NCBI RefSeq assembly: GCF_028640845.1
Contig: NC_080548.1
Coordinates: forward strand, 17,295,321 to 17,359,320
Origin: Ahaetulla prasina
Lineage: Eukaryota; Chordata; Lepidosauria; Squamata; Colubridae
Length of the DNA: 64,000 bases
Direction of reading: 5' to 3'
Position numbers and translations under genes: made by a program. The notes beneath the pieces were generated by a model that worked only from the letters and a program-made list of their open reading frames with translations, searched no databases and had not been told where the DNA came from. This document shows, in pieces, positions 1 to 64,000 of the stretch (the stretch's first letter is position 1; each line of letters starts with the position of its first letter).

Positions 1-58
1 TGTTCCACAGCTTCATTCTCAGAATGCCACAGAAGTTGTGGAGTTAACTCTTTGAGTA

Positions 59-483
59 CTGCATTTTTCGGAATATAAGATGCACCTTAGTTTTTGGGGA
101 GGAAAATAAGAAAAAAGCTGATTGGCAGGTGGATCAGCCTCTGGGAATACCCCCAATCAGCTGTTCCCAGAGGTGAATTTTAGCCACAGGTTCCTTGGTT
201 GTGAGCTCTGTGCCTTGGGTTTTTGTTGTTGTTTTTTTGTGGGTTTTTTTTCTGCCTCTGAAAGCCTCCGAAACCGCTTCAGAAAAAAAGCCTCTGAAGC
301 TCTGTTTGGGGGCTTCTTTTCTGAAGCTTCTTTCTTGAAGCTTCATTTCTGATGCTTTTTTCAGCCTCTAAAACCTCCGTTTGAGAAGTTGGATGGGGCT
401 ACATTCAGAGTATAAGACACACCCAGATTTTCATCCTCTTTTGGGAGGGAAAAAGGTGCGGTCTTATACTCCAAAAAATGCGG
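59..483 (+). mobile_element. TA-flanked MITE, copy 1
   Basis: Inverted ends CTGCATTTTTCGG and, reversed, CCGCATTTTTTGG, each next to a TA dinucleotide (57-58 and 484-485), which fits a Tc1/mariner-type target duplication. The inner sequence is T-rich with repeated GCCTC/GAAGC blocks. A second copy lies at 23942-24336 in the opposite orientation. No transposase is encoded. The superfamily is inferred only from the TA. Confidence 0.7.
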
Positions 484-974
484 TAGTTCAAGTAGATGGA
501 CAACTTGACTTTTAGAAACACCTTTGTCTTGCTAACTGGTCCAGGAGACCAATTGCTGTAGGTTGTAAGTTTCAGGTCATTAGATGACAATGGTTTAAAC
601 TTTATCAAGAAGAGGTTTCTACTCCCGGTTCTAGTTTGCAAGTCTGGTGCCTACAGAGCAGTCCTCCTGTCTCGCAGCAAACAGATATTTGAGACAAGAT
701 GTCTCAACGGGCATGTCAAGATACCTCAAGGAACAAGATTCCAAGAAATAACAGGGAGAAGGTTGCATGGCTGAGCTGCCCAGAAATAGAATGGTCAGAT
801 ACACAACATTTGTTTCTTCTTCCTTTTCTTCCACCTTGCTCCATTAGTCTCCAACCTGACTTCACAGATTTCAAAATCACTTGGAGGAAAGTTAAAACCT
901 GTTGCTGGGTTCACCATATAGTAAAGAGCTGTTGTCACTATCCTGGTCTCCTGCCTCGTTATTGCCCGAATCTA

Positions 975-976
975 AC

Positions 977-1019
<43 letters not shown>

Positions 1020-1022
1020 TAT
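975..1022. repeat. (ACATAT)n microsatellite
   Basis: About eight tandem hexamers ACATAT, directly left of the foldback element at 1049-1232. The same repeat type resumes on the other side. Confidence 0.9.
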
Positions 1023-1048
1023 GTTTTCTGAGGTTTTTGCAGGTGTTT

Positions 1049-1232
1049 GTATGTACGTCTTTGGTTATTCGGGTTTTCTCCTGCGTAAAATTGGAAGTGT
1101 CTTGGAGCTTCTTAGAAGCAAGAAGCTGAAAAAACACCAGCCTGAAGATGACAAATGAGACTTCGTTGAAACGTCGCCAAGACACTTCCAATTTTACACG
1201 GGAGAAAACCCGAATAACCAAAGACCTACATA
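1049..1232. repeat. Foldback element with about 56-bp arms
   Basis: The left arm (1049-1105) and right arm (1177-1232) are reverse complements with only a few mismatches, around a loop of about 70 bases. The arms contain TTATTCGGGTTTTCTC and its complement. ACATA-type microsatellites adjoin both ends. There is no coding capacity. It may be a palindromic MITE or an inverted duplication; the family is not recognised. Confidence 0.75.
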
Positions 1233-1233
1233 C

Positions 1234-1304
<71 letters not shown>
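1228..1304. repeat. (ACATAT)n / (ACACAT)n microsatellite
   Basis: Tandem ACATAT grading into ACACAT units, abutting the foldback element on its right. Confidence 0.9.
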
Positions 1305-1305
1305 T

Positions 1306-1500
1306 TTTTTTTTTTTATTTATTTGCATTTATATCCTGCCCTTCTCCGAAGACTCAGGGCGGCTTACACTATGTCAAGCAATAATCTTCATCCATTTGTA
1401 TATTATATACAAAGTCAACGTATTGCCCCCAACAAACTGGGTCCTCATTTTACCTACCTTATAAAGGATGGAAGGCTGAGTCAACCTTGAGGCTGAGTCA
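1306..1500 (-). mobile_element. tRNA-type SINE with L2-like tail, partial
   Basis: Minus-strand SINE. The left side carries its tail (ATATCCTGCCC...GGGCGGCTTACA) and the right side the conserved middle block around GGAAGGCTGAGTCAACC. The tRNA-like head is missing. The same family occurs at 32549, 39121, 43217, 45359 and 56912. Confidence 0.85.
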
Positions 1501-1504
1501 ACTT

Positions 1505-1530
1505 ATACATGTACATATACATATACGTAT

Positions 1531-1574
<44 letters not shown>

Positions 1575-1603
1575 GTTTGTATGTGTGTGTGTGTGTATGT
1601 ATG
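1505..1603. repeat. (CA)n/(TG)n compound microsatellite
   Basis: TACATA units, then a CA run, a short TA run, and a TG run. Adjacent CA and TG arms could form a hairpin. Confidence 0.9.
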
Positions 1604-1870
1604 TTCCAGCATAATTCTGGAACGCCTCGAGTAATTTCAACCAAACTTGGTACACAGATGAGTAACTCTCTGGAAAAAAAAAGTGGAAGACATCCAAGGC
1701 CCCTGACAACTCTGTTATTCTATTAAGTGACAAAAAGCACATCCATACAAACCAGACCTTCTTGGCCATCTTATTATTGGGTTAGGTCTCCGAACCACGA
1801 CAATTTCACAATATTTTTCATGGTGGTGATTCCCCATTAAAATTGATCTAATGTTTCAACTTGAATAAAA
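1604..1870. other. Unclassified dispersed-looking sequence
   Basis: Begins with a small hairpin (GTTCCAG...CTGGAAC) next to the microsatellite. It looks like the start of a dispersed repeat, but no second copy lies in this window. No gene seen. Confidence 0.4.
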
Positions 1871-2228
1871 GGTAAAGGTAAAGGTTTCCCTTGCACATAT
1901 GTGCTAGTCGTTCCCAAATCTAGGGGGCGGTGCTCATTGCCGTTTCAAAGCTAAAGAGCCAGCGCTGTCCAAAGACGTCTCCGTTGTCATGTGACCGGCA
2001 TGACTAAATGCCAAAGGCGCACAGAACGCTGTTTCCTTCCCACCAAAGATGGTCCCTATTTTTCTACTTGCATTTTTTACATGCTTTCGAACTGCTAGGT
2101 TGGCAGAAGCTGGGACAAGTAACGGGAGCTCACCCCATTACACGGCAGCACTAGGGATTTGAACTGCTGAACTGTTGACCTTTCGATCGACAAGCTTAGT
2201 GTCTTAGCCACTGAGCCACCGTGTCCCT
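1871..2228 (-). mobile_element. Sauria SINE, near full length
   Basis: Minus-strand SINE. The left end is the tail of GGTAAA repeats, the signature of the Bov-B-derived 3' end of Sauria SINEs. The right end is the tRNA-like head (complement of ACTGAGCCACCGTG-type sequence with a B-box-like GATTTGAACTGC). Length about 355 bp is usual for the family. Mobilisation by Bov-B enzymes is known for the family; this copy is non-coding. Confidence 0.9.
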
Positions 2229-2696
2229 ACATTCTAGAGGATCCTTCAGACTCCTGGTCAGTTAGAAGGAGGGAAGGCCGGGAGAAATAGAGGGTGCTGT
2301 CCATGGTCTTGAAGCTTCTCCTAGCTGCTGGTCCTTGATCTAAAAAAAAACACCTTCCTAGAATACTGGAGAGATTAGTGTGTACAATGAAAGACAAGGC
2401 AGTTTTGACCATCGCACTTGCTAAATCCTGCAAAGGCAAAGATCTCAGCATCTCCCAACAAGAATGTCATCAAAATTCACATCTCCTCTGAAACAAGGAG
2501 AGGCTAATTAGCTTTCATCAAACTGAATGAGAACTAATAGTTGAAAACCACAAGAGAATTTGTCTACCTCCCATTCATTTCTCCTTCACACTAAACTTAG
2601 CAGACGGAATGGAAATATTTCTGGTGGTGGTTTTGATGGTTAACTACTTACGGCCAATTCTGATTTTTATCTAGAAGGCATATAATAGCATTCATA
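2229..2696. other. Unique non-coding DNA
   Basis: No repeat or convincing reading frame recognised. Confidence 0.5.
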
Positions 2697-2756
2697 AAGC
2701 GACCTTTTGATCGACAAGCTCAGCGTCTTAGCCACTAAGCCACCACATCCCCCACC
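2697..2756 (-). mobile_element. Sauria SINE head fragment
   Basis: About 55 bases match the tRNA-like end of the copy at 1871-2228 (CGACAAGCTCAGCGTCTTAG). The rest is absent. Confidence 0.8.
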
Positions 2757-2909
2757 TCAAGTTGAATGAGAATGTTTAATTCCTTTTGGGGTGGGAAGTA
2801 GTCTGTGTGTTCAAGAATGAGGAACATGGAAACCCCAGTTCCCATCTGCAATCAGAATGGCCAATTGCCAGGTAACATGGGTGCTGTAATATCTACCTGT
2901 GCTTTAGAA

Positions 2910-3044
2910 CAGGGGTCTTCAAACTTGGTCCCTTTAAGACTTGTGGACTTCAACTCCCAGAGCTCCTCAGCCAGCTTTGCTGGCTGAGGGACTCTGGGAG
3001 TTGAAGTCCACAAATCTTAAAGGGACCAAGATTGGAGACCCCTG
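2910..3044. mobile_element. Palindromic hAT-type MITE, 135 bp
   Basis: The two halves are near-perfect reverse complements, CAGGGGTCTTCAAAC to GGAGACCCCTG, with a short loop around CCAGCTTTGCTGG. It is flanked by the exact 8-bp duplication CTTTAGAA, diagnostic of hAT-type insertion. An element of the same length lies at 47426-47560. Confidence 0.9.
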
Positions 3045-3411
3045 CTTTAGAAAATCTTCTGTGTCTTACTGAATTCAAGCAGCATAGGAAAGCTATGCAT
3101 TTTGTACTCATCTTTTTTCTCTTCCTTTCCCCCACCCCTTTTTAATCGATGTTTCATTAATTTTGATGTTGTTGTTGTTTTTATCTATTTTTTGTACTAT
3201 ATAACAGTCAGTCTAAGCCCGTAATAAAGCTTATGTTAATGCTGGCCTGCAACATATTTGTTTTGAAAGCCAGCATAAGTATTTTATTTTAAATCTGGTC
3301 TTAACTTCTGTTTAACTCGCATATGAGGGAAATGATCAGAGCATATGAGCATTTGGTTCATAGCTGCGTGACTGAAGCAGACAAAATCTCATTTGTTTGG
3401 TCAGTTTAGAC
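3045..3411. other. Unique non-coding DNA
   Basis: AT-rich. Contains an imperfect inverted repeat (CTTATGTTAATGCTGGC / GCCAGCATAAG) near 3230-3280. No gene seen. Confidence 0.5.
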
Positions 3412-4179
3412 CAGGGGTCTCCAACCTTTCGGACCTCAGGGACCACTAAATTCATAATTTTAAATCTCACAGACCACTAATATGATCTGCCTAATGACCA
3501 GCTGGGTGGGCGTGGCTAGTTAGTCATGTGACTGGATGGGCGTGGTCAACTCGATGTCACTCACATTAAGGGGCGCCTCACCGGCCTCTACTCGCCCCTC
3601 CCCTCCCAGCCCTGCCTTGCCTGCCCACCCGGGCTCCTTAGGGCCCCAACAGGAAGCAGTTGTTTGAGCTAAGGAGCCACCACGAGAAAGAGTTGGCAAA
3701 ACAGCTGGCTCAGTTCAAATTGGATCTGACCAAGAAGGAGGCTCAGCAGAAGCACCTCACTGAGGACTAGGAGCATAGGCTTTCCAAGCAGAGGGGAGAC
3801 CTGCGGGAGTGCAAGGCCAGGTACCGGCACCTGGAGGCTCAGCAAGCTGAGAGGGTCAGCCAATTCCAGGCCATGATGCAGCCCCACTGGAACAAGGCCC
3901 TCTGGCTCTTTGCCACCAGCGTTGCTTCCCTCCAGCCTTCCCCCAAAGCCCCAACCCAAGTCGGAATTTCTGCCCCCCTCTGACCCACACAAAAAGACCC
4001 CATAGGGGGAGATTCTCTGCAGCAAAACAAACGTTCATTTCATGTTTCTGTCCCAGGGGCTTTAGTTTGAGGACCCCTGATTTAGTGCAATATAAAAAAT
4101 GCAAATAATATTTCGGCGGACCACCAAAATGTTCTCACGGACCACCAGTGGTCCACGGACCACCTGTTGGTAACCGCTG
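3412..4179 (+). mobile_element. hAT-type element carrying a coding-like segment, copy 1
   Basis: Ends CAGGGGTCTCCAACC and AACCGCTG, flanked by the exact 8-bp duplication GTTTAGAC (3404-3411 and 4180-4187). The outer parts hold the GGACCACTAAATTCATA and GTGGTCCACGGACCAC blocks shared with 14305-15060, 17565-18055 and 37256-37646. The middle carries the coiled-coil segment annotated separately. No transposase is present, so it depends on enzymes from elsewhere. Confidence 0.9.
3657..3983 (+). pseudogene. Captured coiled-coil coding segment inside hAT, copy 1
   Basis: Frame from CAG at 3657 to TGA at 3981-3983, 109 codons with one internal TAG (3768-3770). The translation begins with HEKELAKQLAQF-like heptads rich in Lys, Glu, Gln and Leu, typical of a coiled coil. 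It then has SKQRGDLRECKARYRHLEAQ and a tail with HWNKALWLFATS. It resembles an exon of a coiled-coil host protein, but I do not recognise the gene. The same segment, differently broken, is in two other copies of this element. Stop codons make it non-functional; capture by the transposon is inference. Confidence 0.6.
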
Positions 4180-4339
4180 GTTTAGACAACCCTGATCAAA
4201 TTAAGACAATTGAGGAGGGTTGGTCCATCACAAGATGCTGTCTGCCTCAAAGGGTAACCGCAGAAATACATTACGTTTTATATAAAAATAGTCCTTGACA
4301 GTTTGTACAACGACCATTCCAAGTCAATGGAACAAATGA

Positions 4340-4495
4340 TTGTCTGTTGTGGGTGCTCCATTACTGGAAGTTTTCAAAAATAGACTGGACAATTATTTGA
4401 CCAGGATGGTATACAGTCTCCTGTCTTAAGCAGGAGGTTGGATTAGAAGACCTCTGTGGTCCCTTCCAGCTCTAGGAGTCTATGTTCTATGAAAA
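4340..4495 (+). mobile_element. CR1 LINE 3' end
   Basis: Matches the CR1 tail pattern seen throughout the window: GGGTGCTCCATTACTGGAAG, then GGAGGTTGGATTAGAAGACC and TCTATGTTCTATG. More diverged than the other copies, so older. Confidence 0.85.
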
Positions 4496-4499
4496 AAAT

Positions 4500-4792
4500 G
4501 GTTATGACCAGTCCTCGCACATATGGCTGTCACAGCATCTCTACGGTCATGTAATTAAAATTTGGCTGCTTGGCAACCAATTTGTATTTACAACAGGTGT
4601 AGCATCCCGGGGTTAGACTGTTGGTGACTTTCTCAGCTGGCTTCCAACAAGCAACAATGGGGGAGGGAAGCAGGCTCCACTTAACGATTGTAGCAAAAAG
4701 GTCATTAATTCTGGCCCAAATCACTTAATGCCCACATTGCTTAGCAACGGAAAGCCCAAACCCAATTGTGGTTGTAAGTCAAGGAGTACCTG
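4500..4792 (+). mobile_element. GTAGTCCTCGAC-type MITE, degraded copy
   Basis: The right end GGTTGTAAGTCAAGGAGTAC-CTG followed by TA matches the family best seen at 19486-19880. The left end is eroded. Confidence 0.65.
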
Positions 4793-4951
4793 TAGGTAAA
4801 TATATCTACATGTACGAAATGACTGCTAAAAATACCAAGCTGCAAGTCAAAGAGCAGCCTCTAGTGGTCATGTGGCTGGGAACAGCTTCTCTTCAGAAGG
4901 ATCTTCTAAGACAGCCTTCCTAAGAGTTGAAAAGTTTGCCATGGTGTGTAC

Positions 4952-5227
4952 CAGAGGTGGGTTTTAGCAGATTCTGACCAGTTCGGGAGAACCGGTAGCG
5001 GAAATTTTGAGTAGTTCAGAGAACCGGCAAATACTGACTGGCCCCCTTCCCATCTATTCTCTGCCTCCCGAGTCCCAGCTGAAAATGGGGACTTTGCAGT
5101 AATCTTCCCCTGGAGTTGGGAGGGAATGGAGATTTTACAGTAAACTTCCCCTGACACACCCACCAAGCCACACCCACCAAGCCACACCCACAGAACCAGA
5201 AGTAAAAAAATTTGAAACCCACCACTG
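4952..5227. mobile_element. hAT MITE, ACCGG family
   Basis: Inverted ends CAGAGGTGGGTTT and AAACCCACCACTG, flanked by the exact 8-bp duplication GTGTGTAC on both sides. Internal marks of the family are GGAGAACCGGTAGCGG and CCAAGCCACACCCAC. Non-coding. Confidence 0.93.
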
Positions 5228-5296
5228 GTGTGTACGACATAACGTCTACAGTCTTAAACAGGGTCCCTCTAGCCCAAGGTATGTCAACAAAAATAG

Positions 5297-5328
5297 AATG
5301 AAGAGAAGAGAAGAGAAGAGAAGAGAAG
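5297..5328. repeat. (GAAGA)n microsatellite
   Basis: About six tandem AGAAG pentamers. Confidence 0.9.
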
Positions 5329-5411
5329 TTTTTCAAGTTATACAATGTCCTCCAGATGTGTATGGGTTAAAGTTCCCAATCTTAGACAGCTTCCCTCCAA
5401 GGTATGACAAG

Positions 5412-5602
5412 AAGAACAGAACAGAACAGAATAGGGTAGGGTAGGGTAGGAGGAGAGGAGAGATAGGATAGCGGTAGGGGTAGGGGTAGGGGTAGGAATA
5501 GAATAGAATAGAATAGAATAGAATAGAATAGAATAGAATAGAATAGAATAGAATAGAATTCTTTATTGGCCAAGTGTGATTGGATACACAAGGAACAGAA
5601 GG
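5412..5602 (-). mobile_element. LINE 3' tail with (AATAG)n and (GTAGG)n
   Basis: Minus-strand sequence TTTATTGGCCAAGTGTGATT (5560-5580) is the complement of the 3' end of the LINE at 51880-54350. The tandem AATAG (5497-5560) and GTAGG-type (about 5434-5496) arrays therefore grow from that LINE's pentanucleotide tail. Confidence 0.75.
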
Positions 5603-5610
5603 CCCCAATC

Positions 5611-5811
5611 CAGTGGTGAAATCCAATTTTTTTTACTATCGGTTCTGTGGAGTGGCTTCGTGGGTGTGACAGGGGAAGGATACTGCAAAATCTCCATTCC
5701 CACCCTACTTTGGGGCCAGCCAGAGGTGGTATTTGCCGGTTCTCTGAACTACTCAAAATTTCTGCTACCGGTTCTCCAGAACCTGGCAGGACCTGCTGGA
5801 TTTCACCCCTG
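5611..5811. mobile_element. hAT MITE, ACCGG family
   Basis: Ends CAGTGGTGAAATCC and GGATTTCACCCCTG, with the exact 8-bp duplication CCCCAATC at 5603-5610 and 5812-5819. Inserted just beside the LINE tail. Confidence 0.93.
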
Positions 5812-6108
5812 CCCCAATCTCAGAGTCTTCCTGATGGGTAAATGTCAACTCCCATGTTTCTTAGCAGAGGCCCTGCTAGCTCAGGAATTCTGGGTGCTGG
5901 AATTGAAAACATCTAAGTTGTGGAAGCTGAATATGGACTTTTCAGTTTGATGATCCCTGCTTGAGCCTTGTTCTTCTCTGTGAAAAGAGCAGCCTTTCCC
6001 CCCCAAAGACTAAAGAGGTAGTGAATACCCAGATTGCAACAGCAGACAGCAAACCTGCATTACTCCTTGCCTTTCTTTTCCAGGACAACCCCAGCCCTAT
6101 TATGAGTC
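5812..6108. other. Unique non-coding DNA
   Basis: No repeat or gene recognised. Confidence 0.45.
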
Positions 6109-6110
6109 AG

Positions 6111-6163
<53 letters not shown>

Positions 6164-6392
6164 TTTCTTTCTTTCTTTCTTTCTCTCTCTCTCTCTCTCT
6201 CCTTCTTCCCTCCCTCCCTCTTTTTCTTTCAGTCTTTCTCTTTCTTTCTTTTCTTCCTCTCCTTCCTTCCTTCCTTTCTCTCTCTTCCCTTTCTTCCTCC
6301 CTCCATCCATCCCTCCCTCTTTCTTTCTTTCTTTCTCTCTCTCCTTCCTTCCTTCCTTCCTTCTTCTTTCCTTCTCTCTCTTTTTCTCATAT
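6109..6392. repeat. Polypyrimidine tract, (TTTC)n and derivatives
   Basis: About 280 bases nearly free of purines on this strand, starting with a clean (CTTT)n run and then CT, CCTT and CCAT variants. Open frames here encode only Ser/Phe/Leu and are artefacts. Confidence 0.95.
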
Positions 6393-6397
6393 TTAGA

Positions 6398-6587
6398 ACG
6401 GCTGCAGTGTCCCGGGGTCACATGATCACCTTTTACAACCTTCAGACGAGCAAAGTGAATGTGAAAACCAGAGTCACTTAACAGCCACAGTGATTCACTT
6501 AACAAATGTGGCAAGAAAAGGCGTAAAATGGGGGCAAAACTCGCTTAGCAACAGGCTCAACTGTGGCCATAAATTGAGGACTACCTG
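6398..6587. mobile_element. GTAGTCCTCGAC-type MITE, half copy
   Basis: Contains the family blocks CACTTAACAAATGTGGCAAG and ends GAGGACTACCTG followed by TA. The other end is replaced by the pyrimidine tract. Confidence 0.75.
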
Positions 6588-7317
6588 TATGTTTTTGTGA
6601 GTAGCTATCAGGTGAACCTGGGAGCATGGGTAACACTTGCTGGCAGGGTCCATTCCTCCAAGCAGCTCACCTTGACGTATTTGGTGCTTCCATTCCCCAG
6701 TCTTTTTCTCTCTTCTCCCAAGTTACAACCTGTTCCTTGGCAATCAAATCCACCAGCTACTTCCCTGCTGTGCCCAGTGAGTTTTCAGCTATAGCCAAGA
6801 ACATTTTCCCCATCAGACTCAGGGTAACATGGCAACTGAGAAACCACTACTTCCCAGACTCATCCGTCTGCTGGCAGAGAGACCTGGGATGGTGGGGGAG
6901 GGTTGACTAGAAGGATGGAACTCAAAGGGTTAAAAATTCATACGGGTTTGCCAGAAACAGCAAAGAAAAAAAAAAAGCTTTTGAATGTGGCTGGGCTTTC
7001 TTTTCCCTACACAATCTGAAAGCAAATTAAATCAGAGCCAAGTTAACCTGAAGCGATTCGGCGTTCTGTTAAGTTTTTATATTTCTGGCATACCTGGAGC
7101 CACGATTCTGGTGCTGCGAGGCTAATGGAATAGGAGGCTTTGATGGGCTACATTTTGTTTTGTCTTGCTTCTGTGGAACCTCTCAGGAAAAGCAGAATTA
7201 AATAGCTGAATTATGGATTTATTTTTATTTATTTTGCTGCATTTCTAGGCCGACATACTCTAGATAGTGATTAATATTAGAGGTTGTATTTTATTTAACT
7301 ACAGTAAGCCAGTGGTT
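6588..7317. other. Unique non-coding DNA
   Basis: No repeat recognised. Around 6960-7200 it is mixed-composition single-copy DNA that could be a conserved non-coding element; this is not shown by the sequence alone. Confidence 0.45.
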
Positions 7318-7535
7318 TTCTCCTTTCCCTTCCCTCTTCCTTTCTTCCTTCCTTCCTTTCCTTTTTTCCTTCCTTCCTTCCTTTCCTTTCCTTTCCTTTC
7401 CTTTCCTTTCCTTTCTTTCTTTCTTTCTTTCTTTCTTTCTCTTTCTCTTTCTCCTTCTCCTTCTCCTTCTCCTTCTTCTTCTTCTTCTCTCCCTCCTCTT
7501 CCTCCTCCTCCTCCTTTCTTCTTTCTTTCTTCTTC
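7318..7535. repeat. Polypyrimidine tract, (CCTTT)n/(CTTT)n/(CTTCTC)n
   Basis: About 215 bases of pyrimidine-only tandem repeats. Apparent proteins are low-complexity artefacts. Confidence 0.95.
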
Positions 7536-8379
7536 AGAAATAAAGCAAGAATTCTATGGTGGGTTTTTCACCAGGATTAACATCTGTCTTGTGTCCTTTG
7601 CAAATCTTCACCATGCCTGATCCCCCGCATCAGAACTGTGTATGTTGTGAAAGATTTCCCAATTATCACAAATATGTTACTTCTTCTCTCAGCTTCTTTT
7701 TCCCCTAATAAAATGTTTGAAATTCAGCATAGATAGCATTTTATTAATTCAGGCAAAGACAAAGAGGATTAATCGACGGCTATCATAAAAAGCTCCATCA
7801 GCTAGACTAGAGTATAATAAATCTGAAAGTGGGAAAATGGAAAGGGTGGAATATATAATTTTTTAAAAAACCTTTGTATTTGGGAAAAGTTCACATGCAA
7901 ATGTTAAAACCAGTAAATTTTGGCCTGATAATATTTCAACCAGAAAGCCACAAAACTTTCAGCTTTATGAGCAGTCGTTCCTCAAGAGTAACAGCACATT
8001 ATCTTCAGAGTTATGTTAGGAAAATCCTGACAGCTATTTACAGTCGAGGTATGCATGCATTTCAGAACAAATGAAAAATGAATCCCAAAAATTCATTTGC
8101 ATTCAATCCAAACACAAATGTCAGTAGGAATGAAGAGCTAAGAATGGATCCGTCTGTAATCCATTGACCCTTTATTGGAGGAGGTAGACGCAGTGGGTGG
8201 TCATTGGCTGATTTCTTTCGGAAGCTGCAATTTTTAGTTTTCTGATAAATGTGAGCCAGAAAAAGAAAATGTGGGGGGGAACCAGGTGAGAAAAGGATTG
8301 TGTAACTCTACTCATAATGGAAGACAATTAGACTGGAGAGAAAATTATTAGAAACAAAATGAAAAAAAAAATCAAAGTA
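7536..8379. other. Unique non-coding DNA
   Basis: AT-rich, no repeat family or gene recognised. Confidence 0.45.
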
Positions 8380-8539
8380 TTTTTGAAAGCATCAAAAGGC
8401 AAGAAATAATGGATGGAAACAAACCAAGGAGAAAAGCAATCTAGAACTAAGGAGAAAATTCCTAACATTCTTAGAGCAATCAACCAATGGAATAGGTTGC
8501 CTTGAGGAGTTGCAGGTGCACCATCATTGGAGGCTTTCA

Positions 8540-8574
<35 letters not shown>

Positions 8575-8771
8575 CAGAGACAGAGACAGAGACAGAGACA
8601 GAGAGAGAGAGAGAGAGAGACAGAGACAGACAGAGACAGACAGACAAAGACAGACAGAGAGACAGAGACAGAAAGAGACACAGAGACAGAGAGACAGAGA
8701 CAGACAGAGACAGAAAGAGACAGAGAGACAGAGACAGAGACAGAGACAGAGACAGCGAGAGAGAGAGAGAT
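8540..8771. repeat. (GAGACA)n microsatellite grown inside CR1
   Basis: About 230 bases of GAGACA/CAGA/GA units. They replace the AAGAAGAGATTGGACA stretch found at the same point in intact CR1 copies, so the array probably expanded from it. Long frames here (Arg/Asp/Glu/Thr-Gln) are artefacts. Confidence 0.95.
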
Positions 8772-8796
8772 TAGTCAACATTTGTCTGAAATGGTG

Positions 8797-9233
8797 ATGG
8801 TGAATCTTTTCAGCATAGAGTGCTGAAAAGGGAGTGCGGGGTGGCGTGTGCAGCACCAAGTGCCCAAAAGGGAGCACTTCGCATGCATGTGTGCTCGTCA
8901 CAGCTGCGACCAGGAAGATGAGCTGCCCAGGGGGCATGCACGCACCGGATAAGGTACTTTCAGTTTCTGATGCGCACATACACGCCAGCAAGCAAGTCTT
9001 CCGTTACTGCCACACATGCGCACATGCCAATCAGCTGGCTGGCATGCATGCTCATGCTGGAAAATGGAAGACCAGTTCTTCCAGTTTCTGGCACTGCCGC
9101 ACATACAAAGGCCAGCTGATCGTCGCGTGTGCATGTGTGCCAGAAACCCGGAAGAGGAATGGTTGACATCGCGCGTGCCAGGTGAAATGGCTCCGTGTGT
9201 CACTTTGGGCACGCGTGTCATAGGTTCACCATC
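8797..9233. mobile_element. hAT MITE, GGCACGC family
   Basis: Ends GATGGTGAATCT and AGGTTCACCATC form an inverted repeat. The interior is CpG- and GCATG-rich like the copies at 31164, 39661, 44009, 49795 and 55809. It interrupts CR1 between TCTGAAATGGT and TATAGGGTC; the 8-bp duplication is imperfect here. Confidence 0.8.
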
Positions 9234-9312
9234 ATGGGTATAGGGTCTCCTGCTTCAGCAGAGAGTTGGACTAAAAGACCTCCAAGGTCCCTTCCAATTC
9301 TATTATTCTATG

Positions 9313-9842
9313 TTCAAAGAATTATTATTGCATTTTCATTCATTCATTCATTTAATTGTTTATTCACGCAATCATTTTCCCATAGCTGCTAATTGAACCC
9401 AATGACTCTGGCAACAAATACATGTAATAAATAAATAAAAATAAATGCTAAAATTCTAACACAATTAAAATGATTTTAAAAATTAACACAGTAAAACCAG
9501 TATCCCCTCCCCCCCAAAAAAAATTACAAACAGCCGCTAAGATATTATCCACAGTGCGAAGTTTTCTGGGTAGACTATTGAGTTACTTGTGATCTTTTAA
9601 TCACAAATGTCCCAACATATGAAAAAAATAGACAGTAAAATAATAAAATTCAATGAATGAATAGTGTGGGGGCAAATAAAAAACTTTTGCGCCAACCTAG
9701 AAAACACTAGAGAAGAGAGAGAGAGAGAGATCCTGTATTGCTTTCTGTTTAGGAGGTCCCAAGAGATAAGTGGGACCATTTCCAGTTTTGATGAGAAGTT
9801 GCTTACCAGTCTAGTGGTTCCTGCTTTCACCTGATGAATACA
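9313..9842. other. Low-complexity and unique non-coding DNA
   Basis: Contains short (ATTC)n, (AATA)n and C-run stretches; no gene recognised. Confidence 0.45.
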
Positions 9843-10515
9843 GAATAAGAGAGGTGGAAGGGACCTTGAAGGTCTTCTAATCCAACCCCCTGCTCAAGCA
9901 GAGACCCTATATAATTCCAGTCAAATGGCTGTCCAATTTCTTTTTAAAAATCTCCAGTGATGGAGCACCTACAACTTCTGGAGGCAAGTCATTCCACTGA
10001 TTAATTGTTCCCACTGTTGGGAAAGTTCTCCTTATTTTAGCTTGGATCTCTCCTTGATGAGTTTCATTCCAATACTTCTTGTCCTGCCTTTTTGGAGAAC
10101 AGGTTGACTCCTTCTTCTCTGTTAAAGGTAACGGTAAAGGTTCCCCTTGCATATATGCGCTAGTCATTCCTGACTCTAGGGGGCGGTGCTCATCTCCGTT
10201 TCAAAGCTGAAGCGCCAGCGCTGTCCGAAGACGTCTCCATGGTCATGTGACCGGCATGACTCAAAGCCAAAGGCGCATGGAACGCTGTTACCTTCCCACC
10301 AAAGGTGGTCCCTATTTTTCTACTGGCATTTTTATGTGCTTTTGAACTGCTAGGTTGGCCGAAGCTGGGGCAAGTAATGGGAGCTTGCCCCGTTACGCGG
10401 CACTAGGGATTCGAAACGCTGAACTGCTGACCTTTCAACTGACAAGCTCAGCATCTTAGCCACTGAGCCACCGTGACCCATCTTCTCTGTTACAGCCCTT
10501 CAATTATTGGGGTTA
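9843..10515 (-). mobile_element. CR1 LINE 3' end, split by a Sauria SINE
   Basis: Minus-strand CR1 from its tail (GGGACCTTGAAGGTCTTCTA) through CTCCAGTGATGGAGCACC to GAACAGGTTGACTCCTTCTT. After the SINE at 10127-10482 it continues CAGCCCTTCAATTATTGGGG. The decoded strand gives the usual CR1 ORF2 C-terminus (THQGEIQAKI...NQWNDLPPEV). Confidence 0.9.
10127..10482 (-). mobile_element. Sauria SINE in CR1, with target duplication
   Basis: Same family and orientation as 1871-2228: GGTAAC/GGTAAA tail on the left, tRNA-like head on the right. The sequence TCTTCTCTGTTA is found at both borders, a LINE-type target duplication of about 12 bases. Confidence 0.92.
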
Positions 10516-11056
10516 ACAAATGGGACTATCCTAATTTGAGATAACTTTAGCCATAGCAATCTGCTAGACTCTCAAGTATACTTCTGCACGCTTCCTTTCC
10601 TTTAATTCTTCCCCCTCCCTCTTTTCCTACCCAAAGCACTGTCAGGTTTTAGAGATTTCCCTCTGACAGAAAGTAATTCTTTTTCAAGGTTCAGCTCAGA
10701 GAGCGAGAGTTTTCTTAACATGATTTACTGAAATGAAACAGAGAAGAATTCCAGTAACTCTTTCCCATTTACAAACAATTTATCTCAGAAGAAGTCAGTA
10801 AAGAGTCCTTTCCACCTAATGGCCCTTCTGTGAACTGGAGAGGAGAAATTTTTTTTTTCATCGACCATGGATGAATGTTCAGGTATCTATTATTATTATT
10901 TTTTTTAAAGTCTCATTAAAAATCCTTCCTTGAAATGGTTACAAGGACATTCAATGCAATTTCATGGGTTGATTATGCAGCAATTTTCTTTCTTTCTTTT
11001 TTTCTAGCCCTTTCCACATTGCCAGGTTCTCCACCTACTCTCAAATGGTCAGAAAA
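10516..11056. other. Unique non-coding DNA
   Basis: AT-rich, no repeat family or gene recognised. Confidence 0.45.
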
Positions 11057-11700
11057 TCTCTATATATAAAAGCCAAATGCTACTGACTCACCTCAAAAAC
11101 TCCAGAACAGTAAAGCCTACAAACCTGAAATTTGGCACGTATGTTCCACTTGGCTTTTAGGTGCTCGCTAAGAAAGGATTTTTCGAAATGACCATCAGAT
11201 CATTAGTATTTCATATACAGTATTTTATTCACACGATCTGATGCTAAGGACTTAGACGTTCTACTCCCCCTCCCCACCTGAAAGGAACTCTGTCCCAACT
11301 ACCAGTTGCCTTATATTCACACGCTCATCAGTCTGCAGGCTGGGATATTCTACTCCCCTTCCCCCTCTGTTCCAACTGCCAGTTGCCTTATATTAACACA
11401 CTCTGCGCCAGATAGCAAGGCATTTCCACTGTGCCAAACCAATATTCTATTATTTTTTGATAACCACCTCCATTTATACCTCGTCCCACTTGCGTTGTTA
11501 TGTTTTCTGGATGGAATGAAACAGATATTCATTTTTCAGACAAGAGTTCAGTGCCTTTCTTTCTTGCTTTTCACAGTTCAGTGGATGGAAGTGAATGTAT
11601 CTGCTGAGCTAAGTATTCTTCTATTATTTTTTGATAGCAGGATAAGTAGATGTCTGACTGGGGCAGAGCTCTTTCCACATTTTGTAAGCTTCTAAAAGCA
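11057..11700 (+). mobile_element. Helitron-like element, 5' end
   Basis: Begins TCTCTATATATAAAAGCC directly after an A, a Helitron-style 5' end. It is followed by blocks shared with 29177-29837: GAAATTTGGCACGTATGTTC and CCATCAGATCATTAGTATTT. The TTCTACTCCCC...GTTCCAACTGCCAGTTGCC segment repeats internally. No Rep/helicase domain recognised. The right end is not defined. Confidence 0.6.
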
Positions 11701-11944
11701 AGCTCTTGACACAACTCTATTGTCCGTGCCATATTCTGTATTCTGCCAAGAATGGTGGTGGGGGGGACCCTTAGCACTTTCTATCCACTGAGATATTAAA
11801 AACTGTCCGAGAAGTCACCGTGGTAAAAATTTATGTTGCCTGCACTGGATGGCCTTCTCTTAGTAGCCCTCTGACTTCTGCTGCATCCAATTTTTATTAA
11901 TTTTATCAAAATATAAATTACAAAAGAAAATAAAAAGTAATGGA
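11701..11944. other. Unassigned sequence right of the Helitron-like element
   Basis: May be part of the element or flanking DNA. A 68-residue minus-strand frame spans 11571-11777 but I recognise no domain in it. Confidence 0.35.
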
Positions 11945-12108
11945 AATTATAATTATAATTTATTTGAATTTATATCCCGCCCATCTCCGAAGACTCAAGG
12001 CGGCTTACACAGTGTTAAGCAATAGTCTTCATCCATTTGTATATTATATACAAAGTCAACTTTTATTGCCCCCAACAATCTGGGTCCTCATTTTACCTAC
12101 CTTAGCTC
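11945..12108 (-). mobile_element. tRNA-type SINE with L2-like tail, partial
   Basis: Minus strand: tail TATCCCGCCCATCTCCGAAG, GGCGGCTTACAC, and middle block TGGGTCCTCATTTTACCTAC. Head missing. Confidence 0.85.
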
Positions 12109-12292
12109 AGGAAACTCAGGGGAAGGAAAAAGGGAAGAAGAGAAAGCGTGGGGCAGAAAGGGAAAAAGGGGGAGAAAAAAAGGCATTGACTTTCAACTCT
12201 TTAGGGCACAGTAGAAGATAATAACAGCAAAACCTCAAATTTGGATTTACCGACAAAGAAATAAATTGTCAGTAAATTTAAATTTAACATAA

Positions 12293-12423
<131 letters not shown>

Positions 12424-12962
12424 TTAATTTGTATACCGCCCTTCTCCCGAAGGACTCAGGGCGGTTTACAGCCAAGATAAAATACAATGAAAAAACACAT
12501 GCAATACTAAAAACAGACATTAAAAAACTTATTAAATTTGGCCCAATTTTAAAATACAGTCAAACCCTATAAAATTAATAAAAATTAAAACCCATAAAAT
12601 CAACTAAAAATTAAAATTCAAGCCAGTCCTGCGTGACGGAATAAATATGTCTTAAGTTCGCAGCGAAAGGTCCGAAGGTCTGGTATTTGTCACAATCCAG
12701 GGGGAAGTTCGTTCCACAGGGTGGGAGCCCCCACAGAGAAGGCCCTTCCCCTGGGGGCCGCCAGCCGACATTGCTTGGCTGACGGCACCCTAAGGAGTCC
12801 CTCTCTGTGTGAGCGCACAGGTCGATGGGAGGTACAAGATGGCAGTAGACGGTCCCGTAAGTATCCCGGTCCTAAGCCATGGAGCGCTTTAAAGGTGGTA
12901 ACCAATACCTTGAAACGCACCCGGGAGACAACAGGTAGCCAGTGCAGTCTGCGCAGGATGAC
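12424..12962 (-). mobile_element. L2 LINE, 3' fragment of ORF2
   Basis: Minus strand. The 3' UTR (TACCGCCCTTCTCCCGAAGG) is at the left. The decoded protein contains FKVLVTTFKALHGLGPGYL, SHREGLLRVPSAKQCRLAAP and APTLWNELPPGL, the C-terminal signature of vertebrate L2 ORF2. The 5' part, including the reverse transcriptase core, is missing. Confidence 0.9.
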
Positions 12963-13044
12963 AAAAATAATTTGTCACGAAAGTGACAGCCTGTGGAGGC
13001 TCCTGGACTGGGGCTGAAAGGTGAAAGTGGAAGCAATATTAGAT

Positions 13045-13081
13045 TAACAGAGTTGGATGGGACCTTGTAGGTCATCTAGTC
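13045..13081 (-). mobile_element. CR1 tail scrap
   Basis: CAGAGTTGGATGGGACCTTG...GTCATCTAGTCC matches the reversed CR1 3' end; cut by the element at 13082. Confidence 0.7.
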
Positions 13082-13217
13082 CAGAGGTCTCTAACCTTGG
13101 CAACCTTAAGATTTGTGGACTTCAACTCCCAGAATTTCTCAACCAGCATTGCATAGCTGGAGAATTCTGGGAGTTGAAGTCCACAAGTCTTAAAATGGCC
13201 AAGGTTGGAAACCCCTG
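13082..13217. mobile_element. Palindromic hAT-type MITE
   Basis: Same family as 2910-3044: CAGAGGTCTCTAACC to GGTTGGAAACCCCTG with matching halves (GACTTCAACTCCCAG / CTGGGAGTTGAAGTC). The right target duplication is lost because another element abuts it. Confidence 0.85.
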
Positions 13218-13417
13218 TAAAATCTCCATTCCCATCCCACTCCAGGGGAAGGATACTGCAAAATCCCCATTTCCTCCCAATCAACTGGGACTCGGGAGGC
13301 AGAGAGTATATGGGTGCAGGGCCAGTCAGAGGTGGTATTTACCGGTTCTCCGAACTACTCAGAATCTCCACTACCAGTTCTCCAGAACTGGTCAGAACCT
13401 GCTGAAACCCACCTCTG
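13218..13417. mobile_element. hAT MITE, ACCGG family, truncated
   Basis: Starts inside the family (AAAATCTCCATTCCCATC) and ends GAAACCCACCTCTG. Directly joined to the palindromic MITE, so a recombination or deletion removed its left end. Confidence 0.8.
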
Positions 13418-14304
13418 GTTTAAGTGCAACATTAAGACTTAATTAGACCTAACCTGCACCCTTTCCCTGAAAAAAATTAAAACCAGGAGTAGCTTTAGTA
13501 TCAAATTTGGATGAAGCATTCTGAAAAATGCTCTTGGAGCTGTAAAAGGACTCCCAGTTTTATACTGACCATCAAGTGTACACATAGCTGGACGGCACTT
13601 ATTCCAGAGCAATAGCTCTCCCATACTAATTGGCTGGTTAAGGGCCACAGTTCTTTGTCAGGATAATGGAGATGGATAAGAGGGTTTCAAATGAAACAAT
13701 AAATAGATCTGGAAGATTCCTGCACTCATTTGCAGCAAAAAAATAAAAGGTTGGATATGAACCGAGACTGTGCCCCTGTGGATAAGGGGCTATTGAAATT
13801 GGACTCCTCACTCAGACAGAGAGTTGGACTGGAAGACCTCCAAGGTCCATCCTGGCCCTCTCATCCTATGAAACTCCAACTCTATAGCTCAAAAGGGAAC
13901 AATTTGAGGCAATTGATACAAATCCTTGTAAAAACTAGGGCACATTTTTGGCAGGACTTATTACAACCTCAGCTTATTATTAAGTAACTCTAACTTTGCC
14001 ATACTTGCTTCTTGACCTGACCTTCAAAGTACTGGCATCTCGATTCTAGGAAATGTTTTATTGTATTATATTAGACTAGCGGACTCTTGAAAGCTTGGCT
14101 AGATTTCAATCTCATCTGTCCTAAATAAAACTAAGGTGAGGTTCTTTTGAGTCTTTTTTTGCTCATGTGTCCCTCTTTCTCAGGATTGTATAATGTTGTT
14201 GTTTTTTGCAACACACACACACACACACACACAGCTCAACTCAACATTCATTAACATGGTAGTTACAATCAAGGATGTTCTAATGGAGAATGTTTTGTCT
14301 AAAC
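13418..14304. other. Unique DNA with a CR1 scrap and a CA run
   Basis: Mostly single-copy. A short plus-strand CR1 tail is at about 13795-13870 (GAGAGTTGGACTGGAAGACC) and a (CA)n run at 14211-14233. No gene seen. Confidence 0.5.
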
Positions 14305-15060
14305 CAGGGGTCCCCAACCTTTCAGACCTCAGGGACCACTAAATTCATAATTTTAAATCCCATGGACCACTAATATGATCTGCCTAATGACTGGGTGGGT
14401 GGGTGTGGCAAGGTGGCCACGTGACTGAGTGGGCATGGCCAACTCGATGTCACTCACGTCGAGGGGTGCCTTGCTGGCCTCTACTCACTACTCCTTGCCT
14501 GCCCACCCGGGTTCCTTAGGGCCCCAGTAGGAGCTAAGAACTAAACACCCACCACGAGAAAGAGTTGGCAAAACAGCTGGCTTAGTTTAAATTGGATCTG
14601 ACCAAGAAGGAGGCTCAGCAGAAGCACCTCAATTAGGACTACGAGCATAAGCTTTCCAAGCAGAGGAAAGACCTGCGGGAGTGCAAGGCCAGGTACCGGC
14701 ACCTGGAGGCTCAGCGGGCTGAGATGGTCAGCCAGTCCCAGGCCAAGATGTAATTCCACTGGAACAAGGCCCTCTGGCTCTTTGCCACCAGCGGCTCTTC
14801 CTTCCAGCCTTTGCCCAAAACTCCACATCAGGAGGCTGAAGCAGACCCCAAGTCGGAATTTCTCTCCCCCTCCGACCCACACAAAAAGGCCCCAAAGGGG
14901 GAGACTCTCTGTAGCAACACAAACATTCATTGCACGTATTCGTCTCAGGGGCTGTAGTTTGAGGACCCCTGATTTAGCAATATAAAAAAATCCAAATAAT
15001 TTTTTTGCAAACCATCAAAAGACCACCAGTGGTCCACAGACCACTAGTTGGTGACCGCTG
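14305..15060 (+). mobile_element. hAT-type element carrying a coding-like segment, copy 2
   Basis: Ends CAGGGGTCCCCAACC and GGTGACCGCTG. Flanks GTCTAAAC (14297-14304) and GTCTAAGC (15061-15068) match at 7 of 8 bases. Colinear with 3412-4179 over its whole length. Confidence 0.9.
14553..14895 (+). pseudogene. Captured coiled-coil coding segment, copy 2
   Basis: Same frame as 3657-3983: HEKELAKQLA at the start, then SKQRKDLRECKARYRHLEAQ, and a longer tail with HQEAEADPKSEF. It has different stops from copy 1 (TAG after the first ten codons, TAG after the LTKKEAQQKHL block, and TAA after the QAKM block). The shared frame with independent stops suggests one ancestral open segment. Host gene not recognised. 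Confidence 0.6.
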
Positions 15061-15322
15061 GTCTAAGCAATGGGTCAAACTAAGGAAACTTTGGTGTCAT
15101 TTTGTATGACACCAAAGTATAATTCTCTGAAAGAAGACTCTGAAAACTCTTCACCTTTTGGCTGCTGGAATCACTCCAAGACATCTAGGCCAATATCACT
15201 CCCCAGCTACGTGTTCAATCCACATTAACAAAGTCTGTCAAGCATTGAAGCTACCATTGTTAGAAGTGAAAATGCCATAAGGGCAAGCTCCTGTCAGTAA
15301 ATCATCAGCTTCACTCAGTCTT
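15061..15322. other. Unique non-coding DNA
   Basis: No repeat or gene recognised. Its last 16 bases (15307-15322) are the left target duplication of the L1 insertion. Confidence 0.5.
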
Positions 15323-16374
15323 TTTTTTTTTTAAGTTTTATTTTCATTTTCCAACAACCTATTCAATATACAGTCTCTTATTCAACATTAGTCATTAACT
15401 TTCATTTGTTACTTATTCGGACCTGCCCAGCTACCACTTCCTTCCTTAACAAACCTTTCCTCCTCCCTTCTCTACTTTCCTCTACTTTCTTCATCCTTCC
15501 TCTCCTTCACTTTTCTACATCCTCTCCTCCTTCCCTACTCTTCTCTTCCACCCTTTCTAACCCTCTCCCCATTCTTCTTCCTCTCCTTTCCCCCTTTTCT
15601 ACCTCTCTCTTTCCTACCTACTTTCTTCCTTCACTCACTCCTCTCCCTTTCCATTCCCTTCTGAAATGGCAGCTGAGCAGCCCCGCTTTCATTTCAAATT
15701 ATTTCTATTTCTTAATTACATATCTTCAATCATTCCTTTACATTGATCCTTCATCTCCCCTTCCCTCCCTCCCTCCCACCCCCACCCCGAGACTTCCCAG
15801 AACAAAGTACAGGGTATAAAATTAACAATCATAAATTAAAATACAACATAAGTCAAATCCATAGTCACTCCTCTCTCTAAGACCTTAACTCCCCTTCCAG
15901 AAACAAAAAAGTATATTCTTCTTCCAGTCCATTATATATCAGTCCAATTAAATTAGTATTTCCAGTTCATCAATAAAATACTTAGTTTTTAATATCCAAT
16001 CTTCATCAATTAACACCAAATATATATCAATCCATTCCACTCCTGAAGTCTTCAGAATCTTATAGTTTTTAATATCCAATCTTCATCGATCAAGACCAAA
16101 ACGATATTCCATCTTCCAGTATTCATCAGAAATTCTTCTATAATATACCTTTCTTCCTTTAACAGTGTCCCAAATATAATTCATATTTCCAGCTTAAATT
16201 CTTAAATTTTTATCCAATCTCCAAAAATAAACAATATTCTATCTTCTCATATCTTTAATATCACTTACATAAATCAAATAACATTGCAAATATTAATATT
16301 TCTTCAATTTACCTTACTTCTATCAAATAACATTATTAAAATTATAACTTATATCCAAAATATATCAATCATAA
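15323..16374 (-). mobile_element. L1 LINE 3' UTR insertion with 16-bp target duplication
   Basis: The sequence AGCTTCACTCAGTCTT occurs exactly at 15307-15322 and 16375-16390. Between them is about 1.05 kb starting with a T run (reversed poly-A). It has C/T-rich blocks (CCCCACCCCGAGACTTCCCA), the reverse of the G-rich squamate L1 3' UTR. No ORF2 is retained. The 137-residue plus-strand frame in it is a pyrimidine artefact. Confidence 0.85.
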
Positions 16375-16409
16375 AGCTTCACTCAGTCTTGATGGAAGGA
16401 TATTTATAG

Positions 16410-16681
16410 ACAAGGGGATCAACTTGTCTTCCAAAGCACCAGAAGGCAAGACAAGAAGCAATGGACGGAAACTAATCAAGGAGAGAATCAACCTGGAATT
16501 AAGGAGAAACTTCCTAACAGTGAGAACAATTAACCAGTGGAACAGCTTTGCCTTCAGAAGTTGTGGAGGCTTCATCACTTGAGGTCTTTTAGACAGCCAC
16601 TTGTCTGAAATGGTATAGTATAGATGATATAAATGATCTGGTTGCTTGAGCAGGGGGTCGGACTGGAAGATCTCCAAGGTC
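16410..16681 (+). mobile_element. CR1 LINE 3' end
   Basis: CCAGAAGGCAAGACAAGAAG, CTAATCAAGGAGAGAATCAA, CTTGTCTGAAATGGTATAG, GACTGGAAGATCTCCAAGG: the standard CR1 3' series. Cut at the end by the hAT at 16682. Confidence 0.9.
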
Positions 16682-16956
16682 CAGGAGTGAAATCCAGCAG
16701 GTTCTGATAGGTTCTGGAGAACTGGTAGCGGAAATTTTGAGCAGTTCGGAGATATATACCACCTCTGGCTGGCCCCAGAGTGAGGTGGGAATGGAGATTT
16801 TGCAATATCCTTCCCCTGGAGTGGGGTGGGAATGGAGATTTTGCAGTATCCTTCCCCTGCCACGCCCACCAAGCCACACCATGCCCACCAAGCCACGCCC
16901 ACCAATTAAGGACCGCCCACAGAACCGGTAGGGAAAATTTTTAGATTTCACCCCTG
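16682..16956. mobile_element. hAT MITE, ACCGG family
   Basis: Ends CAGGAGTGAAATCC and GATTTCACCCCTG, interior GGTAGCGGAAATTTTGAGC and two GGAGTGGGGTGGGAATGG units in tandem. The 8-bp flanks do not match well, so one side may have been lost. Confidence 0.8.
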
Positions 16957-16967
16957 TGGCAAACCCC

Positions 16968-17056
16968 GAATCTAAAAGAATCAAACGAAGAAGAAATGTG
17001 TTTAACATCATCGAATCTAAAAGAATCAAAAGAAGAAATGTGTTTAACATCATTTC
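16968..17056. repeat. Tandem duplication of about 45 bp
   Basis: CGAATCTAAAAGAATCAAA...TGTTTAACATCAT occurs twice back to back with small differences. Confidence 0.8.
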
Positions 17057-17110
17057 AATTTCCAGAGTCATTCTTACCAACAGAAATTGCAATCCAATGA
17101 AAAGACATCA

Positions 17111-17312
17111 GCGTAAATCAACCTAAATAAATCCTGTCAATCAAAATAAGATTAATTCTCTGCATAAATCAATCTAAGCAAATCCCATCCATCAGAATAA
17201 ACTAAATCCTCAGCCTAAATCAATCTAAACAAATCCCATCCATCAGAACAGAACAAATTCTCAGCCCAGATCAATCCAAATGAATCCCATCAATCAGAAT
17301 AAAAAATTCTTC
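17111..17312. repeat. 51-bp minisatellite, about four units
   Basis: The motif GCNTAAATCAATCTAA...CCCATCCATCAGAA recurs with starts at 17111, 17162, 17213 and 17264, exactly 51 bases apart. Not coding: each unit carries a stop in the frame tested. Confidence 0.85.
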
Positions 17313-17564
17313 AATTTCAAAATGCATTTCCTCCACTTAAAATGCATTTCTAGAGGCATGGCAACACCAACCTCTTATAGCAAAAGCAGTAAAAAAAAGG
17401 TTGGATTGCACAGACAAATAGAATGTGTTTCAGTAGAAGAAATTGAAGTTGCCTACAAATTGTGGTATGTTAGAGCAATATTTTGTGTGTGTGTATGTGT
17501 GTGTGTGTTGACTTTTGACAACTGACATTTCCTCATTTGCCATGAGGTGTTGCTGACAATTCAT
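17313..17564. other. Unique DNA with a (TG)n run
   Basis: AT-rich; TG repeat at about 17485-17508. No gene seen. Confidence 0.5.
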
Positions 17565-18055
17565 TTGGAAACAGCTGGATCTGACCGAGAAGGAGGCTCA
17601 GCAGAAGCACCTCACTGAGGACTAGGAGCATAGGCTTTCCAAGCAGAGGGAAGACCTGTGGGAGTGCAAGGCCAGGTACTGGCGTCTGGAGGCTCAGTGG
17701 GCTGAGATGGTCAGCCAGTTCCAGGCCATGATGCTTTCCCATTGGAACGAAGCCCTCTAGCTCTTTGCCACCAGTGGCTTTTCCCTCCAGCCTTTGCCCC
17801 AAACCCTGCACCAGGAGGCTGAAGCAGACCCCAAGTCAGAATTTCTGCCCTCCTTCGACCCGCACAAAAAGACCCAGAAGGGAGAGACTCTCTGCAGCAA
17901 TGCAAACATTCATAGCAGGTATCCGTTCCAGGGTCCATAGTTTGAGGACCCCTGATTTAATGCAATATAAAAAAATGTGAATAATTTTTCTGCGGACCGC
18001 CAAAATATACCTGCGGACCACCAGTGGTCCATGGACCTCCAGTTGGTGACCGCTG
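17565..18055 (+). mobile_element. hAT-type element carrying a coding-like segment, copy 3 (left-truncated)
   Basis: Starts within the captured segment (AACAGCTGGATCTGACCGAG). It continues through AAGACCTGTGGGAGTGCAAG and the CAGTGGTCCATGGACCTCC block, to GACCGCTG. The left third, with its end and target duplication, is missing. The segment again has internal stops (TAG after the TED block, TAG after NEAL). Confidence 0.85.
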
Positions 18056-18056
18056 C

Positions 18057-18155
18057 TTTGCAGAATAGTTTTGACTCCATCTTCTTTATGGCAACCCCTT
18101 TGATAGTGGAACACTGCTATCATGTCACCCCTTAGTCCTTCTTTTCAAGTGTTAT
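18057..18155 (-). mobile_element. CR1 LINE fragment
   Basis: Reversed CR1 blocks AATAGTTTTGACTCCATCTTC and CACTGCTATCATGTCACCCC, directly right of the hAT end. Confidence 0.8.
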
Positions 18156-18184
18156 TTTGGTGGAATATAAATAATAATAATAAT

Positions 18185-18640
18185 AACAACAGAGTTGGAA
18201 GGGACCTTGGAGGCTTTCTAGTCCAACCCCCTGCCCAGGCAGGAAATCCTACATCATCTCAGACAGATGGTTATCCAACATCTTCTTAAAAACTTCCAGT
18301 GTTGGAGTATTCATAACTTCTGGAGGCAAGTTGTTCCATTGATTAATTGTTCTAACTGTCAGGAAAGTTTTCCTTAGTTCTAAAGTTGCTTCTCTCCTTG
18401 ATCAATTTCCATCCATTGCTTCTTGTTCTACCCTCAGGTGCTTTGGAGAATAGCTTGACTCCCTTTTCTTTGTGACAACTCCTGAGATATCGGAACACTG
18501 CTATCATGTCTCCCCTAGTCCTTTTTTTTATTAAACTAGACATACCCAGTTCCTGCAACCATTCTTCATATGTTTTAGCCTCCAGTCCCCTAATCATCTT
18601 TGTTGCTCTTCTCTGCACTCTTTCTACAGTCTCAGCAAAT
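18185..18640 (-). mobile_element. CR1 LINE 3' end
   Basis: Minus strand from the tail (GTTGGAAGGGACCTTGGAGG) to the coding part. The decoded C-terminus reads RRATKMIRGLEAKTYEEWL, then LGMSSLIKKRTRGDM and a CHKE block, the CR1 ORF2 end. 5'-truncated. Confidence 0.92.
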
Positions 18641-18924
18641 GAAATAAATAAATATAAAAAATATAAAAAACATGAATAAAAGCTTAGATTAAATGTTGAA
18701 TTAAAAACAGGTTAAAACTTACAAGCAAAAATAAAAACCGGGTTAAAAATTCAGAAAGCTAGGAGGTTAACAAGACGGCGGCTGTTTCCCATCCCCAGAA
18801 TTGCATCATATTTTGAAATATTTGATTCATTCAACTTGGTAGTGAAATGTGACTTGCTAACCTCAGTTCGAATCGAATATTTATTGCGGTCACAGACCAG
18901 CCTAGCTAAATTCAATTGCTGTTA
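18641..18924. other. Unique AT-rich DNA
   Basis: No repeat or gene recognised. Confidence 0.4.
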
Positions 18925-19326
18925 CCTCATGCCTTCCACCGACCCGTACGCTCTCACAGAGAGGGACTTCTCAGGGTGCTGTCCACCAAACAGTGCCGGC
19001 TGGCGGCCCCCAGGGGAAGAGCCTTCTCTTCCTACCCTCTGGAACGAACTTCCCCCGGGTTTACGCCAAATACCTGACCTTCGGACCTTCCGCTGAGAAC
19101 TGAAAACACACTTATTTATTTGTGCGGGGCTGGCTTAAATTTTATTAGTTTTTTAAATTTTTATCATGAATTTTAAGGGGTTTTAGTTTAATATATTTTA
19201 AATTTTTAGGCCAATTATGTAATAAGTTTTTAAATTCGTTTTAAATTGTATATTGCACTGTTTATTTTACTTTGGCTGTACACCGCCCTGAGTCCTTCGG
19301 GAGAAGGGCGGTATAAAAATCGAATA

Positions 19327-19380
<54 letters not shown>

Positions 19381-19381
19381 C
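18925..19381 (+). mobile_element. L2 LINE 3' end with (AAT)n tail
   Basis: ACCGACCCGTACGCTCTCAC...CTCTGGAACGAACTTCCCCC encodes the L2 ORF2 C-terminus (TLWNELPPGLRQ). It is followed by CCGCCCTGAGTCCTTCGGGA and an AAT repeat tail (19326-19381). Confidence 0.9.
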
Positions 19382-19485
19382 CTTGCGTAACATTTTAAAA
19401 AATAAAGAAATATTTGTAAGAAGGAATCAGCAGGTATCTGTGTTTTTGACAACGAAACGCCTTAATAATCTCTTCTCTTGCAGTA

Positions 19486-19880
19486 CAGGTAGTCCTCGAC
19501 TCACAACCACAACTGAGCCCAAAATTTCTGTTGCTAAGTGAAACATTTGTTCAGTGAATTTTGCCCATTTTATGGACTTTCTCGCCACAGTCGCTAAGTG
19601 AATCACTGCAGTTGTTCAGTTAGCAACACGGTTGTTGAGTGAATCTGGCTTCTCCATTGACTTTGCTTGTCAGAAGGTCGCAAAAGGGGATCCCATGACC
19701 CTGAGACAGTGCAACCGTTATAAATATGAACCAGTTGCCAACCATCCTAATTCTGACCACGTGACCATGGGGATGCTGCAGTGGTTGTAAGTGTGAAAAA
19801 CAGGCATAAGTCGCTTTTTTCAGTGCCGTTGTAACCTCGAATGGTCATTTAAAAAATTGTTGTAAGTCAAGGACTACATG
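19486..19880. mobile_element. GTAGTCCTCGAC-type MITE, near full length
   Basis: Left end CAGGTAGTCCTCGACTCAC after TA; right end TTGTAAGTCAAGGACTACATG. Long inverted ends, about 395 bp, no coding sequence. Other copies end in CTACCTG-TA, which supports a TA target and a Tc1/mariner-type mechanism (inference). Confidence 0.85.
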
Positions 19881-20198
19881 AAAGGGAGAGTTGGCTTGAT
19901 GTTAGCCTTCCAAGTAATGCACCCATAGAAAGCAGAACTCTGAGGCAGCCATTTCCTCAAAGAACAATTTATTGGATATATCATATTGACACAATTGGTG
20001 AAAGCCGATTCTAAAGTTCCCGTGGCTTTCACCTAATTAAAAAGTAAAAGTTTCCCCTTTGTCCCGAGTCATTGGTCACGCTGTCCAATCAAGATGCTGG
20101 CCGGTTGCTTGGTGACTTCACTCCTTCTCTGGCCAGCCACCTGAGAGAATGTCCTTGGTTCCCACAGGAAAACTTAATTGTTTTGGCTACAAAACCCC
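19881..20198. other. Unique non-coding DNA
   Basis: Contains an inverted pair (GGTGAAAGCC / GGCTTTCACC) near 20000-20035. No gene seen. Confidence 0.45.
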
Positions 20199-20597
20199 CG
20201 GGGATGGGGCTGCTGGGGGTTCACAGGGGTTCGGGAGAACCTCTAGCTAAGATTTTGTGCAGTTCGGAGAACCCCCATATCCCACTCCTGGCTGGCCTTG
20301 CCCTGCCAACCCCACCCTTCCGTTCCCAGGAGTCTCCACGTGGCCTGTTTTGGATGCAGGTAAGTGCAGGGCGCGCACAGAGGCTTGGGGAGGCCGAGGC
20401 CTACGGAGGGCTTCCAGAGCCTGGGGAGGCCATTTTCCCCCTCCTGGAGTCTCGAGGAAACCCTCCGGAGTCCAGGGAGGGCAAAAACACCCTCCTGCCA
20501 TGGTGCAGGAAGGCAACTACGCCATACCCATCATGGTCACGCCCATCCAGCAATCGGGCAGAGAACCCCTTACTAAACTTTTTGAAGCCCACCCCTG
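20199..20597. mobile_element. hAT MITE, ACCGG family
   Basis: Flanked by the exact 8-bp duplication AAAACCCC (20191-20198, 20598-20605). Ends CGGGGATGGGGCTG and AGCCCACCCCTG. GC-rich interior. The 179- and 113-residue frames across it are chance. Confidence 0.88.
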
Positions 20598-21588
20598 AAA
20601 ACCCCATCTAGCTATTTCCCACCTCCCTCTGTTGTGTGGCAACCCTGAAGCCCCCCCAAAAAAGGCCTCAGTCAGGTTCACCTCAGGACTGACATACTGA
20701 TTTTCTTCAGAAGGCTGCAAGGATACCCCAAACTTGGCAAAGAGAAATTAATTGCAAACAGTTTCAAACAACCACCAGGCCGACTGATGCCTTTAAGATT
20801 GAAAGATGACCGAGAGGGACATTTTCAACACACAGGTCAGCTGAAGTGGAGCGTGTAACCACAGGCCGCACCAAATCTCCCTTCCCTTTTGACCCACCAG
20901 CTCAATTTTGCGCAGCCTACATTTGTTACATGCATTTGATGGACAGAATTTTAAAAGTGCAGCGCAAGACATCGCTTATATTCCTGCCGTCAGCGGTTAA
21001 ACAAAAACCAGAACAATTCAGTCAATCTCTTTATTTTTTCAAATAATAATAATAATACAATTATATCTGAAGAGTTGCTGTGCTTGGAAAAGATCTGAGG
21101 GGGGAGGGAAGAATCAGATGTTGGACCAGCAGAAATAGAGATGCATCCATTCATATTTGTTATGAAACCTGCAGGTATAACCTTCTCAAAAATAAAAATC
21201 AGGATTTGTGGAAAATATGATAGGGGAAGGTAACTGCGCATCGGGTTATGGAGAGGTTTAGTCTTCAGTAAAAACAGTTTTCAAATAAAAGTGATTTAAA
21301 GGAAAACCGTTTCAGGTAAAATAATGTCCTCCCATCAAGCCTACAGGTAACCATGCTGAAACCAATGAGAAGTGACAGAAAAGTCATGGGTGCCTGAAAT
21401 GTGAGGCTATTCCACACAGCTGTTATATTTCCCAGAGGAATTCCAGAGCACCAACAGAAATGTGTTTCCAGAAAAAACACAAAAGCTTTACAGGATCCAT
21501 TCCAACCCAAATGATGCTTGCGCCAACATTTTCTCCCTATAATGCCAATCAAAATGTAACTGTACAACTCAGAGCCTGGTGCAGGTTA
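20598..21588. other. Unique non-coding DNA
   Basis: About 1 kb with no recognised repeat or gene. Confidence 0.45.
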
Positions 21589-21909
21589 TGTCACGGTTTG
21601 GCAGGGTTAACATCGGGCAAATACCTGTGTTGCTAAGCACCCAGCCCCTCTGTTGCTAAGCACTCAGCCCCCCTGTTCCTTGCTGCACAGCCAATGCAGG
21701 GTTACAAGGAAGGCATGGGCCAGGAGACCAGAATTGGGTACTAAGCTGATGTCTCTGAAGGTATAAAAGGACACCATACCTTCCCCAAGGTGTGGCCTTT
21801 CACTGCATGTCCTTTGTCTGTATGTAGTGGTATGGTCTATCCAGCTCTTCTTTGTACAAATTAAAGCTGATATTTTTCTAAGCCTCTTCTTGGGTCTCTC
21901 TCTTTGGCA
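21589..21909 (+). promoter_or_regulatory. LTR-like promoter region (possible solo LTR)
   Basis: Starts TGTCACGG and ends TTTGGCA. In order it has a GGTATAAAAGG TATA box (about 21759), a transcribed-like leader, ACAAATTAAAGCTG (polyadenylation-like) and a T/C-rich CTTGGGTCTCTCTCTTTGGCA end, the order of U3-R-U5 in a retroviral LTR. A direct repeat TTGCTAAGCACNCAGCCCC lies in the U3-like part. No target duplication found, so a host promoter is not excluded. Confidence 0.5.
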
Positions 21910-21942
21910 TTCTGGTGACCCAATTACATTTTGGGTCCTTAT

Positions 21943-21986
21943 CCATCCATCCATCCATCCATCCATCCATCCATCCATCCATCCAT
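21943..21986. repeat. (ATCC)n microsatellite
   Basis: Eleven tandem ATCC units. Confidence 0.95.
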
Positions 21987-23292
21987 TGGAAAATAGACTG
22001 CAAGTATCAGCATGAATAGCTCCAAAGGGAGATGGTCCCAGCTTTAACCTTTTTATATACACAGAAATAGTAGAACAGAGACCAGGTGATACTTCCTCTA
22101 TTCTGCACCATTAGAGAAGCAATTTGTTGGATGTGGATGATGAATCCAATTTAGCACCTGTACGGGAGACCTGGCAAACTCCGGGGCTGTAGCTTTGGAG
22201 ATCTGACTTTTGAGAAATTAAAACAACAACTCTGAAAGGTAAAAATAATGCAACTCCATATTATTGCCAAGAAAACTGCCTAGATGTGCCAAGAAGCCAC
22301 CAGATTGAAACTCAACTTCAAGAAAACTTTACTTTTCTTATAGCGTTTGGATTTCAGCAGTGTAACTTGAAAATATTTCTATTCAGAGTTTGGGGTGGAT
22401 TGTGGGCACATCCATATGACAGGGCATCTCATTAGCAGGTTGTGCTCCTATCTCTGTGGTTTGATCCTGCCAAGTTTGTGTGGTGCCCTGGGGAACAATG
22501 ACTCATATCCCTGTGAATATTCCGATGGATGAAGAAATGGAGCTTGACATCAATACCCTCCAGCTAGCTAGCTAGCTAGCTGGAAATTCTTCCTAATTCG
22601 GCACTCCTTCAACGAAGTGAAAATAAATCAAGCATTGATAGAGATGCAAATGTCCTTTGTAACTCAGGTGGAAGACTTTCCTGTCAACTGCTCCCTGGTG
22701 TTTTTCAGCGGCGAGGATGGGAAGCGTACCTGTGACTTTCTGCATTTGATAAAATTAATTCTCTTACGTGCAGATTTGCACAACAAGTTGAATCAAGTCC
22801 TTATGAGGAGCAGCTGTCGGGAGCAAAAATGGTTGATCTCCTTCCTCTGTTTGGAGAGGTTTTCTGGGACACTCTAATTTCCAGTCCTTCAGTTGTGACA
22901 ACAATATCTCCGCTCATTCAAATCATGCTAGCTTATTATTCTCTGTTCTTCAAAAATAGATGCAAAGATTCAAACAACCATCAAACCATTAGCAAACATG
23001 CAATATTGTACTTTTGATCATCTTCACGTCGGGAAAATAAATTTGTGCTCATCCTGTTTTGCTCAAAGACTTTTCATCATTTGAATTCTTAGGCAACAAA
23101 ACAAATTAATTTACTGCTGTTTTTTTTTAATGTTATCCTCTTCCTTGGCAATTTAGCAAACCCTGCAAGATCAAACTCACAAGATTAATTTCTTTCCTTC
23201 ATTGCCATTTACTGCATTCATGTACTAGCTTTAATCACTTCGTTTATGGAAATACCTTGCTTTATTTGATATTCAGTTTAAGGATGAATGCA
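21987..23292. other. Unique non-coding DNA
   Basis: About 1.3 kb without recognised repeats apart from (AGCT)n at 22563-22581, which is self-complementary. An 86-residue frame at 22617-22877 has no recognisable domain and I do not call it a gene. Confidence 0.5.
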
Positions 23293-23545
23293 GCTGTTGG
23301 AAGAAATATCTATCTGGTTCAGTTCCAATCCGGGAGAAAGATACTGGAAACATGGAGGCTGATTGGAAAGATGGTTGAAAGATGAAACAGAACCACATGG
23401 GTTTGTGATCCTGGTGAAGCTGACCACATGGAGTGGAGAGTAAGGGGTTTTTATACTTTCTCTTGGGCTTTGAACTTGAGCTTTCTGTTCCTGTGCAAGA
23501 ACATATATTATATTGGCTGTTGTCAGACTCCCATGGTGCCAAGTA
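23293..23545 (-). mobile_element. LTR fragment, same family as 57754-58876
   Basis: Reversed LTR end: TGTTGGAAGAAATATCTATC and TGGTTCAGTTCCAATC match the complement of the LTR at 57754. The reversed TATA-like GGGGTTTTTATACTTTC is in the expected place. U3 is mostly missing. Confidence 0.7.
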
Positions 23546-23549
23546 CAAA

Positions 23550-23675
23550 TCCTTCCCCTGGAGTGGAGTGGGAATAGGGATTTTGCAGTATCCTTCCCCT
23601 GCCATGCCCACCAAGCCATGCCCATCAAGCCACGCCCACAGAACAGGTAGCATGAAAAAAATGAATTCCACCACT
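23550..23675. mobile_element. hAT MITE, ACCGG family, right part
   Basis: CTTCCCCTGGAGTGGAGTGG, CCACCAAGCCATGCCCATC, CCACGCCCACAGAACAGGTA, ending TTCCACCACTG. The left end is absent. Confidence 0.8.
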
Positions 23676-23941
23676 GCTTTATTCCCACTGGTCTACCTAG
23701 TCTATAGAGATGAAAAATCTTCATGCATTGAACATCCTTCTCCTTTGGGCAAATTGACTGATTACTAGAAGCTCCAGAGGAACATTGGTTATCCTATCCA
23801 CAATGTATTACAGAAACATACAGATCACACTTCTCAGAGTGTTTCAGATTATTAACAAATACAAGTAAAGCCAACTAAGTCAGATGGAGCTAGAATAAGT
23901 CTCTGGCTCTGTATTTATCTGTCTCTCTTTCGCTCCTGTTA
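23676..23941. other. Unique non-coding DNA
   Basis: No repeat or gene recognised. Confidence 0.4.
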
Positions 23942-24336
23942 CCGTATTTTTCAGAGTATAAGGCGCACCTTTTTCCCCAAAAAAGGAGGGTGAAAATCTG
24001 GGTGCATCTTATACTCCTAATGCAGCCCTGCCCAGCTTCTCAAATGAAGGTTTCAGAGGCTGAAAAAAACATCAGAAATGAAGCTTCAGAAAAGAAGCCC
24101 CCAAACAGAGCTGTAGAGGCTTTTTTTCTGAAGGTGTTTTGGAGGCTTTCAGAGGCAGAAAAAAAAGCAAAAAAAAAGCAAGGCACAGAGCTCACAACCA
24201 AGGAACCTGTTACTAAAATTCACCTCTGGGAACAGCTGATTGGGGATATTCCAGGAAGCCGATCCACCCGCAATCAGCTTTTTTCTTATTTTCCTCCCCA
24301 AAAACTAAAGTGCGTCTTATACTCTGAAAAATATGG
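23942..24336 (-). mobile_element. TA-flanked MITE, copy 2
   Basis: Ends CCGTATTTTTCAGAG and CTCTGAAAAATATGG with TA at 23940-23941 and 24337-24338. The interior is the reverse complement of copy 1 at 59-483 (for example CCAAACAGAGCT versus AGCTCTGTTTGG). Confidence 0.85.
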
Positions 24337-24867
24337 TACTTCACAAGTGGAGCTGTAGCATTATGGACAAGATGGACCTTTGATCTGATCCAAACTGAAT
24401 GTAGTCACACAACAAACCTAACCTAGTTCCTGAATTAATTGGTTTTCTGGGTTTCTGTTATAAAGGCAGTAATCAACTAATCAAATGGAATTAATCTGTT
24501 CTATTAGATAAGCTGAAACAAAAAAACAAAAAACAAAAAAAAATGAAGGTTAAAATTATCCAAACTTAGCATGCGGGAAGGTTATACCCAGGAGGTTTCC
24601 AACTGACTTGATTAAATGTACAAGGTAAACACAGTCAATAGCAGTTTGAATGTTTTTAGAAATCAAATGAGTAAATCTAATCCAACCTTCAATCATCCAT
24701 AGCTGTACAGGCAACCTGTCCTGAATATGACAAGCAAAATGACAGAAGACATAAGAAGGTCTTAATTGTTTATTGAGAATGCCTCTCCATCTCTTTACTC
24801 TTTGTATTGGGGTATTTCGGATCCGGATTGTTTTTCTCTGTTGAAGAAATAGCAGAAAGGATGGTGG
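24337..24867. other. Unique non-coding DNA
   Basis: AT-rich; short (AAAAAC)n stretch near 24520-24545. No gene seen. Confidence 0.45.
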
Positions 24868-25215
24868 CATGCACAAAGAGTTCCATTATTTGAGTGGCTG
24901 CCAGAAAGAAGAAGGAGTCAAGCTATTCTCCAAAGCACCTGAAGGCAAGACAAGAAGCAATGGATGGAAACTAATCAAGGAAAGAACCAACCTAGAACTA
25001 AGGAACTATTTCCTGACAGTTGGAACAATTAATCAGTGGAACGACTTGCCCTCCAGAAGTTATGGGTGCTCCAACACTGGAGGCTTTTAAGAAGAGTCTG
25101 GACAGCCACTTGTCTGAAATGGTGTAGGGTTTCTTGTTTGAGAGGAGGTTGGACTAGAAGACCTCAAAGGTCCCTTCCAACTCTGTTATTCTGTTATCCT
25201 TCTGTTATTCTGTTA
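24868..25215 (+). mobile_element. CR1 LINE 3' end
   Basis: Encodes the CR1 C-terminal blocks GVKLFSKAPEGKTRSNGWKL and INQWNDLP, then the 3' UTR with GAGGTTGGACTAGAAGACC and CTGTTATTCTGTTA tail units. Confidence 0.92.
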
Positions 25216-25239
25216 AAGCAAAGACTTCTTTAAGCTAAC

Positions 25240-26085
25240 AGGTAAGTTTATTTATTTATTTATTTTTATTTATTTTATTGAATTTTTATACCGCCCTTCT
25301 CCCGAAGGACTCATGGCGGTGTACAGCCAAGTAAAAATCACAGTATAAACATTAAAATAAATTAAAACAAACATATTATAAATGGCCAAATTTAAAACAG
25401 TTTAAAACATTAAAAATAAATAACCCCAATAAAATTTTAGGCCAGTCCCGCTTGAATAAATAGGTGCGTTTTCAGCTCACGGCGAAAGGTCCGAAGATCA
25501 GGCACTTGATGTAAACCAGGGGGAAGCTAGTTCCAGAGCGTAGGAGCTCCAACAGAGAAGGCCCTGCCCCTGGGGGCCGCCAGCCGACATTGTTTGGCGG
25601 ACGGCACCCTGAGAAGGCCCTCTCTGTGAGAGCGTACGGGTCGGTGGGAGGCAAAAGGTAACAGCAGGCGGTCTCGTAAGTACCCGGGTCCTAAACCATG
25701 GAGCGCTTTAAAGGTGGTAACCAGAATCTTAAAGTGCACCCGAAAGACCACAGGGAGCCAGTGCAAACTGCGCAGGAATGGTGTTACATGGGAGCAACGA
25801 GTTGCTCCCACTACTACCCACGCAGCTGCGTTCTGGACTAGCTGCAGCCTCCGGGTGCACTTCAAGGGCAGCCCCATGTAGAGAGCATTGCAATAATCCA
25901 AGCAGGAAGTGACAAGGGCATGAGTGACCGTGCATAAGGCATCCCGGTCAAGGAAGGGGCGCAACTGGTGCACCAATCGTACTTGGTGGAAGGCCCTCTT
26001 GGAGACGGCCGCCAAATGATCGTCAAACGACAGCCGCTCATCCTTGCAATAATGACCTCCAGGTTTGATGAGCACACCTGAAACC
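25240..26085 (-). mobile_element. L2 LINE, ORF2 C-terminal fragment
   Basis: Minus strand, 3' UTR at the left (ACCGCCCTTCTCCCGAAGG after a TTTA repeat). The frame 25527-26087 (186 residues) decodes the L2 thumb and C-terminal region: LVTSCLDYCNALYMGLPLK, RRLQLVQNAAAWVVVGA, HVTPFLRSLHWLPV, FKALHGLGPGYLRDRL and VGAPTLWN. It lacks the catalytic reverse transcriptase motifs. The longest L2 remnant in the window. Confidence 0.93.
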
Positions 26086-26189
26086 ATGACTGGTAGCTAT
26101 TTACCCAATGGAAGGCTGATCTTTTGATTAATTAATTTGTGCCCTTGATAATTATTTTCATAGCATAAGCCTACTTAGCTTTACTACCG

Positions 26190-26322
26190 GTTTGCAGTGG
26201 GGCCACATGTGCGCGCATGCTCAGAAGCTTGCTGATGACGTCCAGGTCAGTGGGCGGAGCCTCCCACTGGTTTTACTACCGGTTCTTACAAACCGATCCA
26301 AACCAGGGGCAACCTACCACTG
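26190..26322. mobile_element. hAT MITE, ACCGG family, short form
   Basis: TTTACTACCGGTTTGCAGTG at the left, GTTTTACTACCGGTTCTTAC, and the end GGGCAACCTACCACTG. Left border uncertain. Confidence 0.65.
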
Positions 26323-26466
26323 AGTAGAGTTATATCTCTTGAATCTAGCTGTATCAGAAAGATTTGCCTGGAATTGTGGCCCTGTTGCGAACTGGTAGTA
26401 AAGCTAAGTAGAAGCCATCCCAGACTCCACTGAAACAATTCCAGTCTAATTTGAATGCTCCTACAG

Positions 26467-26602
26467 CAGGGGTCTCCAACCTTGACAACTTTCAGACTTG
26501 TGGACTTCAACTCCCAGAATTCCTCAGCCAGCTTTGCTTACTGTCCACAGCAAGTCCACAGTTGAAGTCCACAAGTCTGAAAGTTGCCAAGGTTGGAGAC
26601 CA
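26467..26602. mobile_element. Palindromic hAT-type MITE
   Basis: CAGGGGTCTCCAACCTTGAC to GGTTGGAGACCAG with complementary halves. Flanks near TCCTACAG and TCCTAGAG are close to an 8-bp duplication. Confidence 0.82.
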
Positions 26603-26624
26603 GTCCTAGAGCATTGTTAATGCT

Positions 26625-27395
26625 TGGAGATTTGTAGAGAAAGTAAGGTTCTACATTTAGGCAAGCAAAACAAAAGGCACAGGTACAATATATGTGGTAC
26701 CTCGCTCAATAGTAGTAACTGTGAGAGGGATTTTTGAGTCCTAGTGGACAACCATTTATATATGAGCCAGCACCTGCCAAAAAAGCCAACACAGTTCTGG
26801 GCTGCATAAACAGAGGGATAGAATCAAGAACACGTGAAGTGTTAATACCAATTTATAATGCTTTCGTAAGACCACACTTGGAATACTGCATCCAGTTTTG
26901 GTCACCACGATGTAAAAAAGATGTAGAGACTCTAGAAAGAGTGCAAAAAAGAGCAACAAAGATGATTAGGGGACTGGAGGCTAAAACATATGAAGAATGG
27001 TTGCAGGAATTGGCTATGTCTAGTTTAATGAAAAAAAGAACTAGGGGAGACATGACAGCAGTGTTCCAATATCTCAGGGGTTGTCACAAAGAAGAGGGAA
27101 TCAAGCTATTCTCCAAAGCACCTTGAGGGCAGGACAAGAAGCAATGGGTGGAAACTAATCAAGGAGAGAAGCAACTTAAAACTAAGGAGAAATTTCCTGA
27201 CAGAACTATTAATCAGTGGAACAACTTGCCTCCAAAAGTTGTGAATGCTTCAATACTGGAAATTTTAAAGAAGATGTTGAATAACCGTTTGTCTGAAGTG
27301 GTGTAGGGTTTCCTGCCTAAGCAGGGGGTTGGACTAGAAGACCTCCAAGGTCCCTTCCAACTCTGTTATTCTGTTATTCTGAAATAAAACACCAA
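26625..27395 (+). mobile_element. CR1 LINE, longest ORF2 C-terminal copy
   Basis: Frame 26734-27126 decodes [56 protein letters not shown] and a RGDMTAVFQYLRGCHKEE block, the end of CR1 ORF2 after the reverse transcriptase. The 3' UTR and CTGTTATTCTG tail follow. The catalytic YADD region is absent: this is an ordinary 5'-truncated insertion. Confidence 0.93.
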
Positions 27396-27820
27396 TAGTC
27401 CATGTGCAAAAATGGAAACCTTCAGTTCTGCAGCTGTGCTGGACCAGTTGCATATTTGATTTAAGTATTTCTCCTTGAGATTTCTATATAAGGCAAGCTT
27501 ACTCTGAACCATCAAAATGAAGACTACCTTCTCCATCTAAAGAAGTATCTTCATCTAAGTTGGAGGAAAGCTGAAATAAAAACCAGTAAGAAAAGGGAAG
27601 ATTTGAATGAAATATTTAAAGTGTGGGATTTGATAATGGTTCTCCTGATGTGCTGGCACAGTTTTCGGAATTTCCCAGGCCTAAACCTAATCCTGCTGAA
27701 ACAACAAACATCTCTCAGCAGTAAAATGGTTTTTAGTAACTTAGAAAAGCAATAGAGAATAGAAAGCAGGAAGTTGTGACATGCAGATGCTTCTCTGCGT
27801 CACACAAGCACCATAAAGAT
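27396..27820. other. Unique non-coding DNA
   Basis: No repeat or gene recognised. Confidence 0.45.
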
Positions 27821-28205
27821 TTATTTGTTTTATTATTTATTTATTTTTCGAGTAAATATTAGATAATATATATAACTATAAGCATGAATTGAATACATAA
27901 AATGAATACAATTAAAGGAAACATTAGGACAGGGACGGAAGGCACGGTGGTGCTCTTATGCACACCCCTTACAGACCTCTTAGGAATGGGGTGGGGTCAA
28001 CAGTAGACAGTCTAAGTTTAAAATTTGGGGGGGTTTGGGATGAAACCGCAGAGTCAGGTAATGCATTCCAGGCATTGACCGCTCTGTTGCTGAAGTCGTA
28101 TTTTCTGCAATCGAGTTTGGTGCGGTTTACCTTAAGTTTGTATCTATTGTGTGCTCATGTATTGTTGTGGTTGAAGCTGAAGTAGTCATTGACAGGCAGG
28201 ACATT
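27821..28205 (-). mobile_element. Jockey-like LINE 3' end, older copy
   Basis: Reverse complement of the 3' portion of the LINE at 51960-53812: TTATGCACACCCCTTACAG, AGGAATGGGGTGGGGTCAAC, GCAGAGTCAGGTAATGCATT. More diverged than the copies at 39881, 51960 and 60614. Confidence 0.85.
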
Positions 28206-28766
28206 TACATTTATTTAGGACATTTAGGTAGGACAGGTAGGCACTTACAATAATTTGGGGCTGGAGAATCAATTTTACCCATCCATATGAATCACAGACA
28301 ACATGGCTGTTTGGGCTCAGTTGTGGGAGACCTACTTTCAAATCCCCATTTACCAGTTAAATCATTATTTCTGAGCAAAATCTCTCTCACAGGACTGTGT
28401 GAATAGAGAATTTGTTCAGTATCTTGAGCTCTTCAGAAGAAGAAAAACTAGGGCATGAGTGCACATGATAAAAAGCACAGGTATGAACTACGTCCTCTTC
28501 TTACATCTTCAAAGTACTGTTAAGCTCTCTCCAGATTTGAGAATAGAAGAAGAGCCTCTTAATTAGACCGGGGTTAATAATAATCCAGTATTTTCTTTTG
28601 GTCAGCCAGATGCTTTGGGATATTCAGAAACAGGAGATATGCCATGATTTGGACTTTAGGCATCTTTTATAGCTGAAATTGCCCATCACAGACTTCAAAC
28701 TCAGACTTTAGACAGGAATTGAAATCAAATCAACTTTTTAATATTAAAATAAAATTGACGGAACTC
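28206..28766. other. Unique non-coding DNA
   Basis: No repeat or gene recognised. Confidence 0.45.
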
Positions 28767-28767
28767 A

Positions 28768-28799
<32 letters not shown>
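28767..28799. repeat. (CT)n microsatellite
   Basis: About 15 CT units directly left of the repeat at 28800. Confidence 0.95.
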
Positions 28800-29176
28800 C
28801 TATTAAGCTGGCTAAGCAAATATAGGGTATATGCTGTCAGAGCTGTCCAGTTGATCAAGGTAGATTTTCAAAATCCTTTTTATTCCATTGTTTGGAAGTA
28901 AAAAGTAAAAAGGTCTTCGTTCTCTCCAAAAAGGAGATACATTCCTTCTGATCTTCCAAATATCCAGAGGATGAAATATGTCTGACTCCTTCTTGCCTTC
29001 AAATATTGGGATGGAAATAACAAGACATTCACTGATCAGTAACTTTTTTGAAGAAAAGAAAAGCTCAGATATAAACTGGATATTTCCTCTCCTTCCATGC
29101 ACTCATGTCTGTCAGTTTGAATATAGCCAAATAGCCTACTTGGCTACATTCATCCTTTCACCCTGGCCCAACTATA
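28800..29176. repeat. Unclassified 370-bp dispersed repeat, copy A
   Basis: AAGCTGGCTAAGCAAATATA to TACTTGGCTACATTCATCC is colinear with 62765-63310, at clearly high identity by eye. Both copies follow pyrimidine-rich DNA. Copy A lacks the mariner insertion found in copy B and so shows the empty site. Minus-strand frames are conserved in both (GIKRILKIYLD) but I recognise no protein. Could be an LTR, an old transposon or a segmental duplication. Confidence 0.7.
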
Positions 29177-29837
29177 TCTATATATATAAAAGCAAAAAAC
29201 ACTCACGTAGCATCATGAAATCTCCAGAACCATAAAGCCTACAAACTTGAAATTTGGCACGTATGTTCCTCTTGGCTTCTAGGTGCTCACTTAGAAAGGA
29301 CTTTTCAAAACGACCATCAGATCATTAGTATTTCTCATATTATTATTAACACGCTCTAATGCCAAGGAGTTAGATGTTCTACTCTCCCTCCCCACCTGAA
29401 AATAACTCTGTTCCAACTGCCACTTGGGTGTGGCCAGCACATGACTCATCTGGCCTGCAGGCTGGGAGTTTGCAGAGGATCAATGGGGCCAGCCTGAAGG
29501 AGAGAAGGGAATAAGATAGGAGAGTCCTTTGTGGGGCAAGCCTGAGGGAGAGAAGGGGATAAGATAGGAGAGGTCTCTGTGGGGCAAACCTGAGAGAGAG
29601 AAGGGGATAAGATAGGAGAGGCCTCTGTAGGGCAAGCCTGAGGGAGAGAAGGAAGTAAGATAGGAGAGGCCTCTGTGGGGCAAGCCTGAGGGAGAGAAGG
29701 AGATAGGAGAGGATCAATGGGGCCAGCCTGAGGGAGAGAAAGGGATAAGATCAGAGAGGCCTAATTTGCAAGCTGTAAGTGTCGCTTTATCAAGCCTGAT
29801 CACATAGTTTCTTAGCGGAGCACAGGTATTCAGCTAT
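29177..29837 (+). mobile_element. Helitron-like element with internal minisatellite
   Basis: Starts TCTATATATATAAAAGC after an A, as at 11057. Shared blocks: CCATAAAGCCTACAAACTTG, GAAATTTGGCACGTATGTTC and GACCATCAGATCATTAGTAT. The likely right end is near TTAGCGGAGCACAGGTATTC-AGCTA followed by T, which resembles a Helitron 3' end, though it is not a textbook CTRR. No Rep/helicase is encoded. Confidence 0.6.
29486..29762. repeat. 48-bp minisatellite, nearly six units
   Basis: GCAAGCCTGAGGGAGAGAAG units start at 29536, 29584, 29632 and 29680, exactly 48 bases apart, with variant units on both sides. Because 48 is divisible by three, a spurious repetitive frame (LSYPLLSLRLAPQRPL) opens on the minus strand. 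Confidence 0.92.
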
Positions 29838-30384
29838 TATCCCATATTTCACCCCTTCTCTTCTCTTGCAGTTCTTCTTTGGAGGCATATTATGATCCTG
29901 AAACTTCAAAACTACTCACCCTCCGCAGAATTTGTCCTATATGATTAATGCAACTCTTCTTTAAAGCTTCCCAAAGGCTTTGTAATAACCAGGTCTTATG
30001 CTAATGAATTCCACAGGTTAATTATGAGTGGCAAGAAGAAATGCATTCTTTTTCCTCTTTTGAATCTTTTTGGGAGGAAAGTTCCAGTTCTAAATCTCTG
30101 GGATCGGATCGCGCAGCTTAATGTTCAAAGTATGAAGAATCTAATTATACCATTGGTAGAAAGGGCGGGGACAGGTGTCAATTTATATAACAAAAGTAGA
30201 TGGGGCTTGTGAAGCTTGCAATTTTGCTCTCTCTGAGAGCAATTTTTTTTGCCATCCAGACCAATGCAGCGTGGAAAAAACAAGGCAGCAACAATGACGT
30301 AGACTTCAGTAAGGTATCTTTAATGCTAGTCTAGAGATAAATCATAGCAGCTGCAAGAGGAATGCCCAACCGTCTTTTATATCA
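29838..30384. other. Unique non-coding DNA
   Basis: No repeat or gene recognised. Confidence 0.45.
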
Positions 30385-31160
30385 GCTATGGTGGCACAAT
30401 GGTTAGAATGCAGAATTGCAAGTGAATTCTGCCGACTGGCAGCAGTTCGATTCTCACCGGCTCAAGGTTGACTCAGCCTTCCATCCTTCCGAGGTAGGTA
30501 AAATGAGGACCCAGATTGTTGGGAGCAATTGTTGTGGTCTGCCAGCAGCCTACGGAGCTGGCAACAGAGTCGGACAGCGATGAGGCTGAGGTGAGGCCAG
30601 GGCCATCGGGGAGTGAGATGCAGACTCCAGAGCCTCCAGAGACTGATAGTAGTGAGGCAGAGGAACAGGAGGAGCCTGTTCCTAATGCACACATGAGAAG
30701 AGCTGCCAGAAGGCAAGAGCAGCTCAAGCAAAAAGGACAACTCGGGAGAAGGGCCAAGAGATGATTGGCCCCTCCCATAAGGCTTAAAACAGATCAGCAA
30801 TGGTGTTTGGGCTTTGCCGGAAAACAACATTGGTAGCTTCATCTTCTTGCATTTATTTTTGTATTGGTGACTTCTGAACGTTTGCCAAGAAAGGCCTTTG
30901 GCAGTTTGCCTAATTGGACCAAAGTTTGCAATAGGACTGAGGAATTTGTGTTGGGAGGAATTTGCTTTAATTTAGAGAAACTACGCTGGGAATGAAGTAA
31001 TTCTCAGCTGTTTGAATAAAGTTTGTTTGTTTTTTCATGGACTCAGTTTCTTACTAGCTACTTGGGCCTGGATCACAACAGCAATATGCTTACTCCGTAA
31101 ACTGCTTAGAGAGGCCTGTAAAGCATTGTGAAGTGTACAAGTCAAAGTGCTATTGCTATA
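30385..31160 (+). mobile_element. tRNA-type SINE split by a solo LTR
   Basis: Head from about 30385 (GGTGGCACAATGGTTAGAAT, B-box-like CAGTTCGATTC), middle block to 30529 (ACCCAGATTGTTGGGAGCAA). It resumes at 31081 after the LTR with GCAATATGCTTACTCCGTAA and the tail GTGCTATTGCTATAGTG. Same subfamily as 35546 and 42983. The tail end is hit again by a hAT at 31164. Confidence 0.88.
30530..31080 (+). mobile_element. Solo LTR, family A, with 5-bp target duplication
   Basis: 551 bp, starting TGTTGTGGTC and ending GGATCACAACA (perfect 7-bp terminal inverted repeat TGTTGTG/CACAACA), flanked by GCAAT on both sides. AATAAA is present at about 31015. No internal retroelement genes, so it is a solo LTR left by recombination. 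The 82-residue frame in its U3 is probably chance. A second LTR of this family is at 41773-42403. Confidence 0.93.
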
Positions 31161-31163
31161 GTG

Positions 31164-31623
31164 CCATGATGGTGAATCTATGGCACGCATGCCAGAAGTG
31201 GCACGCAGCGCCATCTCTCCGGGCACCAGAGCCATTGCCCATTGCTCTTCCAGGTTCCAATGCACCGGCCAGCTGGTCTTCATGCTCATGGGAGTGCTGG
31301 AAACAAGAAGAGCAGCTGCCGGGCACCCATACGTGCACTGGGCAGCTACTCTTCCAATTTCTGGCATGCGCATGCACATCAGCCATCTCGTCCTCCGATT
31401 TCGAGCATGCATGTGCACGCGAAGACCAGCTAGCCAGTGCACATGCACAGGCCAGAAATCGGAAGACCAGGTGGCCAGCGTGTATGTGCGCGCTGGAAAC
31501 TGGAAGAGCAGCCACCCGTCTTGCACATGCACACCAGGCAGCTGCTCTTCCGGTTTCCAGCACATATTCGTAAATGTGCGCTCCCGTTTCAGCACTCGGT
31601 ACCATAAAGGTTCGGCAACACTG
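31164..31623. mobile_element. hAT MITE, GGCACGC family
   Basis: Starts CCATGATGGTGAATC and ends GGTTCGGCAACACTG. Flanked by the exact 8-bp duplication CTATAGTG, inside the SINE tail. The interior is rich in GCATGCGC-like words. Several overlapping 140-residue frames on both strands are chance. Confidence 0.9.
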
Positions 31624-31658
31624 CTATAGTGAGTGCACTAAGATTATGGCATCTGGGC

Positions 31659-32164
31659 CGGGGTGAAATGCTCCCGGTTCGGACCGGATTGCCCGATCCG
31701 GTAGCGATGGCGTGCGGGTGGTTCAGAAAATCAGTAGCAAAAATCCCTGCCCCCCTCATGCCCAGCTGAGCTGCATGATCATCAGAGGTGTTTTTTTTTT
31801 TTACTTTTAAATCCATTTTTTCTTTGGCTGAAAAAATGCTTTTAAAAGTAAAAAAAAAGCCTCTGATGATCGCGCGACTCAGCTGGGATCAACAGAGGCT
31901 TTTAAAAGCATTTTTTCTACAACCTCTTTGGCCTAAGAGGTTGTTAAAAATGCTTTTAAAAGCTTCTGACGATCCCAGCTTAGTTGCCTGATCGTCAGAG
32001 GCTTTTAAAAGCATTTTTTGCAACGTCTTTGGCCGAAGAGGTTGTAGAAAAAAAGCTTTTAAAAGTAAAAAAAAAGTTGGCCTCGCCCACCCAGTCACAT
32101 TACACCGCCCCCACCAAGCCACGCCCACAGAAGCAGTAGTAACAAATTTTACATTTCACTGCTA
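31659..32164. mobile_element. hAT MITE, ACCGG family, long form with inverted modules
   Basis: Starts CGGGGTGAAATGCTCCCGG and ends ACATTTCACTGCTA. Flanks ATCTGGGC and ATTTGGGC match at 7 of 8. The interior has alternating inverted modules built on CTTTTAAAAGCATTTTTT, CAACCTCTTTGGCC and GATGATCCCAGCTGAG. Confidence 0.87.
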
Positions 32165-32169
32165 ATTTG

Positions 32170-32880
32170 GGCCTATTACTTCCTGGCAAATACATAGAAG
32201 GGAAAGAAATGGAAGCAGTGACAGATTTAATTTTCCTGGCCTCCAAGATCCCTGCAGACAGTGACTGCAGCCATGACATTAAAAGAAGCTTGCTCCTTGG
32301 GAGGAAAGCAATGGTAAACTTAGACAGCATATTTAAAAAGCAGAGAGATCACCTGGCCGACAAATGTCGGTATAGTCAAAGCTACGTTTTTTCCCAGTAG
32401 CAATGTATAGCTGTGAGAGTTGGGCCTAAAGAAGGATGAAACCCCAAAGAATGGATTCTCTCAAATTGTGGGGTTGGAAGAGACTCTTGAGAATCTCCTG
32501 AACTGCAGCGAGATTGGATCAGTCAATCCTAAAGGAAATCCACCCTGACTGTTTTTTTTTTATTTATTTATTTTATTTGCATTTATATCCCGCCCTCAGG
32601 GCGGCTTACACTATGTCAAGCAATAGTCTTCATCCATTTGTATATTATATACAAAGTCAACTTATTGTCCCCAACAATCTGGGTCCTCATTTTACCTACC
32701 TTATAAAGGATGGAAGGCTGAGTCAACCTTGGGCCTGGTGGGACTTGAACCTGCAGTAATTGCAAGCAGCTGCTGTTAATAACAGACTGCATTAGTCTGT
32801 TGAGCCACCAGAGGTTCTTTGGAAAGGCAGACCCTGAGGCTGAAGCTCAAACACTTTGGCCATCTAATGAGAATAATAAA
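32170..32880 (+). mobile_element. Bov-B (RTE) LINE fragment, split by a SINE
   Basis: Recognisable Bov-B ORF2 C-terminal sequence: DCSHDIKRSLLLGRKAM and NLDSIFKKQRDHLADK in frame up to a TAG near 32400. The next blocks GGGTTGGAAGAGACTCTTG and CCTAAAGGAAATCCACCCTG follow. After the SINE it resumes TTCTTTGGAAAGGCAGACCC and CAAACACTTTGGCCATCTAA. Bov-B enzymes are the known partner of Sauria SINEs. This copy has stops and frameshifts and is dead. Confidence 0.9.
32549..32815 (-). mobile_element. tRNA-type SINE with L2-like tail, full length
   Basis: Minus strand: T-rich end, tail TATATCCCGCCCTCAGGGCG, middle TGGGTCCTCATTTTACCTAC, and head with GGTGGGACTTGAACCTGCAG (reversed B box) to TGAGCCACCAGAGG. 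Sits inside the Bov-B fragment. Confidence 0.92.
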
Positions 32881-33065
32881 TAAAATAACTCTCTAGTGTC
32901 ATTACTTTAGCTTCTCATTTTGCTAAGAAGCATATAACCAACTATGCGAATCATTCCCCTAATCAAACAGAGGTTGGTCAATGAGATTACAGTATTAAAT
33001 ATAAAATTATGTAAATTATTAGTGCCATAAAGGTGCCATTAGTGCCATAAAGAGTACTGTAAGGG

Positions 33066-33122
33066 ATATCTATCTATCTATCCATCCATCATTTATCATC
33101 TTTCTATCATCTATCTATCTGA

Positions 33123-33166
<44 letters not shown>

Positions 33167-33760
33167 TCATCCATCCATCCATTATCTATCATAATCTATC
33201 TATCATCTATTATCTATCTATTTGACTCTATCTATCTATCCATTCATCTATCATCTATCATCATTTATCTATCATCTATCATCCATCCATCATCTATTAT
33301 CTATCCATCTATCCATCTATCATCTATCATCTATCATCATTTATCTATCATTATCATCCATTCATCTATCCGTCTATCCGTCTATCATCTATCTCTATCT
33401 CTATCATCTATCATCTATCTCTATCATCTTTCTATCTATTCATCCATCCATCCATTATTTATCATAATTACTATTATCTATCTATTTGACTCTATCTATC
33501 CATCCATCCATCCATCATCTATCCATCATCTATCTCTATCATCTATCCATCTATCATCTATCATCATTTATCTATCATCTATCATCCATCCATCTATCAT
33601 CTATCATCTATCTCTATCATCTATCATCTATCTATCTATCTATCTATCCATCCATCCATCCATCCATCCATCCATCATCTATCATCACCTATATCTATCA
33701 TCTACCATATATCTATCCTATCAATCCATCCATCCATCCGTCCATCATCTATCATCTACC

Positions 33761-33808
<48 letters not shown>
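33066..33808. repeat. Bkm-like (GATA)n array 1
   Basis: About 740 bases of ATCT (GATA on the other strand) with CATC and ATCC variants, ending in a clean (ATCT)n run. Resembles the banded krait minor (Bkm) satellite of snakes. All frames here are artefacts. Confidence 0.95.
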
Positions 33809-33809
<1 letters not shown>

Positions 33810-35402
33810 CTTTTTGACAGCCAGTTGCTTAGGAAAAGAGGGTAAAAAGGTTTCAAGGGTCTCCTTATGGTGGACTTTTCCTGATTCACTTGTCACTGAA
33901 CCATAAACCAACTGCACAGGTTGGGTTGGCATAAGGCAAGTTGGCACGTTTGCGACTTGCCTTTCAAATCCTGCCGTACCACTTCTGCTGAAGGCTTTCT
34001 TTCTCCTTCTGACCAGCTGAGCCCCCTCCTGCGTCATCTGAATGGGTAGAGACGCTAAAGCAAGCAAATAAAGCACTTATTCCAAGGAGGCTTCAAACTG
34101 CTGACAGCAGAAAGCGGTTGCTGAAGAGGCTGACTTCCAGCCCTGCTCTCGAATTTAATGTGCCCCCTGTGATCACCACCTGAGTCAAGGGAGATCTTAG
34201 CTGTGATTGCATTCTGCTGTTTTGGGCATCTCAACAAATGAGGCAGAACTCTCAAGCTCAAATCTTTCTCTTGTTTCTTCTTCTCTCCAATAATCAACCT
34301 TGCCAGTCAAGGCTAACGTTGCTTCTATTCTGCTGGAATTATTATGGGCGCAAAACCTGAACCAATTATGTGTGTGTGTGTGTGTGTGTGTGCGTTTATA
34401 ATAAAATATGAAAGCGAGAATGAGAGAGAGAATGCTACAGTGGAAAATGAGGGAGACTTTAGTATTCCTGGGGATAGAATTGGTGGAAGGTCAAAGCAAA
34501 AAGCACTGATGGGAATGAACGGGTGCATTGACTTTATTAGAAGATAAAGCCCGATTGGATTAAACTTATAAGCAAGCAAGATATTATATGGAATGATGAA
34601 GATTCCATTTTTCTCCTTTCTACAAGGAGCTCTTCATGTGTCTTATTTTGAAATGCCCACCTAGGTGCCTTATCCAGTCAACTTTGCAGGACTGAACATA
34701 GTTAACATTTGAATGAGTAATCATCAAGAAATCTAACACCTATAGATTGAAGAGAAAAAAAAAGATCCAGGTTGCAATGGTGAGTTATTTCCACACTTTT
34801 GCAAGGAAAGTGTTACATGGCCCTTACGACTTCTTCTTGTCACAGAAGATGATTCATTAAGTGTGAATCAGGAGAAATTCCTTCTCTTGTTTTACCATGC
34901 AACTGTCTTCAGTCAGTTTTATTCATCAGGGGGGTGAGTGGGTTAGGTTTATCAGTTCCTTCCATAGTTCAAGGAACTTCCTTCCCTCCCTCTTTTATGT
35001 ATTTATGTTATTTATATTGCACCAATCTCAAACACATGACTCCGGACCGCTTTCAAGATGAAAACAAACACAAATCTACCAGACATAACTCCCTGGTGCC
35101 CACGGATAAACCAGGACCCGTTCACCATCAGTAATAACAGAACGCAACTTCTTACCTGCCTCAAATGTCTGGGAGATACAGTGAGGTCTTCAACACCTTA
35201 TGAAAAGCTAGCAGCCCTCGGGATGTCCCTAAGGCAGGTGTATAATGAAAATGCAGCATTCCTTTTCAAATTAGTAAGCAATGCAGTTGGTTCCATCCTG
35301 TAAAAAAAACCATATCAAACTGCAAGAGGAAAAAACTAGTAACACATTCATCTCCAAGGTGTGTTAGAACAATGCAAGGCCCCCGCCTTCAATACACATT
35401 TA
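33809..35402. other. Unique non-coding DNA
   Basis: About 1.6 kb without recognised transposons except a (TG)n run at 34367-34393. An 81-residue frame at 35058-35303 has no recognised domain; not called as a gene. Confidence 0.5.
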
Positions 35403-36022
35403 CAGATAGTCCTCAATTTATGACCTCAATTGTGCCCAATATTTCTGTTATTAAGTGAGTTTTGCCCCATTGTATGACCTTTCTTGCCACAGTTGTTAAG
35501 TGAATGACTGCAGTTGATAAGTTAGTAATCTGGTTGTTAAGTGAATAGCAATAGCACTTAGACTTATATACCGCTTCACAGTGCTTTACAGCCCTCTAAG
35601 TGGTTTACACAGTCAGCCTATTGCCCCCAACAATCTAGGTCCTCATTTTACCGACCTTGGAAGGATGGAAGGCTGAGTCAACCTTGAGCCTGGTGAGATT
35701 TGAACTGCCAAATTGCAGGCAGCCAGCAATTAGCAGAAGTAGCCTGCAGTACTGCACTCTAACTACTGCGCCCACCGTGGCTGAGAATCTGGCTTCCCCA
35801 TTGACTTTGCTTGTCAGAAAGTCGCAAAAGGCAATCACATGACCTGGGGACACAGCAACAATGATAAATACGAACCAATGGCCAAGCATCTGAATTTTAA
35901 TGACACAATCATGGAGGAGGCTGCAAAAGTCGTAACTGTGAAAAACAATCATGTCGCTTTTTCAGTGTCATTGTAACTTTGAACGGTCATTAAACGAACC
36001 GGTGTAAGTCGAAGACTACCTC
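35403..36022. mobile_element. GTAGTCCTCGAC-type MITE, split by a SINE
   Basis: Left end CAGATAGTCCTCAATTTATG after TA, right end TGTAAGTCGAAGACTACCTC before TA. Colinear with 19486-19880 apart from the SINE at 35546-35783. Confidence 0.88.
35546..35783 (-). mobile_element. tRNA-type SINE, tRNA/L2 subfamily 2
   Basis: Minus strand: TAGCAATAGCACTTAGACTT tail, GGAAGGCTGAGTCAACC middle, head with GAGATTTGAACTGCC to CGCCCACCGTGG. Same subfamily as 30385 and 42983. Confidence 0.88.
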
Positions 36023-36203
36023 TATAGGCTGTATGTGCTGAATTGGGCATACATGAATTAGGTGACCATGATGCCAAGCAATGTATATATGAGTCCCATT
36101 CCAATCTTTGTGCGCGTGTGTGAAAGGAAGGGATGTCAGTAGGAAAACAGAAACCAGCAATGAAGGCTGTTTTCAAAAGAAAACAGTCAAAAGAAGGATA
36201 AAC
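36023..36203. other. Unique non-coding DNA
   Basis: Short single-copy stretch; nothing recognised. Confidence 0.4.
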
Positions 36204-36660
36204 CAGGGATGAAATGCTCCCGGTTCGGACCGGATCAGCCAATCCGGTAGCAATGGCAGTGGTTGGTTTGGAGAACCGGTAGCAAAAATCCCGGGTCCCC
36301 CTGCCAATGCCCATCCAATCGCCTGGTTGCCAAGTTGTCTGCTTGCCCGCTTCTTTTAAAAAATGCTTTTAAAAGTTTTTAAAAAAAGCTCTGACAACCA
36401 CAGCTGAGACACGCGATCGTCAGAGCCTTTTTTTTTTAACTTTTAAAAGCATTTTTTTACAACCTATTCAGCTAAAGAGGTTGTCTAAAAATGCTTCTAA
36501 AAGGTTAAAAAAAAACCTCTGATGATCACAGCTGAGCTGCGCGATAAAGCCTTTTTTTTTACTTTCAAAAGCATTTTTACAACCTATTCGGCCAAATGGG
36601 TTGTAATAAAATGTTTTTAAAAGCAAAAAAAAGAAAGATCACGCACCACAGCTGATCACA
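36204..36660. mobile_element. hAT MITE, ACCGG family, long form
   Basis: Starts CAGGGATGAAATGCTCCCGG and has the same inverted modules as 31659-32164 (AAAATGCTTTTAAAAG, CAACCTATTCAGCTAAAGAG, GATCACAGCTGAG). The right end is not clear, so the target duplication cannot be checked. Confidence 0.75.
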
Positions 36661-37255
36661 CCTCCACACACACACCCCGCACATGCTGTTCTATTTACCC
36701 CATGCCTTCTTTTGGTGTGCACTGTGCGTGCGCACCTTGCCTTTGGTGAGTGGTGCGTACTGTGCATTGGGAAGCATTGGGGAATTATATTATCTGATGC
36801 AGCTCAGAAAGCAACCGAGACACGGAACTGCATCTCCTGAGGTTTGTTTCTTTGAATTGAAACCTTCCAGCTCAGTTCAGGAGAAGCATCATTGATCGCG
36901 TGAACGATAACGATGACATAACACCTTCACTGCCCTCAAAGACTACAGATCCAGGAGACTGGTGATGGTTATGCTAATCTAATCTTTTCGCAATATACAC
37001 TCAGAAATGACATTTCATTTATGCGTCTAACATACGTTGTTTCCACAAGGAATTTCTTAAATAGATTTTTTTTTTCATTCTGCACACTCCTGATTCTGTG
37101 AAATAGCTATATATTTCTCTATTTCTCCTTGCCAAGACAAGAGACGCTGATGAAATTGTCACATGTTGTTGAATAAATTGTCCGTGAAACTCTTGATGTT
37201 ATATTAGAGATTAGAGAATGGACTTGCAATATTATTTGCAAGCCATTCTCTAACC
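36661..37255. other. Unique non-coding DNA
   Basis: No repeat recognised. Contains a small inverted pair (AGAGAATGGACTTGCAA / TTGCAAGCCATTCTCT) at 37212-37251. Confidence 0.5.
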
Positions 37256-37646
37256 CAGTGGTCACCAACTTTTTTGACCTCAAGGACCACTAAATTCATA
37301 ATTTTCAATCCCGCGGACCACTCATATGATCTGCCTAATGACCGACTGGGTGGGCGTGGCTAAGTGGTCATGTGACTGGGTGGGCATGGCCAACTCCATG
37401 ACATTTATGTCAAGGGGCACCTCGCCAGCCTCTACTCGCCCCTCCCTTCCCAGCCACTCCTCATCTGCCCGCTCGGGCTCCTTAGGTAGCAGTTGTTGGA
37501 GCTAAGCAGCCACCATGAGAAAGAATCCATAGTTTGAGGACTCCTGATTTAGTGCAATATAAAAAATGCAAGTAATTTTTCTGAGGACCACCAAAATTTT
37601 CTCGCGGGCCATCAGTGGTCCACGGACCAGCAGTTGGTGACCGCTG
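37256..37646 (+). mobile_element. hAT-type element, deletion derivative without the coding segment
   Basis: 391 bp, flanked by the exact 8-bp duplication CTCTAACC. Same outer parts as 3412-4179, but CACCATGAGAAAGAA jumps directly to TCCATAGTTTGAGGAC, removing nearly all of the coiled-coil segment. It retains both edges of the segment, so it derives from the long form. Confidence 0.92.
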
Positions 37647-38077
37647 CTCTAACCTACACGTTTTTCATCTGGTCTGAGAAAGCATACAAGATGTCAAACT
37701 GGATTAGAAAGAGAAGGGGGCTAAAATTAGACTCCCTCCTTCCCTTCATCCTTACCTCTTTCTCTAGGGTTCATAAAAGCGGGCTATTTTTGCCCCCTTG
37801 GCTTCCAGAGTCTTGGAGGAATGAATGGATTTTATGCAAAGCTTTTGCTTTTAGACATGAAACATTCCAGATCCCACACAGAAGCCAAAAACTGTGTAAC
37901 TGCAGTGAAAATAAAAATGAAGCAAGCAGCAGAAGATAGCAATATGACCAAGTTCTTTAAAAAAAAAAGGAAATATGTGTTTTTGTAATATTGCTGATGA
38001 TTGATCATAAATAAAGAAAAGGAACATGCAACTTCATTACATATACTAAATGAAGTAATGTATGTTCAGATCAGAAT
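37647..38077. other. Unique non-coding DNA
   Basis: A 101-residue frame (37634-37939) starts inside the hAT end and has no recognised domain; not called. Confidence 0.45.
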
Positions 38078-38397
38078 TATCTACCTATCTATCTATCTAT
38101 CTATCCATCCATCCATCCATCCATCCATCCATCCATCCATCCATCCATCCATCCATCCATCTATCCAGCCAGCCAGCCATCTAGCCATCTAGCCATATAT
38201 CTATCCATCTATCTGTCTGTCTGTCTATCCATCCATTTATCCAGCCAGCCAGCCATCTAGCCATCTAGCCATATATCTATCCATCTATCTGTCTGTCTGT
38301 CTATCCATCCATCCATCCATCTATCCAGCCAGCCAGCCAGCCATCTAGCTATCTATCTATCCATCTGTCTGTCTGTCTGTCTATCTGTCTATCTATC

Positions 38398-38453
<56 letters not shown>

Positions 38454-38496
38454 ATCATCTATCTATCTATCTATCTAGCCAGCCAGCCAGCCAGCT
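38078..38496. repeat. Bkm-like (GATA)n array 2 with higher-order structure
   Basis: ATCT and ATCC runs, with a larger unit (CCAGCCAGCCAGCCATCTAG...CTGTCTGTCTGTC) repeated about three times before a clean (ATCT)n end. Bkm-like. Confidence 0.95.
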
Positions 38497-38944
38497 AACC
38501 CCACTGAAAGGTATCAAGTAAGATGCAGACTATGTAAAGGATTTTCCCAGTCCTCCTTGATTATATGGCGAAACTATAGTTACTAAATATTGTTACCAAT
38601 GAATAACAGTAGACAGTGTTGAACTTAACAAAATATAAATTGATCTAGAAGATTAAGATTAGAATTGTGTTCAATTTGGGAATATCCTAACCCATCTAAA
38701 AACTACATCTGTTTGGAGAAGATAAAAATAAGTAAAATGTAATCATCCTTCCTCTTGCTCCTCCTTCTCTGAATCATCTAACAAGGTTGGGATTTAAATT
38801 TGGAACACCTAAAAAAGAAACTAAAGGAAGAATCAAGAATAAATTCTGCAAATCAATATCATCAAAGCAAAACTGAACATATTTTTAGCAGCGTCAAATG
38901 CTATCTAGGTACATTACTGTTATACAAAAGAAAAGGGTCTAGAT
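38497..38944. other. Unique non-coding DNA
   Basis: No repeat or gene recognised. Confidence 0.45.
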
Positions 38945-39016
38945 CAGTATTTCTCAACCTTGGCAACTTGAAGATGTGTGGACTTCAAATCCCAGAATTC
39001 CCCAGCCAGCAATTGC
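38945..39016. mobile_element. Half of a palindromic hAT-type MITE
   Basis: CAGTATTTCTCAACCTTGGC...GACTTCAAATCCCAGAATTC matches the left half of the 2910-3044 family; the right half is missing. Confidence 0.75.
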
Positions 39017-39120
39017 ACATAGACACATTGATGGAATACTGTGGGAGAAAATAATATAATATTGTGATTTACAAATTAAGGTTGACGGACCATTTGGGGG
39101 GTGGGTGGAGATTGGTTATT

Positions 39121-39385
39121 ATAGCTCTGGTGGCTCAACAGACTAAGTCTGTCTGTTATTAACACAGCTGCTTGCAATTACTGCAAGTTCAAGTCCCACC
39201 AGGCCCAAGGTTGACTCAGCCTTCCATCCTTTATAAGGTAGGTAAAATGAGGACCCAGATTGTTGGGGGCAATAAAAGTTGACTTTGTATATAAATATAC
39301 AAATAGGATGAAGACTATTGCTTAACACATTGTAAGCCGATCTGAGTCTTCGGAGAAGGGCAGGATATAAATTCAAATTAAAAAA
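39121..39385 (+). mobile_element. tRNA-type SINE with L2-like tail, full length
   Basis: Head GGTGGCTCAACAGACTAAGT, B-box-like GCAAGTTCAAGTCCC, middle GGTTGACTCAGCCTTCCATC, tail GAGTCTTCGGAGAAGGGC and AT-rich end. The tail resembles the L2 3' end (GAGTCCTTCGGGAGAAGGGC), which suggests L2-driven copying. Confidence 0.93.
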
Positions 39386-39660
39386 AATAGCTACTGCAAT
39401 TGTAGCTTTTCGTGCACTGCCTGAAGAATTCATGAAATATTTGGACCTGTTAAACTTGCTGGACTTTATATGATTAAATACTTGCAAAATATAACTTTAC
39501 TTGGTATAGCATGCATTTTACAGAGAGATGCAACTTAGAACCAAAGCAAAATTTCCTGACAGTGAGAACAATTAATCAGTGGAATGGCTTACCTCCTAAA
39601 GTTGTGGCTACTCCTTTTTAAGAAGAGATCGGACAGCCATTTGTCTGGAATAGCATAGGG

Positions 39661-41109
39661 CTGTGATGGCGAACCTATGGCACGTGTGCCACAGGTGGCA
39701 CGCAGAGCCCTCTCTGCAGGCACACCAGCCATCGCCTCAGCTCAGCTTCACTGCGCATTTGCATGCACCTCCCGCCGTTGATCTTCGGATCTCTGCCACG
39801 CAGATGCGGGGGGCATTCAGGGGACGCGTGTGCACAGGCACGGAGGGGAGGGGCACATGCGCAGGGACAGGATACATGCATCTATCATCCAAAAAGACCT
39901 TGATCATCTAACCACTTGGTCTAAAACTTGGCAACTCCAGATCTCAACCAGCAAATGCTCAGTCTTACATATTGGAAAAAAGAACCCGAACACTAAGTAC
40001 ATACTAGATGGACATTACCTTACAGATGACCCCCACCCCGTTAAAGACCTTGGAGTTTTCATGTCAAATGATCTAAGTGCCAAAGCCCACTGCAACTACA
40101 TAGCAAAAAAAGCTCTAAGAGTTGTAAACCTAATCCTGCGTAGCTTCTTTTCCAAAAACACCACACTACTAACCAGAGCATATAAAACATTTGCTAGACC
40201 AATTCTAGAATACAGCTCGCCTGTTTGGAACCCTCACCACATCTCTGACATCAATACAATTGAGCGAGTCCAGAAATATTTTACAAGAAGAGTTCTCCAC
40301 TCCTCTGAAAACAAAAAAATACCTTATCCCACCAGACTTGAAATCCTAGGCTTAGAAAACTTGGAACTCCGTCGCCTTCGACAAGACCTAAGTTTAACTC
40401 ATAGAATCATCTATTGTAATGTCCTTCCTGTTAAAGACTACTTCAGCTTTAATTGCAACAATACAAGAGCAACCAACAGATTTAAACTTAATGTTAACCG
40501 CTTTAATCTAGATTGCAGAAAATATGACTTCTGTAACAGAATCATCAGTGCTTGGAATACTTTACCTGACTCTGTGGTCTCTTCCCATAATCCTAAAAGC
40601 TTCAACCAAAAACTTTCTACTATTGACCTCACCCCATTCCTAAGAGGACCATAAGGGGCGTGCATAAGCGCACAAAAGTGCCTACCGTTCCTGTCCTAAT
40701 GTTTTTTCTTCTTCTTCCTATATATATATTGGTGCTTATACCTCCTAATATTTACTCATATATATGTTTATATACTATATAATCCTTTTTATATGATGTT
40801 GTGACAAAAATAAATAAATAAATAAATAAAAATAAAATAAAATAAACATGCAAGGGGACGCACGCATTGCATTTCGGGGGGGGGTTCGCATGCACGTGCC
40901 CCCTGCGCCCTGTTTTGAGCCTGAAAGTCCACCTGCCCCAACCTGGAAGCTAAAATGGGGAGGGGGGCACAAGCGTGGGGGAGGTGCACATATGCATGGG
41001 TGGGGCACATGTGCAGGGGTGCTCACATTGCATTTTGGGGGTTTGGGCACGCATGCGTGCATTTACATGCACTTTGGGCACTCAGCACCAAAAGGGTAAA
41101 CCATCCCTG
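39661..41109. mobile_element. hAT MITE, GGCACGC family, split by a LINE
   Basis: Ends CTGTGATGGCGAACC and GGTAAACCATCCCTG, flanked by the exact 8-bp duplication GCATAGGG. About 480 bp of its own sequence, interrupted by the LINE at 39881-40845. Confidence 0.93.
39881..40845 (+). mobile_element. Jockey-like LINE, 5'-truncated, open C-terminal frame
   Basis: Flanked by ACATGCA (39874-39880 and 40846-40852). The frame runs from the truncation point to TAA at 40652-40654 without a stop. It decodes DLDHLTTWSKTWQLQISTSK, PVKDLGVFMSNDLSAKAHC, IERVQKYFTRRVLHSSEN and NRIISAWNTLPDSVV. These are the thumb and C-terminal part of a CR1/jockey-group reverse transcriptase; the catalytic core is missing. 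The 3' UTR ends in an AAAT repeat. Near-identical to 52900-53810. Confidence 0.92.
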
Positions 41110-41185
41110 GCATAGGGTCTCCTGCTTGAGCAGGGGTTGGACTAGAAAACCTTCAAAGGCCCTCCCAGCCCTAGGATTCTACGTT

Positions 41186-41772
41186 CTACAGTAATACCTG
41201 TAAAGTCATCGACCAATTGATGTCAACACCCTGTCTATCAGATGGGGATATTCATTTGGACAAATAGAATAATCATATATATTATTTTGTAACGTTGGCA
41301 GCAAATTAAGGGAAAACCTTCATTTATCTCATGCTTGTGATGAGGCCTCTACTGAAAAATGAAATTATTCACTAATGCTTCATATCAGATTTACTGTTTG
41401 CTTCCAGACAAGCAATCAGTGCACATTTCTCCCCCACCCCTTAAGCAGCTTCATAATTAACACTCTCATCTCCCCTCTGTTTCCATCATGATTTACATTT
41501 TCAGTCACTTCTGGAGCTCTTGGGTGCTTTCGTATACTCACTGCCTGAAGGAGGGGGAAAATGTTATTCTTTCCCAGTCCCTCCCTTCCTCTCTTGCCCC
41601 CGCCATGCAAAGTGGGAATTTAGAGTTTGAACAATTCCTGATGATAACTGTTTATCTCAACCGATCAATCAGTATACGGAGTGTTGGTTTCGCCTCGCCA
41701 GCCCCCATCATTATACATCTTCTCTACAGTGATATCTCCCACAAATATCCCTCTTCACGAATTTGCAGGAAT
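41186..41772. other. Unique non-coding DNA
   Basis: Mixed-composition single-copy DNA; nothing recognised. Confidence 0.45.
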
Positions 41773-42403
41773 TGTTGTGGTCTGCCAGCAGCCTGTGGAG
41801 CTGGCAACCGAGTCAGACAGCGAGTAGGCTGGGGAAGGCCTGGATGAGGGCTCTGCCTCAGAGGCTGAGGTGGGGCCAAGGCCATCAGGGAGTGAGGTGC
41901 GGACTCCGGAGCCTCCAGAGACTGACAGTAGTGAGGCAGAGGAACAGGAGGAGCCTGTTCCTAATGCACGCATGAGAAGAGTTGCCAGAAGGCAAGAGCA
42001 GCTCAAGCAAGAGGATGACTCAAGAATAGGGCCAAGAGATGATTGGCCTCTCCCATAAAGGGAGGGGCCAATACCTGTCTCTTAAAACATTGGCCCCTCC
42101 CTGTCTCTTAAAACAGACCAGCAATGGTGTTTGGGCTCTTTGTTGGAAAACAATGTTGATAACTTTGTCTTGTTGCATTTATTTTGTATTGGTGTCTTCT
42201 GAACGTTTGCCAAGAAAGGCGTTTGGCAGTTTGCCTAATTGGACCAAGGTTTGCGATAGGACTGAGGAATTTGTGTTGGGAGGAATTTGCTTTAATTTAG
42301 TTGAACTACGCTGGGAATGAAGTAATTCCCTGCTGTTTGAATAAAGTTTGTTTGTTTTTTCATGGACTGAGTTTCCTACTACCTACTTCAGCCTGGGTCA
42401 CAA
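41773..42403 (+). mobile_element. Solo LTR, family A, second copy
   Basis: Starts TGTTGTGGTCTGCCAGCAGC and follows the LTR at 30530 through AATAAAG (about 42340) to CCTGGGTCACAA. It is longer by two internal insertions or duplications: one near 41828-41870, and a repeated CTCCC...TTAAAACA block near 42050-42115. The last bases are altered and no target duplication is visible. Confidence 0.88.
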
Positions 42404-42885
42404 TTGATTGCTATTGTCATCAATCGGATGACATTCAGCACTGCCACCGAGTATTTTGTTCTGACCCTCAACTCAAACATCCGGCTGGGTTTTAATGGCC
42501 TCTTGGAAAAAGACTAGTTAGTCATCATTGGGTACAAACAAAGAAAGTGGTATGTTTATTAATGCTTGTTTGTTCGAATCGGGAAGCTGAGAGCTGTACG
42601 AGAAGTAAACCTCCATAAGGGCCTCTATAGAAGGTATTCATTTCTCTAAATCTTGATGCAAATAGAAAGTGAATAGAGCAATAGAGAAGTGCTATCAAGT
42701 GTAAGTGAAAAGAACGCCATAAACTCAACCCTTGGGAAATTTGCCATGTTCTAAATACTATCTTACAACCTTCCTTGTTTTCACTTCCATTCAAAAATTG
42801 TGAAAGGGTCCAAGGGTCATTCAATCCAACATTAAATTTCACACAATGGTCACATTCTACCTCACCTTAATCTACCTCATGGAGT
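42404..42885. other. Unique non-coding DNA
   Basis: No repeat or gene recognised. Confidence 0.45.
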
Positions 42886-42982
42886 ACCTCGAGTTATGAC
42901 CACAATTGAGCCCAACATGTCTGTTGCTAAACAAGGCAACAAGGTTGCATGAGTTGTGCCCCATTTTATGACCTTTTTGCCA

Positions 42983-43217
42983 TAGCAATAGCACTTAGAC
43001 TTATCTACTGCTTCACGGTGCTTTCCAGCCCTTTCTAAGCGGTTTACAGAGTCAGCCTATGGCCCCCAACAATCTAGCTCCTCATTTTACCCATCTCGGA
43101 AGGATGGAAGGCTGAGTCAACCTGGAGCCTGGTGAGATTCGAACTGCCAAATTGCAGGCAGCCGGCAGTCAACAGAACTAACTTGGAGTACTGCATTCTA
43201 ACCACTGCACCACCATG
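42983..43217 (-). mobile_element. tRNA-type SINE, tRNA/L2 subfamily 2
   Basis: TAGCAATAGCACTTAGACTT tail to the head near GCACCACCATGG, as at 35546-35783. Confidence 0.88.
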
Positions 43218-43473
43218 GCTTTTTTTTTTTTTTTTTGCATTTATATCCCGCCCTTCTCCAAAGACTCAGGGCGGCTTACACTATGTTAGCAATAGTCTTC
43301 ATCCTATTTGTATATTTATATACAAAGTCAACTTATTGCCCCCAACAATCTGGGTCCTCATTTTACCTACCTTATAAAGGATGGAAGGCTGAGTCAACCT
43401 TGGGCCTGGTGGGACTTGAACCTGCAGTAATTGCAAGCAGACTGTCTTAGCAGTCTGAGCCACCAGAGGCCCT
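43218..43473 (-). mobile_element. tRNA-type SINE with L2-like tail
   Basis: T run, TATATCCCGCCCTTCTCCAA tail, head GTGGGACTTGAACCTGCAG to GAGCCACCAGAGG. CATGG words on both borders suggest a short target duplication within the end of the first SINE. Confidence 0.9.
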
Positions 43474-43640
43474 TCATGGTTCTTAAGCGAATCGCCAGAG
43501 TTGTTAAATGAACCGTGCAGTCGTTAAGGGAATCTGGCTTCCCCAATTGACTTTGCTTGTCAGAAGCTCCCTCGAAAGGTTGCAATTGACAAAGCAGTTG
43601 TTAAATGAGTCACGTCCCATTATATAACCTTTTTGAAAGG

Positions 43641-44008
43641 TCCTGCAAGTGAATGCCAGTCTAAACAGAATAGAGTCTGTATACCCTTAGAGATTCAAAC
43701 GTACAGTGAATGTTAGGCAGTTTTTCTTTTATTTCTTTTAGGACTTTCCCCCCCACTAATTGCAGTAAGCTAATTGTTAGATTGCAAACTCTATTAATTT
43801 AATTGACTAGAGCTTTAAAAATGGTGTGCTTGTAGCAATTAAAGAAAACAGCTAACTGGACAAGGGCAGAAGGAAGGAGAAAAGTAACAGCCAGAATGAG
43901 CTGATTCCTGAATTTGACCCTATTGGATAAATTGGCTTTAATGCCAGGAGATTTTGGTAGCCAAATTAGCAGGGGAAGCAAAAACACAAATGGTGCTTTC
44001 TCTAGAAC
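43641..44008. other. Unique non-coding DNA
   Basis: No repeat or gene recognised. Confidence 0.45.
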
Positions 44009-44638
44009 CGTGATGGCGAGCCTATGGCATGCGTGCCACAGCTGGCACGCAGCGCCCTCTCTGCGGGCACGCGAGTCATTGTCCAGCTCAGCTTCACCAC
44101 ACATGTGCGCACCTCCCACCGGCCAGCTGATTTTCGGGATTCACAGGGGGCAGGGGGCATGCGGGAGATGCATGCGCAAGGGGGATCACGCATGCAAGCG
44201 TGAGGGGGGCAGGTGAGCAGAGCGTGGGGTGTGCAGCATGCCCCACACAGCCTGTTTTTGGGCCCAGGAGGCTGCAGGGATGCCTGCTAGGCCAAAAACA
44301 GGGGGGTCGAGGGTCGTGCGCGCATGCATGGGGGGTGGGAGGAGTGGAGGGGTGCTTACGTGCAAATGCAGCCCAGTTTTAAATAATAAATTTAAATAAT
44401 AAATAATAAATAATAAATAAAATTTAAATAATAAATAAATAGTTTTGGGCCTAGGAGGCTGCAGGAAGGCCTGCTAGCCCAAAAATGGAGGCGGGGGGAG
44501 GTCGTGCATACATGCTCAGGGGGCGGGGGAGCAGTGGGGATCATGCGTGCATGCGCACTGCATTATGGGTGTTGGCATGCACATGCACACTTTCGGCACA
44601 CAATGAGAAAAAGTTTAGCCATCACTGTTCTAGAATAA
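44009..44638. mobile_element. hAT MITE, GGCACGC family, long copy
   Basis: CGTGATGGCGAGCCTATGG to TTAGCCATCACTGT. Flanks TCTAGAAC and TCTAGAAT match at 7 of 8. Internally duplicated: the GGCCTAGGAGGCTGCAGG block occurs twice, separated by an (AATAAT)n stretch (44380-44430). Confidence 0.9.
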
Positions 44639-45358
44639 ACCACATGAAAATAATTTTGGCTGTCTTGGTTCTTATTCTTTTCTTCCTTGGAAGCTGGACC
44701 AACCTCTCCTTTAATAACAGGAAAATCAAACTGCTATATTAAATGTATATAAATCTCAACTGATGCAGGACAACATGTTCAGATTTAAAAAGAGATTCGA
44801 ATGTAATCCGCATTGCTTGCTTACTCTTGTTTTTTAAAAAAACTATTCTTTTAAAATTGAATTGCAGCAAGGAACAAACATAATCGCTAATGAAAGGAAC
44901 AGAATACAATCTCGCTTTTTGCCATAAAAAAAAAAAAGCATTTACTTGCAGTTAGTGTACTGCGTGAACTCTGTCGCGGGGCTTTGAAAATTGTGATTCA
45001 TCGTTTATCTTGAGCAGGCATTCAATGAAAATGGTTCAACAGACAAAAATGCATTGACATGTGAATCCAATCGCTATGTTATATAAAGGAAAATGTCATT
45101 TCTGATAGAATAAAACAGAAGATCAGAGCTGGATGCTGTATTAAGATGTTCCTTTGAGACTCAGCTCAAGAGGCTGCTACAAGGTGTGGGTTGTTGTTTT
45201 TTTTACAGAAAACTCTATACAATAGATAAATAGATTTATCTTTTAAGTTGATGTTTGCCCTATCCATTCATTCAAGAATCAAGGCAGCAGCGTACATGCC
45301 TTTCTTTCCTCTGATTTTTGCATTCCTGTTGCCAGCTAATTTCGATTTTGCCATTCAA
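44639..45358. other. Unique non-coding DNA
   Basis: About 720 bp without recognised repeats. The 44870-45110 part is mixed-composition single-copy DNA and a candidate conserved non-coding element (unverified). Confidence 0.45.
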
Positions 45359-45628
45359 ATTTTTTTTTTTATTTGAATTTATATCCCGCCCTTCTCCAAA
45401 GACTCAGGGTGGCTTACATTGTGTTAAGCAATAGTCTCATCCATTTGTATATTATATACAAAGTCAACTTTTATTGCTCCCAACAATCTGGGTCCTCATT
45501 TTACCTACCTTATGAAGGATGGAAGGCTGAGTCAATCTTGGGCCTGGTGGGACTTGAACTTGCAGTAATTGCAAGCAGCTGTGTTAATAACAGACTGCAT
45601 TAGTCTGTTGAGCCACCAGAGGCTCAAA
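45359..45628 (-). mobile_element. tRNA-type SINE with L2-like tail, full length
   Basis: T run, TATATCCCGCCCTTCTCCAA, GGCTGAGTCAATCTTGGGCC, GGTGGGACTTGAACTTGCAG, GAGCCACCAGAGG. Minus strand. Confidence 0.92.
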
Positions 45629-46134
45629 ATTTGACCAGATATCAAAGAGGGTATTCACAGGAGAAGATGCTGGGGCAGTAACAATTGATGATATGAATTT
45701 ATGAATGAAAAACCAAGATTTACAGCATCAGAGAGATTTTTGCTGCAATTCTGAGCCGGAATAATAGGGAGGGAGTTCAGCTTGGAACTGAACCAGATGG
45801 ATATTTCTTCCCACAAAAACAACCAAACTCAGAGAGCACCATGGGCCCTCAAGGGTGGACTTCTATGGCTGCTCATCTTAAGAAACACAACTCTGGCAAC
45901 TCTCATGCTTAATCGTACAAAACCCCACGACAACCATGTAAACAAAAAAAAGAAAAACCGCAAAAACCTGGCCACCACTTTCAAGGGAGCCAACCACCAT
46001 CTTCATGCTCCAACCTCACCCTATCCCAGTGCTTGGGAGAAGCACTTACTGGATGTGATCTTTTTTGAGGACTGAGTTTTGTGTACGCTTACAGGGCTTG
46101 CCGTCTCCAACAAGAGCTCCCCAAAATTCAGCCT
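45629..46134. other. Unclassified DNA with an LTR-end scrap
   Basis: CTTGGAACTGAACCAGATGG (45780-45799) matches the 3' end of the LTR at 57754-58876. ACCAAACTCAGAGAGCACCA (45823-45842) matches an arm of the foldback family at 59473. The rest is unrecognised. Confidence 0.5.
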
Positions 46135-47040
46135 GAAACCTTGGGGGAATCTTCTAGGCTGCATCAACAGAGGGATAGAATCAAGACCACGTGAAATGTT
46201 AATACCACTTTATAATGCCTTGGTAAGGCCACACTTGGAATACTGCATCCAGTTTTGGTCGCCATGATGTAAAAAAGATGTGGAGACTCTAGAAAGAGTG
46301 CAGAGAAGAGCAACCAAGACAGTGGTGGGTTTCAAAAAAATTTATTACCGGTTCTGTGGGTGTGGCTTGGTGGGCATGGCAGGGGAAGGTTACTGCAAAA
46401 TCCCCATTCCCTCCCCACTCCATGGGAAGAATACTGTAAAATCCCCATTCCCTCCCCAATCCAGCGGAAAGTTACTGCGAAATCCCCATTTTCTCCACAC
46501 TCCATGGGAAGGTTACTGAAAAATCCCCATTTCCTCCCGATCAGCTGGGACTTGGGAGGCAGAGAATAGATTGGCAGGGCCAGTCAGAATTTTTACTACC
46601 GGTTCTCCAGAACTGGTCAGAACCTGCTGAAACCCACCTCTGAAGCAAGATGATTAGGGGACTGGAGGCTTAAACATATGAAGAACTGTTGCAGGAACTG
46701 GGTATGTCTAGTTTAATGAAAAGAAGGATTAGGGGAGACATGATAGCAATGTTGCAATATCTCAGGGGTTGCCAAAAGAAGAGGGAGTCAAGCTATTCTC
46801 CAAAGCACCTGAGGTAGGACAAGAAGCAATGGGTAGAAACTAATCAAGGAGAGAAGCAACTTAGAACTAAGAAGAAATTTCCTGACAGTTAGAACAATTA
46901 ATCAGCGGAACAACTTGCCTCCAGAAATTGTGAATGCTCCAACACTGGAAGTTTTTAAGAAGAGCTTGGATAACCATTTGTCTGAAGTGATGTAGGGATT
47001 CCTGCCTAAGCGGGGGGGGGGGGGGTTGGACTAGAAGACC
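46135..47040 (+). mobile_element. CR1 LINE 3' part, split by a hAT
   Basis: Decodes [37 protein letters not shown], then a TGA and [14 protein letters not shown]. It resumes after the hAT with ATGATTAGGGGACTGGAGGC and proceeds to the 3' UTR (GGTTGGACTAGAAGACC). A G run is present at about 47010-47023. Confidence 0.92.
46320..46642. mobile_element. hAT MITE, ACCGG family
   Basis: CAGTGGTGGGTTTC to GAAACCCACCTCTG. Flanks AACCAAGA and AAGCAAGA match at 7 of 8. It holds three to four tandem units of about 35 bp (GGGAAGGTTACTGCAAAATC and variants). Confidence 0.92.
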
Positions 47041-47176
47041 GAAGTGGTTGTAGAAAAAATGCTTTTAAAAGATTTTTTTTTTAAAAGGTGGCCACGCCCA
47101 CCCAGTCACATTACCCACCACCACCAAGCCACGCCCACAGAACCAGTAGTAACAAATTTTACATTTCACCCCTGTT
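47041..47176. mobile_element. hAT MITE, ACCGG family long form, right part
   Basis: GTGGTTGTAGAAAAAATGCT, CCACGCCCACAGAACCAGTA, ending ACATTTCACCCCTG. The left part is missing where it joins the CR1 tail. Confidence 0.75.
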
Positions 47177-47425
47177 TTAGACCTTCGAAGTCTTTCACAG
47201 TTTGGGGTGTGGGTCTTAAGGGAACTTGATGTCTCTGCACCATGCTTGGAGTTTCAGCCTTATTGGATTTCTACATTTTTTGAGACAGCAGGTGCTTACT
47301 AAGGAAAGCAGGAAAATTCCCAGACTGAACCTATTCTATAAAATACGCATTTACATTCAAGAACAGTGAGCCCTCTGTTAAAAGTTGCTCTCGATTTGGC
47401 TTGGCAAGTTTGAGAACCTCTGTGA

Positions 47426-47560
47426 CAGGGGTCTCCAACCTTGGTCCCTTTAAGACTTGTGGACTTCAACTCCCAGAGTTCCTCAGCCGGCTTTGCTGGC
47501 TGAGGGACTCTGGGAGTGGAAGTCCACAAGTCTTAAAGGGACCAAGGTTGGAGACCCCTG
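47426..47560. mobile_element. Palindromic hAT-type MITE, 135 bp
   Basis: Same length as 2910-3044. CAGGGGTCTCCAACC to GGTTGGAGACCCCTG, flanked by the exact 8-bp duplication CTCTGTGA. The two 60-base halves pair almost perfectly, so a transcript would fold into one long hairpin. Confidence 0.95.
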
Positions 47561-48047
47561 CTCTGTGACACGTAGATTAAAATTGAATTATTAAAAAAAA
47601 AGTGACCATGTTCATTTCTTGCTCAACTCTGAGCCCAATGAAATCTTCTGTTTTATTCATCCAGGGGAGCAGACAGAGGCTCATTTTTCATTTCAGGAGG
47701 CTGTGGTCCTGTAAAGTTTGAAGATCGGTGCCTCAAAAAACAGTTTTGCTAACAGCTTTCATCAAAGGTGCACATTTTTTAGCCAAGGAGCCATTCTGCA
47801 AAAAAAAAGAAAGAAAAGAAAAGAAAAGAAAAAAATGAAGACAGCCTACAAATCTTTTCTCCCTTTACAGAGAGGTCTCATAAAGAAGAAATGTTGAAAG
47901 ATTTTCACCGAAAGGCAGCATCTGAATGGGCAAGGGTTACCGAGTCGCCATGGAAACAACCAAACTAAGTTGGTTGGCTATTGAATTTGGCAGTGCGAGG
48001 AAGACGACTTATCTCCTCGTCCAACACACACACACATACACACACAC
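47561..48047. other. Unique non-coding DNA
   Basis: A-rich (AAAAG)n at about 47800-47833 and a (CA)n run at 48025-48047. No gene seen. Confidence 0.45.
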
Positions 48048-48440
48048 CCCCGCTTGAGCAAAGAAATCCTAGGGCACTTCAGACAAATGGTTGTCCAATC
48101 TCTTCTTAAAAACCTCCAGTGATAAAACACCCACAACTGCTGGAGGCAAGCCGTTCCACTGATCAATTGTTCTCACTGGCAGGAATTTTTCTTCTTAATT
48201 CCAGGTTGCTTCTTTCCTTGATTAGTTTCCATCCATTGTTCTGCCTTCTAATGCTTTGGAAAATAGGTTGACACACACACACTCCCCTCTTCTTTGGGGC
48301 AGCCCCTTAGATATTGGAACATTGCTATCATGCCCACCTCTAGTCCTTCTCTCTGTTAAACTATTTCTAGTTCCCACAACTGTTCATTGCAGGGTTTAGC
48401 CTTCAGCCCCCTAACCATCTTTGTTACTATTCTCTGCACT
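48048..48440 (-). mobile_element. CR1 LINE 3' end
   Basis: Minus strand: CAGACAAATGGTTGTCCAATC, CTTAAAAACCTCCAGTGATA, GCTTCTTTCCTTGATTAGTT, to CTTTGTTACTATTCTCTGCAC. A short CA run interrupts it near 48270. Confidence 0.9.
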
Positions 48441-48604
48441 ATGATTGAAATAATCCATGACTTAGTATGATGTATGAATGCAGGCTATCTGCCTTATTAT
48501 TTGATCTGCCTGAGGGAACAAGCTTATTCTCGCTTCCCCCCCTCCCCAAATTCCTAATAGTTAAAAGGCTATGTATCAGTTCATTCCTCTCTATGTGTTT
48601 TTTG

Positions 48605-49338
48605 GGTGGGGTGGGAAGAGGGAAAGATAGACAGAGACAGAGAGGGAGGGAAAGGGAAGGAGAGAGAGAGAGACAGAGGCAGAGACAAGGGCAGGGGCAG
48701 AGAGGGAGGGAGGAAGGGAGAGAGAGACAGAGAGACACAGAGGTGGAGACAGAGACAGGGAGGGAGGGAGGGAGGGAGGGAGGGAGAGAAACAGAGACAG
48801 AGAGAGGCAGAGACAGAGACAGGGAGGGAGGGAGGGAGGAGGGAGAGAAGAGAGAGAGAGGCAGAGACAGAGACAGAGAGGGAGGGAGGGAGGAGGAGAG
48901 AGACAGAGGCAGAGACAGGGGCAGGGGCAGAGAGGGAAGGAGGAAGGGAGAGAGAGACAGAGAGACACAGAGGCAGAGGCAGAGACAGGGAGGGAGGGAG
49001 GGAGGGAGGGAGGGAGAGAGACAGAGACAGACAGAGGCAGAGACAGAGAGGGGGGGGGAGGGAGGGAGAGAGAGGCAGAGACAGGGAGGGAGGGAGGGAG
49101 AGAAAGATAGAGAGGCAGAGACAGAGACAGAGAGGGAGGGAGGGAGGGGGAGGGAGGGAGAGAGAGACAGAGGCAGAGCAGAGACAGAGACAGAGAAGGA
49201 GGGAGGGAGAGGCAGAGGCAGAGATGGAGGGAGGAAGGAAGGGAGAGAGACAGACAGACCTAGAGAGGCAGAGGCAGAGACAGAGACAAAGCGGGAGGGC
49301 GGCAGAGACAGAGGGAGGGAGGGAGACAGAGAGAAATG
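48605..49338. repeat. 730-bp purine-only minisatellite (GA/GAGACA/GAGGGA)
   Basis: Over 700 bases with C only in CAGA/GGCAGA words and almost no T. GAGGGAGGGAGG blocks alternate with ACAGAGGCAGAGAC blocks in longer units. The four 270-320-residue frames on both strands (Arg/Glu/Asp-rich one way, Ser/Leu/Pro-rich the other) come from this repeat and are not genes. Could adopt triplex structure. Confidence 0.95.
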
Positions 49339-49754
49339 TGGGTAGGGAGGAAGACAAAAGACACAGATCTTGTAAGCCTTTGTGTCTTCCTTCATTTGCT
49401 CTTCTCACTTCTAGCCTCAGGAATGCCAGTCATCTCCTATTTGAATCCTTATACAGTTTTTCCCTGCTCAACTACACAGCAGATTGAAAATGTATTTTCT
49501 TTGAAGTGCTGGAGGCAATTCATTGAGTCCACTACTTCCCACAGCTGCCACTACACATGATCGCAGAGGTGCCTCCAAGGTAGTTTTATCAACAGTCTTG
49601 CTTCTCTGCTCCTTGCTAGTTACTTATTGGTTCATTCCAGGCCAGACTCCTTCATCATGGCTAAGACCTAGTATGTTGCCATTGTCTGGACACATCGCTG
49701 TCTTTGTCCCTGGGATGGCAGGAGTAAGGTTTATGGATCTGGAGTAGGGAGAAA
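49339..49754. other. Unique non-coding DNA
   Basis: No repeat or gene recognised. Confidence 0.45.
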
Positions 49755-50668
49755 CGGTAAAGGTAAAGGTTCCCCTCACACATATGTGCTAGTTCAGTGA
49801 TGGCTAACCTTTTTGCAATCTCATGCCAAAAGCTGGGGAAGCATGGGGGGGGTCTCACACATGCATGACCACACCCATAATTCTATGCGCCCCCCTCCCC
49901 CCCGCACGTGCACTCCAGACCTTATACTTCTGTTTCCAGCCTCCAGAGGGCCTCCACGGAGTGAAGAAGGCCATTTTTGCCCTCCCCAGGCTCCTAGAAA
50001 GGCTCTGAAGCCTGGGGAGAGTGAAAAAAGGGCCTTCCGGTTCCACCAGAAGTTAGCAAATGTGTCATTTCCAGCCTCCGGAGGGCCTCCAGGGGGTGGG
50101 GAAGGCCGTTTTTGCCCTCCCAAGGCTCCTAGAAAGGTTCTGGAGCCTGGGGAGAGCAAAACACAGGCCTTGCCTGGAGGCCCTCCAGAGGCCAGAAACA
50201 ACCTGTTTCCTGATTTCTGGTGGGCCCAGAAGGCCCGAAAATCAGTAGGTCGGCATGTGCATGCGTGCCAGAACTGAGCTCACGTGCCCACCAATATGGC
50301 TACACGTGCCACTTGTGGCACACGTGCCACAGTTTCGCCATCACAGTGCTAGTTGTTCCTGACTCTAGGGGGCGATGCTCATCGTTTCAAAGCCAAAGAG
50401 CCAGCACTGTCCAAAGACGTCTCCGTGGTCATGTGGCCGGCATGACTCAACACCAAAGGCGCACAGATCACTGTTACCTTCCCACCAAAGGTGGTCCCTA
50501 TTTTTCTACTTGCATTTTTTACATGCTTTCAAACTGCTAGGTTGGCAGAAGCTGGGATAAGTAACGGGAGCTCACCCCATTAGGCAGCACTAGGGATTCG
50601 AACCACTGAACTGCCGACCTTTCAATCGACGAGCTCAGCATCTTAGCCACTAAGTCACCACGTCTCTT
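49755..50668 (-). mobile_element. Sauria SINE, split by a hAT
   Basis: GGTAAAGGTAAAGGTTCCCC tail at the left. After the hAT it resumes TTCCTGACTCTAGGGGGCG and runs to the head with GATTCGAACCACTGAAC (B-box-like) and TTAGCCACTAAGTCACC. Confidence 0.93.
49795..50346. mobile_element. hAT MITE, GGCACGC family
   Basis: CAGTGATGGCTAACC to GTTTCGCCATCACAG, flanked by the exact 8-bp duplication TGCTAGTT. It has an internal repeat CAGCCTCCGGAGGGCCTCCA / CAGCCTCCAGAGGGCCTCCA about 140 bases apart. The 154-residue frame at 49813-50277 is chance. Confidence 0.95.
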
Positions 50669-50734
50669 TTTGGTTAAGATTAGAGGCCAGGAAATCCAGA
50701 GAGATGTCCACTCTTAGCATGGAAACTCATTTGG

Positions 50735-51190
50735 TAAGTTTTATTTATTTATTTATTAAATTTTTATACCGCCCTTCTCCCGAAGGACTCAGGGCGGTTC
50801 ACAGTCAAATAAAACAACAATGAATAAATACAGAATAAAATCAATAATTAAAAAACTTATTAAATATGGCCCCAAATTAAAATGCATTTAGAACAATAAA
50901 ACCCACTTTAAAATTTAAAACCGAATAATAAAAACTTCTAAAAAGTCTATGCCAGTCCTGCGCGAATAAATAGATACGTCTTCAGCTCACAGCGGAAGGT
51001 CCGAAGGTCCGGCAGTTGACGAAGTCCTGGGGGAAGTTCGTTCCAGAGGGTGGGAGCCCCCACAGAGAAGGCCCTTCCCCTGGGGGCCGCCAGCCGACAT
51101 TGCTTGGCTGACGGTACCCTGAGGAGTCCCTCTCTGTGAGAGCGCACGGGTCGGTGGGAGGCAAACGGTGGCAGTAGGTGGTCTCAGAAG
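50735..51190 (-). mobile_element. L2 LINE 3' end
   Basis: Minus strand: TTTA tail, TACCGCCCTTCTCCCGAAGG, decoded SHREGLLRVPSAKQCRLAAP and LWNELPPGLRQLPDLRTFR. Confidence 0.92.
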
Positions 51191-51879
51191 TTTTGAGACG
51201 TTATTATCTCTCAGCTCAAACTACCCCATGGTCATTATGGGAATAAAGTAAAAAAGTGACCTAAAAGAACTCTGTCACCTTGAGCTCCTGGAGGGAAGCA
51301 GGGAATGTACAATATGGATGGATGCATGGATGGATATTTTTCTTCTCCGGTGTAATAATTTTCTTGCATGATCCAATCTGGGTCATTCACTGGGACCAGA
51401 GGTTTAGTCTTCCGAGCTTTCAGACTGGCGCTGGTGTGAGAAATGGAATTACTCCTGTAAAAAATATAGCCTAAGTTACTCCATATTGTACTCTTCCTAT
51501 GACTTAAGTTAACCTGAGTTATTTTAGCCATGGAAGACACTTAACAAAGGGAAGTATGTATGACGCCTGTTCTGAGGAAACCAGCCATAAAATGATGTTT
51601 GAATCCTTTGAGTTGGGTCAGGCTGACCCAAGTGACATTAAGAAAAGGAAGAAACCATGTTCCACTTAATTGTTTCGGTAAAGGGCATAAGGGAAGTATA
51701 TTCCCCAGGGGACTTTTCAGAGGAGGAAGATGGTGCTGAATAAGCAAAAATGTTATGTAACATCCGAAAAACAATGATAAGGGGGGGGGCATTTTAATTG
51801 CCTTGTTGATTGTTTGAAAATGTATTTAAACCATGTATTCGGAGCTGTCAGATGTTCTGCTTTTTATTGCTGATACAGT
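51191..51879. other. Unique or unclassified DNA
   Basis: No family recognised. TGTATTTAAACCATGTATTC near 51820 looks like a core promoter followed by GAGCTGTCAGATGTTCTGC, so part may be an LTR; not supported further. Confidence 0.4.
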
Positions 51880-51959
51880 TCTACAGAGGAATTATTGAGC
51901 CTGTCATCTGCACCTCTATAACTGCCTGGTTTGGTTCTGCAACCCAACAATAAACTTAA

Positions 51960-53669
51960 CCCAACAATAAACTTAAAGACTCAAGATCCATCCCACCACT
52001 AAAAGATTCTAACAACAAAGAATGCAATGACGAAACAGTCAAAGCAAACCTCTTCAACATTTTCTTTGGCTCAGTTTTTGTTAACTCCGATAACACATAT
52101 CCAACATTCCACAAACGAACCAGCAATGACTATGATGATTTAACTCATATAGATTTCACAGAAGACAACGTTGGTAAAGCTCTTCACAACTTAAAACCAT
52201 TGCTTTCTATTGGACCCGATGGACTATGTGCATATTCCTTAAAAAAACTTTCCATTAATATAGCTGAACCCCTAAGTATTATCTTTGATAAAGCTTTCAC
52301 TACCAGTTCTCTTCCCAAACTTTGGTCACTAGCCACAGTCATCCCCATCTTCAAAAAAGGAGACCCCAGCTTAGTCGAAAACTACAGACCGATCTCCCTT
52401 TGCTGCGTCACCTGCAAAGTCATGGAATCTATCATCAACCAATCCATTACCTCACACTTAGAAACTAACAACCTACTCTCCAACAAACAATTTGGTTTCA
52501 GGAAAAAGTTATCATGTAACTTACAACTTCTCCACTGCAAAAACATATGGACTTCAAATCTAGATCAAGGCAAATCAATAGATGCAATCTACATAGACTT
52601 CTGCAAAGCTTTTGACTCAGTAGTACACGATAAACTTCTCCTTAAACTAACATCCTATGGCATCTCAGGACCCCTCCACAAATGGATATCTACTTTTCTG
52701 TCTAACAGACAACAAGTGGTCAAAATTGGCAATGCTTTATCAAATCCTGTTCCTGTCAAGAGTGGCGTTCCTCAAGGCAGCGTCCTTGGACCAACACTCT
52801 TTATTCTATACATTAATGATCTTTGTGACCATATCTCAAGTAATTGTGTTCTCTTTGCTGACGATGTCAAACTATTTAACACCACAGTCAACACTTCTTT
52901 CATTCAAAACGACCTTGACCATCTAACCGCTTGGTCTAAAAATTGGCAACTCCAAATTTCAACCAGCAAATGCTCAGTCTTACATATAGGAAAAAAGAAC
53001 CCTAAAACTAAGTACATACTAGATGGACATTACCTTACAGACGACCCCCATCCCGTTAAAGACCTTGGAGTTTTCATGTCAAATGATCTAAGTGCCAAAG
53101 CCCACTGCAACTACATAGCAAAAAAAGCTCTAAGAGTTGTAAACCTAATTTTGTGTAGCTTCTTTTCCAAAAACACCACACTACTAACCAGAGCATATAA
53201 AACATTTGCTAGACCAATTCTAGAATACAGCTCACCTGTTTGGAACCCTCACCACATCTCTGACATCAATACAATTGAACGTGTCCAGAAATATTTTACA
53301 AGAAGAGTTCTCCATTCCTCTGAAAACAACAAAATACCTTATCCCACCAGACTTGAAATCCTAGGCTTAGAAAACTTGGAACTCCGTCGCCTTCGACAAG
53401 ACCTAAGTTTAACTCACAGAATCATCTATTGTAATGTCCTTCCTGTCAAAGACTACTTCAGCTTTAATTGCAATAATACAAGGGCAACCAACAGATTTAA
53501 ACTTAATGTAAACCGCTTTAATCTAGATTGCAGAAAATATGACTTCTGCAACAGAATCATCAGTGCTTGGAATACTTTACCTGACTCTGTGGTCTCTTCC
53601 CATAATCCTAAAAACTTTAACCAAAAACTTTCTACTGTTGACCTCACCCCATTCCTAAGAGGACCATAA
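51960..53669 (+). CDS. LINE reverse transcriptase (CR1/jockey group), intact RT frame, no endonuclease
   Basis: An uninterrupted frame of about 570 codons runs from just after a TAA at 51957 to TAA at 53667. No ATG fits the start, and the 5' part with the apurinic-type endonuclease is missing, so this is a 5'-truncated LINE ORF2. Counting from 52200, SIGPDGL lies at residues 3-9, YIDFCKAFDSV at 131-141 with the first catalytic Asp (133), and SGVPQGSVLGP at 188-198. The catalytic FADD is at 219-222 (Asp 221/222). The thumb and C-terminal domain follow, with LGVFMSNDLSAKAHC, ARPILEYSSPVWNPH, IERVQKYFTRRVL and AWNTLPDSVV. A complete ORF2 would act with its RNA in target-primed reverse transcription. 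The open frame and close match to 39881-40654 and 60834-61215 suggest recent activity. Family assignment within the group is uncertain. Confidence 0.9.
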   Translation, partial: PNNKLKDSRSIPPLKDSNNKECNDETVKANLFNIFFGSVFVNSDNTYPTFHKRTSNDYDDLTHIDFTEDNVGKALHNLKPLLSIGPDGLCAYSLKKLSINIAEPLSIIFDKAFTTSSLPKLWSLATVIPIFKKGDPSLVENYRPISLCCVTCKVMESIINQSITSHLETNNLLSNKQFGFRKKLSCNLQLLHCKNIWTSNLDQGKSIDAIYIDFCKAFDSVVHDKLLLKLTSYGISGPLHKWISTFLSNRQQVVKIGNALSNPVPVKSGVPQGSVLGPTLFILYINDLCDHISSNCVLFADDVKLFNTTVNTSFIQNDLDHLTAWSKNWQLQISTSKCSVLHIGKKNPKTKYILDGHYLTDDPHPVKDLGVFMSNDLSAKAHCNYIAKKALRVVNLILCSFFSKNTTLLTRAYKTFARPILEYSSPVWNPHHISDINTIERVQKYFTRRVLHSSENNKIPYPTRLEILGLENLELRRLRQDLSLTHRIIYCNVLPVKDYFSFNCNNTRATNRFKLNVNRFNLDCRKYDFCNRIISAWNTLPDSVVSSHNPKNFNQKLSTVDLTPFLRGP

Positions 53670-53812
53670 GGGGTGTGCATAAGCACACAAACGTGCCTAC
53701 CGTTCCGGTCCTATTGTTTTCTTTTCTTCTTCCTATATATGTTTATATGTGTATATACTATATAATCTTTTTGTATGATGTTGTGACAAAATAAATAAAT
53801 AAATAAATAAAG
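53670..53812 (+). mobile_element. 3' UTR and (AAAT)n tail of the jockey-like LINE
   Basis: GGGGTGTGCATAAGCACACA, GATGTTGTGACAAAATAAAT and tandem AAAT. Present also at 40655-40845 and, reversed, at 27821 and 60616. Confidence 0.92.
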
Positions 53813-54350
53813 ACAGACACAGACTTCAGAGGATAATTAGAACTGCAGAAAAAACCATTACTATGAAACTGCCTTCCATTGAGGACCTGTATACTGTCAA
53901 AAAGAAGGCTGTAAAAGTATTTACAGACCCCTCACATCCTGGACATAAACTGTTTCAACTCCTACCCTCAAAATGACGCTATAGAGCACCACACCAGAAC
54001 AATTAGGCACAAGAACAGTTTCTTCTTGAATGCCATCACTCTGCTAAACTAATAATTCCCTCAACACTGTCAAACTATTACTAAGTCTGCACTACTATTA
54101 ATCTTCTCATCGTTCCCATCACCCATCTCCTTCCACTGTATGACTGTAACTTTGTTGCTTGTATCCTTACGATTTATATTGATATTGTTTCCTGATTGCT
54201 TATTTGTAGCCTATGACTATCATTAACTGTTGTACCTTATGATTCTTGATGAAGGTATCTTTTCTTTTATGTACACTGAGAGCATATGCACCAAGACAAA
54301 TCCCTTGTGTGTCCAATCACACTTGGCCAATAGAAAATTATATTCTATTA

Positions 54351-54894
54351 TGAGGTTTGCCTTTTTTTATATATCTCACAATTGGCGCCCATCCTCAGGG
54401 AACTTCTCTCTACCAATAATTTTCTTGAATGTGGAATTCCTCACGGGTGGAGGATGAGCCCAATGAGGTGGGATAAGGGAGAAGAATCAAAATTGCAAAA
54501 GAGCTCCTGTCCTAGGCCCAAATCTTTATATATGCTGCAAACGACATTTCCAAGAAAGGTTGGATGATACTGTAACATGAGGGTTTTTTTTCCTGAATGG
54601 CTGCCAGGAGACAAAACTTTGGAACTCTTGTATAGGTAACTATAGAAAAAGACTACCATAAATTCTTATTAGTCTAACCTTTACTGTAATCCAAAATGCA
54701 ATTATTGCTACAGCTCCTCCATATTGTTTGTGACGTGACTGAAGTTTCACATACATTATACAAAGCTGGTATGTTTTAAAAGATGCTCAGGTTTTAGATC
54801 TTTTGAATCTTTGACATTGATAAGACTGGGCCTGAAATTCAATGTGCAGAAAAGTTAGGTTTTACGCTTAGGCAGCAAAAACCAAATGTATAGG
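54351..54894. other. Unique non-coding DNA
   Basis: No repeat or gene recognised. CR1-like words (AAGTTAGGTTTTACGCTTAG) appear near 54852, perhaps the start of the CR1 whose next part is at 55508. Confidence 0.45.
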
Positions 54895-55445
54895 TACATG
54901 GCTCGTGGCTCCCACATAACACCTCTCCTGCACAGACTGCACTGGCTGCCTGTGGCCTTCCAGGTGCGCTTCAAGGTTTTGGTAATGATCTTCAAAGCGC
55001 TCCATGGCATAGGGCCGGGTTACTTACGGGACCGTCTGCTGCCACCAATTGCCTCTCACCGACCCGTGCGCTCTCACAGAGAGGGACTCCTCAGGGTGCC
55101 GTCGGCCAGGCAGTGCCGACTGGCGACACCCAGGGGAAGGGCCTTTTCTGTGGGGGCTCCCACCCTCTGGAACGAGCTTCCCCCTGGACTTCGCCAACTT
55201 CCTGACCTTCGAACCTTCCGCCGCGAGCTTAAGACACATCTATTTATTTGCGCAGGACTGGACTAGAATTTTTAAATTTTAAATCTGGTTTTAATGGGGT
55301 TTTATTATTTATATTTCTATTTTTAAATATTTGGCCTATTTAATAAGTTTTTTAAATTAATGTTTTATTCTGTATATATTTATGTTTTATTTGGCTGTGA
55401 ACCGCCCTGAGTCCCTAGGGAGATAGGGCGGTATAAAAGTACAAA

Positions 55446-55504
<59 letters not shown>

Positions 55505-55506
55505 AT
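54895..55506 (+). mobile_element. L2 LINE 3' end with (AAAT)n tail
   Basis: Decodes HITPLLHRLHWLPVAFQVRF, KALHGIGPGYLRDRLLPP, SHREGLLRVPSARQCRLATP and LWNELPPGLRQLPDLRTFRR to a stop. It continues with ACCGCCCTGAGTCCCTAGG and about 16 AAAT units (55441-55506). The L2 lies inside an older CR1 (ATGTATAGGTAC... / ...AATAGCTGAAACCTGGCTC). Confidence 0.93.
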
Positions 55507-55808
55507 ACAGAATAGCTGAAACCTGGCTCAGTAGCAGTAACTATGAAAGGGATCTTGGAATCCTAGTGGAACAATCGCTTAAATAGGAGCCAGCAGTGTG
55601 TGCAGCAACAGTCAAAACCACCAATGCAGTCCTAGGTTGCATTGTTTGCAGGATAGAATCAAAATCACATGAACTGTGCTTTATAAAGCCTTAGTAAGGC
55701 CACACTTGCAATATTGCATCCAGTTTTGGTCCCCACATTACAAAAAAGGTGTTGTGATTCTTGAAAGAGTACAGAGAAGAGCAACAAAGATGATTAAAGG
55801 CCTAGAGC

Positions 55809-56284
55809 CAGGATGGCGAACCTATGGCACGCATGCCACAGGTGGCACACACAGAGCAATGTCTGTGGGCACATGAGCTATCACCCTAGGTCAGTCCCAC
55901 CACATATGTGCACGCGCCTCCCGCCAGCCAGCTGAATTTTGGGTCTCTGCCATGCATAGGGGGACGCGTGCGCATGCGTGGGGGTCTGGGGGCTGCGTGC
56001 GCATGCATGGGGTGGGGATCTGCGTGCACGTGCGCTGTGGGGTGGGGGGCGGCTTGTCCGCCGCGCCCCATTTTTTGTTCCAGGAGGCTTCAGGGAGGCC
56101 TCTTAGGCCCAAAATGGGGTGCGGGGGGGTCATGTGCACATGTGCAGGGGACAGGGAGTGCGGGGGGTCACGCACGCATGCGCAGGGGGCAGAGCGCACA
56201 GGGGTCATTGCATTATGGGTGTGGGCATGCACGCATGCGCTGTTGCACACGCACGTGCACTTTTGGCACCCGAGGAAAAAACAG
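55809..56284. mobile_element. hAT MITE, GGCACGC family
   Basis: CAGGATGGCGAACCTATGGC to GGCACCCGAGG-AAAAAACAG. Left flank CCTAGAGC, right flank TTTAGAGT: the same target word as the next element. Confidence 0.88.
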
Positions 56285-56292
56285 TTTAGAGT

Positions 56293-56469
56293 CAGTGGTG
56301 GGTTGCTCCCGGTTCAGTCCGGTTCTATAGAACCGGTAGTAAAACTGGCGGGAGGCTCCGCCCTCCCACCACGACGTCATGATGGCTGATCTGCGCATGC
56401 GCAGAAGTGACTATCCTTACACAGTTCCCATTGCGAACCGGTAGTAAAGGTAAGCAGAACCCACCCCTG
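56293..56469. mobile_element. hAT MITE, ACCGG family, short form
   Basis: CAGTGGTGGGTTGCTCCCGG to GCAGAACCCACCCCTG. Left flank TTTAGAGT, right flank CCTAGAGT. Inserted into the right target duplication of the neighbouring hAT. Confidence 0.92.
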
Positions 56470-56539
56470 CCTAGAGTCCATTTGAAGAACGGTTGCAGGA
56501 TTTGGGTGTGTCTAGTCTAGTGAAAAGTAGGATTGGGGT

Positions 56540-57211
56540 ATATTTAATTGAATGGAAAAAATGGATTGATTATATACAAAATAGATATCAGATTAAGAGA
56601 TATTAGACTGCCTTTGAATAATTAGGATGTCTTATTTTAGAATGTTATGGGGGAGGTTAGGAAATGAAAAGACTTGGATGAGGCTAATTGGGTTAGAAGG
56701 AAAAATCTTAGTCTATGATTGATTTATGTGTAATAATACCTTATGATTGACCCGGGAAGCCGGGGGTGGGTGGGAGATGGGGTGAGGGAGGGGGGAAGGG
56801 GGTTTTGAGGGGGGGAGGGGGGGAAAGGGGGAAAAATACATTGTAAGCCGCCCTGAGTCTTCGGAGAAGGGCGGGGTATAAATGTAAACAAAAAAAAAAA
56901 AAAAAAATTAGGACCGTAATAGCTCAGGCTGTAAGAAGCCTGTTATTAGAACACAGCAGCCTGCAATTACTGCAGGTTCAAGCCCGGCCCAAGGTTGACT
57001 CAGCCTTCCATCCTTTATAAGGTAGGTAAAATGAGGACCCAGATTGTTGGGGGGGCAATAAGTTGACTTTGTAAATATACAAATAGAATGAGACTATTGC
57101 CTTATACACTGTAAGCCACCCTGAGTCTTCGGAGAAGGGCGGGATATAAATGTAAATTTAAAAAAAAATGTTTGCTTGTTTTCTAAAACTTTTTCAATAA
57201 AAAAAAAAAGA
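56540..57211 (+). mobile_element. L1 LINE 3' end with target duplication
   Basis: The sequence AGGATTGGGGT is at 56529-56539 and 57212-57222. The interior has GATTGACCCGGGAAGCCGG and a G-rich stretch typical of the squamate L1 3' UTR, and ends in ATAAAAAAAAAAAG. It contains SINE material at 56850-57170. Confidence 0.88.
56850..57170 (+). mobile_element. Two tRNA-type SINEs in tandem (tail only, then full copy)
   Basis: 56850-56908 is a lone SINE tail (GTAAGCCGCCCTGAGTCTTC, then poly-A). 56912-57170 is a full copy with TAATAGCTCAGGCTGTAAG head, CAGGTTCAAGCCCGG B box, middle block and tail. Confidence 0.9.
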
Positions 57212-57555
57212 AGGATTGGGGTGACATGATAGCAGCGTTCCAATATTTGAGTTGATGTCACAAAGGAAAGGTGGGGTTAACCTCTTCTCCAAAGGACCAG
57301 AAGGCAAAACAAGAAAGAATGAATGGAAACTAAGCAAGGAGAGAACTAACCTAGAAATAAGGAAAAAATTTCCAGACAGTGAAAACAACTGATCAGTGGA
57401 ACAGCTTGCCTTCAGAAGTTATGGGTACTCCATCACTGGAGACTATTAAGAAGAGACCAGATAGTCGCTTGTCTGAAATGGTATAGGTCTCCTGCATGAT
57501 CAGGGGGATGGATCAGAAGACCTTTCAAGGGTCTTTCCAACTGTTTTTATTCTGT

Positions 57556-57753
57556 TATTATTTTTTCTTGGAAGATGTCAGGTGGAAAAAGCTTGGTCAA
57601 CAAACACACTTACATTGCTAATTTGGAGACATGTACAGTTAACCTAGAGAACGTAACTTGTGGTTTGATGTACAAGACAGAAAGCTATCATGTTATATTC
57701 ACCATACAAATCAGGATTCTCAAAACTCCAAAATTGTAATTCCAGATATGGAC
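57556..57753. other. Unique non-coding DNA
   Basis: Single-copy stretch between CR1 and the LTR; its last four bases GGAC are the LTR target duplication. Confidence 0.5.
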
Positions 57754-58876
57754 TGTAGAAAGTTAGCACCCACCCCTCTGCTAGGAAAATGAGATATTTT
57801 AGGAAATATTAAAAGGGCAGAATATTTCCCCTAAAAGGGAGGCAGAAACTCAGCCCCCCTCTCACCTTTGTCAATGGGCCATTGAGGCCTTCTACATAAC
57901 AAAGATCTACCTCCTTCAGGCAGAGCCATAATAGGAATACCAAAGCCCCTTTCATTACAGCATCACCCAGCAAGGCTCAACCAAGCCTGGGACTCAAAAG
58001 CACAGCCTACAAAGTTACCCCTGCATGGCCCCATGGGACCAATCAGAATACAAGCTCAAATTCAAAAGCCCAGAGAGGGTATAAAACCCAGGCACTCTCA
58101 GCATCTCTTGCCTTTTTGCCCCAGGACCTCAAACCATGTGGTCCCGTCCACCATTAAAAACCAACTTTCCAAGCCGTCTCCATGTTTCCAGTGTCTTTCT
58201 TCCCCACTTGGAACTGAACCAGTGGTGAAAAGTAAAATTTCTTACAAAATTTGTGGGGGTGGCTTGGTGTGGGTGGTAATGTGACTGGGTGGACGTGGCC
58301 AACTTTTTTTTTTTTTACTTTTAAAAGCATTTTTTCTACAACCTCTTAAGCCAAAAAATTGCTATTAAAAGGCTCCTCTGATGATCCCAGCTGAGCTGTA
58401 TGATCATCAGAGGCTTTTTTTTTTTACTCTTAAAAGCAGTTTTTCTGCAGTTTTTCGGCAGAAGAAAAAATGCTTTTAAAAGTAAAAAAAAAAACCTTTG
58501 ATGATCGCACTGCTCAGCTGGGCATGGTAGGGGGGCAAGGATTTTTGCTACCAATTCTCCGAACCACCAGCCACCAGGTTGTAGAAAAAATGCTTTTAAA
58601 AGGCTCCTCTGACGATCCCAGCTGAGCTGTATGATCATCAGAGGCTTTTTTTTTTACTCTTAAAAGCAGTTTTTCGGCAGAAGAAAAAATGCTTTTAAAA
58701 GTAAAAAAAAAAAACCTTTGATGATCGCACTTCTCAGCTGGGCATGGGGGGGGGCAAGGATTTTTGCTACCAATTCTCCGAACCACCCGCCGCCATCGCT
58801 ACTGGATCGGGTGATCCGATCCGAACCGGGAGCACTTCATCCCTGAACTGAACCCAGATGGACATTCCTTCCAACA
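57754..58876 (+). mobile_element. Solo LTR, family B, split by a hAT
   Basis: Starts TGTAGAAAG, ends CCTTCCAACA, flanked by GGAC on both sides. Without the hAT it is about 490 bp. Control signals are in LTR order: GACCAATCAGAAT (CCAAT) at about 58037, GGGTATAAAACCC (TATA) at about 58077, and ATTAAA near 58153. No gag, pol or env lies beside it. Reversed fragment at 23293-23545. Confidence 0.88.
58220..58845. mobile_element. hAT MITE, ACCGG family, long form with internal tandem duplication
   Basis: CAGTGGTGAAAAG to GGAGCACTTCATCCCTG, flanked by the exact 8-bp duplication AACTGAAC. A module of about 225-230 bp is present twice (about 58371-58580 and 58602-58800), each with inverted GATGATCCCAGCTGAG / CTCAGCTGGG words. 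Confidence 0.95.
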
Positions 58877-59472
58877 GGACAACAGTGATACAAAGTTTGA
58901 TTGCAGAGTTAAACATAACAGGGGCTAAAAACAAGAACACAGACTCATTAATTCAGTTTCTTAGTTTAGCACATGGCACAAGCTTGGCCAGCATGTGTTA
59001 AACGGCAAGGCAAATGCATGAAAAATCTTTTAAGCTTTTGGCTTATTAACACCACTGCTCTGAAGATGTCAGCATGAGCTTCACTGCTTTGATTTTAAGT
59101 GACGGTTTGGTTGATTGATGCTTCTGGAGTTTTTGCCAACCCTGGACTAGCATTTCACAGCTACCTGATAAAGAATGGAAAGAAGTATTTAAACGTTTAG
59201 ATGCTGACGAGCAATTCTCTAGTTCATTTACTACTGAGTTATATTGCTAACGTTCTGTTATCTCAGCAAACCTTTGAATGAAAGGACCTATAAATTGCTC
59301 CATGATGAAGTTCCTTGCCTGTAATTACAAAGAAACCTCAAAAACCAGGGGAATTGATGAGATCCACTTTATTTACTTGATTTGGGGAGGAAGAGAAGTT
59401 GATGCCAGAGAACTTCTTCAAAGTATACTTTCATATTTCAAGAGAATATTTGCAGCTCCGGGTTGAACTGTA
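58877..59472. other. Unique non-coding DNA
   Basis: About 600 bp with no recognised repeat or gene. Confidence 0.45.
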
Positions 59473-59590
59473 GGGTCCTTGGTGTTCTCTGAGCTTGGTT
59501 GTTTTCTTTTTTCTTTTTTTAGATAGTTTTCTTCATTTTATATCACAACTGCGATCTTTACAGCGCTCCAGTATCAGTATATCTCCTAAG

Positions 59591-60047
59591 GTAAAGGTAA
59601 AGGTAAAGGTTCCCCTCACACATATGTGCTAGTCGTTCCCGACTCTAGGAGGCGGTGCTCATCTCCATTTCAAAGTTAAAGAGCCAGCACTGTCTGAAGA
59701 CGTCTCCATGGTCACGTGGCTGGCATGACTAAACACCAAAGATGCACGGAATGCTGTTACCTTCCCACCAAAGGTGGTCCCTGTTTTTCTACTTGCATTT
59801 TTTACGTGCTTTCAAACTGCTAGGTTGGCAGAAGCTGGGACAAGTAACGGGAGCTCACCCCATTACGCGGCACTAGGGATCTGATCCGCTGAACCACCAA
59901 CCTTTTTTTTTTATTGAAAAAGTTTTACAAAATTTTTTTCCCCCTTTCCCCTCCCCTTTCCCCTCCCCTCCCTTCCCAAACCCCCCTCCCCGCCAACCTT
60001 TTGATCGACAAACTCAGTGTCTTAGCCACTGAGTCACCCTGTCCTTT
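59591..60047 (-). mobile_element. Sauria SINE, split by an L1 tail
   Basis: GGTAAAGGTAAAGGTTCCCC on the left, head TCTTAGCCACTGAGTCACCC on the right. Borders share TATCTCCTAAG / TATCTCCCAGG, a diverged target duplication in the L1. Confidence 0.92.
59907..59992 (-). mobile_element. L1 3' tail inserted in the Sauria SINE
   Basis: The 10-base duplication CCAACCTTTT is at 59897-59906 and 59993-60002. Between them are a T run, ATTGAAAAAGTTTTAC and C/T-rich sequence, the reverse of the L1 3' end seen at 57150-57211. Confidence 0.88.
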
Positions 60048-60613
60048 TATCTCCCAGGACATGCAATATGTACTTAGGAGTATATCTCCTAAGTACATAA
60101 ATTATTTTTGTTATTCTTCCTTTCCTTTTGTGTACATATCTAATCTATACAATGCATCCATATTGCAATTACATACCTATATATATTACCCTTTATTGTC
60201 ACATCTTAATTTACTTTTACATTCTTATTCTTTGTTTCTATTCTCTAACCAGTTATATACCATGTGTCCCAAATCAAATAGTATTCCGTTTCACCTCCTT
60301 TTATTTCCATTGTTAGCCTGTCCATCTCCACACATTCTAACATTTTTTTATCACCATTTCATCAGAGCGAGTACTATCGTTTTTCCAATATTGTGTGTAG
60401 ATGATTTTAGCTGCTGTTATTATGTGTAATATGATATACTGAGTTTTTTTACTATAATTCCCCCTTAATATACCCAATAAGAATAATTCTGGTATTAGAT
60501 CTATTTGTTGTTTAGTAATGTCCTCTAGCCAATTTCTTATCTTTTGACCAGTATTTCCTTGCATCTGGGCATAGCCACCACATGTGGTAATATGTTCCTT
60601 GCAAGCTTGGTTG

Positions 60614-61225
60614 CTTTTTTTTTTTTTTTTTTTTATTTTGTCACAACATCATACAAAAAGATTATATAGTATATAAACATATATATGAGTAAATATTAGG
60701 AGGTATAAGCATATATATATATAGGAAGAAGAAAAGAAAAACAATAGGACAGGAACGGTAGGCACGTTTGTGCACTTATGCACACCCCTTATGGTCCTCT
60801 TAGGAATGGGGTGAGGTCAATAGTAGAAAGTTTTTAGTTAAAGCTTTTAGGATTATGGGAAGAGACCACAGAGTCAGGTAAAGTGTTCCAAGCACTGATG
60901 ATTCTGTTACAGAAGTCATATTTTCTGCAATCTAAATTAAAGCGGTTAACATTAAGTTTAAATCTATTGGTTGCTCTTGTATTATTGCAATTAAAGCTGA
61001 AGTAGTCTTTAACAGGAAGGACATTACAATAGATGATTCTGTGAGTTAAACTTAGGTCTTGTCGAAGGCAACGGAGTTCCAAGTTTTCTAAGCCTAGGAT
61101 TTCAAGTCTGGTGGGATAAGGTATTTTGTTGTTTTCAGAGGAATGGAGAACTCTTCTTGTAAAATATTTCTGGACACGTTCAATTGTATTGATGTCAGAA
61201 ATGTGGCGAGGGTTCCAAACAAGAA
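60614..61225 (-). mobile_element. Jockey-like LINE 3' end, open C-terminal frame
   Basis: Minus strand: T run and ATTTTGTCACAACATCATAC, then GGTCCTCTTAGGAATGGGGT. The frame decodes WNPRHISDINTIERVQKYFT, RRVLHSSENNKIPYPTRLEI and AWNTLPDSVVSSHNPKSFN, almost identical to 53240-53620. The remaining insertion is about 610 bp, 5'-truncated. Confidence 0.92.
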
Positions 61226-61319
61226 CCTTTCTTACAGACATTTCATTACCCAACTAAGTAACATTATCAGCACTGATGTCTGCAAGAAACAGCCAAGCTC
61301 AGAGAACATTAAGAACCCC

Positions 61320-62159
61320 ACTTTGTCTCTTACAATGGTTCCCAGCCATTATATTGTCACTGAATGCTGATAAGTCAACGATCTGGTCACTGAATAAGTT
61401 AACAACTATCTAGCTTTTGAGGACCACCATACAAGTCATTGGTCAGCAATGGTACATCTGTGTTCATGTGACTCCTACGGAAGGAATCCATGGGACACCC
61501 CCCCCATCAAATCAAATTAATTTATATTGTTAAATGCTGTTTCAAATGATTAAAAATCTTATGAGGTCCCCAAATTTCATACATGTTGATGTCAGTCTTA
61601 AATTTGGTGAAACTTTAGGCAAGAATACCAAAATCTCATCAGAAGGGATGACATCATCAAATTTTGACCACGGAAATGAAAATATTTCATCTTACGTTAT
61701 TTTTATCCGCTACCAGAAATCATCTGCATTGGTCCACAGATCCATTGTTTTCAGATCAATGTTTATTAAAATCATTATTCAAGGTTATAGGAAAGAAAAA
61801 TAATGTCCATGCATTCACATTTCAGTAAAATGTATATTGAGTTAAAATAATCAGTATGCCTGTAAAACTGGCAGTTCCTGGAGTCCTGAGGGGATTTGTT
61901 AATGAGAAACAAAACTTTCTGTCTCCACTTCATGTCACCCTTATATCTGAGACATTATTTTAAAAAATGCTTTCCCCCGCCAATTACAAATAAAGGTAAT
62001 TATTTCAATGTATCTTTTAAAAAGCATCTTCCTCCAGAGTACACAGCTTTAAATGAGCTTCTAAATAGCCAAAAACTACATTAGAATAATTGAGAAATCC
62101 AACAATTGGGAAATGCAAAGGCTAGGGATAAATTCTAATTTGCACCGAACTCTAATTTA
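61320..62159. other. Unique non-coding DNA
   Basis: About 840 bp, AT-rich, no recognised repeat. Part of 61340-61500 resembles a decayed GTAGTCCTCGAC-type MITE (TAAGTCAACGATCTGGTCAC); weak. Confidence 0.45.
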
Positions 62160-62209
62160 CAGAATAACAGAATAACAGCATTGGAAGAAACTTTGAAGGT
62201 CTTCTAGTT

Positions 62210-62244
<35 letters not shown>

Positions 62245-62745
62245 AACACACACACACACAAGGCTCTCTGCTCAGGCAGGAAACTCTATATCATTTCCAA
62301 TCTCTTTTTAAAAGCGCCTATGTTGAAGCACCCACAACTTCTGGAGAAAAGCTGTTCCACTAATTGTTCCCATTGTCTGGAAATTTCTCCTTAGTTCTAG
62401 GTTCCTTCTCTCCTTGATTAGTTTCCATCCACTGTTTCTTGTTCTGTCTCCTGGTGCTTTGGAAAATAAGTTGATCCTCTCTTCTTAGTGGCAGCTCCTC
62501 AAATATTGGAACAGTGCTATCGTGTCAATCTTAGTCCTTGGTTCTTCTTTTCATTAAACTAGACATACCCAACTCCTGCAACTGTTCTTCATAAGTTTCA
62601 GCCTCCAGTTGCCTGATCATCTTTGTTGCTCTTCTCTGAGCTCTTTCTAGAGTCTCCACATCTTTTTTTGTATTGTGGCAACCAAAACTGGATGCAAAAT
62701 TCCATGTGTGATCTTACCAAGGTGTTATAAATTGGCATTCTCTCC
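62160..62745 (-). mobile_element. CR1 LINE 3' part, with an internal microsatellite
   Basis: CAGAATAACAGCATTGGAAG tail, then a (CA)n(GA)n(CA)n array at 62211-62262. It resumes AGGCTCTCTGCTCAGGCAGG through CTTCTGGAGAAAAGCTGTTC to CATCTTTGTTGCTCTTCTCT and GTGTGATCTTACCAAGGTG. Minus strand. Confidence 0.92.
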
Positions 62746-62764
62746 CTCTCCCCCCCCCCCACCC

Positions 62765-63310
62765 ATTAAGCTGGCTAAGCAAATACAGGTGAAACTCAAA
62801 AAAATAGAATATCATGCAAAAGTTCATTTATTTCAGTAATGCAACTTAAAAGGTGAAATTAATATGAGATAGACTCATTACATGCAAAGCGAAATAGTTC
62901 ATGCCTTGATTTGTTATAATTTTGATGATTATGGCTGAACTTTTGCACAATATTCTAATTTTTTGAGTTTCACCTGTATAGGATAGTGCTGTTCAGTTAA
63001 TCAAGGTAGATTTTCAAAATCCTCTTTATTCCACTGTTCGGAAGTAAAAAGTAAAAAAACTCTTTATTCTCTCCAAAAAGGAGAGGCATTCCTTCTGACC
63101 TTCCAAATATGTCTGACTCCTTCTTTCCTTCAAATACTGAGATGAAGATAACAAGACATTCACCAATCAGTGTCTTTTCCAGAAGGAAAAATGGCTCAGA
63201 TATCAACTGGATATTTCCTCTCCTTCCATGCACTCATGTCTGTCAGTTTGAATATAGCCAAATAACCTACTTGGCTACATTCATCTTTTAACCCTGGCCC
63301 AGCTAGTGCC
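62765..63310. repeat. Unclassified 370-bp dispersed repeat, copy B
   Basis: Colinear with 28800-29176 (AAGCTGGCTAAGCAAATA ... TACTTGGCTACATTCATC) apart from the mariner-type element at 62786-62976 and a gap of about 20 bases near 63110. Confidence 0.75.
62786..62976. mobile_element. Mariner/Tc1-type MITE, 191 bp
   Basis: Ends CAGGTGAAACTCAAAAAAAT and TTTTTTTGAGTTTCACCTG-like inverted repeats (about 30 bp), flanked by TA on both sides. The empty site AAGCAAATATAGG in copy A at about 28815-28827 confirms the borders. Non-coding. Confidence 0.93.
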
Positions 63311-63438
63311 AAATGCCCACACTAACTCTACAGTGATCTAATGTGTTTGCCTGCGGTTCAAACGAGTTTTCCACTTCTCACTTTTCCACTAAGACATGCA
63401 TAAGAATTCCCAACGATTTAAGCCCTCTATAGCAAGAA
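63311..63438. other. Unique non-coding DNA
   Basis: Short single-copy stretch; nothing recognised. Confidence 0.4.
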
Positions 63439-63600
63439 CAGTGGTGGGTTGCTACCAGTTCGCCACGGATTGGGCGAACCGATAGCGGCGACAGAAGGCT
63501 CCACCTACCTGCCTGGACATTTCTGTGCATGCACAGAAGCATCGTGCGCAAGCGCACCCACAAACAAACCGGTAGCAACAGGTTTTGAAACTCACCCCTG
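63439..63600. mobile_element. hAT MITE, ACCGG family, short form
   Basis: CAGTGGTGGGTTGCTACCAG to TTTTGAAACTCACCCCTG. Flanks AGCAAGAA and TGCAAGAA match at 7 of 8. Confidence 0.92.
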
Positions 63601-64000
63601 TGCAAGAAGTACTTGGGTTCCCCTTTCCATCCAGGTAACTGTGCTCTTTTTCTGGAGACTCCATTCCATTCCTGTTCCCAGCACCTAGTTTTCCATCTCA
63701 CCCAAGATGTAGTTAGCGTTTTTTTTACACAAACTGAACATTTTCATTAGGCTGCTTTTGAAAGAAAAGAAGGGGGGGAAAAGATCCAAAAGGAAATAAA
63801 AAGAAGTTCAAGTAGCTCAAGGGCTCATTCACTCAAAGTTCAAGAGATTGCCTGATTAACCAGGATGGAGGCAAAGAGCTGTGCGCCCGCCTCCATCTGC
63901 GCATTTCTCCTTTCCCCCCGGCAACCTGAACTGCTCGTGCAGCGTTCGGAGAGTAGCCAGCGATGACACATATGCAAAATGACAAATGAGTCGCGTGGCA
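63601..64000. other. Unique non-coding DNA, GC-richer towards the end
   Basis: No transposon recognised. The last 160 bases are less AT-rich and hold an octamer-like ATATGCAAAAT. Possibly a conserved or regulatory element reaching past the window; unverified. Confidence 0.4.

What the first reader, a model, noticed from the sequence alone, without database searches (positions are those of the whole stretch)
3412..4179. hAT element that carries a coiled-coil gene fragment, in at least three copies
The segment at 3657-3983 reads as a coiled-coil protein in one frame, and the same frame recurs at 14553-14895 and in the copy at 17565-18055 with different stop codons. All sit between the same hAT outer sequences, and two copies have 8-bp target duplications. 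This fits capture of a host exon by a non-autonomous hAT before amplification. I do not recognise the donor gene. If it is a host gene, antisense or paralogous transcripts could affect it.
Basis: partly seen in the sequence, partly recalled or inferred. Interest (0 to 1): 0.8.

Follow-up and report, generated by a model that had tools for sequence, protein, structure and literature searches.

The report
Mobile element carrying spliced gene copy
A small cut-and-paste DNA transposon in a snake genome carries a piece of the centrobin gene copied from its spliced messenger RNA and has spread that piece to many places, a kind of capture that the animal survey we read had filtered out.

Summary
The segment is real and the donor is identified. 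The window (in a 1.77-Gb genome) holds four copies of a non-autonomous hAT element (ends CAGGGGTC..GACCGCTG, 8-bp target duplications). The coiled-coil frame is centrobin (CNTROB): the best of 66 database hits (387 candidates) are snake centrobins at 85-90%. In this genome the donor gene lies on contig C4. The captured ~400 bp match three separate CNTROB exons, joined exactly at their exon-exon junctions, while the gene keeps GT-AG introns of 1,903 and 2,444 bp. So the cargo is RNA-derived (processed), not a genomic exon. Five loci hold a longer form that runs further into CNTROB and on to its last exon and, by eye, its 3' UTR. This favours a processed retrocopy that came to lie in a hAT element, was trimmed and amplified. 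First-look candidates number 4,399 (DNA) and 9,296 (protein); the 40 and 150 scored (lists overlap) all passed. One 196-bp relative lacks the insert. A tree puts the captured frame beside colubrid and elapid centrobins, apart from vipers. Copies picked by DNA lie near neutrality. Closest known kind: Pack-TIRs; the survey read found four multicopy cases and discarded intronless captures. How the cDNA entered is inferred; use as an exon elsewhere is unproven.

The parts
3404..3411 (+). left target duplication GTTTAGAC of copy 1
   Evidence: identical to 4180-4187
3412..3486 (+). copy 1: hAT left arm (consensus 1-75), shared with the 196-bp segment-less relative
3487..3648 (+). copy 1: GC-rich stretch between left arm and captured piece; consensus 86-140 resembles the sub-terminal part of another hAT-like family in this window
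3649..3778 (+). copy 1: CNTROB exon A in sense (126 bp from 3653) plus ACAG shared with the preceding mRNA
3779..4025 (+). copy 1: CNTROB exon B joined directly to exon A, then the first part of exon C; a 20-bp deletion of this copy removes the B|C junction
4054..4079 (-). copy 1: inner hAT-like terminus CAGGGGTCCTCAAACTA.. in reverse orientation
4080..4179 (+). copy 1: hAT right arm ending GTAACCGCTG
4180..4187 (+). right target duplication GTTTAGAC of copy 1
14305..15060 (+). copy 2, flanks GTCTAAAC/GTCTAAGC (7/8)
17576..18055 (+). copy 3, lacks the left arm and about the first 68 bp of exon A; captured piece about 17576-17885, right arm to 18055
37256..37646 (+). copy 4, inner deletion from within exon A to the inner terminus; flanks CTCTAACC 8/8 at 37248-37255 and 37647-37654

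Best explanation
A short non-autonomous hAT element took up a piece of a processed (spliced, reverse-transcribed) copy of centrobin mRNA in a snake ancestor, after its lineage split from vipers, and the composite was amplified by transposition. Order proposed: (1) a hAT MITE of about 196 bp existed without the segment; (2) CNTROB mRNA was reverse transcribed, most likely by a host LINE, into a retrocopy that keeps exons A, B, part of C and, after a jump, the last exon and 3' UTR; (3) that retrocopy came to lie next to the hAT left arm (longer form); (4) a trimmed 788-bp form, whose 3' junction is a second hAT-like terminus, spread; (5) copies then decayed. Shown: a segment-less member exists (one copy), the cargo is spliced, many copies with their own target duplications exist, and they carry stops and CpG decay. 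Inferred: the order of the forms, who reverse transcribed the mRNA, and whether it entered by insertion, by capture at a repaired gap or by template switching.
For: Donor: in a search scored on the captured frame alone, 66 of 387 candidates pass; the best are centrobins of Pantherophis 86%, Notechis 90%, Erythrolamprus 85%, Pseudonaja 87%, then vipers 79-82%, python/boa 75-76%, lizards 54-75%, turtles 54-63%. Gene in this genome: 32 candidates scored, 10 matches, all on C4:3088377-3110242. The segment matches L065 1531-1660 (93%), 3561-3744 (93%) and 6186-6279 (84%), with GT-AG introns between. The joined exons align to the element ancestor in one block across both junctions; 60 of 60 aligned copies (near-duplicates included, copy 4 not) have at most 3 gaps within 12 bp of junction A|B, and 51 of 59 at B|C, the other 8 having a gap there. 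All five long-form loci align to the spliced mRNA in one block; L071 goes on with C-terminal codons (12 of 17 residues, E 4e-4; donor exon at L072 1791-1812). 3' UTR: 26 of 31 bases by eye between L067 and L072. Segment-less relative: left arm 93%, right arm 93%, flanks 5/8. Tree of 26: element with colubrid and elapid centrobins and one V2R model, apart from vipers, 98/96, own branch 0. Amplification: 40 of 40 and 150 of 150 scored candidates pass, of 4,399 and 9,296 first-look candidates; the two lists overlap.
Against: No poly-A or LINE-type target duplication was looked for. The 5' limit of the captured piece sits within 4 bases of an exon boundary, which a genomic capture would also give on that side (the intron's last three bases CAG also fit), though further upstream the element does not match the intron's T-rich tail (by eye). 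The segment-less relative is one copy and could be a deletion product with 21 bp of filler. First-look numbers are candidates, not verified copies. The tree rests on 136 columns and a midpoint root.
Confidence: 0.84

Rival explanations
1. Genomic capture: the element copied an exon of centrobin directly from chromosomal DNA.
For: The 5' limit lies at an exon start, and CAG before it fits the intron end.
Against: Two introns of 1,903 and 2,444 bp are absent exactly at GT-AG sites; the intron tail upstream of exon A is not in the element (by eye).
Confidence: 0.03
2. Direct use of cDNA or RNA as template: while a gap left by hAT excision was repaired, synthesis switched onto centrobin cDNA and onto pieces of other hAT elements, without any retrocopy having been inserted first.
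For: The insert is a patchwork: a piece like another hAT family (E 1e-8 to 1e-7), spliced CNTROB, an inverted hAT-like terminus. No separate CNTROB retrocopy was seen: all 10 N-terminal matches and 6 of 11 C-terminal matches are the gene itself, the other 5 are long-form carriers.
Against: The long form carries the 3' end of the mRNA after a jump, as retrocopies often do; an old retrocopy may simply have been lost or decayed below detection.
Confidence: 0.25
3. The carried segment works: it encodes a centrobin fragment, regulates CNTROB, or serves as a mobile exon spliced into other genes.
For: The inferred ancestral frame is open. Six of 66 database hits are V2R26-like gene models of Pituophis that include the segment and two are Ophiophagus models. 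Synonymous changes exceed expectation in all 57 copies (terminal branches 284 against 230.9 +- 11.8; inner branches 30 against 23.1 +- 3.9) and in a first set of 11 copies picked by DNA or from the window (55 against 43.5 +- 5.3 at non-CpG sites).
Against: The excess in the 57 comes mostly from copies picked by protein similarity; in 28 copies picked by DNA, terminal branches give synonymous 107 against 96.3 +- 7.6, non-synonymous 195 against 209.2 +- 7.8, stops 20 against 16.5 +- 3.7. 37 of 60 copies have TAG at one codon. The six V2R models start the segment at different points, as unsupported gene predictions might. The first in-frame Met of the inferred frame is near residue 67.
Confidence: 0.1

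Closest known systems
Pack-TIRs of animals, e.g. Pack-hAT-N8_XT of the western clawed frog (Tan et al. 2021, PMC8277862; abstract, section 7 and passages read)
   Same: TIR element, own target duplications, host sequence between the arms, multicopy by transposition; hAT is the commonest superfamily there (208 of 370)
   Different: Captured sequence here is spliced across two junctions; that survey discarded intronless captures of multi-exon parents. Its multicopy cases were four, the example having three copies; here the first look gives thousands of candidates
ARF6 in MER20 (same paper, passage)
   Same: retrogene sequence inside a MER20 transposon
   Different: the passage allows a separate retroposition event instead and does not speak of amplification
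Turmoil-1 of C. elegans (PMC2572040, abstract read)
   Same: transduplication of host coding sequence by an animal transposable element
   Different: captured into the inverted repeats of another element; worm, not vertebrate
Gene-capturing Helitrons of bats (seen only as references and a sentence in PMC8277862; otherwise recalled)
   Same: vertebrate DNA transposons that carry and multiply host gene pieces
   Different: rolling-circle elements, not TIR elements with 8-bp target duplications

Membership tests
hAT superfamily (non-autonomous member) | 8-bp target site duplications | tested here: met
   11 of 17 full-length copies 8/8, 4 7/8, 2 6/8; of 6 more, 4 8/8, 1 7/8, 1 6/8; window copies 1, 2, 4
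hAT superfamily (non-autonomous member) | short terminal inverted repeats beginning CAG | tested here: met
   consensus starts CAGGGGTC, ends GACCGCTG
hAT superfamily (non-autonomous member) | mobilised by a hAT transposase with matching ends | not tested
   no autonomous partner was searched for; the genome search answered 4 times only
Pack-TIR | host gene sequence between the ends of a TIR element, parental locus elsewhere | tested here: met
   CNTROB on C4; element copies elsewhere
Pack-TIR | captured piece not an intronless copy of a multi-exon parent (filter of PMC8277862) | tested here: not met
   two introns precisely missing; by that survey's rule it would be discarded
Processed retrocopy (as source of the insert) | introns removed exactly at splice sites | tested here: met
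Processed retrocopy (as source of the insert) | contains the 3' end of the mRNA | tested here: inconclusive
   long form has C-terminal codons and, by eye, 3' UTR, but after a jump that skips several exons
Processed retrocopy (as source of the insert) | poly-A tract and LINE-type target duplication | not tested
   ends of the long form were not determined

The most novel reading that the evidence does not exclude
RNA-derived host coding sequence passed from a retrocopy into a cut-and-paste DNA transposon and was multiplied through thousands of loci, supplying a mobile exon with its own splice sites that has been taken into other genes, such as a V2R receptor cluster in a colubrid; this relay from RNA to DNA transposon is a route of exon shuffling that the survey read here filtered out.
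Probability: 0.2. Interest if true: 0.9.

Novelty: new variant of a known kind. Interest (0 to 1): 0.77.

Why it matters
It links two processes usually kept apart: reverse transcription of a host mRNA and amplification by a cut-and-paste DNA transposon. It shows that a filter used to find gene captures by TIR elements (drop intronless captures) can remove a real class. The captured frame is a datable snapshot of centrobin from a snake ancestor, and its copies may mislead gene annotation, as the V2R models of Pituophis suggest. The questions it opens (how the cDNA got in, whether the exon is used) can be tested with existing snake genomes and RNA-seq.

Tried and rejected
Pfam (six families at E up to 1, none above its cut-off) and PDB sequences (best a coiled-coil chain, E 0.002) did not name the donor. 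The 139-residue frame alone found no protein at E 0.001 (2 candidates), full-length proteins being outside the length range of that search. Rfam on the window: no match at the gathering score. A first idea that the element held an intron tail of CNTROB (genomic capture) was dropped after the gene was read. A first reading of the synonymous excess as selection was dropped once copies picked by DNA were separated, though some excess remains in small sets. An isoform of Erythrolamprus that skips part of the segment hinted at an intron but proved nothing. The listings of paper searches show no report of a CNTROB-bearing or spliced-mRNA-bearing amplified hAT; a snake repeat review (PMC8303610, passages) has no word beginning with captur; passages of PMC3620055 on rat centrobin were not used further.

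Full report
What is there. The window is G000:C10:17295321-17359320 of a 1.77-Gb assembly in 745 contigs. It holds four copies of one hAT element: 3412-4179, 14305-15060, 17576-18055 (no left arm) and 37256-37646 (inner deletion). A consensus of 40 aligned copies is 788 bp with ends CAGGGGTC..GACCGCTG. Of 17 full-length copies, 11 have perfect 8-bp flanking duplications, 4 have 7/8 and 2 have 6/8; 16 of the 17 contain TAG or TAA in the middle. Of 6 more, 4 have 8/8, 1 has 7/8 and 1 has 6/8.

The frame. The coiled-coil frame is shared by the segment-bearing copies. One codon is TAG in 21 of the first 40 copies, TAT in 10 and TAC in 9; with 20 further copies picked by DNA the counts are 37, 12 and 11 of 60. 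TAC is followed by G, so TAT looks like CpG decay and the frame was probably open in the founder; TAG marks a large sub-lineage (inference).

The donor. Alone, the frame finds nothing telling in Pfam, PDB or the protein set within its length range. I recognised a resemblance to human centrobin from memory and tested it. The element frame matches rat centrobin 477-578 at 47% over 104 residues. A search scored on the captured frame alone, inside a centrobin carrier so that full-length proteins were admitted, gave 66 hits of 387 candidates: colubrid and elapid centrobins at 85-90%, vipers 79-82%, python and boa 75-76%, lizards 54-75%, turtles 54-63%. In a tree of 26 sequences the element frame falls with colubrid and elapid centrobins and a V2R model, apart from vipers (98/96), on a branch of length 0. 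The frame therefore looks like centrobin as it was in a snake ancestor after the viper split.

Spliced. The gene is on contig C4 of the same genome. All 10 matches (32 candidates scored) to residues 1-503 of the Pantherophis protein lie at 3088377-3110242. The exon before the captured piece ends at L064 245 with CACAG|GTGGGA. The captured piece then matches three places in L065: exon A 1534-1659, exon B 3563-3743 and the first part of exon C from 6188, with GT-AG introns of 1,903 and 2,444 bp. The joined exons align with the element in one block over about 400 bp, including four bases (ACAG) of the preceding mRNA. Of 60 aligned copies, 60 cross the first junction; of 59 with letters on both sides, 51 cross the second and 8 have a gap there. 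Copy 1 of the window is one of the 8. Donor and element ancestor differ by dS 0.30 and dN 0.04 over 132 codons, as expected if the gene was held by selection. Introns missing exactly at their splice sites mean an RNA intermediate.

Longer form. A query from the C-terminal part of centrobin gave 11 matches: six stretches of the gene itself and five other places that match only its first 34-39 residues. Those five loci (L067-L071) carry the same spliced piece but run about 92 bases further into exon C. L069 and L071 align to the element consensus from base 1, L067 from base 29, L070 from base 80 and L068 from base 89; no right arm was found in the stretches fetched. At the end of the exon C part the sequence jumps to C-terminal codons of the last exon: L071 KSHTPVKMGK-VSGSLA against KSHAPGKTGKKLSGSLA, E 4e-4, and the donor exon lies at L072 1791-1812. 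The long forms are 77-85% alike over about 600 bases or more. That suggests greater age than the 788-bp form, but the 788-bp copies fetched were those closest to the queries.

Without the segment. L059 holds a 196-bp relative with both arms (93% each), 21 bp between them and flanks that agree at 5 of 8 bases. It is one copy. By comparison with it, the insert of the 788-bp form is consensus 76-688. The insert is a patchwork: bases 86-140 resemble the sub-terminal part of another hAT-like family found at 47086-47147, 58257-58304, 32075-32128 and 16859-16903, then spliced CNTROB, then an inverted hAT-like terminus.

Number. The genome search took 4,399 (DNA) and 9,296 (protein) first-look candidates and scored 40 and 150; all passed, and some places are in both lists. 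These are scored lower bounds and unverified candidates; the true number is not known. All 38 loci fetched by these two searches contain this element.

Selection. Across 57 copies (three near-identical ones dropped, CpG sites and the TAG codon left out) synonymous changes are in excess (terminal 284 against 230.9 +- 11.8; inner 30 against 23.1 +- 3.9). That set includes 29 copies picked by protein similarity, which favours silent changes. In 28 copies picked by DNA, terminal branches give synonymous 107 against 96.3 +- 7.6, non-synonymous 195 against 209.2 +- 7.8 and stops 20 against 16.5 +- 3.7; inner branches give synonymous 16 against 12.1 +- 2.7. A smaller set of 11 gave 55 against 43.5 +- 5.3. 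I read this as near neutral, without excluding weak early constraint.

Use by other genes. Six of the 66 hits are V2R26-like models of Pituophis with receptor domains, and two are Ophiophagus models. In the six, the segment follows the same receptor sequence but begins at different points, so they may be annotation artefacts.

Known and new. Tan et al. 2021 found 370 Pack-TIRs in 100 animals, 208 of them hAT, only four multicopy, and discarded intronless captures of multi-exon parents (PMC8277862: abstract, section 7 and passages). They also mention a retrogene in MER20 that may be a separate event. I therefore call this a new variant of a known kind: a multicopy Pack-hAT with RNA-derived cargo.

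Limits.

Noticed in passing
47086-47147 (-), 58257-58304 (+), 32075-32128 (-), 16859-16903 (-): Copies of another hAT-like family (starts CAGKGGTGAAAT by eye, GTGGGCGTGGC repeats) that shares a sub-terminal piece with the insert.
   Followed up: partly
2910, 13082, 13200, 26467, 47426, 47543: Pattern matches (up to 4 mismatches) to CAGGGGTC-type hAT ends on both strands, possibly related families.
   Followed up: no
Pituophis V2R26-like proteins P0128, P0158, P0171, P0176, P0177, P0186; Ophiophagus P0155, P0185: Predicted proteins of other snakes that contain the transposon-borne centrobin piece.
   Followed up: partly
L050 about 370-500: A hAT-like terminus CAGGGGCCCTCAAACTA.. with GGCCCGCGGGTCGGATACGGCCC after a simple repeat; may be the source family of the inner terminus.
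   Followed up: no
L004/L006 (G000:C8:11649278-11654148): Two closely similar copies about 1.5 kb apart, perhaps a local duplication.
   Followed up: no
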